Of a stretch of 64,000 nucleotides of DNA, positions 1-64,000 are shown piece by piece. Source of the DNA: Paenibacillus sp. MAEPY2. GTDB lineage: Bacteria > Bacillota > Bacilli > Paenibacillales > Paenibacillaceae. The stretch spans positions 248,001 to 312,000 of the forward strand of contig NZ_AWUK01000004.1 of NCBI RefSeq assembly GCF_000499205.1, given 5' to 3'. Under the pieces are notes generated by a model. The model was given only the letters and a program-made list of their open reading frames with translations. It was not told the origin of the DNA and ran no database searches. Position 1 is the first letter of the stretch; each line of letters opens with the position of its first letter. Both the position numbers and the translations under genes were made by a program.

Positions 1-643
1 CGTACGTATCATTAATATTTTTGAAATGATCAATATCAACGACCAGCAGGGAAAAACAACGTTGGGAGTCCCGAAAAAACGTCAGGCTTTCAACCATTTT
101 ATCCTGGAAATATCTGCGGTTCTTAAGTCCGGTAAGCAAATCCGTAGAAGCCATCGTCTCCAACTGATCATTCACTTTGATTAATGCCTGCTGTTTTAAC
201 TTGTACTCCTCATGCAATCGCTCAAGCTCCTTATTCGCCTCATGCGTAGCTTGATATAATTCCTGCAGCTTTGTTTTGGTCTGCAATATATCCTTCTCAT
301 GCTCGATTCGCTTGCGCATGATCACTACGACACAGTCAATTATGCTTTCTCCGTTGCGAGTCTGGCGAACCCCGTTCAGAAGAACCGGAACATCCTGCTG
401 ATCGCTGGTGCGAAACGAGAAATACATTTCATCCACATGACCATATAGCTGGATGTATGGGTAAAAATACGTGTGAAAAAACAACTTGTTGGTCACCGAC
501 ATCGTCGACTCAATATGCTTCCCCAACAACTCGGTGCGTTCATATTTCAGCATGCCCAGCATGGCTTGATTAATGGATTGAATGATGCCCGAGTCAGAGA
601 TGGAGAAGTATCCGCAAGGTGCCAGATCTAATTGTAGGTCCAT
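1..643 (-). CDS. PAS-GGDEF protein, candidate diguanylate cyclase (cut by window edge)
   Basis: Only about 214 N-terminal residues are visible because the gene runs off the left edge. Residues ~5-110 read as a PAS sensor fold (CGYFSISDSGIIQSIN, LGKHIEST), followed by a K/E/Q-rich coiled-coil linker (~115-160) and the beginning of a GGDEF domain (TDLLTGLKNRRYF, then VDIDHFKNINDTY). The GGDEF signature loop lies outside, so catalytic competence cannot be judged. The ATG at 643 follows AGGAGAGGAAAGGG. It lies 29 bases after the stop of the rsbQ-like gene on the same strand, so the two probably form one operon. By analogy with RsbQ/RsbP the PAS domain may sense a signal released by the hydrolase and pass it to cyclic-di-GMP synthesis; that coupling is inference. 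Confidence 0.88.
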   Translation of the reverse strand, partial: MDLQLDLAPCGYFSISDSGIIQSINQAMLGMLKYERTELLGKHIESTMSVTNKLFFHTYFYPYIQLYGHVDEMYFSFRTSDQQDVPVLLNGVRQTRNGESIIDCVVVIMRKRIEHEKDILQTKTKLQELYQATHEANKELERLHEEYKLKQQALIKVNDQLETMASTDLLTGLKNRRYFQDKMVESLTFFRDSQRCFSLLVVDIDHFKNINDTY

Positions 644-672
644 GGAAAATTGCCCTTTCCTCTCCTTTTACT

Positions 673-1479
673 TTACACGCTCTGCAAATAGTCTTTAATG
701 AAACGACTTGTTTCTTCTGGCTGACTCAAATGAGGATAATGTCCCTTCGCCGTCATCTGTAGAAGTCTGCTGTTCTTCAGATGGGCATGCAAGTAATCCC
801 CCACTTCAACTGGAGCGATGCTATCGTCTGAGCATTGGAGAATCAATGTGGGTACAGAAGCCCGCACCAGATCATCCCGACAATCCGAGAAAAACGTCAC
901 CTCGGCAAATTGCCTCGCAATATGCGGGTCCCTTGAACAAAAGCTCTTTTCCAACTCCACTGTCAGTTCTTTCCGCTCGGGATTCTGCATCACGATTGGA
1001 GCAAGATAACTCGCCCAACCAACAAAATTCATCTGCATCATCTCCAGCAGCTCATCTATGTCGCGTCGGTCAAAACCGCCGTAATAATTCGGAAGATCAT
1101 TTACGTAACGGGGAGAAGGCCCCAGCATTACAATACGTCTAAAATATTCTGCTGCCTGAATGGATGCAAGCATGCCAATCATGCTGCTTACAGAGTGCCC
1201 GACAAATACGACGTCTCTCAGATTGAGCGCTTCCATAATTTCAAGCACATCCTGTGCGTATCCTTGCAGACTGCTGTACTTGTCAGCATCATAATAGTCA
1301 ATTTGAGATTGGCCCGAGCCTACGTAATCAAACAAAACGACACGGTAGTTATCCATAAAACTCGGAACGATATAGCGCCACATATCCTGATCACATCCAA
1401 ACCCATGAGCAAACACAATGGTTTGCCCGCCGGTACCAAGTACCTTTACATTGTTGCGTACTAGGACGTCAACCGTCAT
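673..1479 (-). CDS. rsbQ: RsbQ-like alpha/beta hydrolase
   Basis: A 268-residue alpha/beta hydrolase of the RsbQ type. Visible motifs are the FAHGFGCDQDMWR oxyanion region, the VGHSVSSMIG nucleophile elbow (Ser near residue 96), an acidic residue in CSDDSIAPV and the C-terminal histidine in AKGHYPHLSQ. In B. subtilis RsbQ is needed for the PAS-PP2C phosphatase RsbP to activate the energy branch of the sigma-B stress response, presumably by supplying a small hydrophobic ligand to the PAS domain. Here the downstream partner carries PAS-GGDEF instead. An in-frame GTG at 1488 exists, but it sits inside the AGAGAGGTG ribosome site, which is well spaced for the ATG at 1479. Cytoplasmic; no signal peptide. 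Confidence 0.88.
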   Translation of the reverse strand: MTVDVLVRNNVKVLGTGGQTIVFAHGFGCDQDMWRYIVPSFMDNYRVVLFDYVGSGQSQIDYYDADKYSSLQGYAQDVLEIMEALNLRDVVFVGHSVSSMIGMLASIQAAEYFRRIVMLGPSPRYVNDLPNYYGGFDRRDIDELLEMMQMNFVGWASYLAPIVMQNPERKELTVELEKSFCSRDPHIARQFAEVTFFSDCRDDLVRASVPTLILQCSDDSIAPVEVGDYLHAHLKNSRLLQMTAKGHYPHLSQPEETSRFIKDYLQSV

Positions 1480-1728
1480 TCCAATCACCTCTCTGAGGTA
1501 GTATCCTCTTGCTTTCGTTCTATTAAGTTATTATATCGGAAAATGCTGGGAAATGAATAATAAATATTAATTTTCCTGCTGTAGCTCAGCCCATCCTCCA
1601 TCTGATGCCCGTTGAGACTGAATAAATCTGTAAGCCCTTCCCATTCTGATATAGTATAATTCTTATGATCAACGGAGTAGCTACTTAGGCAAGAACACAT
1701 ACCAGAAGACCAGGAGGAATCAATCCCC

Positions 1729-2380
1729 ATGCAACAACTGGAAGCTGCCTTAACCCGTTTTGTGGAACAGCAGAACTTATATAATGAAGCTTATGGACTT
1801 TTCAAAAACCATGATCTTCGTCCTCTCACACAACATCATCAACCGGAAGTGGACGAACGAATTCCTCTCTCCCCAGAGCTTCAATATCTATACAAATCAC
1901 TATGAGATGGTCGATGCGAAGGCCGAAGGTACACTCAAGTTGAAAAATGCGGCTGTCGAAATCGGTGATGCAGCCGTGATCTTCTTCGTTGCACCTGAAC
2001 ATCTGTATCGGCAGCAGTTAGGCTATCGATGGGTCGGCATGAACGAGCCTTATGAGGAAGCTGCCTCATGGAAACCAGGTCATGTTGTCATCGCCAATGT
2101 GAATGATGATCCCTTGATTGTGGACACAGCAGCACCTGACTCGCCTGTGTATGCAGCCTTTGAAGGCGGCGAACCAACACGGGTCGCTGAGTCATTGTCT
2201 GACTTTTTTACCGCAGTCGCTATCCTGATAGAAGCTGCACGGACTTATGGTGGAGAATTGAAGGATGAGGAATCTTACGAAACCAAACCCGAATATCTGG
2301 AGCTTGTGGAACCTCGATTGAATGATTTGCTGGGAGAAGAGCATGTGGCGCATGTATTGGAGTATTTGTCGTTTCGCTAA
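1729..2380 (+). pseudogene. SUKH (SMI1/KNR4)-like protein, frameshifted near 1896
   Basis: The frame opened by ATG 1729, behind CAGGAGG, encodes about 56 sensible residues (MQQLEAALTRFVEQQNLY ... SPELQYLYKS) and stops at ~1905. The rest reads on in the next frame (HYEMVDAKAEGTLKLKN ...) to 2380. Removing one base around TACAAATCAC (1891-1900) joins them as YLYKHYEMVDAK, giving about 216 residues. Features such as YRWVGMN, the W-x-P-GHVVIAN segment, DDPLIVDT and VAESLSDFF resemble the SUKH superfamily, many of which are toxin-immunity or cell-wall-linked proteins. The family call is moderate. Whether the lesion is real or a sequencing indel cannot be decided here. The alternative start at 1760 only yields a nonsense N-terminus. 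Confidence 0.7.
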
Positions 2381-2453
2381 TGGTTAGAAATAAAACATAC
2401 ATTTACAAGGTCCCAAGAGTACAGGACCCAACCAGGGATATGGAGGCGTGAAC

Positions 2454-3011
2454 ATGATTTATGTTGCTTTGCTTCGAGGCATCAATGTAGGCGGAAACAA
2501 TAAAATCAATATGAAAGAGTTGAAAGAAACGTTTGAACAAGCGGGCTTGCTGGATGTGGTGACGTATATCAACTCAGGCAATATTATCTTTGCCGATCAT
2601 CAGGATCGCGTCAATGCGAATGCGGAATTAGCCCAGATTCTTGAACAAGCCATAGCTGTCGATTTTGGCTTACAGATCAAGGTGATGGTACGTAATCTGG
2701 ATGAAGTCCGGACTGTTGTTCAGGCACTGCCGGAGGAATGGACCAATGATGCGATGGCTAAAAGTGATGTCATGTTCCTCTGGGATGAGGTGAATGACGT
2801 TTCAGTGCTGGACAAGCTACCCATCAAACCGGAAATCGGCACATTGCTATATGTTCCCGGAGCCATTTTATATTCCGTCAGTAAAGAACTTGTCACCAAG
2901 AGTGGTATGAGCAAGCTCATAGGCTCCAAGGTGTACAAATATATGACGGTCCGGAACGTAAACACGACCCGCCAGATTTACAAGCTGATGCAGGCTGCGG
3001 CTGTGAGATGA
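2454..3011 (+). CDS. DUF1697 family protein
   Basis: A 185-residue cytoplasmic protein with the hallmark N-terminus of DUF1697, YVALLRGINVGGNNKINMK, followed by YINSGNIIF and the conserved C-terminal KLIGSKVYKYMTVRNVNT. The length is usual for the family. The biochemical role of DUF1697 is not known to me. GGAGG at 2442-2446 sits 7 bases before the ATG at 2454; the in-frame GTG at 2448 is too close to it. It lies 73 bases downstream of the SUKH-like gene on the same strand and may be cotranscribed with it. No terminator separates the two. Confidence 0.85.
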   Translation: MIYVALLRGINVGGNNKINMKELKETFEQAGLLDVVTYINSGNIIFADHQDRVNANAELAQILEQAIAVDFGLQIKVMVRNLDEVRTVVQALPEEWTNDAMAKSDVMFLWDEVNDVSVLDKLPIKPEIGTLLYVPGAILYSVSKELVTKSGMSKLIGSKVYKYMTVRNVNTTRQIYKLMQAAAVR

Positions 3012-3153
3012 TCAAGGCCAAGTGAAGTCTTATGTTTTCAGGTGCAAGCACGGGCTTTTTCGAGTGAACTTCCAATCCGATTGCGAAGTAAAGCTGCGTG
3101 CGTGTGCTCAAGATCAGATTTGGATAACGGTTGGTGGGGTTGGAACAGCTGGC

Positions 3154-3190
3154 GGGCCGCATTTATTGGAACTGCAATAGAATGCGGCCC
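3154..3190. repeat. Perfect 10-base inverted repeat between convergent genes
   Basis: GGGCCGCATT at 3154-3163 is matched by AATGCGGCCC at 3181-3190 with a 17-base loop. It lies between the convergent DUF1697 gene and MFS exporter gene, where a bidirectional terminator is expected. No T-run follows on either strand, so intrinsic termination would be weak. Confidence 0.5.
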
Positions 3191-3225
3191 AGATTCGTCC
3201 AGCTGTATACTAGCCCCTTCCTAAT

Positions 3226-4419
3226 TTACCCGGTTACCGAACTCGGTTGATTCGTTTTCATCCCCAGCATGACTACGCCCATGACAACAACCAATAGGGC
3301 TACCAGCATAAACGGAATATGTTTATCTACTTGATACAGCGTTGTTGTCAGCAATGGGGTAATCACGGCCGATATGCCCTGAATCGCTGCAACCAATCCG
3401 GCTGCACCGCCCTGCTGTTCTTTGCTGACAGAGAGAGAAGCTCCCGCCATAAAACCAGGCATCATCAGACCCGAACCCATACCGAACAGGAAAAATGAGA
3501 AATAATAGATGGACAGCTGAGTTGAGACCAGAAACAGAACCATGCTTCCCATCAGAAAAAGAGAACCGAGCAGAATCATGGGCCGCGGCCGCCATTTGAG
3601 CCACTTCATCTGAATCACCTGCATGATCAGCATCGCTGCCCCGGAGAACATGAGCCCAAACGAAACCATTCTGGCTGTTGCGGCTGGAGATAGACTGAGT
3701 TGATCCTGAAAATAAAATCCGCCAATGACTTGCAGCGTCATAATGCCAACCATCGTCACCAATCCTGCAGCAAGGTACATTCGTAATCCGCGTTGGAACG
3801 GGTTGACCTTCGGCGGTTTATCCTGAATGACGGGTCTGGCTGCTGGAATAAGCAACAACGCGATGATAAAGGCAGCAATGGCAATAAAGATGCCAAAATA
3901 TAGCGGCCACAGCAGACCTATGATGGTAAAAGCCCCTACAATCGCAGGGCCAAATACGAGTCCCATCCCATTGGCTGCACTAATAATCGCCATGCCGCTT
4001 CCTCGCTCTTCCCCTTCTGTCACATCTCCCATATATGCCTGGGAAGAAGACAGCACCGCCGGTATGAATGCTCCAATCAAGCTACGCGTCACAATCAGAA
4101 GGGTTAGCAGGAGACCCCCTCCCATCCAAGCATTCAATCCACCATACAAGGCCAAAGCGAACAAAGCACAACTGACAGACATACCTATGAATCCAATTAA
4201 TATAATTGGTTTTCTGCCTTTCAGATCACTGAATCTGCCCCACACCGGAGCCATTACAGCCATTGCAATTGACCCGAGCGAAATAATAAGCCCGGAATGA
4301 CTCTCTTTCATTCCTAATTCGCGAATAAGCGGCGGCATAATGGGAGCAATAAGCATAAGACCCAACATGGCTGCAAACACGCTAAAAAAGATACTTCCTC
4401 TAATTCTGTTCACGCTCAT
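3226..4419 (-). CDS. MFS exporter, DHA1 drug/siderophore efflux type
   Basis: A 397-residue, roughly 12-segment membrane protein of the major facilitator superfamily. Motif A is visible as GRFSDLKGRKPIIL between segments 2 and 3, and the antiporter motif C region as GMGLVFGPAIVG in segment 5, which points to proton-driven export. It follows an AraC regulator of the PchR type (104 bases upstream, same strand) that has a Fur box, so a siderophore exporter is the favoured guess; the sequence alone does not exclude a multidrug pump. AAAGGAG at 4424-4430 lies close to ATG 4419, so the in-frame GTG at 4413 is an alternative start. A palindrome at 4438-4455 sits in its promoter region. Confidence 0.85.
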   Translation of the reverse strand: MSVNRIRGSIFFSVFAAMLGLMLIAPIMPPLIRELGMKESHSGLIISLGSIAMAVMAPVWGRFSDLKGRKPIILIGFIGMSVSCALFALALYGGLNAWMGGGLLLTLLIVTRSLIGAFIPAVLSSSQAYMGDVTEGEERGSGMAIISAANGMGLVFGPAIVGAFTIIGLLWPLYFGIFIAIAAFIIALLLIPAARPVIQDKPPKVNPFQRGLRMYLAAGLVTMVGIMTLQVIGGFYFQDQLSLSPAATARMVSFGLMFSGAAMLIMQVIQMKWLKWRPRPMILLGSLFLMGSMVLFLVSTQLSIYYFSFFLFGMGSGLMMPGFMAGASLSVSKEQQGGAAGLVAAIQGISAVITPLLTTTLYQVDKHIPFMLVALLVVVMGVVMLGMKTNQPSSVTG

Positions 4420-4437
4420 ACACTCCTTTATTTATCA

Positions 4438-4455
4438 GTACAGTATCCACTGTAC
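4438..4455. promoter_or_regulatory. Palindrome GTACAGT-ATCC-ACTGTAC, possible operator
   Basis: A perfect 7-base inverted repeat with a 4-base spacer lies 19-36 bases upstream of the exporter start. Its position would let a dimeric repressor or activator control the exporter separately from the AraC gene upstream. No regulator is assigned; the neighbouring AraC protein is one candidate although AraC sites are usually direct repeats. Confidence 0.45.
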
Positions 4456-4523
4456 CTGGAGTATACAAGGCTCTGTGTAACTCGACTGCCCCCATACGGA
4501 ACAATTGACGGTAAGACGGATTA

Positions 4524-5480
4524 TTAATATATTTTTTTCATTTCCGAAGGCTTAACGCCGAATTTGCGATAGAATTGCTGGGAAAAGGCACTGATATTAC
4601 TGTAACCAACCGCTATCGCTGCCTCGGTGACGTTGTTCTCCTGGTTGCGCAGCAATTTCATGGCGTTATCCAGACGAATCTGGCGTAAATATTCAAAGAC
4701 GGTGGTACCGAACAGCGCCTTGAAGCCTTTTTTCAATTTAAAATCATTCAAGCCCACCTGTTTGGATAATGCCAATAAGGATGGTGGGTCCACCATGCAA
4801 GCCTCCATAATCTCCCGAGCGGTATGCAGCTTCCGTATATCTTCTCTAGAGAACCCCGCTGGAATCGGCGCCAGATCAAACAGCTGAATCATAAACCGAT
4901 TCAATATCTCCAATGCGGTCGCTTCCATCATTAAAGACGATCTATAGGGGTTATTCAATTCCACAATCAGACTGTCAATCATCGTTCGTATTCTTTGATC
5001 CAACTGAAATACGATGGGTTTGAAAATACGATGTCCCAAAATGTCCTGAAACCGAATGCATTGGCTTGTGGCCAAATGTGCACCCGCATAATTGAACAAC
5101 GAGATCGGAATCCCGAGAGCAAAAGAAGTATAATTCTCCTGCGCAGGCGGATGGAACCAGGCTTCAAAATCACGCATCATCAGAAGTGCTCCCTGTCCAG
5201 TGGACAGCGTATATTCCTGACCGGATATGTCTACATAACGCGCACCTGACAAGGCAAACTGCAGCTCAATGATAGGAATATTCGACGCAAAGAACGTAGA
5301 ACACGGCTCACTATAATGAATCTGAGAATACACAATTTCGATACCACTATACGTGGTTACTCTTTTAATATTGCCACTGCCCGCTTTAGCGGAGAGCAGG
5401 TACGTGTTTTCATCCTGCTGACTGAATGGTTCCTGCGTTAAGTAATGCTGGTATACAACGGCTAACGAATCAAAGCCCAT
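4524..5480 (-). CDS. AraC-family regulator, PchR-like
   Basis: A 318-residue regulator with an N-terminal ligand-sensing domain (~1-210) and a C-terminal AraC double helix-turn-helix (~215-318). The DNA-binding part shows SLLALSKQVGLNDFKLKKGF, then VFEYLRQIRLDNAMKLL and EAAIAVGYSNISAFSQQFYR. The LNDFKLKKGFK element is typical of PchR-type regulators, which respond to iron-siderophore complexes. A 7-1-7 Fur box lies 57 bases upstream of ATG 5480, and the adjacent downstream gene is an MFS exporter. Together this suggests iron-starvation control of siderophore export; the specific ligand is unknown. Confidence 0.85.
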   Translation of the reverse strand: MGFDSLAVVYQHYLTQEPFSQQDENTYLLSAKAGSGNIKRVTTYSGIEIVYSQIHYSEPCSTFFASNIPIIELQFALSGARYVDISGQEYTLSTGQGALLMMRDFEAWFHPPAQENYTSFALGIPISLFNYAGAHLATSQCIRFQDILGHRIFKPIVFQLDQRIRTMIDSLIVELNNPYRSSLMMEATALEILNRFMIQLFDLAPIPAGFSREDIRKLHTAREIMEACMVDPPSLLALSKQVGLNDFKLKKGFKALFGTTVFEYLRQIRLDNAMKLLRNQENNVTEAAIAVGYSNISAFSQQFYRKFGVKPSEMKKIY

Positions 5481-5536
5481 GTGTATTCACCTCGTCTATA
5501 TCTTAATCATGATCCTCATAAAAAGGATGAGACAAA

Positions 5537-5551
5537 TGAGAATTATTCTCA
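5537..5551. promoter_or_regulatory. Fur box upstream of the AraC regulator
   Basis: TGAGAATTATTCTCA is a perfect 7-1-7 palindrome and differs from the Bacillus Fur consensus TGATAATNATTATCA at one symmetrical position in each half. It lies 57 bases upstream of the AraC start and may also affect the divergent gene at 5712. Confidence 0.75.
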
Positions 5552-5609
5552 CTTGATTCTACCTCAATTTCTTCTTTTCCACCAGTCCCCGACCTAAATT
5601 CATATTCAG

Positions 5610-5659
5610 TTTACACAAGTCCCTTTATACTTTTACCTTTTCATAACATTTCAAATCTA
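5610..5659 (+). promoter_or_regulatory. Candidate PhoP box upstream of the beta-propeller gene
   Basis: Six-base elements recur every 11 bases: TTTACA (5610), CCCTTT (5621), TTTACC (5632), ATAACA (5643) and AATCTA (5654). Three resemble the Bacillus PhoP half-site TT(A/T/C)ACA. The array lies about 50-100 bases upstream of the TTG start at 5712. A similar array precedes the alkaline phosphatase at 9344. Confidence 0.55.
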
Positions 5660-5711
5660 TACTAAAACAGTACATGTCATACATACGAAACGGTAAAGGG
5701 GATCTGTTACA

Positions 5712-7298
5712 TTGAAAAAGAGAAATCAGTGGCTAGCCGTCCTGTCTATGACAGCCATCTTAACGGCAGGAGCAACAAGTTACACATCCATGGTCAGTGC
5801 GGCTAACGCATCTGGACCCGTCAACGATCATGTGATTTTACGTACCGCTATCGAAAATATGCAAGGAACGGTCACTTGGGACGGAAAGCGTCGCAGTGTC
5901 GATATTCAGGTTGGAAGCACTAAAGTACAAATCCCAGTAGGGACATCCTCAGCTACCATTAATGGTGTGAACACCTCCCTCGATAGTAAAAGCTACATCA
6001 CCAAAGGAACAACCTATGTATCTCCAAAAACAATAAAGCTGATTACGGATCAATTGATCCTCGAACAAAATAAAACCGGATTTGAACGTACAGCTTCCTT
6101 TCAAATGCCCGGCGGCAAAGCTGAAATATCAGCATCCACTCCGGATGGACAACGGCTGCTCGTAACCGAAGCGGACAATGGCAGCATTTCCGTCGTGGAT
6201 ATTGCCGATTTGAATAATATCCACGTACTGCGTACCATCAGCTTCCATGAACTCTCCGCCAAAGCGGAAGTAACGAGCGTAACGGTATCCAAGGATGGCA
6301 AATATGGACTGGCGGTCATACGTACAGGTGATACAGACACGGAAGCAAGTCAGGGATTGCTGGCGGTTGTCGACCTCACAACTTACAAAACAGTCAAGAC
6401 GTATGAACTTGGTATAGGACCTGACTCCATTGCCCTGTCCCCTGATGGGCTGCATGCGGTTATCGCCATTGAAGATGAAGAGATTAACAAAGCAGCCGAT
6501 GAAATTGATTATGCGAATGCGAAACGTCCAGGCAGCATTATGATTGTCTCTTTTGCAGGCGGAAACGTATTGGAAGGTGAGATCACCAACTTGCCCGTTT
6601 CTCTGGATCATGTAGCTGGAGTCAGTTATCCGCATGATCCACAACCGGAGTATGTTGCGATCAGTCCGGACAGCAAAACAGCGGCCATTACGTTACAGGA
6701 AAACAATGCCGTTGCCATCGTTGATCTGCAAACGAAGCAGATTACCTCCATCTTTGCGCTGGGGACTACTTCACATCTTGCCGATTTGAAAGATGATGGC
6801 GTAGTCCAGTTTACCGAGAAATTGACTGCTCGTTATGAGCCGGATGGCATTGCTTTCTCTGCTGACGGTAAATATCTGCTGACCGCCAATGAAGGCGATT
6901 TGGGTAAAAATGAATTTGATGATGGTGTAAAAGCAGGCGGACGCAACATTGCTGTCTGGGATTTGCAGGGCAAACGGCTGTATGACAGTGAGAACCTTAT
7001 CGATGAAGCAACAGCCCAGGTTGGCTTATACCCGGATGATCGCAGTCCGAACAAAGGTAGTGAAGTCGAGAATCTGACGGTTGCTACGATTAAAGGCAAA
7101 ACTTATGCAGCGGTCGCTTCCGAACGAGCAGATGCCATTTTGTTCTTCGATCTTGCTGATCCGGTAAATCCTGCATATCTGGGGCTTATCCCCACTGCTG
7201 GAGAGTCACCGGAAGGAATTCATCGTGTCAATGGACGCGACCTGTTTGTGAGTGCAGATGAGAGTACGGGAACACTTAGTTTTTTTGCAAAAAAATAG
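5712..7298 (+). CDS. Secreted choice-of-anchor-I beta-propeller protein with stalk domain
   Basis: A 528-residue exported protein. Residues 1-30 are a signal peptide (MTAILTAGATSYTSMVSAANA). Residues ~40-110 resemble the copper-amine-oxidase N-terminal stalk domain (TVTWDGKRRSVDIQVG, INGVNTSL, YVSPKTIKLI). The remainder is a seven-bladed-propeller-like region of the choice-of-anchor-I type (LLVTEADNGSISVVDIADL, EYVAISPDSKTAAITLQENN, EPDGIAFSADGKYLLTANEGD, ESPEGIHRVNGRDLFVSADE). It is probably bound to or released near the cell wall; no enzyme activity can be read from it. The TTG start at 5712 follows AAAGGGG. The candidate PhoP array upstream suggests phosphate-starvation control, shared with the phosphatase 2 kb downstream. 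Confidence 0.85.
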   Translation: MKKRNQWLAVLSMTAILTAGATSYTSMVSAANASGPVNDHVILRTAIENMQGTVTWDGKRRSVDIQVGSTKVQIPVGTSSATINGVNTSLDSKSYITKGTTYVSPKTIKLITDQLILEQNKTGFERTASFQMPGGKAEISASTPDGQRLLVTEADNGSISVVDIADLNNIHVLRTISFHELSAKAEVTSVTVSKDGKYGLAVIRTGDTDTEASQGLLAVVDLTTYKTVKTYELGIGPDSIALSPDGLHAVIAIEDEEINKAADEIDYANAKRPGSIMIVSFAGGNVLEGEITNLPVSLDHVAGVSYPHDPQPEYVAISPDSKTAAITLQENNAVAIVDLQTKQITSIFALGTTSHLADLKDDGVVQFTEKLTARYEPDGIAFSADGKYLLTANEGDLGKNEFDDGVKAGGRNIAVWDLQGKRLYDSENLIDEATAQVGLYPDDRSPNKGSEVENLTVATIKGKTYAAVASERADAILFFDLADPVNPAYLGLIPTAGESPEGIHRVNGRDLFVSADESTGTLSFFAKK

Positions 7299-7346
7299 AT
7301 CAGATGTCTTCTGAACAACTAAATTAGGTATTCTCCTATAACTAGA

Positions 7347-7383
7347 AAAGGACGCGAGAGATCATTCTCTCGCGTCCTTTCAC
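7347..7383 (+). terminator. Strong hairpin terminator
   Basis: A 15-base perfect stem (AAAGGACGCGAGAGA / TCTCTCGCGTCCTTT) with loop TCAT ends in a T-rich end and an A-run on the other side. It lies between the convergent propeller and carboxylesterase genes and probably works in both directions. Confidence 0.85.
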
Positions 7384-7445
7384 GTGACTCAACTACTGTA
7401 GGACACCAATCCTTTTAACGATAGACATATCTAGCTATGCAGCCT

Positions 7446-9095
7446 TTATTCCCAGAAGAAACGTCCCGCAAATACACTCTCTGTTAGCAGCTTGTAAGTC
7501 TCATCAGACAATTCATTCTTCATTTTTGCCATCACGACTTCTTTGCCTCCATTGTACTGTGTGGACATTCCAATCTCTGTAGTAGTATTGCTTGCGTCCA
7601 GACGCATGATTGGTGTTTTGGCATCTTTGGTCCAAGGTGTCCATGTCGCTAGTTCCGAAGATCCGCCATTGCCTGGGTTACCAGTGTACAGAAACTGTTT
7701 CAGATATGCTGTCATCGCGGCAGACAACGCCTCACGGCCTGGTTTATTGGTTTCGCTAAAATAGCCTTCAGGGAAAGAGGCGGCTACCCCGTCTGCGTGT
7801 CCTGTGTAGAAATCCATGTCCGCTCCATGTGATGCCCCCAGCAGAGTTTGTAGTCTTTCCGAGATAACTCTTGGCTGTGTACCCCAAGCAAAACGATAGG
7901 CATATACTGGCGGCAGCCCTGCTTTACTTGTCAAGCGTTCAGCCACCCGCTCTGCATTAAAACCAGCATAAACCTCACTACCGTATTTCAGGGCTGCAGC
8001 ATACTGCTCTGCCTTGGTCTCAGCGGTGAACAGCGTTTCATCGTTAATCGAGGGTGTAAAGTTCTCATCACCTAAAGCAAAGCTGGAGAACTCCGTTTCC
8101 AGACTGCCGAGCAATACAGGCACTTGTACATAGTTACCGCTGTCAATAGCCTCGAAACCTTCTTTTGGAATGACCGACCCATCACGAAACAGATGCGGGA
8201 ATGACTCCATCCGGATTGCCGTTGAACCAAATGCAGTGACAAGTTTGTCCGCAGGCAATTCACGCAGATAACTCTCCAGCAGTGACTTAGACTGAATGCC
8301 GATCCATGTTTTCGCTTCTTGCACAGAAGTCGCTATCCCTTCTCCCACGAGTAATTTAACGAGGGCATCCTCGGATTTCTGCTTTCCTTCTTCCGGTGCA
8401 GCAGTGGTCAGGCCGCCGCTGAAAGCAGCTGCCTTCTGAAACAGCCCTTTACTAAGCGGTGAGATCATCGCTGCCAGGACGTCACGTGCTCCCGCAGACT
8501 GTCCGGCCAACGTAACATTGGCAGTATCTCCACCGAAACCTTCTATATTATCCTGAACCCACTGTAAGGCACGTAATGCATCCAGCAAACCATAATTGCC
8601 CGAATCATCTAGGGCATTTCCAGTTTTCAATGCAGCATGTTGAAAGAATCCAAGGGCTCCCAATCGATAGTTTACCGAAACAATAATGCTGTTCGTATTA
8701 CGCGCAAGCTGTTCCCCCTGAAAATCTTTGCCTGATCCCGTCATATTTCCGCCGCCATGCAGAAATACCATAACCGGAAGCTTCGAGCTGATTGTATCCG
8801 GACGCCAGATGTTCAGATATAGCGAGTCCTCACTGCCTGTAGTATCTATACCGGATAATTGCAAACTGCTTGCAGCGAATTCCTTGGCTGATCTTGTTTC
8901 CATCCATGCCTCCGGTTCACGCGGAGCTTTCCAGCGCAATTCACCTACCGGAGGAACGGCATAAGGAACACCAAGCCAACCCAGCGTATCGAATTGCTCG
9001 TAGGTTCTGCCGTCAATTGGCCCATATGTTGTCTGTTGCAGCGTTTGAGGTTGAAATGTTCGAACCTGTCTATGTTTCATCCGATCCTGCTTCAA
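7446..9095 (-). CDS. Type-B carboxylesterase (PnbA-like)
   Basis: A 549-residue carboxylesterase of the cholinesterase/para-nitrobenzyl-esterase family. Seen in order: GVPYAVPPVGELRWKAP, SEDSLYLNIWRP, the oxyanion segment VMVFLHGGG, the nucleophile elbow LAGQSAGA (Ser near residue 199), a later Glu-containing segment and the histidine region SHGADMDFYTG. It hydrolyses carboxylic esters; the natural substrate is unknown. No signal peptide is seen, so it is probably cytoplasmic. The TTG start at 9095 is chosen because AAGGGGGTG lies about 9 bases ahead of it; the internal ATG at 9080 has no comparable site. It is transcribed convergently to the propeller gene and divergently from the alkaline phosphatase. 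Confidence 0.88.
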   Translation of the reverse strand: MKQDRMKHRQVRTFQPQTLQQTTYGPIDGRTYEQFDTLGWLGVPYAVPPVGELRWKAPREPEAWMETRSAKEFAASSLQLSGIDTTGSEDSLYLNIWRPDTISSKLPVMVFLHGGGNMTGSGKDFQGEQLARNTNSIIVSVNYRLGALGFFQHAALKTGNALDDSGNYGLLDALRALQWVQDNIEGFGGDTANVTLAGQSAGARDVLAAMISPLSKGLFQKAAAFSGGLTTAAPEEGKQKSEDALVKLLVGEGIATSVQEAKTWIGIQSKSLLESYLRELPADKLVTAFGSTAIRMESFPHLFRDGSVIPKEGFEAIDSGNYVQVPVLLGSLETEFSSFALGDENFTPSINDETLFTAETKAEQYAAALKYGSEVYAGFNAERVAERLTSKAGLPPVYAYRFAWGTQPRVISERLQTLLGASHGADMDFYTGHADGVAASFPEGYFSETNKPGREALSAAMTAYLKQFLYTGNPGNGGSSELATWTPWTKDAKTPIMRLDASNTTTEIGMSTQYNGGKEVVMAKMKNELSDETYKLLTESVFAGRFFWE

Positions 9096-9244
9096 GTATC
9101 TTCACCCCCTTAACAATAGGATAAGCTCTGACCACCTCTAGAACCTATTCTGACCAATGGAATAATGAACTACCTGTGCCGCCTGATTTCCCCTAACATA
9201 CAAGAGGATGCTGCAATCTGTCCAGTTCTTCTCTAATCGTAAAA

Positions 9245-9272
9245 TTTACATTTAGTTAATGCAATACATACG
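9245..9272 (+). promoter_or_regulatory. Candidate PhoP box upstream of alkaline phosphatase
   Basis: TTTACA (9245), TTAATG (9256) and CATACG (9267) recur at 11-base intervals about 70-100 bases upstream of the phosphatase start. The spacing matches Bacillus PhoP half-sites, and the target gene is a classical Pho-regulon member. The second and third elements are imperfect. Confidence 0.5.
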
Positions 9273-9343
9273 CTCGTTTAGCATTCATTGTATACACTGG
9301 TCTTGGATACCAAACTATACATATTATTTAGGAGGATGTGTTC

Positions 9344-10990
9344 ATGTTAAACCGATTCAATACCCGTGCAGCCAAAATGATGCTCGCGGTAACGACGATT
9401 GTTACGGCTACGCTGGGAGGCAGTAGTGCAGCTTGGGCTGTGGAAGACACCACCTCATCTGCTTCACCGATCAAAAATGTTATCATCCTGATCCCGGACG
9501 GTATGGCGAACGACGCAACAGCTTTGGCTCGCTGGTATAAGGGATCCTCTCTGACATTGGACTCCATGGCCAGTGGCATGGTTCGTACACACTCTGCGGA
9601 TGCGCCGATTGCGGACTCGGCCCCTGCGGGAACAGCCTTTGCTACAGGTCACAAATCACATACAGGATATGTCGGTGTACTGCCGGATAAAGCGACAATG
9701 CCTGGACAAAAGGCCATCGCTCCGGGAGATGCCAAGAAACCGGTCGCTTCTATCCTGGAAGCATCGAGACTGGCAGGCAAAGCAACGGGCATTATTGCGA
9801 CATCCGAAATTATGCACGCCACACCAGCTGACTTCTCGGCTCACTATCCGGATCGCAAAAACTATGATGCACTGAGCAAACAACAGGTTTATAACGGTAT
9901 GGATGTTGTGCTTGGCGGAGGAAGCAGTTATTTGGAGCCTGCGGGACGCAAGGATAGCGAGAATCTCGTCTCATCTATCAAAGCACTGGGCTATGATTAC
10001 GTAACGACTCCGGCAGCGATGAAAGCTTCCACATCAGGCAAGCTGTGGGGTATGTTTGCACCGGCAGGCATGGCCTATAACATGGATCGTGATCCAGCGA
10101 AGCAACCAAGCCTCGCCGAGATGACTTCTAAAGCCATTGAAGTTCTCTCCAAAGACGAAGACGGCTTCTTCCTGATGGTCGAAGGCAGCAAAGTGGACTG
10201 GGCAGCGCATGCCAACGATCCAGTCGGCATTATCAGTGATGTGCTGGCATTTGACGATGCTGTTAAAGTAGCCATGGATTTTGCCAAAAAAGATAAAGAA
10301 ACCGTCGTTGTCGCTGTTACGGACCACCAAAACGGTGGATTGACTATTGGTAACGCCTCAACTACAGGCACTTATGATAAAGAGCAGCTGTCTACCTTTA
10401 TCGGACCTCTGAAAAAGGCCAAGCTAACAGGCGAAGGTTTGGAATCCAAGCTGAATGCCAAACGTACCAACATCAAAGCGGTGATGAAGCAATACTATGG
10501 CATTACCGACCTGACTTCCGAGGAAATCGCTGCCATTAAAGCGGCCAGCCCGGGCAGCCTCAATTATACGGTTGGACCGATGATCAGCAAACGTTCCGGA
10601 ATTGGTTGGACCACTGGCGGTCACACAGGCGGAGATGTTGTCCTGTATACGTACGCTCCAAATAATGATCGACCTTTCGGTGTCATCGACAATACGGACG
10701 TAGCCAAATACATGGCACGTGTGATGAACCTTGATCTCGATAGCGTGAGCAAACAATTGTTTGTACCCGCGAAAAAGGCTTTCACTGCCAAAGGGGCAAC
10801 GTACAAGCTGGATTTGACGGATGCCAAAAATCCGAAAATCCTCGTAACCAAGGGAAGCACCAAGCTTGAACTGCAAATCTACAAAAATGTTGCGCTCGTT
10901 AATGGCAAAAAGACTACCCTGGATGGCGTAATTGTCTACAATGGCGTAGAAGCCTTTGTTCCACAGGATGCGATTGACCTGATTAAATAA
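9344..10990 (+). CDS. Alkaline phosphatase, secreted, with C-terminal stalk-like domain
   Basis: A 548-residue alkaline phosphatase with a signal peptide ending near residue 30 (GGSSAAWAVED). Active-site elements are VIILIPDGMANDA, the phosphoserine segment DSAPAGTAFATGH, MVEGSKVDWAAHANDP, AVTDHQNGGLTIG and GGHTGGDV, which supply the metal ligands. It releases phosphate from monoesters outside the cell. After the catalytic domain, residues ~470-548 form a stalk-like module (KLELQIYKNVALVNGKKTTL, VEAFVPQDAIDLI) similar to the one in the neighbouring propeller protein. ATG 9344 is preferred over GTG 9338 because GGAGG at 9331-9335 is spaced 8 bases from it. A PhoP-like array lies upstream and a strong terminator downstream. 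Confidence 0.92.
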   Translation: MLNRFNTRAAKMMLAVTTIVTATLGGSSAAWAVEDTTSSASPIKNVIILIPDGMANDATALARWYKGSSLTLDSMASGMVRTHSADAPIADSAPAGTAFATGHKSHTGYVGVLPDKATMPGQKAIAPGDAKKPVASILEASRLAGKATGIIATSEIMHATPADFSAHYPDRKNYDALSKQQVYNGMDVVLGGGSSYLEPAGRKDSENLVSSIKALGYDYVTTPAAMKASTSGKLWGMFAPAGMAYNMDRDPAKQPSLAEMTSKAIEVLSKDEDGFFLMVEGSKVDWAAHANDPVGIISDVLAFDDAVKVAMDFAKKDKETVVVAVTDHQNGGLTIGNASTTGTYDKEQLSTFIGPLKKAKLTGEGLESKLNAKRTNIKAVMKQYYGITDLTSEEIAAIKAASPGSLNYTVGPMISKRSGIGWTTGGHTGGDVVLYTYAPNNDRPFGVIDNTDVAKYMARVMNLDLDSVSKQLFVPAKKAFTAKGATYKLDLTDAKNPKILVTKGSTKLELQIYKNVALVNGKKTTLDGVIVYNGVEAFVPQDAIDLIK

Positions 10991-11025
10991 AAAAAGAGCC
11001 CGTTCATTGAACGGTACGCTCCGTA

Positions 11026-11060
11026 AAACTGCCCGAGAATATTCTCGGGCAGTTTTTTTC
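11026..11060 (+). terminator. Intrinsic terminator after alkaline phosphatase
   Basis: AAACTGCCCGAGAAT is followed directly by its exact reverse complement (11041-11055) and a T-run. The fold is a long GC-rich hairpin ending in seven T residues. Confidence 0.9.
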
Positions 11061-11239
11061 GAATTCACTTTTACATGCAACTTCTCTCGGGAAGTTCTGA
11101 TTCTGGCCGCTCGTAATCCTCATTGCGTGGAAGAACTCAACTGCTTAAACCTTTCGTTGCCATTATAGGCCCATACACAAGCTTATCGTATAATAAACAT
11201 AACGTTAATGAATATGACGCCAAAAGGAGAGATTCACCT

Positions 11240-11605
11240 ATGTTGATCAGATTAAACTGGATTACACTTCGGGTACGCGATCTGGAAGTATCGCTCCGTT
11301 TCTACCACGGCATGCTCGGACTTCCGATCCAGCGCAGATTCGAAAGCCGGGGACGGCAGATTGCCATGCTAGGTCCGGAAAATGAAACGAAGCTGGAACT
11401 AATCGAAGGCAGTGATACCCTCCTCAAGCAAGATGCTGGTGTGTCGATCGGCTATGAGGTAAGGTCACTGGACGAAGCCATGGAGCAGCTCGCCGCATTA
11501 GGCATCCCGATTGCACGTGGCCCCGTCCAGCCCAATCCGCATCTGCGGTTTATTTACATTACCGACCCGGATGGCTTCGAAGTGCAACTGGCCGAACATA
11601 TCTGA
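11240..11605 (+). CDS. VOC/glyoxalase-fold protein
   Basis: A 121-residue single-domain protein of the vicinal-oxygen-chelate superfamily. The pattern LNWITLRVRDLEVSLRFYHG at the N-terminus, GYEVRSLDEAMEQLAALGIP in the middle and FIYITDPDGFEVQLAEH at the end is typical of lactoylglutathione-lyase-like members; the terminal Glu of FEVQL is the usual metal ligand. The true substrate cannot be assigned. AAAGGAGA about 10 bases ahead supports ATG 11240; the upstream in-frame extension to 11123 has no ribosome site and encodes unconvincing sequence. Confidence 0.85.
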   Translation: MLIRLNWITLRVRDLEVSLRFYHGMLGLPIQRRFESRGRQIAMLGPENETKLELIEGSDTLLKQDAGVSIGYEVRSLDEAMEQLAALGIPIARGPVQPNPHLRFIYITDPDGFEVQLAEHI

Positions 11606-11735
11606 TCAGGCACCTTTATGTATGGAGGCGAGTCTAAATAAGTGTACGCTTCACGATGACTGACCTGTTGTGTGGGGAGCCAACTCTGCACGCACACCCC
11701 GTATAAGACAGCGTCAGTGCGCTGATTTTGCATGT

Positions 11736-12959
11736 TTATAGCTTCATCCGACGCATCAGCGGCACACCCACACGGTTCAAAAGCCGATCAAGCAGCAGCC
11801 AGCACAAGCGTCTGCCCAATGGCAGATGGCGCTCATACACGGCGGAATATTCGAAATCCGACACAGCGCCACGGTTGCGCTTGAACTGCGCAGCACCAGC
11901 ACTCTCATGCAGCAGATGGCCGTTCTCACGAGCCTGTCCAATCAGGCAAGCTGACAACATGCGGTATACACCGATGGACTGGGGCAACGCCGTATCGTAA
12001 CCGAACAGCGGCGTTGTCATCACCCCATTTCGGCAGAAGTATCCCATAACCGCATCGATACGCCCTTCCTTCCGCAGACCATACAGGGTCAGCGCTCCAG
12101 AAGCTTTTGCTGCAGCAATGAAATGCTCACTGAATTGCGGATTATCATAAGAATATTTTTCAAGGTATAGCAGCTTGTACAGTTCCGCGATTCGCGGAAT
12201 ATCTTCCTCCGTCAGATTCGCTTCGGAAACGAATTCATATCCGTGCTTGGCGAGCAATTCGTAATCCCGTTTCAGCAGCCAGCGCGACTTCGCATTGCCG
12301 AAATTCGGATCATTTGCCCGGTACAAATAAATTTGCCGGCTTGGAATCAGTTGACAGCCTGCTTGCTTCAGTTTGTCCGTCAGATCCGGGTGAAGCCCTG
12401 GGCACAAGGAGCGAAATACGACGGCATGCTCAGGATATCGCTCCCTTACCGCTGTGAGCAGACAAACTGCCTGTTCACCGGACATGGCCGGATACAGGTT
12501 CGTTGATAACAGCCAATTGTTTATATGTACAACCTTATTTATCTGTGATCGCTGCATTCCCCACCCCACCACAGTGAGCAGCGCTGATAAACCTTTTTCC
12601 AGCAACGGTTTCCGAAGCAGCGTCAACTCCTGCTTGGCATACCGCACATAATGCGTATAAGGAGAACAAACGTAAGCATTATCGTACTCTGTCTCATTTA
12701 CTGTTATCGGAAGAACAAGATCGTCGATCCGGGCAATGAGCAGGGTTGTGCTTACATTGATAATGAAGTCCCGCGGCCCTTGCAATATCATGGGTTCCAA
12801 ATATGCTTTTGCATATCTGCCGTCCTCCGTGTTGGGCCAGTCCATATCATCAAGCGAGTTCCGATCATAGAAACGAATGCGTCTATCGCGATTTTCATTC
12901 TTCGCTGAATCTGTATGGTCGCCGCTATCCGTCCTTTTTTCCATTACTGCATTCTTCAC
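11736..12959 (-). CDS. GNAT/FemAB-like acyltransferase-fold protein
   Basis: About 407 residues with an acyl-CoA N-acyltransferase look: a C-terminal half containing GYEFVSEANLTEEDIPRIAE, ALTLYGLRKEGRIDAVMGYF and LHESAGAAQFKRNRGAVSDF, and an N-terminal half unlike anything I recognise with certainty. It probably transfers an acyl or aminoacyl group to an unknown acceptor. GTG 12959 is chosen because GGGGGAG lies 6 bases upstream; the longer in-frame reading to 13082 would run 53 bases into the chemotaxis gene and has no ribosome site. It follows that gene on the same strand and could be cotranscribed. The functional call is tentative. Confidence 0.65.
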   Translation of the reverse strand: MKNAVMEKRTDSGDHTDSAKNENRDRRIRFYDRNSLDDMDWPNTEDGRYAKAYLEPMILQGPRDFIINVSTTLLIARIDDLVLPITVNETEYDNAYVCSPYTHYVRYAKQELTLLRKPLLEKGLSALLTVVGWGMQRSQINKVVHINNWLLSTNLYPAMSGEQAVCLLTAVRERYPEHAVVFRSLCPGLHPDLTDKLKQAGCQLIPSRQIYLYRANDPNFGNAKSRWLLKRDYELLAKHGYEFVSEANLTEEDIPRIAELYKLLYLEKYSYDNPQFSEHFIAAAKASGALTLYGLRKEGRIDAVMGYFCRNGVMTTPLFGYDTALPQSIGVYRMLSACLIGQARENGHLLHESAGAAQFKRNRGAVSDFEYSAVYERHLPLGRRLCWLLLDRLLNRVGVPLMRRMKL

Positions 12960-13029
12960 GTTCTGCTCCCCCAATAACCCAAACTTCCTGTCAGTAATCG
13001 TTTTTACATATTCTTCTTTCTCCCATATT

Positions 13030-14511
13030 TTATAAGGTATCGGTTGTAGAACGTACTTCGTTTCCGCTCGACACCAACTCATTCAGATCCACAATCAATT
13101 GCTCCAGTTCTCCGAAGCTGTCCACCATCTTCTGAGTCAGATTGCGCTGTTCTTCCATACTGGCGAGAATCTCTTCTGTAGCGGCACTCGATTGCTGGGT
13201 CACACTTGAAATCTCCGAAACCTCATTAACCAATTTTGTAGAGGATTCCCTCATGGTAACTGAACTGCTCTCGATATCTGCTGCCTGATTCAATACTTGC
13301 TGCGAATTACTGTTGATCGTATGGAAGACCTCTTCTGCCGTTTGCACACTATCTTTCCCTGCTTGCAAAGCGAGGCGAATACGTTCGAATCGATCCGTCA
13401 GCGCCTGTGTCTGTCCTTTCAAACGGAACAAAATAGTTGCGATATCATTAGCCGATTGACCCGAGTGTTCTGCCAGCTTACGAACTTCCTCAGACACCAC
13501 CGCGAATCCACGTCCATGTTCACCTGCACGCGCTGCTTCAATTGCTGCATTAAGCGCAAGCAGATTTGTCTGGTTTGCAATATCCGAGATGCTGTTCAGC
13601 ATCAGCGACATGGACTCACTTTCCTCGTTAAACTTTTTCATGTCATCAGCCGTGGTATCAATCGTTTCATACAGTTCCTGCATCTGAACATTCAGATGAT
13701 CCATCTGTGTGCTGCCGGTTTCCGTGCTCGCTGCCATGCTGGCCGACAGTTCTTTCATCTGCTGCGAATAGCTAGCAACATCACGGATATGTTGATCCGA
13801 CATGGACAAGGACTCTGAGATTTCTGCCACACTGGTAGCCTGGAATTCAACACCTTTGGCCACTTCGCTGAATCCAAGCGTCACTTCATGGGTAATGGAG
13901 CCGGTTTCCGTTACTTTTCGTTTCAATTGATCCGTGAACCGAGATAGTGCTTCTACGGATTCTTTGACTTTTTCAAGCATCGTTTCCACTCTCATTTTGG
14001 AATGCTCCACCTCTTGCCAGCGCGTTTCGCTATCCCGGAAGAGTCTTTGATTCAACTGGGAAACCAGCATCAGAATGACTCCGGTAAGCGCAAACAATCC
14101 AACGTCAACGATATGGCCAATAAACTCTTCGGAGCTCTGTGTCTCGACCAGAACGACCTGTATAATATTAATGATGAGAAGTACGATAAATCCGGTAGTG
14201 AACAGTTTTTTGTCAGGGTAGAGCAACAACACCGAAGTGATGACCAGACTTAAAGTGATATTAACACTCCCCCAGCCTGCATAGACTCCACATGTGGTAA
14301 TCAGGATCGTGCACAGCCATGGGATTAAATGAATATGCTTCTTTTTGGCATTGGCGTATGTCACCCAAGCGGTAAACAATACAGCTACACCATTGGAGAC
14401 AAGCAACTTTGGTGCCAAAAAGGACATACCAAAACCTATAGCTACAATAACCCACAGGATGATACAGATCAGCTTGTTCCTTTTCCAGATAATTTCGTCG
14501 TAACGATTCAT
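13030..14511 (-). CDS. Methyl-accepting chemotaxis protein with multi-span membrane N-terminus
   Basis: 493 residues. The first ~165 residues hold about five or six membrane segments ([62 protein letters not shown]) with no large extracellular sensor and no clear HAMP domain. The rest is the long helical signalling domain; the conserved tip is [18 protein letters not shown] then [15 protein letters not shown], the CheA/CheW contact site. It probably senses an intramembrane or intracellular signal. A SigD-like promoter 160 bases upstream suggests coexpression with flagellar and chemotaxis genes. Confidence 0.92.
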
Positions 14512-14672
14512 GAAATTCCCGCCCTTTTTATGAAAAATATGTAGTTGCGAGGCAGCTCTGCACTATACTCTATCGGTCTATGGTCCCTGCTTTATAGTTA
14601 AACTGCAAATTCCTAGGGCCTTAATCTAGTACATTAGGTCTTCATAAAGATGAAAGAAACCTCGCTTAAAGT

Positions 14673-14700
14673 ATATCGGAATTTCATTATCATTTTTTTA
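14673..14700 (-). promoter_or_regulatory. Candidate SigD (FliA-type) promoter for the chemotaxis gene
   Basis: On the minus strand TAAA (14700-14697) is followed after 16 bases by TCCGATAT (14680-14673), close to the SigD pattern TAAA-N15-GCCGATAT. It lies about 160 bases upstream of the chemotaxis gene start, leaving a fairly long leader. Confidence 0.6.
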
Positions 14701-14760
14701 TATATGAAGAGATATAATATGTGCTGATATTTTAGATATCAGGGTTGAGTTATTTGCATC

Positions 14761-14796
14761 ATAAAAAGCCCCTATCAGTGATATGGGCTTTTTATG
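14761..14796 (-). terminator. Terminator after pectate lyase
   Basis: ATAAAAAGCCC at 14761-14771 pairs with GGGCTTTTTAT at 14786-14796, with an inner TATCA/TGATA pairing. It ends in T-runs on both strands and lies 10 bases past the pectate lyase stop. Confidence 0.85.
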
Positions 14797-14806
14797 ATAA
14801 TCCAGC

Positions 14807-15857
14807 TTATTTGCCGAATACAAGCGTGGTGTTAGACGAACCTGCATACTTGGTGACAAACTCGCGTGCATAACTGGCTGTCTTAACTTCATAGCTGTAG
14901 TTGGTGCTTGGTCTCCAGCTCGTTTGAGGAGAGGATGGACTGCTTAACGCAGGTGTACTTCCTGTATCCGTAAATTCACCGTTCCCTTTATCATCCAGAA
15001 TGCCGCCTTTTTCAGCGCCTGCACCAAAGTAATTGTTTTCAGAATAAATGCGTGCTTTTTCACCTATCGTAATGGCCTGGTTAAAGTTGTTGGCGTAATT
15101 GTTTTTGATATGGAAATAACCGTATCTCATGAGACCAGGACCACGTACATACAGGTTTTCAAAATAGTTATTTGCCATGGTTACATGAGGTACACCATTA
15201 TAGCTGCTGTTGCCATCATTCGGATACCCGAGAATAATTCCGTATTTGTGGTTTGCAAATTTGGAATTACTAATCGTAATATAATCTGCGCGATCCCCAA
15301 TATACAGAAGCTTGTCCAGATCACTGCCGCTGGAGCTGTAACTGTGGCCGGAGAACGTCACATGATCGATCCAGTAGTTGGAGCCTGATGTAATATACAT
15401 CTGGATATCATCGTTGGCGTTAATATTGGAAGCGTGTTCAAAAGTCAGATTTTGAAAAATGACATTGCTTGAGCTGGATGTGGATCTGAAATGAATGTTC
15501 GTTAACGTGTGTTTATCAAAGGAGCCTACCAACGTTTTGTTCGATCCAAATTCGACTTTTTGCAATATAGAGGAAGAAATATTTTGTTCAATGACCAGTA
15601 TTTTTGCCGCAGTGCCAGCCAAATGTGTTCTCAGATCGTTCAAGTTGCTGATGTAAATGACCTGACCATTTTTGCCACCGGTCGTGGCTGATTTGGACAC
15701 CACTTTCATTTTTGGCGTTACTGGCAAAACCCGTTAAACCATTCGTACCTGTGTTGGGATAACTGGCCGCACCATATGTAGCGGGCACCGTAGAGACTGT
15801 GGAGACTGTCAACAATAACAGCGTTACAGCGAGTAAAAGAATCGAGAATTTCTTCAA
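14807..15857 (-). pseudogene. Secreted pectate lyase (PL1), frameshifted near 15711
   Basis: The frame from ATG 15857 encodes a signal peptide (LLLAVTLLLLTVSTVSTV) and the mature start [15 protein letters not shown], then leaves the family pattern. The remaining ~300 residues continue in another frame from ~15727 and hold the right-handed parallel beta-helix of a pectate lyase: [36 protein letters not shown] (the conserved WIDH), [10 protein letters not shown] and [15 protein letters not shown] (catalytic Arg region). Deleting one base in the A5 run (T5 at 15709-15713 on plus) restores about 349 residues. It would cleave pectin outside the cell. A sequencing indel is as likely as true inactivation. 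Confidence 0.82.
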
Positions 15858-16007
15858 ATTTTCACCATCCTTTATAAATTTATCCTGAAAAACAAGTAGA
15901 TTATATCGTGTAACATCGGATGTGACAATACAAAAATTGCATTTTAGTCTTAATTTTTATTTTTTTGCAACATCAGGCCCCGTATGAGAAAAATGAAAAG
16001 ACGACAC

Positions 16008-16034
16008 AAAGTCATCTGCATAAACCATGACTTT
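16008..16034 (-). repeat. Hairpin downstream of the anti-sigma gene
   Basis: AAAGTCAT (16008-16015) pairs with ATGACTTT (16027-16034). It lies about 23 bases past the anti-sigma stop but lacks an adjacent T-run, so it is only a possible weak terminator. The rest of 15858-16056 is AT-rich and holds the pectate lyase promoter region; no further gene was seen. Confidence 0.35.
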
Positions 16035-16056
16035 ATATCGCCCTTCCTTTTGAATG

Positions 16057-17199
16057 CTATTTAATTTTCAGCTCCAGCTTATGTTTCTCGGCTTCCTGTA
16101 AATCATCGTATACTTTGCCCGGTTCACCGCGAAGTTTTAATACCAGTGATTGTGGGTCATCCAGCAGATTACTGCTGAAGGAATAGATCAAACCGTCTTC
16201 CGTTCCGCTACCTGACACTGAGGATAGTTTTGTTTGCTTCCCATCCTTGGTTGTAGACACAATCTCGGTAGGGTTGACCACATCACTGATGGAGACTTTG
16301 GTTTTATAATCAATCTTTTGATTAGGTTCATAGATAAATTTTGCTCGTATTACCAATGGTGATATCTCTACTTCAGATAACATCACCTCATACCCCCCAA
16401 TCGTAAATAACTGATTAGGTTTAATCTTCTCCGTCTTAGCCAGCGAAAATTTAGGGTCCAGATCGAAGCTCACTTCCATCGGTTTCGAAAATTGGTATTT
16501 GGTATCTTTTTTAACCTTATTCGTGTCAGCCAACAGATCAGGAACTACAGATGAAATGCGAAAATCGAACTTCACTTGTTCAGGAAGCGGTGTATTCCCA
16601 TCCATTTCAACGGTGCTACTTCCGTAAAGTGTATACTTACCATTTGGGGTGTACAGGCTGCTTATACCGCCATTGCCAAGCGATTGGTTCGTCATGCCAT
16701 TGAGCATATTCGTTTTGGGAACTGAATATATCTCCTGGGAAGCTTCCGTCTGGGCTGTGTACAATACGATCATCTTGTTTTCATCCGCCATCACTGCATT
16801 GACGGTTAACTGATATATTCCTGATTTCACAGAACGATTCACGAGCTGCACATAACCATTGTTAATTGCGGATGAAATCGTATTGCCGTCTACATTTTTT
16901 CCAGCCAACTCTCGAAAAGGTTCAAGAACTCCCCAATTCTGTGCAGGCGGGCTGTACATTGCCTGTTGTGGTGTAGAACTACCAAGCGGACCAAGCAGGA
17001 ACCACCCTGCAGCCAAAGCCGTTACCAACACTGCCGTAATCCACTTTAATTGTACATGACTTGTCATTCGCCGGGTTCTGGCCTGTGCCAGACCTCGCTG
17101 AATCGCAAATGCCGTGTCCGCCGGATTCAGCTGTTGTCTCTCCAACTTAGTCTGGGAAGCATCTGCCAAAAGTGCCTGTTCCTCCGGGCTAGTTCTCAT
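16057..17199 (-). CDS. Membrane anti-sigma factor with DUF4179-type domain
   Basis: 380 residues: a cytoplasmic N-terminus of about 50 residues, one membrane span (WITAVLVTALAAGWFLLG), and a large extracytoplasmic part starting like DUF4179 (NNGYVQLVNRSVKSGIYQLTVNAVMADENKMIVLYT) and ending with an Ig-like region. This is the layout of anti-sigma factors paired with ECF sigma factors in Bacillus relatives. Its ATG overlaps the end of the sigma gene by 11 bases, implying translational coupling. It probably holds the sigma factor inactive at the membrane until an envelope signal arrives; the signal is unknown. Confidence 0.8.
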   Translation of the reverse strand: MRTSPEEQALLADASQTKLERQQLNPADTAFAIQRGLAQARTRRMTSHVQLKWITAVLVTALAAGWFLLGPLGSSTPQQAMYSPPAQNWGVLEPFRELAGKNVDGNTISSAINNGYVQLVNRSVKSGIYQLTVNAVMADENKMIVLYTAQTEASQEIYSVPKTNMLNGMTNQSLGNGGISSLYTPNGKYTLYGSSTVEMDGNTPLPEQVKFDFRISSVVPDLLADTNKVKKDTKYQFSKPMEVSFDLDPKFSLAKTEKIKPNQLFTIGGYEVMLSEVEISPLVIRAKFIYEPNQKIDYKTKVSISDVVNPTEIVSTTKDGKQTKLSSVSGSGTEDGLIYSFSSNLLDDPQSLVLKLRGEPGKVYDDLQEAEKHKLELKIK

Positions 17200-17737
17200 G
17201 CCAATCCCCCCTGTTCTTCATCTGCTTCCGTAACAGTTCCAACCCTTTATGCTGCCAGGTCTTGATGGTGCCTTCCGGTTTGCCGAGAATGGAGGCGATC
17301 TCAATCAATGTCATGTCGTTATAGTATTTCAGCAGTAATACGTGACGGTATTTCGGTTTGATTTTCTCAAGCATGGACCACATCGCAAGTTTATTATCAT
17401 TGAATCGTGCAATAGCAGACTCGGCTGTCGCCTCCTCCAACCCTTCATTGGGCAGTGGTGTGGCCCGCTTGCGACGTCTTTGTTCATCAATGCACACGTA
17501 GATCAGAATACGAATAATCCACGATTTGAATGCCTTCTCATTTTTCAGAGAACGACGTTTAATCCAGGCCCGGCATGTCATCTCCTGCACCGCTTCGAGT
17601 GCATCATGACGATTGCGCAGATAACTGTAAGCAATGGAGATCAGTGTGTCCTGATGCTCCATAATGGACTGAACAAATGCCGTCTCATCTTCGCTCTGTA
17701 CGAACAGCATCTTTTTCATCTCGGCTTTGGTTTCCAC
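17189..17737 (-). CDS. ECF-type RNA polymerase sigma factor
   Basis: 182 residues with the sigma-70 region 2 (LISIAYSYLRNRHDALEAVQ, KAFKSWIIRILIYVCIDEQR) and region 4 (IKPKYRHVLLLKYYNDMTL followed by EIASILGKPEGTIKTW). GTG 17737 is preferred because AGGGGG at 17746-17751 lies 8 bases ahead; the longer in-frame start at 17788 would overlap the promoter. An ECF-type promoter sits just upstream, suggesting positive autoregulation. It is cotranscribed with the overlapping membrane anti-sigma gene. Confidence 0.9.
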   Translation of the reverse strand: METKAEMKKMLFVQSEDETAFVQSIMEHQDTLISIAYSYLRNRHDALEAVQEMTCRAWIKRRSLKNEKAFKSWIIRILIYVCIDEQRRRKRATPLPNEGLEEATAESAIARFNDNKLAMWSMLEKIKPKYRHVLLLKYYNDMTLIEIASILGKPEGTIKTWQHKGLELLRKQMKNRGDWHEN

Positions 17738-17773
17738 CCCGCAACCCCCTCCCTCTCTCTCGTTCTGTGGTAT

Positions 17774-17801
17774 AAGACGGGCGAACAATCCAAACGGTTT
17801 T
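17774..17801 (-). promoter_or_regulatory. Candidate ECF promoter (autoregulatory) for the sigma gene
   Basis: On the minus strand AAAACCG (17801-17795) is separated by 15 bases from CGTCTT (17779-17774). The AAC ... CGTC arrangement is typical of Bacillus ECF promoters. Transcription would begin near 17767, about 30 bases before the GTG. Confidence 0.55.
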
Positions 17802-17814
17802 ATTTATTTCTCAG

Positions 17815-17846
17815 CAAAAAAAGCCCCATCTATTCACGAAGAGGCT
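17815..17846 (-). terminator. Terminator between unknown gene and sigma operon
   Basis: AGCCTC pairs with GGGGCT (one G-T pair) across a 13-base loop and is followed on the minus strand by seven T residues. It closes the transcript of the gene ending at 17871. Confidence 0.6.
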
Positions 17847-17870
17847 CTGTATTGACAATCCACATCTCTG

Positions 17871-18431
17871 TTAAAGTTCAAACCATTCCAATGCGCCGTC
17901 ATCCCTTTTCGAAGCCGTTTTCATCTGTCTCAGCCAATCTGCTGCGAACTCACCCCAGGTATGAAACAGACAATATATGTACAACTCTCCAGCCGCAACT
18001 TCATTCATCCCCGATGCCACTTCAATCGAGACTTGTAGAGCTTCAGGCCAGGAAGAACCCTCCTGAAGCAATACAAAACCATCTTCATAATGCTCCAGCT
18101 TATACATTTCGGAGAAAGTTAAGGCGTCCGCCAGTCTCTTCACAACCCCAGGTAAAATTGCAGGTTTGGTTGTTCTAATGCCATATTCCCAGCCCACACG
18201 GCACCTCCCATTTCGGATCATAATACTCATGTTCAAGCGCTGCCCACTCGTCCTCTTCCTTGCTGTCATCGTACCAGTCAACATCCCAATTCCAGGATTC
18301 CACATGTGGGAACGGCTCATTTCATATTGATGATTTTCCGCCCCAAACAGATTCCGTTCAGGGTCCAGAGCTTGAAGCTTGTTCAATTTTTCCTGTATGC
18401 GTTCTAACTGGGCCTTGTACAAGTCCATCAC
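17871..18431 (-). CDS. Uncharacterised protein, probably carrying two compensating indels
   Basis: The open frame gives 186 residues but its middle part (between ~18322 and ~18195) is implausible, rich in M, R, T and G. In another frame the same DNA reads NEPFPHVESWNWDVDWYDDS and WAALEHEYYDPKWEVP, which looks like real, acidic, Trp/Tyr-rich protein. Adding one A at the AAA run (18320-18322) and removing one base at the GGG run (18193-18195) joins both flanks into one continuous protein of about the same length. The C-terminal part (LADALTFSEMYKLEHYEDGF, YCLFHTWGEFAADWLRQM) is in the annotated frame. I do not recognise the family. The neighbour upstream (18458-18907) is another unknown protein of similar acidic style and may be cotranscribed. 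Confidence 0.65.
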   Translation of the reverse strand: MMDLYKAQLERIQEKLNKLQALDPERNLFGAENHQYEMSRSHMWNPGIGMLTGTMTARKRTSGQRLNMSIMIRNGRCRVGWEYGIRTTKPAILPGVVKRLADALTFSEMYKLEHYEDGFVLLQEGSSWPEALQVSIEVASGMNEVAAGELYIYCLFHTWGEFAADWLRQMKTASKRDDGALEWFEL

Positions 18432-18457
18432 CCTCCCTCAATCGCATATCTATAACG

Positions 18458-18907
18458 CTAAATTCGAATTAAATCACTTAAGCTGTTCTCGCTTTGCAAA
18501 CTGGGCTTCATGACAATCCATATTTGATTATCTTCCTTCGTCACCCTGCACGCGTAGTTTCCGGGTTCCAACTGGAGCAGCATACCTCCGCATGACTCAT
18601 CAGGCTCCAGCTCGCCTCCGGTGACATCATCGGCAGCTCCCAGATACACGGTACCAGAGGGAACACGTAAATAATACACCCGTGCTGTCTCCACTTCCTT
18701 CACCGAATCATCCAGACTCCAATGCACCTCATACTGTCCATCTTCACCCAAGTTCAGAAACAAACAGTTGCCTGCATTCACTTCCGCCAGTTCATCTTCG
18801 GGAATGGACCACCAGTCCGGCGTGTCTTCCATTCGATGCTTAAGTGCCGCAAGATCATACAAGCACAGTGCTGCCGTATCCGTGAACACCTGAAATTTCC
18901 CGTTCAT
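18458..18907 (-). CDS. Uncharacterised acidic protein
   Basis: 149 residues beginning MNGKFQVFTDTAALCLYDLA and ending SLQSENSLSDLIRI. It is acidic, has no signal peptide or membrane segment, and is predicted cytoplasmic and mostly beta. I do not assign a function; small acidic proteins of this sort are sometimes toxin-immunity proteins, but no toxin gene is visible nearby. ATG 18907 is chosen because AAAGGAAG lies about 8 bases upstream; the longer frame to 19009 lacks a ribosome site. The next gene starts 26 bases downstream on the same strand. Confidence 0.7.
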   Translation of the reverse strand: MNGKFQVFTDTAALCLYDLAALKHRMEDTPDWWSIPEDELAEVNAGNCLFLNLGEDGQYEVHWSLDDSVKEVETARVYYLRVPSGTVYLGAADDVTGGELEPDESCGGMLLQLEPGNYACRVTKEDNQIWIVMKPSLQSENSLSDLIRI

Positions 18908-19158
18908 TTTCCGTCTTCCTTTCTTATTTATAATAAACCCCCGCACCCTTTCCCCTCTCATCCAGTAGAGAAGATCAGAACCATATCCAACCATTATAAC
19001 AAGCCACACACCTGGGTTAAAGAAACCTCGGAGCTATCTGTGATCCTGCTGCACTTGTAGATAATTAAGGCGTTAACAACAGGGTTAATCTCTTCATTTT
19101 TTTAGCAAAAATGACGATATAATCATAACTGACTTTTTGTGATTTTGTGGAGGAAACC

Positions 19159-19536
19159 ATGGCAATTAACCTTAGAAGAGAACCCTTTCGCTATACTTTA
19201 AAGGAACCGATAACGTTCGAAATTTTTATTCTCAGCATTAACGGCGCCTCTGCACCACCGAAACCCATTCAAGCTGAATTATGCGATATCAGCCGATCCG
19301 GCTGTCAGCTTTCATTTCCGTTAAATCTGCATGTGGAGTCCAATACCATCCGAATCGGCATGAATTTGCTGCTTTTTGAAGATCCCTTGTATTTGGAAGG
19401 GACACTGCGTTGGGGCAATGAAGAGAATAATCGTTGGCACTACGGCGTACAGCTGGAGATCCAGCAAGGCAATCATGAGCGTTTATTCAGAGAAATGAGG
19501 ATGCTGGCGGGGCAAGGCAAAATTATGGTGAAGTAA
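19159..19536 (+). CDS. PilZ-domain protein, cyclic-di-GMP effector candidate
   Basis: A 125-residue single-domain protein. The two binding motifs of PilZ are visible: RREPFR near residues 6-11 (RxxxR type) and DISRSGCQL near residues 45-53 (D/NxSxxG). Beta strands follow (LYLEGTLRWGNEENNRWHYG). It would bind cyclic-di-GMP in the cytoplasm and act on an unknown partner, perhaps motility. GGAGG at 19149-19153 supports ATG 19159. It stands alone; a TATAAT at 19118-19123 may be its -10 box. A GGDEF protein lies at the left edge of the window but is not linked. Confidence 0.85.
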   Translation: MAINLRREPFRYTLKEPITFEIFILSINGASAPPKPIQAELCDISRSGCQLSFPLNLHVESNTIRIGMNLLLFEDPLYLEGTLRWGNEENNRWHYGVQLEIQQGNHERLFREMRMLAGQGKIMVK

Positions 19537-19560
19537 CCGGAGGAGTACCAACCTAAAAAA

Positions 19561-19586
19561 AAACAGCCCGACGAACCGGACTGTTT
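19561..19586 (-). terminator. Terminator between convergent genes
   Basis: AAACAG-C-CCG pairs with CGG-A-CTGTTT. On the minus strand it is followed by a nine-T run, so it serves the purine permease operon; it may also act on the PilZ transcript. Confidence 0.75.
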
Positions 19587-19601
19587 CCATATTTCAAGTA
19601 T

Positions 19602-20948
19602 TCAGGCTGCCTTCGTAGCAAGAGTTGTATTGTCCATCTTGGACCAATCTACCGTAATTTCGAGCAAAAGTGACACCACGACCCCGATAACGAGTCCGTT
19701 GCTAATGATCGGAATGAGATACATAGGCAAAGCATGAAAGGCTTCAGCAGGAATGTTCATTACAGCAACACCAGTTAGAACCGGAAGCGCCACACGATAG
19801 ATTGTTTTCGAATTAAAGGTGGTGCCTTCAAGTGTTCTCAGGGCCGTCCCGAACATTTGCAAATAAGCTACAAATAGCACGGCACTCCCTACACTGGGCG
19901 GAATTTGTGCAAAAAAAGCCGTCACTGAAGGTGTGAGTCCCAAAATACATAACATGCCTGCTCCAACCACAAACGCAGCCCGTTTCAGAATACGGGTGCT
20001 CTCCAGAAAACCAACCGATGAAGCAAATAAACCGAAAGGCAGCACACCTACACACGAAGATAACATGGTGAACAATCCCGTGAGTGTGTATGATCGTTTA
20101 TATTGTTGGTTGGTCGTCTGCACTCCATATATCTTTTCGACGGAGCTTAACGTGGTAATGGAGTTCGTCATATTCACCAGCCCGACAAAAAAAGCCGTGA
20201 TGACAATGCCCGGCTCCCACTTTGGCAGCCCCCAAGGAAACCAGGAAAACAGGCTTACCTCATGATGTCCGGATACGCTCGTATGCTGCCCAGGGAACAC
20301 AAGACTGTAGGCAATCCACCCTGTCACGATACCAATCAGGATAGAGTAATTCCCGAGCTTGCCTCTTCCCTTAAGCTGAATCAAGGCTACAAGAAACGCA
20401 ATCGCAACGGACAACGCCGCTACAGGCAGATTGAATGTGCCAAACTCAGTATATCCAATCATGCCTTTGAAGAAATTCATGGTCAATTGAATCGTCATCA
20501 GGAATAACATCGCACTCTTGACCATAGGTGTGAACAGCTTCTGAAGCACATGCGCCGCTCCAAGCCAGCCAAGGATCATCATCGTCAGACCAGCTAACAG
20601 GAAACCTGCAGCCAATCCTCCTCCAATACGCTCCAAACTCATGCCTGCCGATGAAGCTGAGGCCGTTAAGCTTAGCGTCAGTCCCCACCATAATCCCGAG
20701 GGACCATCCATTACGGCATAACGATGTCCGAAGAACGCCTGTAATATACACACCGCCCCGGTAAGCAAAAAGGCATGCTGCATCGATGCAGCAATGGCCT
20801 CCGGTGAAAGCTGGAAATTATGTCCGATAGATAACGGCACCACCACCGTGTTGGTAAACAGGAAGAAGAACCACTGAATGCCTGCCAATGCAAGCGATGA
20901 CGCGCCCTTTATATGATTTTGCAAAGATTGCTCTTGATGTCTGTTCAT
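19602..20948 (-). CDS. NCS2 purine/xanthine-type permease (YwdJ-like)
   Basis: A 448-residue membrane protein with about 12-14 hydrophobic segments, of the nucleobase-cation symporter-2 family. Landmarks are GIQWFFFLFTNTVVVPLSIG near the N-terminus, MDGPSGLWWGL and the later FVGLVNMTNSITTLSSVE segment, which replaces the NCS2 signature. It probably imports a purine or related base with a cation. Its start overlaps the stop of the ankyrin gene by 4 bases (ATGA), so the two are translationally coupled. A LysR gene is divergent from this pair and is the likely regulator. Confidence 0.8.
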   Translation of the reverse strand: MNRHQEQSLQNHIKGASSLALAGIQWFFFLFTNTVVVPLSIGHNFQLSPEAIAASMQHAFLLTGAVCILQAFFGHRYAVMDGPSGLWWGLTLSLTASASSAGMSLERIGGGLAAGFLLAGLTMMILGWLGAAHVLQKLFTPMVKSAMLFLMTIQLTMNFFKGMIGYTEFGTFNLPVAALSVAIAFLVALIQLKGRGKLGNYSILIGIVTGWIAYSLVFPGQHTSVSGHHEVSLFSWFPWGLPKWEPGIVITAFFVGLVNMTNSITTLSSVEKIYGVQTTNQQYKRSYTLTGLFTMLSSCVGVLPFGLFASSVGFLESTRILKRAAFVVGAGMLCILGLTPSVTAFFAQIPPSVGSAVLFVAYLQMFGTALRTLEGTTFNSKTIYRVALPVLTGVAVMNIPAEAFHALPMYLIPIISNGLVIGVVVSLLLEITVDWSKMDNTTLATKAA

Positions 20949-21529
20949 GATTGGGTTAACATTCGCTCCATTTCTATATAATGATTCCTGCGGGCATGCG
21001 CAAGTGCTGTAACTCCATCCCGGTCAGCAATGAGCGGATCTGCACCATATTGCAAAAGCAATGCTACAATCTGCTGGTGACGAGTACCGCCATCCCCCAG
21101 AATGACCGCTTCCAGCAAGGCTGTCCAGCCAAGATTGTTGACATGATTTACATCCACATCCGTGCTTGTCAGGAGTATTTCCACAATATCGACATGGCCT
21201 CGATCTGCAGCAGGAATCAGTGCTGTACCTCCAAAGCGATTCGTAAGCCGGGTATCGGCACCAGCTTTTATAGCCAGTTCCACCATTTCCCGCAAGCCTT
21301 CCGCACTGGCATACAGTAACATGTTGTCCAGTCGTTGATCCTGGATGTTGACATCCGCCCCGGCTTCAACAAGCAACCTTGCGGTTTCTGGCTTGTTGCC
21401 ATGTACCGCCGCCATCAGAGCCGTCCGTCCGCGTGTATCCCGGTCATTCAATCCGGCTCCTTGTGCGATAAATCGCAGCACAGCATCTGTATGTCCAGCT
21501 TCAGCAGCTGCGTGTATTGTGTTCAGCAT
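20945..21529 (-). CDS. Ankyrin-repeat protein
   Basis: 194 residues made of about five ankyrin repeats (IHAAAEAGHTDAVLRFIAQG, GRTALMAAVHGNKPETARLL, FGGTALIPAADRGHVDIVEI, GWTALLEAVILGDGGT, GVTALAHARRNHYIEMERML). No signal peptide; predicted soluble in the cytoplasm. The repeat fold mediates protein contacts, so it may assist or regulate the permease encoded directly downstream with a 4-base overlap. AAGGTGCA precedes ATG 21529. Confidence 0.88.
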   Translation of the reverse strand: MLNTIHAAAEAGHTDAVLRFIAQGAGLNDRDTRGRTALMAAVHGNKPETARLLVEAGADVNIQDQRLDNMLLYASAEGLREMVELAIKAGADTRLTNRFGGTALIPAADRGHVDIVEILLTSTDVDVNHVNNLGWTALLEAVILGDGGTRHQQIVALLLQYGADPLIADRDGVTALAHARRNHYIEMERMLTQS

Positions 21530-21712
21530 TGCACCTTGCCCCCCAATTCGTCGTCATCCTCACGGCATTTATTCATTAGATCATAATCCATATGTGTGAT
21601 TTGAAGTGTTTAAATCTTATGTATGGTAACATAGGATGGAAGTATAATAAAAATACATGTTTTATTGGTTTCCCATACGAAAAACATATCGCTGCATATA
21701 AGGAGAACACAC

Positions 21713-22606
21713 GTGGATATCAAACAATGTCGCTATTTCATCGCGATTGCCGAGGAGAGACAGATCACGGCGGCAGCGCGCAGATTACACATGGCCCAGC
21801 CTCCTCTAAGCCAGCAGCTCAAGCTGATGGAAGATGAGCTTGGCGTGGCTTTGTTTGAACGCAAAGGACGCAGTATGGAGCTGACACAGGCGGGTCGAAG
21901 CTTCTATGATTATGCGGTGACGATGACCAAATACATGGAGGAAGCTGTCATGGAAATGCAGAGCTTCCGCTATGGCATTCGCGGTAAGCTGTCGCTTGGC
22001 ATTAATACCATTTCAGATCGTTTGATTCCGCAAGCGCTCCAGCAATTTCGGACAACACACCCCCAGGTGACCTATAAAATTCAGCAAAATGAATCTGCGC
22101 AGCTCTGCCAACTCTTGGGCGAAGGCAAAATTGAGCTCGCTTGTGTACGAATGCCTGTCCATACAGAGCAATATGAAGTGATGCATCTACCGCAGGAAGC
22201 TCTCTTTTATATTTCTTCTACACCGCTAAAATCAGCGGATGAGAGCGGGATTTATTTTCAAAAGCTGGCTGACATCCCTCTCCTGCTTCCCAGTACCGAA
22301 GGACTCGGGATGTTCGAACTGATACTGCAGAAATTCCGTGAGCATCACGTAAATCCTTCCATCGCGGGCGAATGCTCGGATATTAACATGTTGCTGGAAC
22401 TGGTAAGACTCGGTTTTGCAAGCTCTATCGTGCCCCATACGGTATTGCAGTTATATCATGAGCATCCGTTCCATGTTTATCGTATCCAGGATGCGCAATC
22501 CACTGTAGATTCTGCGCTTGTGTGGCATCGCAATCGTCATCTGTCCAAACCTGCGCAGCACTTTGTGCAGTTGGTTCGGGAGCTTCTGCCTTCCCGCTCG
22601 GTTTAG
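21713..22606 (+). CDS. LysR-family transcriptional regulator
   Basis: 297 residues with the N-terminal winged helix-turn-helix (CRYFIAIAEERQITAAARRL, PPLSQQLKLMEDELGVALFE) and a C-terminal effector-binding domain (SLGINTISDRLIPQALQQF, VRLGFASSIVPHTVLQLY). GTG 21713 follows AGGAGA at 21701-21706; the longer frame to 21665 gives non-family residues. LysR proteins usually control the divergent neighbour, here the ankyrin-permease pair, and respond to a related metabolite. A bidirectional terminator follows. Confidence 0.9.
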   Translation: MDIKQCRYFIAIAEERQITAAARRLHMAQPPLSQQLKLMEDELGVALFERKGRSMELTQAGRSFYDYAVTMTKYMEEAVMEMQSFRYGIRGKLSLGINTISDRLIPQALQQFRTTHPQVTYKIQQNESAQLCQLLGEGKIELACVRMPVHTEQYEVMHLPQEALFYISSTPLKSADESGIYFQKLADIPLLLPSTEGLGMFELILQKFREHHVNPSIAGECSDINMLLELVRLGFASSIVPHTVLQLYHEHPFHVYRIQDAQSTVDSALVWHRNRHLSKPAQHFVQLVRELLPSRSV

Positions 22607-22648
22607 GATACAGCAGATATCAGCGATGGAAATATCGCCTATACCCAT

Positions 22649-22702
22649 AACAAAGCAGCAGCCTTACCGGAATTCCTACCGGAGAGACTGCTGCTTTGTT
22701 TT
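22649..22702. terminator. Bidirectional terminator
   Basis: AACAAAGCAGCAG (22649-22661) pairs with CTGCTGCTTTGTT (22688-22700), with an inner CCGG/CCGG pairing. It lies between the convergent LysR and PTS genes. Confidence 0.85.
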
Positions 22703-22710
22703 GATGCTCG

Positions 22711-24627
22711 TTAAGCTTTTGCCGTGAACAACAATTCTTGTTCTTTAATCGCTCTACGTCCGGCAGATTCAATTGAGTTGTATTGATGCATGTTCGTAAC
22801 GATTACCGGAGTGATCGTTGTGTAGCCAGCTTTTTCAATTTCTTCCCGATCGAATTCCATGAGTATATCACCAACGGCAACCTTCGCTCCAGCTTGAACT
22901 TTAGGGGAGAAGAATTGACCTTTTAGTTTCACGGTATCAATCCCGATATGAATCAGCATCTCAGCACCATTGTCGCTGACCAAACCGATAGCATGTCCAC
23001 TCTTCGACAGCGAGAATACCGTTCCGTTGATTGGAGAAACCACACGACCTTCGGACGGCTGAATTGCAAAACCTCTACCCATAATCTCTTCCGAGAATGC
23101 AGGGTCCGGAACTTCGCTCAGCGATTTAACTTCACCAGTAATTGGGCTAAATACGTCTTGATCCTGTAATTTAGTTTCTTCAATAGCCGTTACTGCGGAA
23201 GCAGAGCTGTTCACATCCGCTGCTACCGGTGTTACTGGCCCAGCCGATGAAGTGGCTGCATCTGCTTGTACTGCTTCAGGGACATCTTCAAATCCAAGAA
23301 TGTACGTCAGAATTGCTGAAACTACAACAGCAATGATAATTCCGATTAAAGCATATACAAATGTAGGGCCGATGATCATTGGAATACCGGACAGACCCGC
23401 TAACCCACCCATTACATAAGCTTTGGTTTGGAAGAAACTGATAAATGCTCCACTAACCGCGGCACCGATCAGGGCTGCAACAAATGGTTTTTTGAAACGC
23501 ATGTTGACCCCATACATTGCAGGTTCTGTAATTCCCATTAGAGCAGTAACACCCGTTGATGCCGACATAGATTTAATTTGTTTGTTTTTGGATTTCAGAG
23601 AGACACCCAATGCACTACCTGCTTGTGCAAAGTTAGCAACCATCATGAGTGGGATCAAGTAATCGAATCCCAATGTCGCAATTGAACCGATCATGATTGG
23701 GACCAGTGCATAGTGCATACCTGTAATAATTAAGAGCGAAAATGTTCCACCAACAAGCAATCCTGCAAACAAGCCCGCGTTGTTAAATAACCAGTTAATT
23801 CCGTCTGTCAAACCATTACCGATAATAACGCCAAGCGGTCCTACAGCGATCATCATCACTGGAACAATAATAAGCAAAGTAACGGTTGGTACAACAATCA
23901 ACTTAAGAGATGCATGTGTAACTTTATCGATGGCTTTCTCTACATAAGAAGCCAGCCAAATCGCAATCAGAATTGGAATAACCGATGACGCATAAGTCGC
24001 AGCTACAACTGGCAAACCGATGAACGATACATTCTCTCCAGGTGCAAGCAATGCCGTAATCGTTGGGTGCATAACAGATGCACCAATTGCCGCGCCAATG
24101 TACATGTTGCTCCCAAGCTTACGTGCTGTACTGATCCCCAGTATGATGGGAAGGAAGTAGAATGCACCATCGCCAATCGCGGACAAAATGATATACGTTG
24201 AACTTGCAGCATCAATCCATCCAAAGGTAAGGAGCAATGCCACAATACCTTTGAGCATCCCCGCACCGGTGATCGCTGGCAGAATTGGTGTAAATACGCC
24301 TGAGATGAAGTCAAATACCGCACTCAGCGGATTTTTCTTTTTACCTGTTTCACTTGAAGCAGCTTGTTTGGTATCAGGTGATTTGGACATGTTGCCTACA
24401 AGTGCATTATATACAACAGGCACATCGTTCCCGATAATAACCTGGAACTGACCGCCATTCTCCATAACGCCCATAACGCCAGGTGTATTTTTCAGCGTCG
24501 CTTTGTCCGCTTTTTTGTTGTCATTCAGGTTGAACCGGAGTCTTGTCATACAGTGCGTGACTTGATCAATGTTCTCTTCGCCACCAACAAGCTTCAGAAT
24601 ATCCTTGGACAATTGTTGTTTATCCAT
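22711..24627 (-). CDS. bglP: PTS beta-glucoside transporter IIBCA (BglP-like)
   Basis: 638 residues in the order EIIB-EIIC-EIIA. The IIB domain (~1-85) shows the phospho-cysteine region QVTHCMTRLRFNL; the IIC domain (~100-450) has many membrane segments with GITEPAMYGVN; the IIA domain (~485-638) has FSPITGEVKSLSEVPDPAFS and LIHIGIDTVKLKG (active His). It imports and phosphorylates beta-glucosides such as salicin or arbutin. A RAT/terminator pair lies directly upstream between it and licT, so expression should need active LicT. The two phospho-beta-glucosidases further upstream would process its products. Confidence 0.93.
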   Translation of the reverse strand: MDKQQLSKDILKLVGGEENIDQVTHCMTRLRFNLNDNKKADKATLKNTPGVMGVMENGGQFQVIIGNDVPVVYNALVGNMSKSPDTKQAASSETGKKKNPLSAVFDFISGVFTPILPAITGAGMLKGIVALLLTFGWIDAASSTYIILSAIGDGAFYFLPIILGISTARKLGSNMYIGAAIGASVMHPTITALLAPGENVSFIGLPVVAATYASSVIPILIAIWLASYVEKAIDKVTHASLKLIVVPTVTLLIIVPVMMIAVGPLGVIIGNGLTDGINWLFNNAGLFAGLLVGGTFSLLIITGMHYALVPIMIGSIATLGFDYLIPLMMVANFAQAGSALGVSLKSKNKQIKSMSASTGVTALMGITEPAMYGVNMRFKKPFVAALIGAAVSGAFISFFQTKAYVMGGLAGLSGIPMIIGPTFVYALIGIIIAVVVSAILTYILGFEDVPEAVQADAATSSAGPVTPVAADVNSSASAVTAIEETKLQDQDVFSPITGEVKSLSEVPDPAFSEEIMGRGFAIQPSEGRVVSPINGTVFSLSKSGHAIGLVSDNGAEMLIHIGIDTVKLKGQFFSPKVQAGAKVAVGDILMEFDREEIEKAGYTTITPVIVTNMHQYNSIESAGRRAIKEQELLFTAKA

Positions 24628-24660
24628 TGTGTTTTGCTCCTTTTATGTGTAATGAAGGTT

Positions 24661-24751
24661 AAAAAAAAACCTAAACACTGAATAATGACAAAGCAGTTTC
24701 AGCTTATCATTATTCAACGTTTAGGTTTTGCCTTTTTTGCAGTAACAATCC
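24661..24751 (-). promoter_or_regulatory. RAT antiterminator site and overlapping terminator ahead of bglP
   Basis: Reading the minus strand from 24751: GGATTGTTACTGC, a short A-rich loop, then GGCAAAACCTAAA, matching the LicT-type ribonucleic antiterminator. Its 3' part also pairs with a distant copy (24661-24672, TTTAGGTT on minus) via the TGAATAATGA/TCATTATTCA stem to form a terminator with a nine-T tail. The site begins 4 bases after the licT stop. Confidence 0.92.
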
Positions 24752-24755
24752 CATA

Positions 24756-25607
24756 CTATTCGATTGTTTGTTCCGTTCTGACAACACGTTCAATGTGAAT
24801 CGTCAGATATAGAATTTCTTCCTTGGATAAGATCCGGTTATAGATCTTGCGGGTGTAGTCGTTAATCTTAACAGCACAAGCATGTGCCTCAGGATATTGT
24901 TTGCTCACCAGATCATGAAGCGGATTATCTGCTTCCTTATCTTCAATCGCTGTACCATGCAATACGCGCTGAGCAAAGAACTTCAAATGCGTCAGGAATC
25001 GATAATAACTCAGTGAATCCTCATCCAGTTCAATGACAAAGCTGCGTCGTACGATGTTGAGTATATCTTTAACGATATTCGTAATACTGATGGTTTCCCT
25101 CATCTCACCATTCATCTGTGCATTTACCAGATGCATGGCGATGAATGCGCATTCGTCTTCGGGAAGCAGGACGCCCAATGTTTCTTCAATAATCTGCAGC
25201 GCCTTGAGTCCAATAGCATATTCCTTGCGGTACATGCGCTTAATCTCCCAGAACAATGCGTTACGAATCTGCAAGCCCTGACGATGCCGGTCAATGGCAA
25301 AATGAATATGATCCGTTAGTGAAATGTAGATGCTCTCATGAAGCTTCTCACCCAACACGGTCTCGGCATAACGGATAATCTCATCCGAGCATTCAACATA
25401 TTCAACTGGAATATCAGACAGAAGCGTTTTCAGTTTCTGCGATACTTCCTTGCTTTCCAATGAGAATATTTTTTCGACCAGACTGTCGTCTATCGTTTCA
25501 CCAGTATGCTTTTTGAAGGCTATGCCTCGTCCCATGACGACCAGTTCGTTTCCTCCCGGATCAATCACAGTAACTACGTTGTTGTTCAGCACCTTCTCAA
25601 TTTTCAT
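24756..25607 (-). CDS. licT: LicT/BglG-family transcriptional antiterminator
   Basis: 283 residues: an N-terminal CAT RNA-binding domain (1-55; KIEKVLNNNVVTVIDPGG, MGRGIAFKKHTG) and two PRD domains with the phosphorylated histidines in YISLTDHIHFAIDR and DECAFIAMHLVNAQ (PRD1) and in YYRFLTHLKFFAQR and LYLTIHIERV (PRD2). It binds RAT hairpins and prevents termination when the PTS signals that beta-glucoside is present and glucose absent. Four RAT sites are found in this cluster, including one ahead of licT itself, implying autoregulation. Confidence 0.94.
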   Translation of the reverse strand: MKIEKVLNNNVVTVIDPGGNELVVMGRGIAFKKHTGETIDDSLVEKIFSLESKEVSQKLKTLLSDIPVEYVECSDEIIRYAETVLGEKLHESIYISLTDHIHFAIDRHRQGLQIRNALFWEIKRMYRKEYAIGLKALQIIEETLGVLLPEDECAFIAMHLVNAQMNGEMRETISITNIVKDILNIVRRSFVIELDEDSLSYYRFLTHLKFFAQRVLHGTAIEDKEADNPLHDLVSKQYPEAHACAVKINDYTRKIYNRILSKEEILYLTIHIERVVRTEQTIE

Positions 25608-25638
25608 TTCTTCACATCACCTTGCACCGTCAAAGTAG

Positions 25639-25712
25639 TAAAAGGCAAAACCAAAACAGGTCATAAAACACATGCCCGCTTCTGGTTTTGCCTGATTGAA
25701 CAGTAACAATCC
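25639..25712 (-). promoter_or_regulatory. RAT antiterminator site and terminator ahead of licT
   Basis: On the minus strand from 25712: GGATTGTTACTG, an 8-base loop, CAGGCAAAACCAGAAG. A second copy GGTTTTGCC at 25643-25651 (reading GGTTTTGCCTTTT on minus) pairs with the 3' part of the RAT to form the terminator. It suggests LicT controls its own synthesis. Confidence 0.9.
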
Positions 25713-25771
25713 AGTATTCATTAGCCTTAGGCCCATCTTACCATATAATTATCTATCTGACAATGTTTTCG

Positions 25772-25785
25772 TGAAAGCGGTTAAT
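25772..25785. promoter_or_regulatory. Possible CcpA (cre) site upstream of licT
   Basis: TGAAAGCGGTTAAT agrees with the cre pattern TGWAANCGNTNWCA at all but the last two positions. It lies 60 bases upstream of the licT RAT in the 128-base stretch after the first glucosidase gene, where a licT promoter could also be. Weak evidence. Confidence 0.35.
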
Positions 25786-25840
25786 GTGCTTAAATACGAC
25801 ACAAGAAGATGCTACCCACATATGTCTTTGGAACTAGAAA

Positions 25841-27283
<1,443 letters not shown>

Positions 27284-27338
27284 TTACGTTATGTTCATTC
27301 TTTGTTAAAACAGTTGCCCCTATGCCCCTGATCACATC

Positions 27339-27438
27339 AAAAAGCGGACAATGCACCAACTTAAAGGGCTTCATATCAGATGAGCTACCGATAGCCTGCT
27401 TTAATGTTGGGTTTTGCCCGCTTATGCGGTAACAATCC
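27339..27438 (-). promoter_or_regulatory. RAT antiterminator site and terminator between the two glucosidase genes
   Basis: On the minus strand from 27438: GGATTGTTACCGCATAAGCG then GGCAAAACCCAAC. The terminator pairs GCGGGCAA and CCAAC-ATTAAAG with CTTTAA-GTTGG and TTGTCCGC, ending in five T residues (27339-27343 on plus are A). Only about 60 bases separate it from the upstream cistron, so it most likely acts on read-through transcripts. Confidence 0.88.
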
Positions 27439-27499
27439 CGAATAGCCTAATGATATGAAGCAATCCGGGTTCAAGATAAGATACAGGAATCAGGCCAAA

Positions 27500-29124
<1,625 letters not shown>

Positions 29125-29165
29125 ATCAAAAGATGTTATTGCGTATTCTGTTGTTTTTCTCTTGT

Positions 29166-29180
29166 AATGTAAGCGTAACA
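29166..29180. promoter_or_regulatory. Near-cre sequence upstream of the beta-glucoside array
   Basis: ATGTAAGCGTAACAT resembles a cre site with one base missing from its right half. It lies about 45 bases upstream of the first RAT, where carbon catabolite repression would be expected to act. Weak evidence. Confidence 0.35.
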
Positions 29181-29183
29181 TAT

Positions 29184-29408
29184 CTATTTTGCAAAATCAA
29201 CTTTCCGCTCCATCCACTCACTGACCCGTTTGAACTTATCGAGGCATTCGTATAATCGCTGCTCTTAGGGCGTTTGATATAACTCTTTCATACTCATGTA
29301 AAATCCCGCCCTGAAATAGACATCGTAACCCCCAAGTCCTACGTTAAGCAATTCATCCTTAAGCCGCTTGAAACCGATTCTGGAAAAGGTAGACTTAATT
29401 TTAAATGT
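29184..29408 (-). pseudogene. Remnant of a small unknown gene with an in-frame stop
   Basis: The minus strand from 29408 to 29184 reads as protein-like sequence (KSTFSRIGFKRLKDELLNVG, GGYDVYFRAGFYMSMKELYQ), meets one TAA after YQTP, and continues in the same frame as EQRLYECLDKFKRVSEWMER to a final TAG. No good start codon or ribosome site precedes it. It lies in the 486-base gap between the glucosidase and the LuxR-type regulator. I do not recognise the family. Absence of a start and the nonsense codon argue for decay. Confidence 0.45.
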
Positions 29409-29443
29409 TTATTGGGAAAATGGATAGCCAAGGAGGACATCTT

Positions 29444-30205
29444 ATGTCTGCACGAACATCTGCCTTACGAAAGAGCTGGTCCGAGAGCGAACGAGTCGCT
29501 CCCAGTACAGCACATATCCAATATGTAACGAAAGCTAATCTGGACAGGGTTCGCAAAATCAATCATTTTCTGATTAGTGCCTTCCAACAGAGTCTCTCAG
29601 TGATTAAAGAAAATCTGTCCAGCACGTATCTCTTTCTGCTCACCGACTCGCATGGGGTCCTGCTTGCCATGGATTACAGCCATGATTTGGAACAAGTGGT
29701 GAAACAGTCACCCATCCGTCCGGGTATGATCTTTACGGCAAGAAGCTGTGGTGTCAATGCCATATCCGAATCAATGGACACACATGGAGCTGTCCAGCTG
29801 CAACCTGAGCAGCATGAGAACCCTCTTTTTCGTAGCTGGCACTGTTATGCTGCACCTTTATCTGTTGGTCATCAGCATGTCGGCTATCTGGACGTCTCCA
29901 CTATTAATGCGGACATCCAGAGCGAACTGATTGCAATCGCCAAGTTGATCCCGGCTCATATGCAAAATCGTTATCAGTGTAACCTTGCCGCGTCGGTCGA
30001 AGAACATCAATCGGTAGAGTTCACCAAACGCCAGTTAACCATCCTGAAAATGATCTCTAACGGACTAACGGTTAAAGCGATTGCTTTGAAATTGAAAATC
30101 AAGGAATGTACCGTAAATCATCATAAAAAAGTGATTTTTAACAAATTAGGTGTACAATCCAGCACCGAAGCTGTTTCAATTGCCAGCCGTCTGTCTTATC
30201 TATAA
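29444..30205 (+). CDS. GAF-domain LuxR-type regulator
   Basis: 253 residues. The central part (~60-165) resembles the GAF sensor found in AcoR-type sigma-54 activators: YLFLLTDSHGVLLAMDY, ARSCGVNAISESM, HCYAAPLSVGHQHVGYLDVS. The C-terminus (~190-253) is a LuxR/FixJ helix-turn-helix: FTKRQLTILKMISNGLTVKA, LKIKECTVNHHKKVIFNKLG. There is no AAA domain. Its targets are unknown; adjacent genes give no clear hint. AAGGAGGAC lies 7 bases ahead of ATG 29444, so the longer frame from 29405 is rejected. Confidence 0.85.
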   Translation: MSARTSALRKSWSESERVAPSTAHIQYVTKANLDRVRKINHFLISAFQQSLSVIKENLSSTYLFLLTDSHGVLLAMDYSHDLEQVVKQSPIRPGMIFTARSCGVNAISESMDTHGAVQLQPEQHENPLFRSWHCYAAPLSVGHQHVGYLDVSTINADIQSELIAIAKLIPAHMQNRYQCNLAASVEEHQSVEFTKRQLTILKMISNGLTVKAIALKLKIKECTVNHHKKVIFNKLGVQSSTEAVSIASRLSYL

Positions 30206-30318
30206 AGGTACCCCTATAGATTCCTATAGGTGGTAAACACGAACATCTGTGCTAAGCTTTTTAGGTACGCAGGATTAGAGAGAGACAAAGAGAACACACA
30301 CATTTTCAGGAGGGTAAT

Positions 30319-31107
30319 ATGTCTATTCCAAAAAAAGCTTCATTGTTTGCCATGTTGATTATGATTTTGTTGGTTGCTGCAGCTTGCGGCGAAAAAGCGG
30401 ATAACAACGCCAAAACGAATGATTCTACTCCAACAGAAACCACTGCCGGCACAGATACAGACACAGCCAAGACGGAAGATACGGAAAGTACAGAAAGCTC
30501 TGAAGCATCCACTTCCGAGTCCAAGGAAACAGATAACTCCAAAGAGGTTGAATTGGGAACTACGGAAAAAGGCTCTTATAACAATGACTATTTCGGTGTA
30601 TCACTGAAATTCCCGGAAGCTTGGGAGTTCCAGGATGCAGACGGCATGAACGAGCTGACGAGCGCTTCCTCCGAGGCTATTGCTGGAGACGATGAAACGA
30701 AGAAAAAACAAATTGAACTATCTCAGGCCAAAACACTGAACCTGTTGATGGCTTCACAATATCCATTGGATGGAGGACAGGTTGGTCCTTCCGCTATGGC
30801 GATTGCTGAAAAAGTAAGCCTGCTGCAAGGCATTCGCACAGGTAAAGATTATCTGGAAGCTACGAAGAAATTCATGGTGGACAGCCAGTTCCCTTATGAA
30901 TACAAAGAATTTACAACCGAAACCATCGGTGGCAAAGAGATGGACCTGATGCAAATCACGATGGATGCGGGTAATGGTTCAACCATTACGCAAGATTACT
31001 ACAGTACGATTATTGAAGGCTATGCGTTTAACTTCATCTTCACATATCTGGATGACACATCGAAGGCCGAGATCGATACCATTAAGAAATCTGTTCAGTT
31101 CAAGTAA
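30319..31107 (+). CDS. Lipoprotein of unknown function
   Basis: 262 residues. A lipoprotein signal peptide ends at LLVAAACG (lipobox Cys near residue 23), followed by a 55-residue low-complexity linker rich in T, S, E and D, then a globular domain of about 185 residues (GVSLKFPEAWEFQDADGMNE ... MDLMQITMDAGNGSTI ... IDTIKKSVQF) resembling the PsbP-like or DUF-type domains found in many Gram-positive lipoproteins. It would be anchored on the outer face of the membrane. AGGAGGG supports ATG 30319. It stands alone with its own terminator. Confidence 0.8.
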   Translation: MSIPKKASLFAMLIMILLVAAACGEKADNNAKTNDSTPTETTAGTDTDTAKTEDTESTESSEASTSESKETDNSKEVELGTTEKGSYNNDYFGVSLKFPEAWEFQDADGMNELTSASSEAIAGDDETKKKQIELSQAKTLNLLMASQYPLDGGQVGPSAMAIAEKVSLLQGIRTGKDYLEATKKFMVDSQFPYEYKEFTTETIGGKEMDLMQITMDAGNGSTITQDYYSTIIEGYAFNFIFTYLDDTSKAEIDTIKKSVQFK

Positions 31108-31139
31108 TATATCCACCGTGCCTGCCGGGCATGGAATAG

Positions 31140-31186
31140 AACCCCGCGCAATGATCTTCCACAGATCACTGCCGGGGTTCATTTTA
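31140..31186 (+). terminator. Terminator between convergent genes
   Basis: AACCCCG (31140-31146) pairs with CGGGGTT (31173-31179), with an inner TGATCT/AGATCA pairing, followed by CATTTTAT. It lies between the lipoprotein and the ABC ATPase gene. Confidence 0.7.
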
Positions 31187-31208
31187 TGATGAAGTTGAAT
31201 GTTTCACC

Positions 31209-32960
31209 TTATCCGGAAATCGCCACCCAATGTCCCTCTTTTACTTCCACCCACCTGGACTGCTCCAGATTATAGCGATCTTCTACTTCTACCGTTTCTC
31301 TAGGTGTTTCACTCACAGGATGACGTTTTTTCATCGCCTCCACAGCCGGGTCCGGAACCGGGATGGCCGACAACAATGCCTTTGTGTATGCATGCTGAGG
31401 GTTCGAATAGAGTTCTTCACTTTCTGCTAACTCCACAATCTTCCCGTTATACATGACAGCAACACGATCACTGATATGTTTCACCATGGACAGGTCATGT
31501 GCGATAAACAGGTATGTAAGACCGAGTCGCTGCTGCAACTCTTCAAGCAGCTGTACAATCTGGGCCTGAATGGACACATCCAGCGCAGACAACGGCTCGT
31601 CACATACAATAAATTCAGGTTCCACGGCCAGCGCACGAGCGATTCCGATCCGTTGCCGTTGTCCACCTGAAAATTCATGAGGATAACGCTGGGCATGAGC
31701 CGGATCGAGGCCGACCATCTCCAGCAATTCCTCCACACGCTTTTCCCGTTCAGCGGGACTGCCGGCAAGACCGTGAATATCCAAGGCTTCCCCAATAATG
31801 TCCATGATTCTAAATTTCGGATTAAGCGACGCATACGGGTCCTGGAAAATAATCTGCATATGCCGCCTCATCGTTTTCATCTCTGAGGCAGAAAGGCGAT
31901 TGAGGGGTACTCCCTTAAACAGGACATCCCCACCTGTAGGCTCATGCAGTCGCAGAATGGCTCGACCTGTAGTCGATTTCCCGCTGCCCGATTCGCCCAC
32001 GACCCCAAGTGTCTCCCCCTGGCGAATCTCGAAACTGATATCGTTCACAGCTTTTAAGGTGTTGCCTTTGCCCAGATTAAAATGCTGTCTGAGCGACTTC
32101 ACCTCCAACAGAGGCTGATCATCCTCCAGATCGCGTGGCACCAACGAAACGAGTTTCGGCTTTTTCTTCTCATCTAATCGAGGCAATGCATTTAGCAGTC
32201 TGGATGTATATGGATGCTTTGGATTTGCAAAAATCTCTGTAGTTGTCCCGGATTCCACAATCTGCCCGTCTTTCATGACCACGACCCGATCACACATGCC
32301 TGCCACTACGCCGAGATCATGGGTAATCAGAATAATGGAAGTGCCCAGCCGTGCTTGCATATCTTTCATCAAATTAAGAATTTGGGCCTGAATGGTTACA
32401 TCAAGCGCAGTTGTGGGTTCATCTGCGATCAGCAATTCAGGCCGGCAAGCAAGAGCAATGGCAATCATCACCCGCTGACGCATACCTCCGGAAAATTCAT
32501 GTGGATACTGATTGAAACGTATTTCACTCCGGGTGATACCAACCAGCTCCAGCATGGCGATCGCCTGCTTCTTCGCTTCTCCTCTGGATAGCTTCTGATG
32601 TTTAATCAAACTTTCGGTAATCTGTTTCCCTATTTTAATGGTCGGATTAAGAGAGCTCATAGGGTCCTGAAAGATCATGCCGATGTCACGGCCACGGATG
32701 CTCTCCATCTCTTTTTGCGTTTTATGGACCAGATCTACCCCTTTAAACAGAATCTCACCCTTTTTCATCTGCGAAGGAGGAGATGCAAGCAGTCTCATAA
32801 TGGAACGTGCCGTCACACTCTTCCCACTGCCGGATTCCCCTACAATGCCAAGGGTTTCCCCTTTCCGCACTTCAAAACTGACTTCCTTCACCGCCTGAAA
32901 TTCACTCTCTCCGGAATGAAAAGAAACAGACAACTCATTTACTTTCAGCAAAGGTTGCAA
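31209..32960 (-). CDS. Fused double ATP-binding protein of a peptide-type ABC transporter (OppD-OppF fusion)
   Basis: About 583 residues with two complete nucleotide-binding domains. The first (~1-265) has Walker A GESGSGKSVTA, signature SGGMRQR and Walker B LLIADEPTTALD; the second (~290-550) has GESGSGKSTTG, SGGQRQR and FIVCDEPLSALD. Each resembles OppD and OppF respectively, so one chain powers the permease dimer. TTG 32960 is chosen because GGTGATC, an extended match to the 16S tail, sits just ahead of it; GTG 32990 and ATG 32978 lie upstream in frame. It is divergent from the two permeases and the binding protein with which it probably forms one transporter. Confidence 0.9.
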   Translation of the reverse strand: MQPLLKVNELSVSFHSGESEFQAVKEVSFEVRKGETLGIVGESGSGKSVTARSIMRLLASPPSQMKKGEILFKGVDLVHKTQKEMESIRGRDIGMIFQDPMSSLNPTIKIGKQITESLIKHQKLSRGEAKKQAIAMLELVGITRSEIRFNQYPHEFSGGMRQRVMIAIALACRPELLIADEPTTALDVTIQAQILNLMKDMQARLGTSIILITHDLGVVAGMCDRVVVMKDGQIVESGTTTEIFANPKHPYTSRLLNALPRLDEKKKPKLVSLVPRDLEDDQPLLEVKSLRQHFNLGKGNTLKAVNDISFEIRQGETLGVVGESGSGKSTTGRAILRLHEPTGGDVLFKGVPLNRLSASEMKTMRRHMQIIFQDPYASLNPKFRIMDIIGEALDIHGLAGSPAEREKRVEELLEMVGLDPAHAQRYPHEFSGGQRQRIGIARALAVEPEFIVCDEPLSALDVSIQAQIVQLLEELQQRLGLTYLFIAHDLSMVKHISDRVAVMYNGKIVELAESEELYSNPQHAYTKALLSAIPVPDPAVEAMKKRHPVSETPRETVEVEDRYNLEQSRWVEVKEGHWVAISG

Positions 32961-33019
32961 GTGATCACCAGCCCTCATCCATATTTTCACATGTGCTCAT
33001 ATGTATACTCTTCTATACC

Positions 33020-33048
33020 TTGACAATTGAATAGACTCTAAATAATAT
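33020..33048 (+). promoter_or_regulatory. Sigma-A promoter of the permease operon
   Basis: TTGACA (33020-33025) and TAATAT (33043-33048) are separated by 17 bases and lie about 60 bases upstream of the first permease start. Confidence 0.7.
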
Positions 33049-33106
33049 ATACTATATCAATCGGAATAATGCAATTTAAAATCAAATGAAAGGAGGCTCG
33101 CATGGT

Positions 33107-34549
33107 TTGAATCTTGCAAAAGGCAGCAAAATGTCACAGCTTGTATACACCCTGGGTTTTATTTATGGCAAAATGCTGCTTCATCCCTCCTATCGATATG
33201 TTCTATTTATTCTCGGACTGCCCGTTAATCTGATTGTGCTTCTGGTCTGGCAATCTAGAAAAAAAAAGGATGGCTGGGCCCTGGTTCAACAGGCTGTTGA
33301 GCGTGATATGCTATCCAGTTCTTATCGGGATAAACTTCGCACGGACGTGGAAGAACAGTTGAGGCGTAAACACCGTTTCTTTCAGCAGCAAGTTAGTAAG
33401 GCTGAGTTTGAGCGTCAGACGGAGGAGTGGCTGGAGGAATCCGTTCAGAAGGAGTTAAAGGAACGAACGTTCAGCAAGCTTCAGGAACAGGGGAAACAGC
33501 GCCTGACGATGGCGGATACGTTCCAATCCCTGATTGATAAACCGTGGTTTCTTGCGGCATCGGTTATTCCGGGCTGTCTGATGTACGCCATGATGCTGTT
33601 GTATGGCAATCCTTATCTAAAGTACATATTTGAAAGAATTCTGATGACGGTATTCGTCATCCTGGGTGTAGCTACACTTGTCTTCACCATCTTATACCTG
33701 TCTCCATTCAATCCGGCAGCCAACATTCTCGGAGAGACGGCGACACAGGAACAGATCGCGGCTTTCAACCATGTGTATGGCCTGGATCAGCCCTACCTTG
33801 TCCAACTCTGGAACAATATCAAGGGCATAGCACTGTTTGATCTCGGCAAATCTTTTTCAGGGAATGAAGATGTCACGGCTACGATCGCCAGAAAGTTCCC
33901 AATCACTTTAACACTGGCCGTTATCTCCTTGCTGCTTGCCCTTGTCATTGCATTGCCAATTGGGATTATCTCGGCGATCAAGCCCAATTCACTGTTTGAT
34001 TACACATTCATGTTTATTGCATTGATTGGATTATCGATTCCGAATTTCTGGCAAGGACTTATTTTCATCCTGAATTTCTCGATCAAGCTGCAGTGGCTTC
34101 CCGCTACCTTCAATCCGCAGAACTGGCTCTCTATTATTATGCCAACGATAGTTCTCGGAACCGGATTAACCGCTGCAGTAGCCCGTATGACCCGTTCTTC
34201 CACGCTGGAAGTTATTCATGAGGACTACGTGATGACTGCCCGTGCAAAAGGGTTAAGCGAACGACATGTCATGCTGAAACATGCGGTACGTAATGCATTA
34301 ATTCCAATTGTAACCGTGGTTGGCCTGCAATTCGGAGGCATGCTTGGAGGGGCGGCAGTAACGGAGAAAGTGTTTAATATTAGCGGGCTCGGCAGCTACA
34401 TTGTGGATAAACAATTTATACCCGATATTCCGAGTATTATGGGCGGAGTAGTGTACACAGCGATTACAATCTCCATTATTAATGTGGTGGTAGATCTTCT
34501 CTACGCTTTTATTGACCCGCGGGTACGTTCCAAGATGAAACAATATTAA
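33107..34549 (+). CDS. Peptide-type ABC permease (DppB/OppB-like) with ~170-residue N-terminal extension
   Basis: About 480 residues against ~310 for the family. The C-terminal ~310 residues are a normal OppB-type permease (LMTVFVILGVATLVFTILYL, DLGKSFSG, VARMTRSSTLEVIHEDYVMT, ARAKGLSERHVMLKHAVRNA as the ATPase-contact loop). The extra N-terminus contains a membrane segment (YVLFILGLPVNLIVLLVW), a charged helical stretch of about 100 residues and a second segment (FLAASVIPGCLMYAMMLL). I do not recognise the extension. AAAGGAGGC at 33089-33097 favours TTG 33107 over ATG 33086 or 33131. Ten bases separate it from the second permease. Confidence 0.82.
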   Translation: MNLAKGSKMSQLVYTLGFIYGKMLLHPSYRYVLFILGLPVNLIVLLVWQSRKKKDGWALVQQAVERDMLSSSYRDKLRTDVEEQLRRKHRFFQQQVSKAEFERQTEEWLEESVQKELKERTFSKLQEQGKQRLTMADTFQSLIDKPWFLAASVIPGCLMYAMMLLYGNPYLKYIFERILMTVFVILGVATLVFTILYLSPFNPAANILGETATQEQIAAFNHVYGLDQPYLVQLWNNIKGIALFDLGKSFSGNEDVTATIARKFPITLTLAVISLLLALVIALPIGIISAIKPNSLFDYTFMFIALIGLSIPNFWQGLIFILNFSIKLQWLPATFNPQNWLSIIMPTIVLGTGLTAAVARMTRSSTLEVIHEDYVMTARAKGLSERHVMLKHAVRNALIPIVTVVGLQFGGMLGGAAVTEKVFNISGLGSYIVDKQFIPDIPSIMGGVVYTAITISIINVVVDLLYAFIDPRVRSKMKQY

Positions 34550-34558
34550 AGCAGGTGC

Positions 34559-36076
34559 ATGATGACAAAATCGGGTTCACTTACACAAGAAATGCGTTTT
34601 CGACTTAAGTCTTCACAGGAGTACAGTCAGGCGAGCTTCGCCTGGGTCACTTCCCTTCTCTTGTCGATGTTACTGTTATTCAACATCTATGACTGGAGCC
34701 TCCAGGTGTTCAGGCCATTTCTGCTGACAGCACTCGGAATCTATCTATTTTTCACGCTGGTCCAGAGTGTGCTGACGCTCCGAATTCGGAGAGACCTGAT
34801 TCGGCAGGGCACAATCTCTGTGCTGACTCGCAGACTCGCCTGGGTTCAGCTGCTGGGTATCGTTTCCGGCAATATCTTTATCGTAACGGCCGCTTTTCAC
34901 CTGATCAAAAAGACAAAGAGCATTGAGTATACATTTGCGGTGTATATGCTGCTGACCCAGCTGTTCGTTATTGGGGTCTCGGCACTCAATATATTCAAAC
35001 CGTATGTTGCGGATACGTTTTTGCCAGCCATGGCGGCGCTGCTGTTTATCCTGGTGATTGATTTGGTTGTGCTGTTTATCGTATCCCGATATACCTCAGC
35101 CTCGATCATCCCGCGCTGGATGCTGGGCGTAAGTACGATACTCATCCTGACTTCGGTCACAGGCAATGTGTTCGCACTGCTGCTGGGTATTTCCATCATT
35201 GGACGAATTCGCAGACAGGGTAAACAAAAATCCAACTTCTGGAATGATCTGTGGGAGCGTCTCGCTCCGAATGTCACAGCAATGTCCGGTTTGTTTTTTA
35301 TCATTTTCCTGTTCTCGATATCGATTTGCAGCTTCTTTACTTTTGATTACAGCATGGCTGTAGAAAATAACTACTCGGCCTTGCTTCAGTCCCCATCGCT
35401 CGCCTATCCCTTGGGAACAGATGACTTTGGACGGTGTTTATTTTCCCGGATTGTATTCGGTGCCCGTATATCGTTAATCGTGGGTTTCATGTCAACTCTG
35501 ATTCCGGTATTCATTGGCGGTATTCTCGGAGCATTCTCGGGATTCTATGGAAGACATACAGACAATATTATCATGCGATTGCTGGATATTCTCTATGCCA
35601 TTCCGGGTATTTTGCTCGCTATCGCCATCATTGCGGCGTTCGGGGCCAATACGGTCAATCTTATTCTGGCGCTCAGTCTGGGCTCGATCCCAACCTATGC
35701 ACGAACCATGAGAGCCAGTGTACTCTATGTATCTACTTTTGAATTTGTTGAAGCCGCACGTGCGCTGGGTTACAACAATCGGTCTATTATTTTCAAACAT
35801 ATTATTCCGAACTCACTCGCACCCATGATTATCAAGTCCACGCTCACCATCGGCGGGGCAGTCATCGCCACCAGCAGTTTAAGTTATCTGGGCCTCGGCG
35901 TGGAGCCGCATATTCCTGAGTGGGGCAACATTCTCAAGCTGGGCAGTACGTATCTGGAAACCCATTCGTATCTGGCCATTTATCCAGGTCTGGCAATCAT
36001 TCTGCTCGTACTCTCGTTCAACTTTCTTGGAGACGGACTGCGCGATGCGCTTGATCCAAAGCTGGAAAAGGCGTAA
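34559..36076 (+). CDS. Peptide-type ABC permease (DppC/OppC-like) with long membrane N-terminus
   Basis: 505 residues against ~300 for the family. Residues ~270-505 match an OppC permease (YPLGTDDFGRCLFSRIVFGA, GFYGRHTDNIIMRLLDILYA, TYARTMRASVLYVS, EFVEAARALGYNNRSIIFKH). The first ~240 residues hold about six additional hydrophobic segments (VTSLLLSMLLLFNIYDW, FLLTALGIYLFFTLV, MAALLFILVIDLVVLFIV) before the usual first segment. The extension is not one I recognise. With the extended OppB partner it suggests a transporter with extra membrane parts. Two adjacent ATGs occur at 34559 and 34562. Confidence 0.82.
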   Translation: MMTKSGSLTQEMRFRLKSSQEYSQASFAWVTSLLLSMLLLFNIYDWSLQVFRPFLLTALGIYLFFTLVQSVLTLRIRRDLIRQGTISVLTRRLAWVQLLGIVSGNIFIVTAAFHLIKKTKSIEYTFAVYMLLTQLFVIGVSALNIFKPYVADTFLPAMAALLFILVIDLVVLFIVSRYTSASIIPRWMLGVSTILILTSVTGNVFALLLGISIIGRIRRQGKQKSNFWNDLWERLAPNVTAMSGLFFIIFLFSISICSFFTFDYSMAVENNYSALLQSPSLAYPLGTDDFGRCLFSRIVFGARISLIVGFMSTLIPVFIGGILGAFSGFYGRHTDNIIMRLLDILYAIPGILLAIAIIAAFGANTVNLILALSLGSIPTYARTMRASVLYVSTFEFVEAARALGYNNRSIIFKHIIPNSLAPMIIKSTLTIGGAVIATSSLSYLGLGVEPHIPEWGNILKLGSTYLETHSYLAIYPGLAIILLVLSFNFLGDGLRDALDPKLEKA

Positions 36077-36133
36077 CTTACTGCTTTCAATTCAATTTGA
36101 ACAATAATTATGAACTTATCTGGAGGTATTTTC

Positions 36134-37960
36134 ATGAAAAAACGTACGTTGATCGCACTACTATTGATTCTCGTCCTTGTAATCTCAGGTTGCAATGTGA
36201 AGACCAAGACGGAATCGCAGTCCGAGACTGCGCCATCCGATACATCGGAGAACACGCAAAACCAAAAACCGGTAGACATCGAATTACTGGCTCAGAGCTC
36301 TTCCGAAAATGACGTGAATATTATCCGCGACCAGCTCACCAAGAACGGCTTCAATGTAAAGCTGAATCTGCAGCCGGATTACGGCAGCTACAAATCCCAG
36401 CAGGATGCAGGGAATTATGATATTGCGTTGTCCAGCTGGACAACCGTAACTGGAAACCCGGATTATGCGGTCCGTTCTCTTTTCAAAACGGGTGGGGATT
36501 ACAGCATTCTCGCAGATGAGGAAATCGATAAACTTATTGACCAAGCCGCTACTCAGACTCCGGACGAATACAAGGATACGTATAAACAATTGGAGGACCG
36601 CTTGGTAACGGATCAAGCCTATATCGCTCCGCTGTACATTTCCCTGAAAAGTCAGGCTGTGAACAAAGACATTTTGAATGCAGACACCGTTCGCTTGTCC
36701 AAATCCCGCGCCATGGCATGGGAACCTATTGAATTCAAAGATAGCTCCAAAAATACAAAAGAACCCTTAATTCTGACACAAACCGCTTCCGTCCTGACTT
36801 CCCTTGACCCGATCAAAGGAAACGACGGGTCCATCAACCAATTGAATACCAACATGTATGTACGTCTCGTTAACCTGACAGATGACGATCAGCTCACAGC
36901 AGAGGGATCACTCTCTCACAATTTCAGTATTGCTGAAGGAAACTCGGAGTATTATTTCATTCTCAGAGACGATATCAACTTTGCCAAGATTGATAATAAA
37001 AAGGCTGTAGATACGGGTGAACGAGTCGGCGCAGATGACGTCATCTTCTCTCTCGATCGCGCCAAAAACAAAGATTCCGTACCGGATCACCGGACATACA
37101 GCCTTCACGAACATATCAAGGAGGCCGAGTTGGTAACCGATCTGGGCGCCTTGGAATCCATTCAGCAATCCAGTGGCAGCGGTACGGTTAAAGAAGCATT
37201 GGAACAAGGGCTTGGCACCAAAATTACGGAACTGGTCACGGACAAAAACAAAGCCAATAACGCTGCCGGGAAGTATCAAGTTGTGAAACTCACAACCACC
37301 GAACCTTTCCCGCAAGTATTGAACTATCTGGCTCACCAATCTGCTGGCATTGTATCCAAAAAGCAGGTCGAGAGCATCAATACGTATGATGTAGCTTCGT
37401 TTGACGTGAATAAAGACATTCCTTACGGCGATCAGAATACCGTGACTGAAGGTGCTTCGTACAACAACACCCTGTATGCCAGCGGCCCATATATCTTGGC
37501 ATATAAAAATGATTATGAAGGTGTATTCTATCAGAATCCCGGCTACCGTAAAGGCTCTGAATATGCACCCAAGATTTCTCAGGTGAATGTACGATTCATC
37601 TCGGATGCCGACAGTGCGCTATCTGCTCTTCGTAGTAGCGAAATTCACTTATACTACGGGGTGCCTGAAACGAAATATGACATCATCAAAGGTGACAGCA
37701 AATTGCAATTGCAGAGCATTCCGAGCAATGCGGTTTCCTATCTGCTGTTCAACACTGCCAATCGGGAAGTTGCCAAGAGCAGTGACCTGAGAAAATCCGT
37801 ACTGTACTCCATTAATCAGGATGACATACTGCAGTTCTACAAAAACAATAAACTTAAAGCGTACTCCACAGTAAGCCCACTAGTTCAGACCGGAAATGAA
37901 TTGAAGTCCGATCCGGCAAAAGTGAAAGAATTCTTGAACGCCTATCAGGCTTCCAAGTAA
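36134..37960 (+). CDS. Lipoprotein resembling a circularly permuted family-5 (oligopeptide) binding protein
   Basis: 608 residues with lipobox ISGC at Cys20. The order of parts is unusual. Residues ~46-200 match what is normally the C-terminal part of SBP family 5 (NIIRDQLTKNGFNVKLNL, GNYDIALSSWTTVTGNPDY, EEIDKLIDQAAT, QAYIAPLYISLKSQAV). After a short linker (~201-210), residues ~211-608 match the normal N-terminal and middle parts (SLDPIKGNDGSINQLNTNMY, YYFILRDDINFAKID, GADDVIFSLDRAKN, GPYILAYKNDYEGVFYQNPG, LRKSVLYSINQDD) and stop at DPAKVKEFLNAYQAS, just where the missing end would follow. This reads as a circular permutation with a new signal peptide. GGAGG favours ATG 36134 over the frame start at 36110. 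It would capture peptides or a related ligand for the two permeases. Confidence 0.8.
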   Translation: MKKRTLIALLLILVLVISGCNVKTKTESQSETAPSDTSENTQNQKPVDIELLAQSSSENDVNIIRDQLTKNGFNVKLNLQPDYGSYKSQQDAGNYDIALSSWTTVTGNPDYAVRSLFKTGGDYSILADEEIDKLIDQAATQTPDEYKDTYKQLEDRLVTDQAYIAPLYISLKSQAVNKDILNADTVRLSKSRAMAWEPIEFKDSSKNTKEPLILTQTASVLTSLDPIKGNDGSINQLNTNMYVRLVNLTDDDQLTAEGSLSHNFSIAEGNSEYYFILRDDINFAKIDNKKAVDTGERVGADDVIFSLDRAKNKDSVPDHRTYSLHEHIKEAELVTDLGALESIQQSSGSGTVKEALEQGLGTKITELVTDKNKANNAAGKYQVVKLTTTEPFPQVLNYLAHQSAGIVSKKQVESINTYDVASFDVNKDIPYGDQNTVTEGASYNNTLYASGPYILAYKNDYEGVFYQNPGYRKGSEYAPKISQVNVRFISDADSALSALRSSEIHLYYGVPETKYDIIKGDSKLQLQSIPSNAVSYLLFNTANREVAKSSDLRKSVLYSINQDDILQFYKNNKLKAYSTVSPLVQTGNELKSDPAKVKEFLNAYQASK

Positions 37961-37971
37961 CAATACAGATA

Positions 37972-38022
37972 AACGGCTGTCCTCCGGATCAATCCAAGAT
38001 CCAGATGACAGCCGTTTTATTT
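37972..38022 (+). terminator. Terminator after the binding-protein gene
   Basis: AACGGCTGTC (37972-37981) pairs with GACAGCCGTT (38007-38016), with an inner GGATC/GATCC pairing, followed by TTATTTTAT. It abuts the end of the convergent membrane-protein gene and may serve both. Confidence 0.85.
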
Positions 38023-38531
38023 TATAAGGAGAATGTTTTTGTTGAGCAATCTGCTTGATATTTTCGCTGTACGCCAGGCAGCAGAGTGACGATCTGGATA
38101 CCTACTCCCCAAGCAAAATAGACTAGATGGATGATAGATACATGCTGTATCCAGTATACCTGAGCCATAATCCAGATGATTAGAGCAAATCCCGTATATA
38201 ACGAGTACGTCCATGCCCAGTATTGATTCGAGTAAAGATTCAGTTTCTCACCTATTTTCCAGTGAGTGTAGCGAATGAGTGAAACGGCAATGATCAGTGG
38301 CACAACGCCAAGAACCAACATTAGTATAATTCCCGGGATCAAAAAACTGCCAAACGGAGAATGCTCTAACAATGAATCCGGCATATTGACAAGACTTCCC
38401 GATGGATCGATAATGAGTGCTCCCCCTCCAATGATCGCACCAATGCCCAGTAACCCCTGCATAATAATGAGCACCCACGACCTTCCAGGTCCACATTCAT
38501 GCTTCCTTTCACCTTCATCACCCTTCCTCAT
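38022..38531 (-). CDS. Uncharacterised four-span membrane protein
   Basis: 169 residues with about four hydrophobic segments (VLIIMQGLLGIGAIIGGGAL, FLIPGIILMLVLGVVPLIIA, AWTYSLYTGFALIIWIMAQ, IIHLVYFAWGVGIQIVTLL) and short polar loops. It would lie in the cytoplasmic membrane. I do not recognise a family or catalytic motif. GGAGGGTGAGGG precedes ATG 38531. It is a single gene convergent with the transporter operon; its 3' end shares the terminator hairpin. Confidence 0.75.
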   Translation of the reverse strand: MRKGDEGERKHECGPGRSWVLIIMQGLLGIGAIIGGGALIIDPSGSLVNMPDSLLEHSPFGSFLIPGIILMLVLGVVPLIIAVSLIRYTHWKIGEKLNLYSNQYWAWTYSLYTGFALIIWIMAQVYWIQHVSIIHLVYFAWGVGIQIVTLLPGVQRKYQADCSTKTFSL

Positions 38532-38657
38532 CCCTCACCCTCCAGACATGTTATACAAATTTTACTGAAAATTCTATTCCATTTTCACATATGGAGAAGG
38601 CTAAATCCTGTGCTCTATCTCACTAGAATCGCCCCAAAAATTCGATTATGGTAAAAC

Positions 38658-38686
38658 TTGATAAAAGAACGTACGTTCGGTATAAT
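38658..38686 (+). promoter_or_regulatory. Sigma-A promoter with an embedded LexA (SOS) box
   Basis: TTGATA (38658-38663) and TATAAT (38681-38686) are spaced by 17 bases. Between them lies GAACGTACGTTC (38667-38678), a perfect palindrome fitting the Bacillus SOS box GAAC-N4-GTTC. A repressor there would block polymerase directly. Confidence 0.78.
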
Positions 38687-38716
38687 GAAGATATACTTAA
38701 TGAGCGAGAGGCAGAT

Positions 38717-38917
38717 ATGGACGACAAATTTATTAAGGAATTGCGCGAGATTGGTCGGGATGACAGACGAAGATCCGAATTTATGATCCAAGGCATGAAA
38801 GAAACACTGCAGGGAAGAAAAGAAGAAGGTATTTTCAAGCGCTGGATACGGCGTAAGAAGACAGAGAAGAAAATTTCACAACGATTCACTCAGGATCCCT
38901 CTTCGGATCAAAAGTAA
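38717..38917 (+). CDS. Small basic SOS-controlled protein of unknown function
   Basis: 66 residues, strongly charged: MDDKFIKELREIGRDDRRRS near the start, then GRKEEGIFKRWIRRKKTEKK. It is helical, without membrane segment or signal peptide, and I do not recognise a family. The frame is open from 38648, but that start lies in the promoter; ATG 38717 follows GAGAGG by 6 bases and lies 31 bases after the -10 box. The SOS box in the promoter implies induction by DNA damage through LexA. A terminator follows immediately, so it is monocistronic. Confidence 0.75.
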   Translation: MDDKFIKELREIGRDDRRRSEFMIQGMKETLQGRKEEGIFKRWIRRKKTEKKISQRFTQDPSSDQK

Positions 38918-38925
38918 CCACATAA

Positions 38926-38952
38926 AAAGGAGGCGGAATACGCCTCCTTTAT
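38926..38952 (+). terminator. Terminator of the small SOS gene
   Basis: AAAGGAGGCG pairs with CGCCTCCTTT (38941-38950) across a GAATA loop, followed by a T-rich end. Confidence 0.85.
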
Positions 38953-39051
38953 TATTTATCTGAGCGTTCTGTTTGTTAAAATCTCATATGTGAGTCATTC
39001 GGAAGGAACTGCATCTGAGTCAATTGCGATATGTCTATGTACAACCTTATT

Positions 39052-39789
39052 TTACGGCAGTATGGCAAACGAGCGCACTGGAAAGCCAGACGCCTTTTCC
39101 GCCTTGGGTACGATATTGAAGATCACCGCACCTTTGGCCGGCACCTGATCTAGATTCGTTAACAGCTCTACCTGATATGTATCCTGGGCAAGTACATAAT
39201 ATTCCGCCAGAAGCGACCCGTTCTTTTGATAATCCACGGCTGAATCGGTATCGAAGGTTTCATGACCAATCGCCTGTATTTTTCTTTCCTCGAATAAAAA
39301 CATTAGCGCACTGACTGACCATCCGGGTGCATGACTATTTCCCTCAGCGTCCTTGTTGTCGAATGCTTCATGACTGGGCCAGCGTTTGCTCCAATCGGTA
39401 CGCAGTGCTACAAAGCTGCCAGCTTCAATAACACCATGCTCTTTTTCAAACTCAAGAATATGCTCGACATCCAGCGTGAAATCCGGATTGCGCTCTACAA
39501 CTACAGATTGATCAATGACTACCAGCGGTAGCACAAGCTCCTTCAACCCCAATTCATCCAGATAACGGGTATCACGCACAAAGTGAATCGGTGCATCCAG
39601 ATGCGTACCATATTGACCGGGAAACCTGAAACTCTGAGCAAAGAAACCTTGATCGTGATTAAACAACGTATCGAATTGTGCCGCAGCAAAAGCTGAGAAA
39701 TGTGGAGATTCCGGTCCAAACGTATGGGTCAGATCCACCCACTTCTTTTCTTTTAATAATTGAATCGCTTGAATGAGTTCATTGGACAT
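39052..39789 (-). CDS. Cyclase-family metal hydrolase (kynurenine-formamidase-like)
   Basis: 245 residues of the cyclase superfamily. The metal-site motif is visible as QYGTHLDAPIHF near residues 60-71, with WVDLTHTFGPESPHF at the start and a later IGHETFDTDSAVDY. Relatives hydrolyse N-formylkynurenine or cyclic amides; the substrate here is not determinable. No signal peptide. GAGGTGATTC lies ahead of ATG 39789, so the longer frame from 39807 is not used. No metabolic partner gene is adjacent. Confidence 0.82.
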   Translation of the reverse strand: MSNELIQAIQLLKEKKWVDLTHTFGPESPHFSAFAAAQFDTLFNHDQGFFAQSFRFPGQYGTHLDAPIHFVRDTRYLDELGLKELVLPLVVIDQSVVVERNPDFTLDVEHILEFEKEHGVIEAGSFVALRTDWSKRWPSHEAFDNKDAEGNSHAPGWSVSALMFLFEERKIQAIGHETFDTDSAVDYQKNGSLLAEYYVLAQDTYQVELLTNLDQVPAKGAVIFNIVPKAEKASGFPVRSFAILP

Positions 39790-39871
39790 CCGAATCACCT
39801 CATACATAGAATGGAATAAATTCCTCCTATTATATCTTATTCCACCCCATGCGAGAATATCGAAATGCCAA

Positions 39872-40501
39872 CTATTTGATAGAATTCATTAACTCGAAAA
39901 AGTATTTTGGATCATGAGTCTGATATAGCTTGAACCATGAATCTAAAGTCTCCGGTGTAAATACATCCAGTACCTGCAATACATGCATCGCAAATTCCAA
40001 CGGTGCTATGCCTGATGCAGTAACCAAATTGTCATCCGTTACGGCCGGTACCCTCTCATAGTATTTTTCTCCCATGTAATGAGGACAAATCATTTTCATA
40101 TATTCCAGATCGTTGCTTGTATGACTTCTGGAGTCTAACAATCCCATCCTTGCAAGTCCAAAGGTTGCCCCACAAATTGCCGCAACAATATGACCCTGTT
40201 CTAATGATGTCGCAGCTTTCTTCAATATCGGTTCGTGAATGATTTCCATCCAAGTATCTCCACCCGGAAGAACCAACACATCCGTGCTTTCCAACATACA
40301 CTCATCAACTGAAATGCGAGGCAGTATGTCCATCCCTCCCATGGTAGTCACTTGACTTTTATCAACTCCCACGGTAACCACTTCTATCGGCGGCAGCCCT
40401 TTTCTAAAATACCTTCCCGAGTTTAGTTCAGCAATTAAATAACCTACCTCCCAGTCTGACATCGTATTAAATACATAAAGATACACTTTTTTGGTATGCA
40501 T
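39872..40501 (-). CDS. DJ-1/PfpI-family protein (glutamine-amidotransferase-like)
   Basis: 209 residues with the DJ-1/PfpI fold: VYLYVFNTMSDWEVGYLIAE at the N-terminus, TDVLVLPGGDTW, and the nucleophile elbow AAICGATFGLA with its Cys near residue 110. Members act as chaperones, glyoxalases or proteases; the exact activity is unknown. GGGGAG precedes ATG 40501. Single gene downstream of a terminator. Confidence 0.85.
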   Translation of the reverse strand: MHTKKVYLYVFNTMSDWEVGYLIAELNSGRYFRKGLPPIEVVTVGVDKSQVTTMGGMDILPRISVDECMLESTDVLVLPGGDTWMEIIHEPILKKAATSLEQGHIVAAICGATFGLARMGLLDSRSHTSNDLEYMKMICPHYMGEKYYERVPAVTDDNLVTASGIAPLEFAMHVLQVLDVFTPETLDSWFKLYQTHDPKYFFELMNSIK

Positions 40502-40537
40502 AATGCACTCCCCTTCTATTTGATACCCCTATTATAA

Positions 40538-40575
40538 AAAAACTTTACTGACACCTTCCGTCAGTAAAGTTTTTA
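40538..40575 (-). terminator. Terminator after the nucleotidyltransferase-like gene
   Basis: ACTTTACTGAC pairs with GTCAGTAAAGT (40560-40570) across a 7-base loop; on the minus strand a seven-T run follows. Confidence 0.88.
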
Positions 40576-40653
40576 AATTTGATAATAATTAAACACAGAC
40601 TTGCCTTCTTATTATCTATTTTGGAATTCATTCCGCCTCATTATTCCCTGTCC

Positions 40654-41769
40654 TCAAACTCTGTTTATGTAAAATAATTCGAACTCAGCAACAGAGTCGA
40701 ACTGGTTGATAGATACACCTTCTCTTTTGAGCTGATTCTCCAACTGATCTATAAGCTGCAGGACGGCTAATCGCAACGGTTCAAAATCGTTTGGATTCAA
40801 CAGTGCAACCAGATCTGGATACCCATAATTAACGTAAAATTCGCGATGCTCACCCATGTCAATAATACCAGGCCAGCGTCCCTTTTCTGCCGCGTACAAT
40901 ATTCGGGATAATCCGTCTTGCACCCCAATAGCAACGAAGAAAGCTGTTTCGTAATGGCCTTTTTCACAAGCGGTTAACAGTTTATTCATCATACCTTTTT
41001 CCTCTTCGTAGTACCCCCGCAGTTGCTCTTTATAAGAGCGAAGATCTTCTTGGCTGTTTTGTCGCTCCGATATGAGACAAAGTGTATCCGCTGTCAGCTT
41101 CTCGCACGCTGATATTATTTCATCTGGAGAAAGGCTGAACATAATGGTATCAAGGTATGGGTCCAGTTGATCCGGTTTAATGGGGAGATTTCTAACTTGC
41201 TCACGATAGTGACCCCAACTGCGCTTATAGTAAATTTGGTTCAAAAAGCCAAGCGACATGAAAATGTTTCCCGTAATCTCTTGAGCCTGGGTTCGACAAT
41301 AGGAAAGATCCTTGGCATTTTTGGAAAGACGCATTTTAGCTATGCTGATCAAACATTCCTTTAATACGGATTCAGCTTTGCTGATCATATCCGATGTTCT
41401 GGATTTACTTCCCATGTTCGATATTGTTTCGCGAAGTTCCATGAATCTGACCAGATCATCATCTGATCGGACATATAACAATTCACAGTCTGCTATAATC
41501 GTCGTATTCCATTCTTCAGATGTTGCCATTCTTTCAGCACGATCCCATCCGATGGGCCAGAAATCAAAACTGATACCGTCGATCATAAACTGGCACTCCA
41601 CTTCTCTACCCCTGGCCGTTGCTGGAATAAAGAAGAAATCCAAATCCGAACGTTCAGTTGCTCGCCCCTGCAAATATGATCCGTAATAGCCGACAATTGC
41701 AACATCTTGAGGGTAATGAGTCTTAATATGTTTAACAATAATGTCTGATACAGCAAAAACATCAACCAT
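40654..41769 (-). CDS. Nucleotidyltransferase-domain protein
   Basis: 371 residues. The N-terminus has the nucleotidyltransferase signature GYYGSYLQGRATERSDLDFF (Gly-Ser motif plus Asp-x-Asp metal ligands, residues ~27-46), and a third acidic residue may be in IDGISFDFWPI. The remainder is helical (KPDQLDPYLDTIMFSLSPDE, ACEKGHYETAFFVAIGVQDG) and resembles the substrate-binding part of aminoglycoside-nucleotidyltransferase-like proteins. The acceptor is unknown; resistance is possible but not shown. AAGGAGG precedes ATG 41769. Confidence 0.75.
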   Translation of the reverse strand: MVDVFAVSDIIVKHIKTHYPQDVAIVGYYGSYLQGRATERSDLDFFFIPATARGREVECQFMIDGISFDFWPIGWDRAERMATSEEWNTTIIADCELLYVRSDDDLVRFMELRETISNMGSKSRTSDMISKAESVLKECLISIAKMRLSKNAKDLSYCRTQAQEITGNIFMSLGFLNQIYYKRSWGHYREQVRNLPIKPDQLDPYLDTIMFSLSPDEIISACEKLTADTLCLISERQNSQEDLRSYKEQLRGYYEEEKGMMNKLLTACEKGHYETAFFVAIGVQDGLSRILYAAEKGRWPGIIDMGEHREFYVNYGYPDLVALLNPNDFEPLRLAVLQLIDQLENQLKREGVSINQFDSVAEFELFYINRV

Positions 41770-41974
41770 CAGATAACCTCCTTATTGTATTTCAATATCA
41801 GATTGTCTACCTGTAAACCTTTTTTAAAGTAACGGTTAGCTTAAACCGATCCAGGAAAATTTCGGGATATTTATCTTATTCAAGACCCAGTTCCAAGACA
41901 CCTAATAGAAGGTCATGTTCTGAGATTCAGCCTACATCCGCCTCAGATTTAATTTATCGTTTCCCGTTATTTGA

Positions 41975-41999
41975 AAAAAGGCTACCACTAGGGTAGCCT
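41975..41999 (-). terminator. Terminator after the GNAT gene
   Basis: GGCTACC-ACTAG-GGTAGCC (41980-41998) followed on the minus strand by six T residues. The rest of the 234-base gap 41770-42003 shows no gene or clear signal. Confidence 0.85.
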
Positions 42000-42003
42000 A
42001 CTC

Positions 42004-42555
42004 TCATATCTTCATTTTCGAGTATTCACTTTTAGTCAAACCATAGAGATATTCATCGTAATGCTGTCCATTAGTGAATACCATATTTCTGAGTTTCCCT
42101 TCTTGGACAAATCCAAGACGCTCATGAAGTTCTAGTGAACCTTCATTAAAAGCATAAACATGTGCGGTAACTTTCTGATAGCGTAACTCCTCAAAGTAAT
42201 ATCGCAACAATATTTTTACAGCTTCTGAAGCATAACCATTGCGCCAGAATTCTCTGAAGATAGCAACACCGTACGTAAAAGTTCCATTTCGGGTATCACA
42301 GTTATTCGAACTTATACTTCCCACTAATACTCCATCTAAAGTCTCGACTGCGAGCATAATTTTATCCCCATCAGGACCATGGGATGCCTGGTGTTCAGCC
42401 CAAGCCTTTGTACCCTCTTCCGATCTCGGGAAATTTATTACATCGCAAAGTCTAGCACAGTCAGAATCAGAATCATTATTGTGGAACTTATCCCAATCAG
42501 TTGGGAGAATTGCACGTAATCTAACTTTATGACCTGTCCAAATATTATTTTTCAT
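42004..42555 (-). CDS. GNAT acetyltransferase, RimJ/RimL-like
   Basis: 183 residues. Motifs: VRLRAILPTDWDKFHNND at the start, FTYGVAIFREFWRNGYASEA (acetyl-CoA binding loop) and YAFNEGSLELHERLGFVQEG, the usual N..S..L.ekLGF signature. It likely acetylates a protein N-terminus or small amine. AGGAGGATC precedes ATG 42555. Single gene with its own terminator. Confidence 0.88.
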   Translation of the reverse strand: MKNNIWTGHKVRLRAILPTDWDKFHNNDSDSDCARLCDVINFPRSEEGTKAWAEHQASHGPDGDKIMLAVETLDGVLVGSISSNNCDTRNGTFTYGVAIFREFWRNGYASEAVKILLRYYFEELRYQKVTAHVYAFNEGSLELHERLGFVQEGKLRNMVFTNGQHYDEYLYGLTKSEYSKMKI

Positions 42556-42724
42556 TATAGATCCTCCTAAGGTTTATTTACTCCTACCTCACGGAGATCT
42601 GGCCTTGGGATCTAAGTCTTCAAAGACTACATCGTTCTCATTCCTTTTTCAATACTTACATCAAGTATATACCGTAATATTCCATTCTTTCAAATTATAT
42701 TATTCGTGTGCTCTCTTTCCGCAT

Positions 42725-42797
42725 AAAAAATACACCTCCTAAAATCTCACCGGTTCCCCATATGGGTATGTCCAATGTCAATTTTAGGAGGTGTACG
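42725..42797 (-). terminator. Long perfect hairpin terminator
   Basis: TACACCTCCTAAAAT (42731-42745) pairs perfectly with ATTTTAGGAGGTGTA (42781-42795) around a 35-base loop that itself contains CCCATATGGG. On the minus strand six T residues follow. It lies 44 bases past the oxidoreductase stop. Confidence 0.75.
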
Positions 42798-42840
42798 TCA
42801 GAACAAAAATCTAACTTAAACATTCAACGTTAATCCTCAT

Positions 42841-43767
42841 CTATTCTACTCGAATGACCAGTTTCCCGCGTGTATGATGGGTTTCGCTTTTTTCGTGCGC
42901 ATCACGCAGTCCTTGTTCACTTAAGGGGTATGTCTCATCAATGATGGGTCTCAGCTTGCCCTCAGCAGCGAGCTCAGCCAACTGATCAAGTTGGTCCCCT
43001 TTGGGTTCCATCATGAACACGTTGGCCGTTACATCTGCTTTCTTAGCCAGCGTTTCATCCGGTTGTTCCACAAGCGATACCAGATGTCCACCCGGCTTTA
43101 ATACCTTGAAGCTGTCACGCTGAATATCGCCACCCATCGTGTCCAGCACGACATCATACCCGGAGAGAATCTCCGAGAAGTCTTCTTTTTTATAATTGAT
43201 AAAATGATCCACACCCAGCGAACGGAGCAATTTCTCATTCGATTCACTTGCGGTGGAAGCCACTTCAGCGCCAAGATGTTTGGCAATCTGAATGGCAAAG
43301 GTTCCTACACCACCTGCTCCCGCGTGAATGAGAACCTTCTGTCCTTTGGCAAGCCGTCCATGGTCAACAAGTGCCTGCCAGGCCGTCATGGCTGCTAATG
43401 GTATGGCAGCTGCTTCCTCGAAGCTCAGATTTTCCGGAATACGGGCAATAATGTCTGCATCCACAGCCACATATTCTGCATAGGTCCCGAAATGGCGAGG
43501 ACGGGCAAATACGCGATCTCCCGCTCTGAACCTGGCCACATTCGAACCCGCTTCTTCTACCGTACCGGCGACATCCCCGCCCAATATGAGTGGGAAAGAA
43601 TCCGCCGCCTCTTTCATATGGCCTTGTCTGATTTTGAAATCTACCGGGTTCACAGAAGTAGCACGAATGCGGATCAGCACCTGATTCACTCCACCTGTCG
43701 GCTTGGTCATTTCCTTTTCCTTCAATTGTTCTGCTCCACCGAACTCTTCAATCACAATGGCTTTCAT
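42841..43767 (-). CDS. NADPH-dependent quinone-oxidoreductase-type enzyme (MDR superfamily)
   Basis: 308 residues of the zinc-independent medium-chain dehydrogenase superfamily: KAIVIEEFGGAEQLKEKEM at the N-terminus, LGGDVAGTVEEAGSNVARFR, the cofactor loop VLIHAGAGGVGTFAIQIAKH and LDTMGGDIQRDSFKVLKPGG. Zinc-site cysteines are absent, as in quinone/enone reductases. It reduces an unknown carbonyl or quinone with NADPH. ATG 43767 gives the family N-terminus; the frame extends to 43788. Confidence 0.88.
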   Translation of the reverse strand: MKAIVIEEFGGAEQLKEKEMTKPTGGVNQVLIRIRATSVNPVDFKIRQGHMKEAADSFPLILGGDVAGTVEEAGSNVARFRAGDRVFARPRHFGTYAEYVAVDADIIARIPENLSFEEAAAIPLAAMTAWQALVDHGRLAKGQKVLIHAGAGGVGTFAIQIAKHLGAEVASTASESNEKLLRSLGVDHFINYKKEDFSEILSGYDVVLDTMGGDIQRDSFKVLKPGGHLVSLVEQPDETLAKKADVTANVFMMEPKGDQLDQLAELAAEGKLRPIIDETYPLSEQGLRDAHEKSETHHTRGKLVIRVE

Positions 43768-43948
43768 TAGAGATACCAGCCTTTCCATAGGATTATCGTT
43801 ATGCTCTCCTTCTTCATTACCCTTCCCGAACGTGCACTTGACCTATATTCACGAATTCGCAGCAGGTTTGGGGTCACAATCCTGATCAGGAACCATGATA
43901 TAATGTAGAACTGTTGAACCTAAATAACCGAACAAGCGAGGTAGCATT

Positions 43949-44833
43949 GTGGACATTGAAGTAAGTACGTTACATGCATTTTCCGATAAGCCTCTAGGCG
44001 GAAACCCTGCAGGAGTTGTTTTACAAGCAGGACACTTATCCGAATCCCAGATGCAGGAGATTGCCAGACAAGTTGGATTTTCAGAGACGGCATTTGTTAT
44101 GCCATCGGATCAGGCAGATTTCAAAGTACGTTACTTCACCCCTAATGATGAAGTTGATCTATGCGGGCATGCAACGATTGCTTTGTTTTATTTAATGAAA
44201 GCACAGCATATCGTTGAGGTAGGTATGTACACACTGGAGACACTCGCCGGAATACTTGAAGTGGTTGTCCAGAATAATGGTGAAGTCTATCTGTCTCAGG
44301 CGCTACCAGAGTTTGGAGAGATTGTTGACCGACAAAAAATTGCGGATTCTCTGGGTATTCCTACAGAGGATTTGCACGCCGAATTACCTGTGCAGATCGT
44401 GTCTACCGGATTACGTGATATCTTGATTGCGGTTAAACATGTTGATGTTCTGCCAAAAATCATTCCTGACTTTCAGCTTATCGCTGAAATTAGCAAAGCT
44501 AACCATGTCGTAGGTTATCACGTGTTTGCACTCGAACCAGATGCAGAGGTCGCTCTGGCAGAATGCCGGAATTTTGCTCCCCTTTACGATATTCCGGAAG
44601 AGAGCGCAACAGGTACATCTAACGGTGCTTTACTCTGTTATTTACATAAATACAACCAACTTTCAGATCCCAATGATACAATCTATACGATTAGACAAGG
44701 ATACACCATGAACCGTCCCTCGGAGATCCGAGCCAGATTAACGCTGGGCATTTCCAAGGAAATTACAGAAATTCAAGTGGGCGGAGTCGCGGTTCATATC
44801 AAGAACATTCGAATCCATGTTCCCCTAACCTGA
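43949..44833 (+). CDS. PhzF-family epimerase/isomerase
   Basis: 294 residues of the PhzF fold, a pseudo-dimeric diaminopimelate-epimerase-like fold. Landmarks: STLHAFSDKPLGGNPAGVVL, QVGFSETAFV with the catalytic Glu near residue 47, LCGHATIALFYLM, and in the second half PEESATGTSNGALLCYL. The substrate is unknown. GCGAGGTAGC lies ahead of GTG 43949. Single gene with a terminator downstream; TATAAT near 43900 is a likely -10 box. Confidence 0.9.
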   Translation: MDIEVSTLHAFSDKPLGGNPAGVVLQAGHLSESQMQEIARQVGFSETAFVMPSDQADFKVRYFTPNDEVDLCGHATIALFYLMKAQHIVEVGMYTLETLAGILEVVVQNNGEVYLSQALPEFGEIVDRQKIADSLGIPTEDLHAELPVQIVSTGLRDILIAVKHVDVLPKIIPDFQLIAEISKANHVVGYHVFALEPDAEVALAECRNFAPLYDIPEESATGTSNGALLCYLHKYNQLSDPNDTIYTIRQGYTMNRPSEIRARLTLGISKEITEIQVGGVAVHIKNIRIHVPLT

Positions 44834-44866
44834 ATTCTTCCAAAAGAAGGCTTGATATATAACCAA

Positions 44867-44893
44867 AAAAAGCCGTGCATTGCACGGCTTTTC
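44867..44893 (+). terminator. Terminator after the PhzF gene
   Basis: AAAAGCCGTGCA (44868-44879) pairs with TGCACGGCTTTT (44881-44892). A-run before and T-run after make it bidirectional with the convergent antiporter operon. Confidence 0.9.
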
Positions 44894-45032
44894 ATTAAGC
44901 ATACTTTTGAGCATATTTCTTTATATAACAATCTTCAATGATTATAGTCCAGTTTCTCCAGGTTGAGCCCTGTGCATCCCTTTGCTCACTTCGAGCTTCA
45001 ACTTCATAAGTGCAGCAACAGATTACAAGGTG

Positions 45033-46238
45033 TCATCCCGTCTCCTTTCGTTTCATTCTTTTCCTCAAGCGAGCATATTGAGCGTAAATCCAGGGCGATT
45101 CTTTAGTCAGAATCGGGCCAAGCACTGCCAGAATCAACACATATAACACGGCAAAAGACTGAATGGATGCCATCAGACCTCCGGCCTTGCCGATGTTCGC
45201 CATAATGATGGAGAACTCTCCCCGGGACACCAGCGTGAAACCCACATTAAGAGAAGCCTTGGGAGTCATCCCTGCCAGTCTTCCAGCGATCATTCCTGCT
45301 CCGTAGTTGCTGGCAATCGTCAGAACCACCGCAATGATCGTCATTCCGACGGCACCGCCGAGGGATGATGGTTCAATGGTCAGGCCAAAGCTGAAAAAGA
45401 AGATGGCACCAAAGAAATCTTTAAACGGCATGATCTGATGCTCAATTCGGCTGGCATGTCTCGATTCCCCAAGAACCAGCCCCATCATCAAAGCCCCAAT
45501 CGCCTCGGCCACATGTAAGGTTTCCGAGAAACCCGCCACCAGAAAGAGCAGTGTCATAACCGTGAGCAGAAATAACTCCGATGATTTGATGTTGAGTGCT
45601 TTATCGATATACTTGATGCATTTCCTGCCTATAATCAGAAATAGTACAATGAACAGCAGCGCAGACAGGGATACAAGAAAGACGCTGAGGAATGAGGTAG
45701 CCCCACTCAGTACAAGCCCCGTCAGGATCGAGATATGAATGGCGATGAACAGATCATCAAACATGATCATGCCCATAATAATCTCCGTCTCGGGGTTCGC
45801 CGTGCGCTTCAAATCGACGAGTACTTTAGCCACAATAGCTGTGGAAGAACTCGTCATAATGCCACAGACAACCAACGTTTCCTTGAGTGGCAGCTCCATA
45901 AACCAGCCCAGCAGCAGACCGGAAGCAAAATTTAGTCCAACGTAGAACATGCCTCCGGTCAGAATGGCTTTGCCCGATTTCAGCAGACGGGAAACCGAGA
46001 ATTCAAGCCCCAGATAAAAAAGTAAAAACAGAATGCCCAGCCTGCCCATAAATTCAATAAATGACGAGCTTTCGATAAAACGCAGATCCACAATGCCAAT
46101 CTGTGGTGCATGCGGTCCAACAGCCATGCCAATCAGGATATAGAAAGGTATGACTGAAAATCGTAATCGTGCAGATATTAGCCCCGTAAGTGTAATCAGC
46201 GCAACGGCAATTCCCACTTCGAATATGAGCATATCCAT
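45033..46238 (-). CDS. khtU: Potassium/proton antiporter, KhtU-like (CPA2 family)
   Basis: 401 residues with about 12 membrane segments of the Kef/CPA2 antiporter family (LIFEVGIAVALITLTGLIS, GLEFSVSRLLKSGKAILTG, GIMTSSSTAIVAKVLVDLK, AIGALMMGLVLGESRHASRI, NVGFTLVSRGEFSIIMANIG). It exports potassium in exchange for protons. The ATG lies 3 bases after the stop of the KhtT-like regulatory subunit, matching the khtTU pair of B. subtilis. It ends in a basic cytoplasmic tail and lacks its own TrkA domains. Confidence 0.88.
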   Translation of the reverse strand: MDMLIFEVGIAVALITLTGLISARLRFSVIPFYILIGMAVGPHAPQIGIVDLRFIESSSFIEFMGRLGILFLLFYLGLEFSVSRLLKSGKAILTGGMFYVGLNFASGLLLGWFMELPLKETLVVCGIMTSSSTAIVAKVLVDLKRTANPETEIIMGMIMFDDLFIAIHISILTGLVLSGATSFLSVFLVSLSALLFIVLFLIIGRKCIKYIDKALNIKSSELFLLTVMTLLFLVAGFSETLHVAEAIGALMMGLVLGESRHASRIEHQIMPFKDFFGAIFFFSFGLTIEPSSLGGAVGMTIIAVVLTIASNYGAGMIAGRLAGMTPKASLNVGFTLVSRGEFSIIMANIGKAGGLMASIQSFAVLYVLILAVLGPILTKESPWIYAQYARLRKRMKRKETG

Positions 46239-46241
46239 AGG

Positions 46242-46748
46242 CTAGAGCCGTCCATTGGATAACAACCGTTTTAACAGTTTGATCTGATCCCGTTCCCCAG
46301 CGACAACAACCGTAGCCCCCGCAGTAAAGGTATAGTCCGGACCCGGATTAAACTGCTTCGTCCTGTTCTTCTCGACCACAGCCAGAATAACCGCACCTGT
46401 TGCCTGGCGAATATTCAGTTCTCCGATCGTTCTTCCTATGCTCTCTGAATGCGGTTCAATACGGAGCCATTCAATTAACAGCCCCTCCAGCATCACTTCA
46501 CGCTCATCCTGAAACGTTGGTTTGTACGTCATGCCGCCAACAATAGCCGCTACCGCACGTGCCTCATCATCATCCAGTGTGACCAGTGACACCATGTCTC
46601 CCAGTTCTTCAGGCGAATCACCTGACTCCATGTGAAACAGGTCACGTCGCTCATCATTATGGATGACGATGACCAAATGCTCACCGCTGCGTGTGTGCAG
46701 CCAGTATTTGCGTCCAATTCCCGGCAAATCCGTCTCTTTAAAGTGCAT
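46242..46748 (-). CDS. khtT: KhtT-like regulatory subunit with TrkA-C domain
   Basis: 168 residues. The N-terminal half (MHFKETDLPGIGRKYWLHTR) matches KhtT, and the C-terminal half (~85-168) is a TrkA-C/RCK-C domain (SIGRTIGELNIRQATGAVIL, FTAGATVVVAGERDQIKLLK). In B. subtilis KhtT binds cyclic-di-AMP and gates KhtU; the same is likely here. ATG 46748 follows GGGGGTG; an in-frame GTG at 46757 overlaps that site. It overlaps the Gre-like gene upstream by 11 bases. Confidence 0.88.
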   Translation of the reverse strand: MHFKETDLPGIGRKYWLHTRSGEHLVIVIHNDERRDLFHMESGDSPEELGDMVSLVTLDDDEARAVAAIVGGMTYKPTFQDEREVMLEGLLIEWLRIEPHSESIGRTIGELNIRQATGAVILAVVEKNRTKQFNPGPDYTFTAGATVVVAGERDQIKLLKRLLSNGRL

Positions 46749-47211
46749 GATCTGCACCCCCAGTAGACATCCGGTTCAAGGATTCATTGTTCAACGTAAT
46801 ATCCGTAATACGTACCCGCATGGAGCCAGCTGGTATATTAATGGACCTCACTTCTCCCTTAAGTCCAAGCAGTAATTGCCGGCCCACAGGGGAGAGGAAG
46901 GAAATACGCCCCGCATCCGGGTCCGCGTCATCCGGCATACCAATGGTGAATGAATCCGATGTGTGAAAATCAGCGTATTCAAACCGGATCAAGCTACCGA
47001 TAAGTACCACCGAGTCCAGAGCTTCATCCGAACCCAGGAGGAGCTTCTCCACACACGTCGTATAGTTCGCAAGCAGCCGTTCCATCTGCAAGCGTTCCGG
47101 ATCACGTACGTCAAAATAGGCGTCGAGAAATGTTCTTTTCTCTTCACCGAATATAATGAGCTGGTTCACCAGCATTTCTCTACAGTTTTGAAAGGAGGAC
47201 CTATGGTTCAT
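46738..47211 (-). CDS. GreA/GreB C-terminal-domain protein in the kht operon
   Basis: 157 residues. Residues ~65-145 fit the GreA/GreB C-terminal domain (VVLIGSLIRFEYADF, GRISFLSPVGRQLLLGLKGE, MRVRITDITLNN). The N-terminal ~60 residues are helical but shorter than the Gre coiled coil and lack clear acidic tip residues, so it may act like Rnk-type anti-cleavage or regulatory relatives. It occupies the first place in the operon, where B. subtilis has khtS, but I see no clear likeness to KhtS. GGAGGTGA supports ATG 47211. A 24-residue leader ORF overlaps its start. Confidence 0.78.
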   Translation of the reverse strand: MNHRSSFQNCREMLVNQLIIFGEEKRTFLDAYFDVRDPERLQMERLLANYTTCVEKLLLGSDEALDSVVLIGSLIRFEYADFHTSDSFTIGMPDDADPDAGRISFLSPVGRQLLLGLKGEVRSINIPAGSMRVRITDITLNNESLNRMSTGGADHAL

Positions 47212-47275
47212 AATAGATCTCACCTCCTATACAAGCCCTGTTCTCCATGTTGATTCGCATGTTTTTCTTCATCAT
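47201..47275 (-). CDS. Leader peptide ORF (24 residues) overlapping the Gre-like gene
   Basis: AAGGAGGAGAACAAC precedes ATG 47275, an excellent ribosome site. The ORF encodes MMKKNMRINMENRACIGG followed by EIYYEP and stops at 47201, 11 bases inside the Gre-like gene whose own ribosome site it covers. This arrangement suggests translational coupling or a regulatory leader. No homologue is known to me, so the peptide itself may be unimportant. Confidence 0.5.
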   Translation of the reverse strand: MMKKNMRINMENRACIGGEIYYEP

Positions 47276-47297
47276 GTTGTTCTCCTCCTTCATATAG

Positions 47298-47321
47298 ATA
47301 AAAAAACCACGGATACCGCGG
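47298..47321 (-). terminator. Terminator-like hairpin in the leader of the kht operon (possible attenuator)
   Basis: On the minus strand ACCGCGG-TAT-CCGTGGT forms a 7-base stem with one G-T pair, followed by seven T residues. It lies between the divergent gdhA gene and the leader ORF, so nothing upstream needs terminating unless transcription of the kht operon starts before it. Confidence 0.6.
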
Positions 47322-48975
<1,654 letters not shown>

Positions 48976-49005
48976 TTGTGTTACAGTTGCTAACTAACTA
49001 AATTT

Positions 49006-49037
49006 AACCGCCTTCCATCACGGGAGGCGGTTTATTT
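49006..49037 (+). terminator. Terminator after gdhA
   Basis: AACCGCCTTCC pairs with GGGAGGCGGTT around a short loop, followed by TATTTAT. Confidence 0.8.
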
Positions 49038-49198
49038 ATATTCCTATTATCTATGGATTCAATTTAGCATTATGATCATTTCGACCCGATGAGTTGTTCC
49101 CGGCACATTAGTATAGGAATTGATCGAATTCCAGTGTGATGGTAAAGTTGTAATGACCTTAAAATAGCAAGTTTTTTAATTAAAGGAAGTGTGCAAAA

Positions 49199-50053
49199 AT
49201 GTCTAACCAAACATTCAGCAGCAACCAGGCTGCCCTTCATTTAAGTGCAGACTGCGAGCAATGTTTTGGTCTATGCTGTGTCGCCTTGCCGTATGGCAAG
49301 TCATCTGACTTTGCTTTTGATAAATCCAGTGGCACCCCCTGCCCCAATCTCCGTACTGATAACCGCTGTGGCATCCATACACAGCTGCGACAGAAGGGCT
49401 TTAAGGGATGCACGGTATACGACTGTTTTGGGGCAGGTCAGAAACTATCACAAGTTACATATGGAGGCAAGGATTGGCGTGATCATCCCGAATCTGCTGC
49501 TGAGATGTTCGATTGTTTACCTATCATGAAGCAGCTTCATGAGATGATGAGCTATGTTAATGAAATGCTACAGCTGCCGGAAACATCATCCATCCATTTG
49601 GCTTTGCAGAACGTATACCGGGAAACGGAACGACTAACCGACCTGGAGCCATCCGCCATATTACATCTGGATATTCCCGCACATCGGGCGGTGGTGAACG
49701 AACTGCTTGTACAGGCAAGCGAAATAGTGCGAGCGAAAGCCACGGCTTCAGATAAGAGTCCATCCACATCGAAGACCAAAAAGCGTACCGGAAGAGATTT
49801 TCTGGGTGCCAATCTAAAAGGGGCCGACCTTCGGGGAGCGAGCTTCAGAGGTGCCTTAATGATTGCGGCAAACCTACGAAACGCAGATATGAGAAGCACC
49901 GATTTGATCGGCGCCGATTTGCGGGATGCGGATCTGAGTGGGGCGGATCTCAGAGGCAGCATCTTTCTGACACAATCCCAGCTCAACTCGGCAAAAGGTA
50001 GCGCTGCTACCAAGTTGTCCGGTCATTTAAACATTCCTGGACACTGGCTGTAG
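49199..50053 (+). CDS. Cys-cluster (YkgJ-like) plus pentapeptide-repeat protein
   Basis: 284 residues in two parts. Residues ~18-85 carry a cysteine pattern like YkgJ/Fe-S or zinc cluster proteins: CEQCFGLCC, then PCPNL, RCGIH, GCTVYDC. A helical middle part follows (MKQLHEMMSYVNEMLQLPE). Residues ~200-270 are about twelve pentapeptide repeats (ANLKGADLRGASFRGALMIA, ADLRDADLSGADLRGS), a right-handed quadrilateral helix. Pentapeptide proteins can mimic DNA and protect gyrase, but no function is shown here. GGAAGTG lies ahead of ATG 49199. Confidence 0.85.
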   Translation: MSNQTFSSNQAALHLSADCEQCFGLCCVALPYGKSSDFAFDKSSGTPCPNLRTDNRCGIHTQLRQKGFKGCTVYDCFGAGQKLSQVTYGGKDWRDHPESAAEMFDCLPIMKQLHEMMSYVNEMLQLPETSSIHLALQNVYRETERLTDLEPSAILHLDIPAHRAVVNELLVQASEIVRAKATASDKSPSTSKTKKRTGRDFLGANLKGADLRGASFRGALMIAANLRNADMRSTDLIGADLRDADLSGADLRGSIFLTQSQLNSAKGSAATKLSGHLNIPGHWL

Positions 50054-50123
50054 GGAAGACTATCCCCGTATGAATTGAGTACCCATGTATATGCATTAAA
50101 TATGCACTAATTCCGTCTATACA

Positions 50124-50168
50124 ACAAACAGCTCGTCCCTCTATTTAGAAGGACGAGCTGTTTGTGTT
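50124..50168 (+). terminator. Strong terminator between convergent genes
   Basis: ACAAACAGCTCGTCC (50124-50138) pairs perfectly with GGACGAGCTGTTTGT (50151-50165) around a 12-base loop. Confidence 0.85.
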
Positions 50169-50226
50169 GCATTACATTTTAGATATCAATAATCAAGCCT
50201 TATAACTTCGGTAATGAATTAACGGA

Positions 50227-51204
50227 CTACAGCAAGTCGCGACGCAGGTCCTCAGCCGATTTAGGAGACAGGTGTCCGAGTGGAATATCAAATACCGTCT
50301 TGGCCCCTTTATGTCCTTCCAGACTCAAACGTTGCGCGGCTCTTGCATAAGCCACCAGTACACTTGCAGTAAATTCAGGATTGCTGTCGAGCTTCAGACC
50401 AAACTCAATAATTTGTTTCTGGCCTGCGCCTGTAACTCCACTGCGAATGACAAACCCACCGTGTGGCATGCCTTCATGCTCAGCCTTCAATTGCTCTTCC
50501 GTAATGAACGTTACCGTTGTATCGTAATCGGAGAAATAGTTCGGCATGGATACAATCGTTTCACGAATCTCGTCTTGGTTCGCACCAGCTTCTGCCACCA
50601 CATAACATTGACGAAGATGCTTCTCACGTGTGGACAACTCTGGTGTCTCCCCTGCACGAATGCTGTTGATTACTTCTTCAACAGGTACAGTGTACTGCAC
50701 ACCAGCCTTAACGCCTGGAACACGACGGATGGCATCCGAGTGACCTTGGCTGACCCCTTTACCCCAGAATGTGTACTCTTTACCTTCTGGCAGGATCGAT
50801 TGGGCAAGCAGTCGGTTCATGGAGAACAAGCCCGGGTCCCAACCTGTGGAAATGACGCTTACGTGGCCACCTTGCTCTGCCGCAGCGTTAACTTCTTTAT
50901 AGAATTCAGGGATTTTGGCATGTGTATCGAAGCTATCCACCGTATTAAACCATTTTGCAATTGCTGGTGTTTGCTCCGGAAGATCAGTCGCCGAACCCCC
51001 ACACAGAATCATTACATCAATTTTGCCTATGTATTGCTCAGCAGCAGAGATATGCTCGAAACGAACCTCTGTACCTTCTGCAACCATTTGCTCCGGGTTA
51101 CGACGTGTAAATACAGCAACAAGCTCCATATCCGGGTTTTGAGTAATCGCTTTCTCTACACCTTTGCCCAGATTTCCGTAACCTACGATACCAACTTTGA
51201 CCAT
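50227..51204 (-). CDS. ddh: meso-Diaminopimelate dehydrogenase
   Basis: 325 residues. N-terminal NADP fold KVGIVGYGNLGKGVEKAITQ, then ILCGGSATDLPEQ, NTVDSFDTHAKIPEFY, STGWDPGLFSMNRLL and FWGKGVSQGHSDAIRRVPGV, all typical of Ddh. It makes meso-diaminopimelate in one step from tetrahydrodipicolinate for lysine and peptidoglycan, bypassing the succinyl/acetyl routes. ATG 51204 is favoured by AGGAGAGG 8 bases ahead; the frame extends to TTG 51210. Single gene. Confidence 0.92.
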   Translation of the reverse strand: MVKVGIVGYGNLGKGVEKAITQNPDMELVAVFTRRNPEQMVAEGTEVRFEHISAAEQYIGKIDVMILCGGSATDLPEQTPAIAKWFNTVDSFDTHAKIPEFYKEVNAAAEQGGHVSVISTGWDPGLFSMNRLLAQSILPEGKEYTFWGKGVSQGHSDAIRRVPGVKAGVQYTVPVEEVINSIRAGETPELSTREKHLRQCYVVAEAGANQDEIRETIVSMPNYFSDYDTTVTFITEEQLKAEHEGMPHGGFVIRSGVTGAGQKQIIEFGLKLDSNPEFTASVLVAYARAAQRLSLEGHKGAKTVFDIPLGHLSPKSAEDLRRDLL

Positions 51205-51348
51205 GTTCAATCCTCTCCTGTCTTCATCTATAGTTGCCTACTTTATCTAGTATAATGATATAACATAACATGTAAATTGTCAGGTTTCCAGTTTGAAATA
51301 AAAATACCTTGCATGCAGAGCAGCAAGGCCTGATATATTCCTTTTATT

Positions 51349-51495
51349 CTAATCATGTCCAACGGAATGGAGAAAAGGTATAGCATCCACGGAAGAGGTA
51401 GCAAACAAGACGGAAACAGACAATACCGTCAGAGACAACAGACAACTCGCCAGGAGTATGGAAAGAAATCTTGATGCGGTTCTGAGCTTTTTCAT
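51349..51495 (-). CDS. Small membrane or secreted protein (48 residues)
   Basis: MKKLRTASRFLSILLASCLL begins a basic N-terminus and hydrophobic stretch (SLTVLSVSVLFATSSVDA), then ends IPFLHSVGHD. GAGGAGG lies about 10 bases ahead of ATG 51495. It starts 51 bases after the hydrolase stop on the same strand, so it is probably cotranscribed. No family recognised. Confidence 0.5.
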   Translation of the reverse strand: MKKLRTASRFLSILLASCLLSLTVLSVSVLFATSSVDAIPFLHSVGHD

Positions 51496-51545
51496 CCATT
51501 CTGCCCTCCTCATCCTGTTTGCTGTATTTTGCTGGATTATGTTCT

Positions 51546-52532
51546 TCACAATTCACCGGACCGCTTCACCAACTTCAAAATTTCATTGGCTACAATATCC
51601 GGCTGACTGTTATGAATATCATGTTTGGCATGTGCCACAGTGACCTGTGTCCCTTGACTGGACCATGAAGCATAATCGGCTTGATCTGCCTGCCATGCCC
51701 GGCTGCCTTCGCTCGGTTTCTCTGAACCCGCCGTCAGAATGGTCAGCGGAAAGGAGAATTCCTTTTTTTGCTCCAGGATATGGGCTGCATTCATCTTGCA
51801 ATTGCGCATCTCTCCAATCACGTTGTCATTGTAAGCATGCTTGAGGGTGGAAATGGTGGCAGCCTTTCTCATCGATTCCGTGACGAGATCCGGGTTAACG
51901 ACCAAAGATTTCGTTATCCGATCCGAGTGCAGCAATGTACGCACAATTCCTGTTTTCACCAGAAAACGGGCTGAATCGAAATACCAATCCGGTTGCTCCA
52001 TATCCACAGTGCTGTAATATTCGGGACTTCCTCCATCGATCATGACCATGCCCGCTACCTCATCGGGATACATTTGTGCGAATCGCACGCTCTCCAGCGA
52101 TCCTAGAGAATGACCTACCATGATATATGGCGGACGTTGGCCGGATACTCGCAGCAATTGATGGATTTCCTCCGTCATGGTATCGATATCACGCGGCCGA
52201 TCCGTATAATCGCTATACCCGTAACCGAACCGATCATACACCGCAATTTTCACCTGGGACTTCAACTTGTTATACAGTGGGCTGAAATCAACATAAGGAT
52301 TCGGCGTCCCCCAGCCTGAAGCGAGAACGACTGTCGCATTTCCTCTTCCCGTAGTATAGAGATGCATGTTGCGTCCGCTCACCTCATACATCTTGCCCGG
52401 TGCAGCATAGGATTTCATGTCCTGTGTTGACTGATACGCCTCGTATGCAGTACCTGCCAGCAGCAGAAGTCCCGTTGCAAGCATCAGGCCTCCCAGCCCC
52501 TTTAATCCTCTCCGTAACCCCTTATTCATCAC
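51546..52532 (-). CDS. Membrane-anchored alpha/beta hydrolase
   Basis: 328 residues. An N-terminal membrane segment (GLGGLMLATGLLLLAGTAYE) is followed by the hydrolase: VVLASGWGTPNPYVDFSPLY, the nucleophile elbow VGHSLGSLES (Ser near residue 142), VMIDGGSPEYYS and a C-terminal HAKHDIHNSQPD with the likely catalytic His. The catalytic domain probably faces outward. Substrate unknown. Two ATGs start the gene at 52532 and 52529. Confidence 0.85.
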   Translation of the reverse strand: MMNKGLRRGLKGLGGLMLATGLLLLAGTAYEAYQSTQDMKSYAAPGKMYEVSGRNMHLYTTGRGNATVVLASGWGTPNPYVDFSPLYNKLKSQVKIAVYDRFGYGYSDYTDRPRDIDTMTEEIHQLLRVSGQRPPYIMVGHSLGSLESVRFAQMYPDEVAGMVMIDGGSPEYYSTVDMEQPDWYFDSARFLVKTGIVRTLLHSDRITKSLVVNPDLVTESMRKAATISTLKHAYNDNVIGEMRNCKMNAAHILEQKKEFSFPLTILTAGSEKPSEGSRAWQADQADYASWSSQGTQVTVAHAKHDIHNSQPDIVANEILKLVKRSGEL

Positions 52533-52722
52533 TCTCTACCCCTTACCCGCATCATCTTCTATATGTATTCTTCAATCCTACCCAAGTAAGAGCAGAAACG
52601 GAACAATCCCGGGTCCAGTTCTTTCCCCAACCTAAGTCTAGTTCTGTTCCTCTACCTCTAGCATGAAAAATACCATTGAGACCTGTACCAAAGGGAAGAC
52701 AACCGTCCAGACAACGTAAAGT

Positions 52723-52756
52723 AACCGCAGATCTCCGATAACGGAAACCTGCGGTA
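52723..52756 (-). terminator. Hairpin downstream of exoA
   Basis: ACCGCAG pairs with CTGCGGT, and inside it TCCG-ATAA-CGGA forms a second stem. No strong T-run is adjacent. The rest of the 268-base gap 52533-52800 shows no gene. Confidence 0.5.
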
Positions 52757-52800
52757 TGATGATATTCAATTTTTAAAAAAACTAATATACCCTCTGCAAT

Positions 52801-53556
52801 CTACAGCTGCAACGTAAGTCCCACCGGACAATGGTCACTGCCCATGACATGACAGTCAATATGCGCATCGGATACCTTCGGAGCCAGTTGATTGGACACA
52901 AGGAAGTAGTCAATGCGCCAGCCCACATTCCGTTCCCTGACCTTGGGCATGTACGACCACCAACTGTACACATCCGTACGATCCGGGTACAGATGGCGGA
53001 AGCTATCCACATATCCGGCAGCCAGCAGGTCGGTCATCTTGCCTCGCTCTTCCAGCGTGAATCCCGAGTTGCCCAGATTCGGCTTCGGATTCTTCAGGTC
53101 GATCTCCTGATGGGCTACATTCAGGTCACCACATACGATAACCGGCTTGGTCTGCTCCAATTGCAGGATATAACCCCTGAACCGATCCTCCCATTCCAGA
53201 CGGTAAGGAAGCCGGGTCAGATCCCGCTTCGCGTTGGGCGTATATACGTTGATTAGATAAAAATGATCAAACTCCAGCGTAATCATCCGGCCTTCCGGTT
53301 CACTGTCTTCCTCGATTCCGTACCAGACAGATAGAGGTTTGATCCGGGTAAATACGGCTGTGCCGGAGTATCCTTTTTTGACAGCATAATTCCAGTATTG
53401 ATATACGTCTTCTCCCAGATCCATCTCGATCTGTCCTGCCTGCAGCTTGGTTTCCTGCACACAGAAAATATCGGCCTGACTCTCGTTATAATAATCCATG
53501 AATCCTTTGGTAACACATGCCCGCAATCCATTCACATTCCAGGACACCAGCTTCAT
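52801..53556 (-). CDS. exoA: Exodeoxyribonuclease III / AP endonuclease
   Basis: 251 residues, full length for ExoA. Conserved steps of the exonuclease III family: KLVSWNVNGLRA, FCVQETKLQ (metal Glu), YTPNAKRDLTRLPYRLEWE, VIVCGDLNVAHQEIDLKNP (catalytic Asp and Asn), YSWWSYMPKVRERNVGWRID and the final MGSDHCPVGLTLQL with the catalytic His. It repairs abasic sites and 3' blocked ends in DNA. Single gene. Confidence 0.95.
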   Translation of the reverse strand: MKLVSWNVNGLRACVTKGFMDYYNESQADIFCVQETKLQAGQIEMDLGEDVYQYWNYAVKKGYSGTAVFTRIKPLSVWYGIEEDSEPEGRMITLEFDHFYLINVYTPNAKRDLTRLPYRLEWEDRFRGYILQLEQTKPVIVCGDLNVAHQEIDLKNPKPNLGNSGFTLEERGKMTDLLAAGYVDSFRHLYPDRTDVYSWWSYMPKVRERNVGWRIDYFLVSNQLAPKVSDAHIDCHVMGSDHCPVGLTLQL

Positions 53557-53662
53557 ATCCTCATCTCCTCACATCTCCCCAATATAGCATGTGCCAATTC
53601 GGAAGGACAAGCTGAGTTGTGACGATATCGAAACAGAGTGAGAACTGCCTTAAGCCATATGC

Positions 53663-54397
53663 TCACTGATACAACCAGGATAATGCTTCGGGCAGATGTT
53701 TGGCAAAAAACAAAAGGTCATGCGTCCCACCCTCTTCCTCCACGTAATTCAGCCGCTCGGCAGGATAACCTTGGGCCAAAATCATGCGACACGCAGAACG
53801 TGTATTTCCCAGCATTTGTGCTTGAGCATTAGCCTTGTACACGCCCTCCAGACTCCCAACGTACATATACAGCTTCAACCCGCGGCGTTCAGCCCAGGCA
53901 TAGTCACTCATATAATCGAGGAATCCTTCATACCACATAGAGGCCGATAACGCCCCAACCTTCCCAAACACATGAGGGAACTCCATCGCCGCAAACAGAG
54001 AGATCAGCCCGCCGAGCGAACAGCCGAGTATACCTGTATTCTCTGCATTTGCAAGAGTACGGTAAGACGAGTCCACATACGGTTTCAGCTGCTCGGTGAT
54101 CGCCTTCAGATATATGCCTCCCTGGCCGCCAAACGCCGAAAAAAATGCATTCAGCGCCGGTACAGTCCATGGTGTATAATCATCGTTGCGATTGTGAGGT
54201 TCAATACCGACCAAAATCAATTCAGGCAGTTTGCCGGAGCGAAAGGAATGATCCAGCAGATTGCTGCAGGCTTTGGCTACCGCACCTCCATCCTGAATAT
54301 AAACGACCGGGTAATGACGATCTCCCTCCGTGTAAGATGGCGGAAGCAGCAGATGGAGCGTCCAGCCATTAACGGACTCCTGTACCCATTTACTCAT
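53663..54397 (-). CDS. Siderophore-type esterase (BesA/Fes-like)
   Basis: 244 residues. Esterase-D/Fes fold: GWTLHLLLPPSYTEGDRHYP, VYIQDGGAVAKACSNLLDH, LVGIEPHNRNDDYTPW, the nucleophile elbow ILGCSLGGLISLF (Ser near residue 127) and the catalytic histidine in EEEGGTHDLLFF. It would hydrolyse an imported ferri-siderophore ester, such as a trilactone, to release iron. The GGAGGG-AAGGG stretch precedes ATG 54397, which lies 37 bases after the feuC-like stop; the longer frame to 54523 would overlap that gene. Last gene of the siderophore operon. Confidence 0.85.
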   Translation of the reverse strand: MSKWVQESVNGWTLHLLLPPSYTEGDRHYPVVYIQDGGAVAKACSNLLDHSFRSGKLPELILVGIEPHNRNDDYTPWTVPALNAFFSAFGGQGGIYLKAITEQLKPYVDSSYRTLANAENTGILGCSLGGLISLFAAMEFPHVFGKVGALSASMWYEGFLDYMSDYAWAERRGLKLYMYVGSLEGVYKANAQAQMLGNTRSACRMILAQGYPAERLNYVEEEGGTHDLLFFAKHLPEALSWLYQ

Positions 54398-54434
54398 GTA
54401 TGGAACCCTTCCCTCCTGTTTCAAATCTAGCTTG

Positions 54435-55456
54435 TTACATCCGGTTTTTGAGCAGCAAAAAGATGAAATAAGGAACGCCAATGATGGAGATGACGATGCC
54501 CACAGGCAGTTCTGCCGGGGCAAATACCGTTTTGCCGATCAAATCCCCTACAACAACCATCGCCATGCCGACCAACCCGGATACCGGAATGACCCGTTTA
54601 TGATGAAGCCCTACCAGCCGCCGGGCAATATGAGGCGCAATTAACCCAACAAATCCGATACTTCCGGACACAGCAACACAGGCACTGACGATCCCAACAC
54701 TGCCCAGCAACAATATTTTTCTCTCCCGATGAACATCCACACCGAGTCCCATGCTGCTGGCCTCTTGCAATTGCATTACATCCAGTACACGGGATTTAGC
54801 CCACAGCAACGGAATCAGCAGGACCAGCCATGGAATCATTGCCGATATGTATCGCCAGTTGGCATTATAGATGCTGCCTGTCAGCCATACCGTTGCCATC
54901 TCAAAATCGGAGGGGTTCATCTTCAGGGAAAGATAGAGCGTAATTGCACTAAATCCCGAGCCAATGGCAATCCCCACCAGAATGAGCCTTTGGGAATCCA
55001 ATTGCCCGCGCTCCTGTGCAAACCACAAGATGAGAACGACAGCGGTTAATCCACCCACCAGGCCAAACAGCGGCATCGCCATAATGGATAACCATCCTGT
55101 ACCTGTTATGGACCCCTGAAACAGAAGCATAAACAGCACCATGCCGTTCCCGCACCTGCATTAATGCCAAGCATGCCGGGATCCGCCAGCGGATTGCGCG
55201 CGATGCCCTGAATCACAGCTCCGGCAATCCCAAGTCCCAGGCCAAGAAGTAGTGCAATGACTATACGCGGCAGTCTGAAATCAAAAATGACCAGATCATG
55301 CTCATGGACAGGGTCCAGCCGCAATAACGTTTTGACGACATCCATCACGGATATATCAAAGGCACCGTTGGTCAGACTGATATAAACGGCTGTTGCGATG
55401 ATTACTGCACTTATGAAAAAAACCGCCCATAATCTTCCCCGCTTAGGTTCAGGCAT
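54435..55456 (-). pseudogene. feuC: FecCD-type siderophore permease (feuC-like), frameshifted near 55144
   Basis: The frame from ATG 55456 encodes the permease N-terminus (IIATAVYISLTNGAFDISV, IALLLGLGLGIAGAVIQGIA, ADPGMLGINAGAGT) and is lost at ~55144. The remaining ~235 residues follow in another frame (VLFMLLFQGSITGTGWL, GSVGIVSACVAVSGSIGFVG, PHIARRLVGLHHKRVIPVSG). Adding one base at ACGGCATGG restores about 340 residues of the FecCD fold. The start overlaps the preceding feuB-like stop by 8 bases. As the second membrane half of the importer it should be needed for uptake, so a sequencing indel is the more likely explanation. Confidence 0.85.
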
Positions 55457-56468
55457 GTTTTCCCCCTCCTTTGGTTTTGATCAGATAAAGGAAGAAGGGA
55501 ACGCCGAACAAGGCGGTGACCACTCCGATTGGCGTTTCAAACGGAGAGTTAATGAAACGGCTTAGAATGTCACACCAGGCCAAAAAGAAACCGCCCAGCA
55601 GAGCAGAACACGGAATAATCCAGCGGTAATCCACCCCGAAGAGGAATCGAGCAATATGCGGAACCAACAAACCGACAAAAGCGATTTTGCCCGCTAAAGC
55701 CACGGATATTCCCGTCAGGATGACCACACTCAAAATGGATAAAGCCTTAACCCATCCCGTACGCTGCCCCAGACTTGTTGCAACATCATCACCCATTGAT
55801 AGAATAGTGATGGATTTCGAAAGGATAAGGGCTAACGCCAAGCCCACGATGGCAAATGGAATAATCAGCTTGATCATGCCCGGGTCCATCTGATGCAATC
55901 TGGCGTTATACCAGAAACTGATCGTTTGGGACACCTGATAATAGGTAGCCACCGCCTGAGATACACCGCCGAGGAATGTACCGATAATTGTACCCAGAAT
56001 GGCAAGCCGAACAGGCGACATGCCACCCGGCAATAACCAGGCGATGAAAAATACCAGTCCTGCTCCAAGTGCAGATCCCGCCAAAGAGTAAAATATAAGA
56101 CCAAGCGATGACGTATTCGGCATAAATACCATACATAAGGTGATGACCACTACCGATCCATCGGATACCCCCATAATGGAAGGGGATGCAAGATAATTTC
56201 TTGTCATGCCCTGCATGAGCGCACCTGACACCGCCAGAAAAGCCCCGATCAACAGAGCGCCAATAACACGCGGGAGCCGGGATGATACGATAATCTGATG
56301 ATCGATGCTGTCTGTATCAAAATGAAAAATGGCTGCCGTAATGGTCGAAACGTCAATACTCTTGGCTCCGTACATGACGGAAGCCAGAATAGTTACAGCA
56401 ATGAACAGAGGTGCTGCTGCGAACAGCACCACCGGATTCAATCTTCTCTTTTGCATAGGAGTATACAC
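55449..56468 (-). CDS. feuB: FecCD-type siderophore permease (feuB-like)
   Basis: 339 residues with about ten membrane segments: VVLFAAAPLFIAVTILASVM, SRLPRVIGALLIGAFLAVSG, ALMQGMTRNYLASPSIMGVS, IAFVGLLVPHIARFLFGVDY (ATPase coupling loop) and GVPFFLYLIKTKGGG at the end. It forms a heterodimer with the feuC-like product. No ATPase gene is present; B. subtilis Feu likewise uses a shared ATPase elsewhere. GTG 56468 and ATG 56456 are both possible starts; no ribosome site decides. It follows the binding-protein gene by 12 bases. Confidence 0.9.
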   Translation of the reverse strand: MYTPMQKRRLNPVVLFAAAPLFIAVTILASVMYGAKSIDVSTITAAIFHFDTDSIDHQIIVSSRLPRVIGALLIGAFLAVSGALMQGMTRNYLASPSIMGVSDGSVVVITLCMVFMPNTSSLGLIFYSLAGSALGAGLVFFIAWLLPGGMSPVRLAILGTIIGTFLGGVSQAVATYYQVSQTISFWYNARLHQMDPGMIKLIIPFAIVGLALALILSKSITILSMGDDVATSLGQRTGWVKALSILSVVILTGISVALAGKIAFVGLLVPHIARFLFGVDYRWIIPCSALLGGFFLAWCDILSRFINSPFETPIGVVTALFGVPFFLYLIKTKGGGKHA

Positions 56469-56480
56469 GCCTTGCTCTAA

Positions 56481-57482
56481 TTATTTGGATAATTGCTCAA
56501 CGGCTGCCTTCAGAAATTCAATACGGCTCCATGCCGGCCCACCCTCAGCCAATGGATCAATGACATTTACAAAAGCGTGATTTTCCTTCAGCGCAGTTGT
56601 CTTCTGGATAATCGGGTTGTTCTGCAGATCCGTCAGAGCATTCGGGGTGTCGGAGTTCTCAGATGTCTCAAATTGTACAAACACATAATCCGGGTTCATC
56701 TCTGCAAACTTCTCCACCGAAAGTGCTTCCTGTGCTTTTGCTGCCTGGATCTCGGCCGGAGCCTGGAATCCAAGGTCTCCATACAGAATCGGATTCACAA
56801 AGACAGACTCAGGATACACATACATTTGTCCGTTACGGATACGTACGGCCAGAACTTTTTTGTTTTCCAGTTTGTCTCCCAGTTCAGCTTGAGCAATAGT
56901 CAGAGCAGCCTTATACTGTTCAATCTCCTGTTTGGCCTGTTCCTGCTTGCCTGTCAGCTCAGCCAGCAGATTCAGGTTAGACTCCCAATCCGTTGCAATA
57001 TGGGACACCTGAATAAATGGCGCAATTTTGCTTAACTGCTCGGCCACTTCAGGCTTAAACTTGGTGGAACCCAGGATAATATCCGGTTTCAGGGACAGAA
57101 TGGTCTCAAAGTTAGGCTCAATCTTCTGCCCAATGGACTCAGCCTGATCCGTGATAGAAGCATACATCTCCGGGAATTCGCCGCCAAAAGTAATAGCCCC
57201 TACCGGATGTACATCAAGAACCAGTGCATCCTCCATCGCTTCCATGGAACCTGTAATAACAATACGGTTAACCTCTGTTGGGACTGTGTACTCTTTATCT
57301 AAGTATTTAATGGTTCGTGTGCCTTCAGCTGCCTCAGCTGTATCCGTTTCATTGGTCGTCGCCGTGGTTCCGGTCGAAGCCGAATTCTCCACATTTCCTG
57401 ACGCGTCCTCTTTATTGCCGCACGCTCCCAATACAGCGAGCATACATATCATTACCAGCCATAACCCCAATTTCTTTCTCAT
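56481..57482 (-). CDS. feuA: Iron-siderophore binding lipoprotein (feuA-like)
   Basis: 333 residues. Lipoprotein signal ending LAVLGACGN (Cys near 20), a low-complexity linker (T/E/A rich to ~50), then the class III binding fold: TRTIKYLDKEYTVPTEVNRI, ETILSLKPDIILGSTKFKPE, AELTGKQEQAKQEIEQYKAA and WSRIEFLKAAVEQLSK. It captures ferri-siderophore outside the membrane. GGGGGA precedes ATG 57482. A Fur box lies 43-57 bases upstream, and the regulator gene is immediately upstream on the same strand. Confidence 0.92.
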   Translation of the reverse strand: MRKKLGLWLVMICMLAVLGACGNKEDASGNVENSASTGTTATTNETDTAEAAEGTRTIKYLDKEYTVPTEVNRIVITGSMEAMEDALVLDVHPVGAITFGGEFPEMYASITDQAESIGQKIEPNFETILSLKPDIILGSTKFKPEVAEQLSKIAPFIQVSHIATDWESNLNLLAELTGKQEQAKQEIEQYKAALTIAQAELGDKLENKKVLAVRIRNGQMYVYPESVFVNPILYGDLGFQAPAEIQAAKAQEALSVEKFAEMNPDYVFVQFETSENSDTPNALTDLQNNPIIQKTTALKENHAFVNVIDPLAEGGPAWSRIEFLKAAVEQLSK

Positions 57483-57524
57483 CTCTGGTGATCCCCCTTC
57501 AATTTCGATTATTCTAATTGAGAA

Positions 57525-57539
57525 TAATAATCATTATTG
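57525..57539. promoter_or_regulatory. Fur box upstream of feuA
   Basis: TAATAATCATTATTG matches the 7-1-7 Fur consensus TGATAATNATTATCA at 11-12 of 14 defined positions. The adjoining TTATTCT-AATTG-AGAATAA inverted repeat (57509-57527) may be a second, overlapping element. Confidence 0.7.
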
Positions 57540-57599
57540 AATGATAAACAAGAATGAAGAACAGAACCATGGACTCTGTCCTGAATCTCTATGGATTTT

Positions 57600-59243
57600 T
57601 CACCGATAGCGATCCATCAGATCATCCAGGATGCGTTCGTTGGCGAGAGGCGAGTTCTCAAGCCATGGATCAGCCGTAATAATGAACAACCGGTTATTCT
57701 GAACGGACTTTATATTTTGCCACAAGGATGTTTTCTGCACATCTTCCCAGAAGGACAAAGTCTCACTCTCCTGACATACCATCAGAAATATCCAATCGGT
57801 CTGCATTTCATTTAACTGTTCCAGCGTAATCGGCTCGTTATATATTTCCCCTTCTTCACTGGTGTGTGCTCGCTTAACTGCCAAATCACCATATAACACT
57901 TCCAGCATGGAAGGTGAGCAATAACGTGTGAACTGATGTTTTAACAAACGGACAACGACAGCTTTCTCATGGCCAAGCTTCTGCTGCATCATCATTTTGA
58001 CCTGCTCCGCCTTATGATCATAAGTTGCCAGCCAACTCTTGGCATCCTGCTGTGCCCCCAGATGTTCAGCCAGAGTTTGAAGCTGTGAACGCCAGTTGTG
58101 ATCCGAGACCGTGAGGTAATGAACGGGCGCAATATCTTCAAGCATTTCTTTCTCCTCAGGTCGCAAATAGTCGTAACTGATAATCATGTCCGGCTGATGC
58201 TCTTGCAGAGCCTGAATTTTGGATTGCCACTCCATGTCAATCCGATAGGCACTCAGATGTACAGGGATGTCCTTGCCATACATTCGATAATAATACGATG
58301 TCCATTTTGGGTGTAGTGGTGCCGCATAAGGAATCATGTTTAGAGCCAGTAAATGTCCTGTAATTGCAATGTGATAGGCGGCAATTTTACGGCGGCGGCT
58401 GTTCATATATACCGAAGGCGATATTCCCATGGCTTTTTTGAATTTGCGGCTGAAATAAAATTCGTCCTGGTATCCAACCTGATGGGCAATGTCTCGCAGA
58501 CGCATTTCAGTACCGGCCATCAGCTGCTTTGCCCGGTTCATGCGCAGTGAAGAGATATAATCGGTTGTACTCATTCCATATCTTCGCTTGAACAGATCCA
58601 CATAGTATTTCGGACTCAGTCCGGCCATGCCTGCCAGATATTCCACGGTTAGATTCTCATTGGAATGCTCATCAATATAATCTTTGGTACGCTGAATCAA
58701 CATCTGGGAATCTTCCTTGAGCGGAGGTGATGCTTCCGTAAGACTTGCAAGCAATTGGAGAAACTGTACATGTGCCTGAAAATGCCCCATGGCTCTGCCG
58801 CTATGCCACATATTGTGTATTTCTTCGCACATAAATGAAAGCTGAACGGTTGGTGATACGGCCAGCTCCTTGCTAGATCTGAACATCGGGGTATCTTTAA
58901 CCACATGCAGGGTGTCAGGATCATCATGAAGCTCTTGATAAAGGTCAAACCGCACAATTGTTACTTCGGCTCCTTCATCTCCGAAAGAGGTCAGTCCAAA
59001 AGTGGATTCGGGTACACAGGAATATACGCCTTGTGCATGGATATGGATAGAACCCCGATCCAGTGTCAATAAGGCTTCACCACCGGTGACCATGACAAGC
59101 ACATAAGATGAGGTATGTTGCTGGGGAATGTTCCAGTCGGACGTGGATTTCATTTTCTCCACATCACGTAATTTTATGGTCAATCTGTCGAGTGGATACG
59201 AGGTATTCACTTCTTGATTAGAGTATAAGTAAGGGGAAATCAT
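57600..59243 (-). CDS. btr: Btr-like AraC regulator with siderophore-binding domain
   Basis: 547 residues in three parts. Residues 1-160 are a cupin-like sensor; ~175-285 the AraC helix-turn-helix pair (TVEYLAGMAGLSPKYYVDLF, MRLRDIAHQVGYQDEFYFSR, MGISPSVYMNSRRRKIA); ~290-547 a periplasmic-binding-protein-like domain (AALQEHQPDMIISYDYLRPE region and YGDLAVKRAHTSEEGEIYNE) that binds ferri-siderophore inside the cell. This layout is that of Btr, which activates feuABC when siderophore is present. GGAGG precedes ATG 59243 and a Fur box lies upstream, so it is both iron- and siderophore-controlled. Confidence 0.9.
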   Translation of the reverse strand: MISPYLYSNQEVNTSYPLDRLTIKLRDVEKMKSTSDWNIPQQHTSSYVLVMVTGGEALLTLDRGSIHIHAQGVYSCVPESTFGLTSFGDEGAEVTIVRFDLYQELHDDPDTLHVVKDTPMFRSSKELAVSPTVQLSFMCEEIHNMWHSGRAMGHFQAHVQFLQLLASLTEASPPLKEDSQMLIQRTKDYIDEHSNENLTVEYLAGMAGLSPKYYVDLFKRRYGMSTTDYISSLRMNRAKQLMAGTEMRLRDIAHQVGYQDEFYFSRKFKKAMGISPSVYMNSRRRKIAAYHIAITGHLLALNMIPYAAPLHPKWTSYYYRMYGKDIPVHLSAYRIDMEWQSKIQALQEHQPDMIISYDYLRPEEKEMLEDIAPVHYLTVSDHNWRSQLQTLAEHLGAQQDAKSWLATYDHKAEQVKMMMQQKLGHEKAVVVRLLKHQFTRYCSPSMLEVLYGDLAVKRAHTSEEGEIYNEPITLEQLNEMQTDWIFLMVCQESETLSFWEDVQKTSLWQNIKSVQNNRLFIITADPWLENSPLANERILDDLMDRYR

Positions 59244-59263
59244 CTATTTATAGGCCTCCATTT

Positions 59264-59278
59264 GATAATCATTCTCAA
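59264..59278. promoter_or_regulatory. Fur box upstream of btr
   Basis: TGATAATCATTCTCA differs from the Fur consensus TGATAATNATTATCA at one position. It lies 21 bases upstream of the btr start, overlapping the expected promoter or leader. Confidence 0.82.
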
Positions 59279-59351
59279 TACCTATTTTCAGTATATCAAA
59301 TTTTCGGAGGCCCTCATATCCACCAGTTCTTTCATGATGCCACTAACCCAT

Positions 59352-60188
59352 TCAATCACTGGATACAAATCGCAGTGCCCTGCCTATAAACACAGGTAAT
59401 ACAGAAACGTGACCTTCATCTTCAAAACAGATAAAATCAGCTCGGACTACCCTTGAATCAGTACGGTTCAACCATTGGGTAAAAGCTCGGGAACGTTCAA
59501 TAACCCCGCTGGGATGACTCCCCTCCAGCTCTCCTGCTGCAAGAAAAACGTGAATTTCCGAATGTTTATCCGTCATACGGGAAACAAACGTCTCTTGCTG
59601 TCGGGCGATCCATGCCAAGTTCCAATGAAGAGATGGACTACCTGCAACATAATTTCGGAATGTTCCCGGATGATCCAGTAATAATTGTAAAACAAATAAC
59701 CCGCCCAGCGAGTGTCCCACAACAGACTGTCTGCTCAGGTCAATGGCATAGCGTCGTTCAATATCCGGCTTCAATTGTTCCTCGATAAATTGGGTGAATG
59801 CTTCAGCGCCGCCATGCTCCGGCCAAGCTGCTCCATCCGGCCTCCGGGGTAATTCCCCTTTGGGAACCGACATCATAAAATCATAGTGCCTGTCCGGTGG
59901 AAAGGGTTCCCGGGCTGTATACCCCACGCCAACTATAACTGCCGGAACAACACCGGTCTTCTCCGGACGCAAGGACTGTGCGCGCATGGCTTCAACCATT
60001 GTACCAAACACCGCATTCGCATCCAGCAGGTAGATCACGGGGTATCCGGAAGCTGGCGGGGCGCCCTCCGGCACCCAAACTCTGATTTCGTACTCTCTAT
60101 CGGTCTGTTCTGCACGCATACGGTAAAAGGCAGTTCCCGGCAAAGTTACCTCCGATTCTGTTCCGTCATGTCTCGTCACTTTTCTCAA
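59352..60188 (-). CDS. Second siderophore-type esterase (IroE/Fes-like)
   Basis: 278 residues of the esterase-D family: AFYRMRAEQTDREYEIRVWV, YPVIYLLDANAVFGTMVEAM, the nucleophile elbow VVGHSLGGLFVLQ (Ser near residue 158), GELEGSHPSGVIERSRAF and a C-terminal FEDEGHVSVLP with the catalytic His. It is upstream of btr and distinct in sequence from the esterase at the other end of the cluster, so two ester siderophores, or two steps, may be served. TTG 60188 follows GAGGAGG. No Fur box was seen directly upstream. Confidence 0.85.
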   Translation of the reverse strand: MRKVTRHDGTESEVTLPGTAFYRMRAEQTDREYEIRVWVPEGAPPASGYPVIYLLDANAVFGTMVEAMRAQSLRPEKTGVVPAVIVGVGYTAREPFPPDRHYDFMMSVPKGELPRRPDGAAWPEHGGAEAFTQFIEEQLKPDIERRYAIDLSRQSVVGHSLGGLFVLQLLLDHPGTFRNYVAGSPSLHWNLAWIARQQETFVSRMTDKHSEIHVFLAAGELEGSHPSGVIERSRAFTQWLNRTDSRVVRADFICFEDEGHVSVLPVFIGRALRFVSSD

Positions 60189-60310
60189 TGAAGTATTCCT
60201 CCTCGTTGCTGCGGCTTTAGTCTCCGATTATATCCAAGGTCGGTTCTGCCTTCCATGGACGAATCACCTATTTCCATATGGAAAATGCACCGTTTGGAAG
60301 AACGCATCAC

Positions 60311-60338
60311 CAAAAAGCCAGATCATCGTCCGGCTTTC
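60311..60338 (-). terminator. Hairpin in the gap between esterase and anti-TRAP genes
   Basis: GCCGGA pairs with TCTGGC (one G-T pair) and is followed on the minus strand by five T residues. It could be a second terminator for the anti-TRAP transcript. Confidence 0.5.
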
Positions 60339-60394
60339 TTGTGACCATGGTAACCAAGGCTTATGGTATCCCATGATTATGCTGAAGCATAACA

Positions 60395-60424
60395 AAAAGG
60401 ACTCGCTATTGTGCTAGTCCTTTT
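60395..60424 (-). terminator. Terminator after the anti-TRAP-like gene
   Basis: AAAAGGACT (60395-60403) pairs with AGTCCTTTT (60416-60424). On the minus strand AGTCC is followed by five T residues. It lies about 40 bases past the stop at 60462. Confidence 0.8.
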
Positions 60425-60461
60425 GCTGCGATACGACATTAGTTCTCTGCCTATGAGAGCT

Positions 60462-60641
60462 TTATGTCTGAGAATGTTTTTTGAAAAAGTGAAGTAACGT
60501 TTGCCCAAGTGCAGTTAGTATAACTCCCTTACCATCACATTTCGTGCAAGGTTCTTTTTTATCATTAGTAATCACATATTTTTCTCTATTGCAGTTAGGA
60601 CAAGGGAGCTCCAAATCGTCTGTTGCTATAACTACTGACAT
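60462..60641 (-). CDS. rtpA: Anti-TRAP-like zinc protein (59 residues)
   Basis: A short ORF that begins MSVVIATDDLELPCPNCN and ends KGVILTALGQTLLHFFKKH. B. subtilis anti-TRAP (RtpA) begins MVIATDDLEVACPKC and has SGKGVILTAQGYTLLDFIQK, so the likeness is strong at both ends. Two CxxC pairs (CPNC near 14-17, CTKC near 32-35) would bind the structural zinc; the loop between them is longer than in RtpA. AAGGAAGGGG lies 7 bases ahead of ATG 60641. RtpA binds the TRAP protein and relieves tryptophan-dependent repression of trp genes. TRAP, trp genes and a T-box are not in this window. Confidence 0.82.
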   Translation of the reverse strand: MSVVIATDDLELPCPNCNREKYVITNDKKEPCTKCDGKGVILTALGQTLLHFFKKHSQT

Positions 60642-60674
60642 AAATAACCCCTTCCTTTTGTAGGATTTGTTGCA

Positions 60675-60712
60675 CTTTTGAATAACATATCAAAAGTAAA
60701 TTACTTATACAA
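60675..60712 (-). promoter_or_regulatory. Promoter and inverted repeat upstream of the anti-TRAP-like gene
   Basis: On the minus strand TTGTAT (60712-60707) and TATGTT (60689-60684) are 17 bases apart. The repeat CTTTTGA / TCAAAAG (60675-60681 and 60690-60696) overlaps the -10 box and may be an operator. Confidence 0.45.
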
Positions 60713-60767
60713 CATAAGGTCCCTTTTATTAGCACCCATCCCTACAGTAGAAACTATTGAGAGCGTC

Positions 60768-60802
60768 ACAAAGCCGGCACTCCTGATGGAATCCGGCTTT
60801 GT
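60768..60802 (-). terminator. Terminator after the sugar ABC operon
   Basis: ACAAAGCCGG (60768-60777) pairs with CCGGCTTTGT (60793-60802). The hairpin lies about 40 bases past the permease stop. Confidence 0.75.
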
Positions 60803-60827
60803 TATATATTAAAAGAAAGGTTTGACA

Positions 60828-60850
60828 CTTTTATTTATTTATTTATTTAA
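60828..60850. repeat. TTTA tetranucleotide repeat at the permease stop codon
   Basis: About five copies of the unit ATTT/TTTA run from near 60830 to 60850, ending in the last codons and stop of the permease gene. Slippage here could alter the last residues, but it is most likely neutral. Confidence 0.5.
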
Positions 60851-61703
60851 GACCTGTTGTGGCGATGCCACGAATAATCTGCTTCTGGAAGCACAGAAAG
60901 AGAATGATCAACGGCAGAACCGAAAGTGTTGCTCCAGTCATAATCTGCACCCAGTTACTGCTGTCCTTGGCCTCGCTTGAAAAGAACGCCATCCCGACCG
61001 GAATGGTAAACATCTCCTCACTTTGTGTAATAATGAGCGGCCAGATGAATGAATTCCAGCTGCCCAGGAATGTCAGAATGCAGAGGGTGGCAAACGCTGG
61101 CCTGACCAGCGGAACAGCAATACGAAGAAAAATGCCCCATTCTCCCATGCCGTCCATTCGTGCCGCGTCCAGTAGTTCCGAGGGAAGTGATTCCATGAAC
61201 TGCTTCATCAAAAAAATGCCAAACCCGGATATTAAGCCTGGAAACAGAATACCCCAGTACGTATCCATACCGTTGAAACTGCTGGATACAAGATACCATG
61301 GAATAATCAGCATTTCAGTCGGCACCATTAATGTACTCAGGATGAGTACAAAGATTGCCTGCTTTCCCCAGAACGTAAACTTGGCCAGAATGTATCCCGT
61401 AATCGAATCAAATACGCAGACGCTCACGGTGGCAATGACGGCCACATATAAGCTGTTCAACATCCAGCGGGGAAATGGGGTTCCCTGAAAAATAGCCGCA
61501 TAGTTATCCCATGTAACTTTGGAGGGAATCAGGCTTAAAGAGTAGATTTCATCCAGCGTCTTGAACGACGTCGATATCATCCATAGAAACGGAAACACCA
61601 TTAACCCAAGTCCGAGCGTTAGCAATAGATAACTGATCATTGACCCGGAACGTTTCCAGCGGTGCGTTGTGCGGGTATTGGGCCATGCGGCAGATCTGCT
61701 CAT
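60843..61703 (-). CDS. Carbohydrate ABC permease, MalG-like
   Basis: 286 residues with six membrane segments (YLLLTLGLGLMVFPFLWMIS, AVIATVSVCVFDSITGYILA, AIFVLILSTLMVPTEMLIIP) and the ATPase-contact loop LLDAARMDGMGEWGIFLRIA. It pairs with the MalF-like permease 25 bases upstream. The ATPase is not in the operon; as in many Gram-positive sugar transporters a shared MsmX-like protein may serve. Substrate unknown, probably a sugar or oligosaccharide. Confidence 0.92.
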   Translation of the reverse strand: MSRSAAWPNTRTTHRWKRSGSMISYLLLTLGLGLMVFPFLWMISTSFKTLDEIYSLSLIPSKVTWDNYAAIFQGTPFPRWMLNSLYVAVIATVSVCVFDSITGYILAKFTFWGKQAIFVLILSTLMVPTEMLIIPWYLVSSSFNGMDTYWGILFPGLISGFGIFLMKQFMESLPSELLDAARMDGMGEWGIFLRIAVPLVRPAFATLCILTFLGSWNSFIWPLIITQSEEMFTIPVGMAFFSSEAKDSSNWVQIMTGATLSVLPLIILFLCFQKQIIRGIATTGLK

Positions 61704-61728
61704 GCTTGAGAAGCACCGTCCTTTCCTT

Positions 61729-62673
61729 TTAATCCTGTTGAAAACGGCCTCCCAGCACTTTAAGCTGAACCAGTGTCAGCATGAATATGATGGCAAAAAG
61801 AATGACGGTTGCCGCCGAGGCCAGACCCATATCAAAACTTTTGAAAGCCAAATTGTATATATGAAGCACGACAGATATAGTGGAATCTAACGGTCCGCCG
61901 CCTGTCATATTGAGCACCTGGGTAAAGGATTGCAGAAATCCGATGCTTGCCATAACGACGGAGAGCAGCATGACCGGGTTGAGCAGGGGGATTGTAATAT
62001 AAACAAAGCGCTGCCAGCTCGTGGCTCCATCTATGGCAGCCGCATCATAATACAATTTGGGGATGTTTTGCAAACCCGCCAGGAAAATGAGCATTTGAAA
62101 CCCGATATTTTGCCAAACCATCACCGCAATAATCCAGAAGATAGCCTGTGAGGGCGAATACAGGAACGATTGCGGTCCAAGACCCATTTCAATAAATAAG
62201 GCATTTACAATCCCGTTCTTCATTAGCAGCCACCGGAATATCCAGCTTACCGCCACTACACTGGTTACATACGGGATAAAGTACGCCGTCCTGAACAATC
62301 CGCGCAGCTTTACCACTTGCTGGAGAAGCAGAGCGACGATTAACCCGGCGATTAACTGTGCAGGCACACCAACAACGACGTAAATCCCTGTGTTCACCAG
62401 CGACTTTAGAAATAGAGGGTCTCTTAGCAATGTCGTATAATTATCGATGCCTACAAAGGGTTTATCCGGTGACAGCATGCCCCATTCGCGAAAGCTCACG
62501 TTAAAGGAATACAGAATGGGCAAGATGCGGATGACTACAAAATAGATCAGCGGAATCGACAAACCACCATAAATGAATAACCGCTGTTTATGTCTGTAAT
62601 TGAGCCTTCCTATTCCCGATCCGAGCCATAATCGCCGTTTCGGCCGCGAGGGGATCACTCCGGTATTCCTCAT
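61729..62673 (-). CDS. Carbohydrate ABC permease, MalF-like
   Basis: 314 residues: a basic N-terminus, then six membrane segments (LFIYGGLSIPLIYFVVIRIL, YVVVGVPAQLIAGLIVALLL, TAYFIPYVTSVVAVSWIFRW) and the contact loop YYDAAAIDGATSWQRFVYIT. It forms the translocation channel with the MalG-like partner. It follows the binding-protein gene by 26 bases. Confidence 0.92.
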   Translation of the reverse strand: MRNTGVIPSRPKRRLWLGSGIGRLNYRHKQRLFIYGGLSIPLIYFVVIRILPILYSFNVSFREWGMLSPDKPFVGIDNYTTLLRDPLFLKSLVNTGIYVVVGVPAQLIAGLIVALLLQQVVKLRGLFRTAYFIPYVTSVVAVSWIFRWLLMKNGIVNALFIEMGLGPQSFLYSPSQAIFWIIAVMVWQNIGFQMLIFLAGLQNIPKLYYDAAAIDGATSWQRFVYITIPLLNPVMLLSVVMASIGFLQSFTQVLNMTGGGPLDSTISVVLHIYNLAFKSFDMGLASAATVILFAIIFMLTLVQLKVLGGRFQQD

Positions 62674-62699
62674 AGCTGCGCAGCCTCCTTGATCAGGCT

Positions 62700-64000
62700 T
62701 TATTTTTTCTTATCCTGTTTCGCCCAGTAGTCATCATAGAGCTTCTGGGTTTTGGACACCAGATCATTAAAGGCCTTTTCTTCCGGCACATGATTAAGCA
62801 GCACCTCATCCACAGCGTTCACAAACAAGGTACGCTCCTGCGTCTCATCTATGAAAAAGTGGGCGTTGGCATCATTCAGTTGGGAGATAAACGGTCCAAG
62901 CAGCGGGTCATTCACATATTTGTCCTGAAGCGCCACTTCTTTCTGTGCGGGAAGTTCACCCACCTTTTCGACCCATTGTTCCTGAACACCCTTGCTGATC
63001 AAAAATTGTAGGAATGTTGTCGCTGCTTCCAGCTTCTCGCCGGTAACATTAGCTGGAATTGCATTGGCCCAGAATGAGGCCTGTGTGGATTTCCCTTTAT
63101 AACCCGGCAGCGGTGCGACAGCAAAATTCAAATCGGGGGCGTCTTTTTTAATCGATCCCAATCGATATGAACCATCCACATTAATGGCAGCATGGCCCGT
63201 TTTGAAAGCATTGGCATCATCGGTGTAAAAGCCGTTAATGCCCACCTTATGCACGGTCGCAAAATCAACCAGATACTTGAATGCTTCAAGCCCTGCGGGT
63301 GTATCATTCCATAGGATTTTCCGACGATCCTCGCTTGTATCTTTGCCTCCCGCCTGATATAACAATCCGTCCCGGAACCAGTGATGAAGCTGGGAACCCG
63401 GTTCCCAGGCGAAACCCTCGGTCACCAACTGCCCGTTTTTGTCTGTTTCCGTTAATGCCTTGGCATCCGAGACAAGCTCTTCCCAGGTTGTAGGCGGTTT
63501 GTCGGGATCAAGTCCAGCCTTGGTGAACAGATCTTTATTGTAAAACAACCCTAAGGTCCTCACGCCTGTAGGCAGAGCATAATAGCTTCCGTTTAATTTG
63601 GCGGTATCGACAAAAGGGAAAAATGCCTCGGCGATGCCCGGAAAGCTGCTTTCAGGCAGCGGCTGTAAATAACCGGATTGCACATATTTGGGCAGCCAGC
63701 CATAATACAGATTGATGACATCCGGTCCTTTTCCGGCGGGTACAAGTGTGGCAACCTTTTGATTGTATTGGTCGTACGGGAAATTGGTTTGTTTGACTTT
63801 GATGTTAGGATGTTCAGTCTCGAATTCCTGGATTAAACTATTGATCAGTTCAACCTTGGCTGGAAACTCGTACTGCCAATATTCAATGGTGACGGGCTGC
63901 GTCTGATCACCCGAAGCTGTAGCTGCCGCCGAACCGGACTCTTCAGACGGCTTGGCAGAACAAGCCGTAATGCTTAATAAGAGTAAGCCTGCAACTAAAA
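62700..64000 (-). CDS. Carbohydrate ABC binding lipoprotein (start lies beyond the window)
   Basis: About 433 residues are visible; the first few codons are off the right edge. The visible start GLLLLSITAC gives a lipobox, followed by a short S/A/T-rich linker and the extracellular family-1 binding fold: VTIEYWQYEFPAKVELINSL, FPYDQYNQKVATLVPAGKGP, DVINLYYGWLPKYV, RTLGLFYNKDLFTKAGLDPD, TGHAAINVDGSYRLGS. It would deliver a sugar to the two downstream permeases. The short in-frame start near 63683 is internal. Confidence 0.92.
   Translation of the reverse strand, partial: LVAGLLLLSITACSAKPSEESGSAAATASGDQTQPVTIEYWQYEFPAKVELINSLIQEFETEHPNIKVKQTNFPYDQYNQKVATLVPAGKGPDVINLYYGWLPKYVQSGYLQPLPESSFPGIAEAFFPFVDTAKLNGSYYALPTGVRTLGLFYNKDLFTKAGLDPDKPPTTWEELVSDAKALTETDKNGQLVTEGFAWEPGSQLHHWFRDGLLYQAGGKDTSEDRRKILWNDTPAGLEAFKYLVDFATVHKVGINGFYTDDANAFKTGHAAINVDGSYRLGSIKKDAPDLNFAVAPLPGYKGKSTQASFWANAIPANVTGEKLEAATTFLQFLISKGVQEQWVEKVGELPAQKEVALQDKYVNDPLLGPFISQLNDANAHFFIDETQERTLFVNAVDEVLLNHVPEEKAFNDLVSKTQKLYDDYWAKQDKKK

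Follow-up and report, generated by a model that had tools for sequence, protein, structure and literature searches.

A circularly permuted family-5 substrate-binding lipoprotein in a Gis-type gene cluster of Paenibacillus sp. MAEPY2

The 608-residue lipoprotein encoded in a 64,000-nucleotide stretch of Paenibacillus sp. MAEPY2 DNA (the window; Table 1) is a circular permutation of a family-5 (SBP_bac_5) binding protein: the ancestral C-terminal part now stands behind the lipid anchor, and the ancestral N-terminal part follows it and ends the chain. As far as our searches show, it would be the first circular permutation described in family 5, whose members bind peptides, nickel or glutathione. 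It belongs to a conserved permuted subclass of these proteins that is shared by many Gram-positive bacteria, is wider than the single protein first noted, and very probably includes GisD of Staphylococcus aureus. We put the probability that the surrounding genes form a GisABCD-type glutathione importer with a permuted binding lipoprotein at roughly 0.7.

Table 1. Features of the permuted binding protein and its gene cluster (positions in the window)
Feature	Position	Strand	Basis
Fused double ATPase, GisA-type	31209..32990	-	divergent; best-scoring NCBIfam model GsiA
Divergent intergenic region ATPase/permease, 95 bases	32991..33085	.	Rfam scan
DppB/GsiC-like permease (permB), GisB-type, 487 aa	33086..34549	+	profile matches, locus comparison
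N-terminal extension of permB, ~175 aa, two hydrophobic segments	33086..33610	+	hydropathy scan
DppC / E. coli GsiD-like permease (permC), GisC-type, 505 aa	34559..36076	+	profile matches, locus comparison
N-terminal extension of permC, ~225 aa, several hydrophobic segments	34559..35233	+	hydropathy scan
Permuted family-5 substrate-binding lipoprotein, GisD-type, 608 aa	36134..37960	+	PF00496, profile comparisons, rotation scan
Lipoprotein signal peptide with lipobox VISG-C (C20)	36134..36193	+	sequence
Linker, residues 21-45	36194..36268	+	low confidence in AlphaFold2 model
Residues 46-200, ancestral C-terminal part, now N-terminal	36269..36733	+	profile and PDB sequence matches; weak structural support
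WTTVTGNPDY, residues 102-111, at DppA ligand-loop position	36437..36466	+	alignment of rotated chain
Residues 184-210, junction of ancestral C- and N-termini	36683..36763	+	profile tiling, rotation scan
Residues 211-608, formerly the N-terminal part (lobe I plus the first half of lobe II)	36764..37957	+	profile, structure superposition

Two pieces of the family-5 fold in exchanged order

The listed open reading frame spans 36110-37960 (+), and its 608 residues are counted from the ATG at 36134. We take VISGC to be the lipobox on general knowledge of such motifs; residues 9-43 fall below pLDDT 50 in the AlphaFold2 model. As a whole the protein scores 125.5 bits against PF00496 (SBP_bac_5), for which the curated cut-off is 32.4, and it thus belongs to SBP_bac_5 and cluster C by profile; its chain does not follow the normal N-to-C order of that fold, so that it is a member by homology and a variant by topology. 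The sequence-only reading had claimed this exchange and proposed aligning the two parts separately, and the profile separates them as it predicted: the main part (residues 265-602) covers profile positions 11-274 of 368, and the excised piece 46-200 matches the C-terminal end (residues 56-122 on positions 300-366, E 8.4e-08), its 32.2 bits lying marginally below the cut-off. A scan of the genome with PF00496 gives 17 matches, two of which are the swapped-order pieces of this one gene (ORF 36134-37960); each of the remaining 15 is one stretch in normal order.

The permuted order is borne out by a 564-position profile of the genome's 15 paralogues with normal order. Residues 41-184 match its positions 398-548 (46.9 bits) and residues 202-603 its positions 59-386 (95.4 bits); the two pieces tile the normal fold with no overlap, and only 7-11 profile positions are absent at the cut. 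Profile-profile comparison, with values beyond what chance would give, places residues 46-200 on 371-507 (E 1.1e-12) and residues 205-608 on 97-363 (E 7.3e-27) of a normal paralogue (L060). These boundaries agree within about 10 residues with those first noted (46-200, 211 onward, and an end at DPAKVKEFLNAY). Rotating the chain in silico lifts the top-scoring single stretch from 95.8 to 145.8 bits, the score staying level over first residues 179-204. Three homologues (P0227, P0245 and P0121) respond to rotation like the window protein, and five normal paralogues, each scored with a profile built without itself, gain at most 0.5 bit. Likewise, hhalign scores 199.8 over 261 columns with the native family profile and 284.8 over 399 columns with the rotated one.

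Solved structures tell the same order. A phmmer search of the PDB with the native chain finds E. coli DppA (whole-sequence E 1.1e-09) through three stretches in rotated order, each weak by itself: residues 242-321, 478-589 and 65-166 pair with DppA 33-107, 208-319 and 369-474. All PDB sequence matches at E <= 0.02 are family-5 type binding proteins by name. With the rotated chain, one stretch that bridges the point where the native ends were linked matches DppA 208-474, and the E-value for the whole sequence improves from 1.1e-09 to 8.1e-13, DppA 33-107 still being a separate stretch. On DppA, the new termini lie after DPEKAKALLKEAG, around residues 340-346. Presumably, residues 46-200 form the second half of lobe II and the end of lobe I, the lobes being named from knowledge of the fold. 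Residues ~202-608 of the AlphaFold2 model superpose on only the first 320-396 residues of family-5 structures; in all 50 superposition rows listed the alignment stops at residues 605-608, and cluster B folds are not among these 50. A model of the moved piece as an isolated fragment gives weak structural support.

Three protein searches, taken at the best 120 of 1549, 1445 and 219 matches, gave 320 distinct homologues, and among these listed matches the permuted order is present in all 320. An automatic rule called 317 of them permuted; the other three (P0019, P0020 and P0188) were missorted through a signal-peptide match alone, and their coordinates show the permuted order. The conserved order thus marks an established family.

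Against this evidence two other accounts of the gene can be set. An extra N-terminal domain added to an otherwise complete family-5 protein could be suspected from the length of 608 residues, as 11 of this genome's 15 normal paralogues have shorter ORFs. The tiling of the two pieces refutes it: residues 202-603 stop at position 386 of 564, so that the part from 211 onward does not complete the fold by itself, residues 41-184 supply positions 398-548, and residues ~202-608 cover solved structures only to residue 320-396. Because the two pieces tile the normal fold and rotation turns them into one collinear match that is 50 bits better, we regard the circular permutation as near certain and consider an added domain exceedingly improbable. 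Still less probable, indeed negligible, is an assembly or cloning artefact that joined two genes in the wrong order; we found nothing that supports it, and it is refuted by the conserved order: all 320 listed homologues, which come from many sources, have it, and 56 of 58 loci keep it along with the gene cluster.

Distribution and the conserved gene cluster

A tree computed after rotation from 20 permuted and 15 normal sequences unites the permuted proteins in one clade with support 100/100. This supports a single origin in the sampled tree, whose normal-order proteins are only the 15 paralogues of this genome, on long branches, so that the tree does not tell which normal protein is the nearest relative. 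Of 75 genomes of the window's genus, 53 have the permuted protein, broken or partial copies counted; in a Bacilli sample it occurs in 27 of 299 genomes, with the window's own among them and four candidates scored per genome. Two phylum-wide samples, with three candidates scored per genome and hence giving lower bounds, hold at least 4 of 398 and at least 4 of 396 positive genomes, all of the window's genus and one in each sample being the window's own genome. Locus records come from Paenibacillus, Planomicrobium, Planococcus, Shouchella, Jeotgalibaca, Desemzia, Alkalibacterium, Marinilactibacillus, Fundicoccus, Ruoffia, Bacillus, Alkalicoccobacillus and one Tissierellia MAG; Brevibacillus has a remnant in its locus record and a full-length homologue in the protein search. 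The protein searches add Cytobacillus, Saccharibacillus, Carnobacterium, Staphylococcus, Mammaliicoccus, Kurthia, Oceanobacillus and Viridibacillus. In Metabacillus dongyingensis a GisD-like gene is carried on a 362-kb plasmid (NZ_OK052578.1:187589-189328; 41% identity to P0227 over 97%). Two close homologues from eukaryote assemblies, P0005 (a chytrid; 92% identical) and P0043 (Phytophthora kernoviae; 98% over 55% of the query), are most likely bacterial contamination.

The genes for the ATPase, the two permeases and the permuted binding protein stand together in this order in the 56 loci mentioned above, the split frames of L020, L035 and L043 being counted as present, and the ATPase gene lies on the opposite strand in 55 of these 56 complete loci; in the sole exception, Alkalibacterium gilvum (L039), it runs in the same direction as the other cluster genes. 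The two incomplete loci, L055 and L056, keep a C-terminal remnant of the binding protein only. In Paenibacillus sp. OK003 (L055:7784-8688) about 4.2 kb is missing, from the start of permB to residue ~394 of the binding protein, which leaves the ATPase and the remnant, and in Brevibacillus parabrevis NRS 605 (L056:8019-8666) just the remnant stands at this place. Reading frames of the binding protein, a permease or the ATPase are split in L035, L112, L043, L111 and L020; for L043 and L111 sequencing errors are suggested, because several neighbouring genes are also split. Three S. aureus-type proteins of 873 residues (P0229, P0230 and P0231) fuse a permease domain to a GisD-like protein that has no signal peptide; in two of them the join is at an FLG stretch that the intact GisD-like protein also has, a pattern like that left when a segment between short repeats is deleted.

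In the window, the true start of the ATPase probably lies 5-14 codons inside its listed ORF, and no Rfam family reaches the gathering threshold anywhere, the 95-base intergenic region included. A LuxR-type regulator gene and a small lipoprotein gene adjoin the cluster (29405-31107); among the 58 loci they are matched only in Paenibacillus whose binding protein is at least 87% identical. The N-terminal extensions of the permeases contain no Pfam family above cut-off (for permB, in the first 170 residues); YpeD-like and Per1 matches to them, and a DUF4576 match to the binding protein, lay below the curated cut-offs and were ignored, and a PADLOC match of 13.7 bits was taken as chance. Where unbroken, permC ranges from about 390 to 507 residues. 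A query with 170 residues of the permB extension finds 23 of the 299 class genomes, all among the 27 with the permuted binding protein. Four genomes (G495, G722, G604 and G635) have the permuted protein and no match to the extension at 1e-5; in two of these, G495 and G722 (loci L107 and L108), permB is extended but diverged, at 448 and 446 residues. That extension and permutation travel together is expected of one gene cluster, and no functional link is shown thereby.

Relation to the Gis glutathione importer

The window holds the genes of a Gis-type cluster, namely a divergent double ATPase, two permeases and a family-5 lipoprotein. The distant staphylococcal loci L107 and L108 have the same four genes and, directly after that of the binding protein, one which we take from its sequence to be a gamma-glutamyl transpeptidase gene, ggt; with that sequence as query, among 112 loci, ggt is adjacent only in the staphylococcal L105-L108, and it has no match within the window. 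The cluster of the window is 51% (ATPase), 47% (permB), 47% (permC) and 39% (binding protein) identical to that of L107, and its permeases are longer (487 and 505 residues against 448 and 390). In S. aureus, according to PMC10355420, gisA is presumed divergent from gisBCD-ggt (SAUSA300_0200-0204), gis mutants grow poorly on 25 uM GSSG or 50 uM GSH as sole sulfur source and are rescued by higher GSH, and the complete system is confined to the S. aureus group, some bacilli being "nearly complete". According to PMC12510641, S. aureus takes up GSH with high affinity through Gis, which is also its only route for GSSG. GisD-like proteins in our searches also come from S. gallinarum (P0234), S. warneri (P0240) and Mammaliicoccus (P0256), beyond the group named in PMC10355420.

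Homologue P0227, labelled S. aureus and standing for 4289 member sequences, has 591 residues with an 18-residue signal before C19 (LSG-C). It fits SAUSA300_0203, GisD, because signal length, LSG-C and SBP_bac_5 agree with the row of that protein in PMC5020093 (18, LSG C, 66, SBP_bac_5). P0227 is itself permuted (residues 36-175 on model positions 399-545, residues 199-580 on 62-370), is 40.7% identical to the window protein over 612 columns and falls in the same clade. GisD would therefore share with the window protein the permuted order, the lipobox and the gene layout with divergent gisA, at 41% identity, and differ in the ggt gene directly downstream in staphylococci, which is absent beside the window cluster. 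Since the S. aureus member is very probably GisD, the substrate label "oligopeptide" given at first sight is probably wrong, and by orthology glutathione is the likeliest substrate.

A permuted transporter of the same class could serve another substrate (oligopeptides, other gamma-glutamyl peptides, metal-chelate or opine-like compounds). An identity of about 41% to GisD allows such a shift, and ggt adjoins only the staphylococcal loci. The NCBIfam models leave room for it as well, all scores being below the cut-offs: SapA and NikA lead for the binding protein, where GsiB ranks fourth, and the permeases score best with Opp2B and Opp4C. Names at source are those of ABC, peptide or peptide/nickel binding proteins, one homologue (P0146) being named "Glutathione-binding protein GsiB precursor". 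We nevertheless think another substrate rather unlikely, since the whole cluster, including the double ATPase, is common to gis, GsiA is the top-scoring model for the ATPase (642.1 bits, below its cut-off of 1077), and the segment WTTVxGxPxY of the binding protein is near invariant across the family, staphylococci included.

Among solved proteins, E. coli GsiB of the glutathione importer GsiABCD (PDB 1uqw) has the family-5 fold in common with the window protein, ranking first in Foldseek and tied first in VIA-align against its model, but it has the normal chain order and 17-21% identity. The E. coli gsi genes form a one-direction operon (PMC10355420). The dipeptide-binding DppA (PDB 1dpp) and glutathione-binding GbpA (PDB 3m8u) also have this fold, and the rotated chain is collinear with DppA; both are of normal order.

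Binding site, tether and significance

For the binding site, conservation was read from an alignment of 314 of 321 sequences, the seven outside 560-650 residues being left out. D408 of DppA falls on V105 in the rotated alignment, and all 314 aligned members have valine in place of this aspartate of the DppA/GbpA ligand signature; V105 sits within W102-T-T-V-T-G-N-P-D-Y111. The loop of DppA with R355, a carboxylate-binding arginine (R383 in the title of structure 8z1z), falls in a gap of the rotated alignment and is likewise not kept. With V105 at the D408 position and a gap at the R355 loop, the pocket is therefore not assignable by copying DppA or GbpA. Ligand contacts in these proteins are given as D408 of DppA and A380, S430 and D432 of GbpA (PMC3295651), from which we infer that GbpA 432 corresponds to DppA 408, GbpA standing outside our alignment. 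The absence of D408 and of the R355 loop is in line with the remark of Lensmire et al., made from the sequences, that GisD and GsiB recognise glutathione differently (PMC10355420).

In a GisABCD-type ABC importer the lipoprotein would be the substrate-binding part, held at the membrane by its lipid. Its ancestral termini now meet around residues 184-210, and the chain opens instead in lobe II, near DppA 340-346, at a point flanked by a helix and a strand in the model. Going by GisD and its gene layout, it would bind GSH, GSSG or a close gamma-glutamyl compound outside the cell and pass it to the two extended permeases, the double ATPase would drive import, and imported glutathione may serve as a sulfur and amino-acid source. 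From the topology and the general fold, lipid anchor and 25-residue linker should leave lobe II instead of lobe I, with the binding cleft and two lobe crossings as usual. A functional role of the permutation, in which the anchor's shift to lobe II and the N-terminal permease extensions evolved jointly and gave a distinct importer subclass, "cluster Cc", with different docking and tethering geometry, is a tentative proposal, possible rather than probable; besides S. aureus Gis, we found no other studied members of such a subclass.

Family-5 binding proteins belong to another cluster than cluster B. A natural circularly permuted ABC binding protein is known there, TpMglB-2 (Tp0684) of Treponema pallidum, termed "Type Ic / Cluster Bc", whose authors speculate that its topology suits membrane anchoring (PMC4990184). 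It is lipid-anchored and permuted with both termini in one lobe, as we read the window protein to be, but it is a glucose protein with another cut site and presumably from a separate permutation event. A full-text literature search, with most subscription journals outside its coverage, returned no title or abstract opening describing a family-5 permutation, and the stem "permut" is absent from the main text of both Gis papers (PMC10355420, PMC12510641).

Members of the Gis family can be clearly recognised by the permutation. This chain order may explain the dissimilarity of GisD and GsiB in ordinary linear comparison, as well as why the complete Gis system was thought to be limited to few staphylococci. 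It also provides a natural case in which to ask whether a binding protein's anchor position and its docking face are linked.
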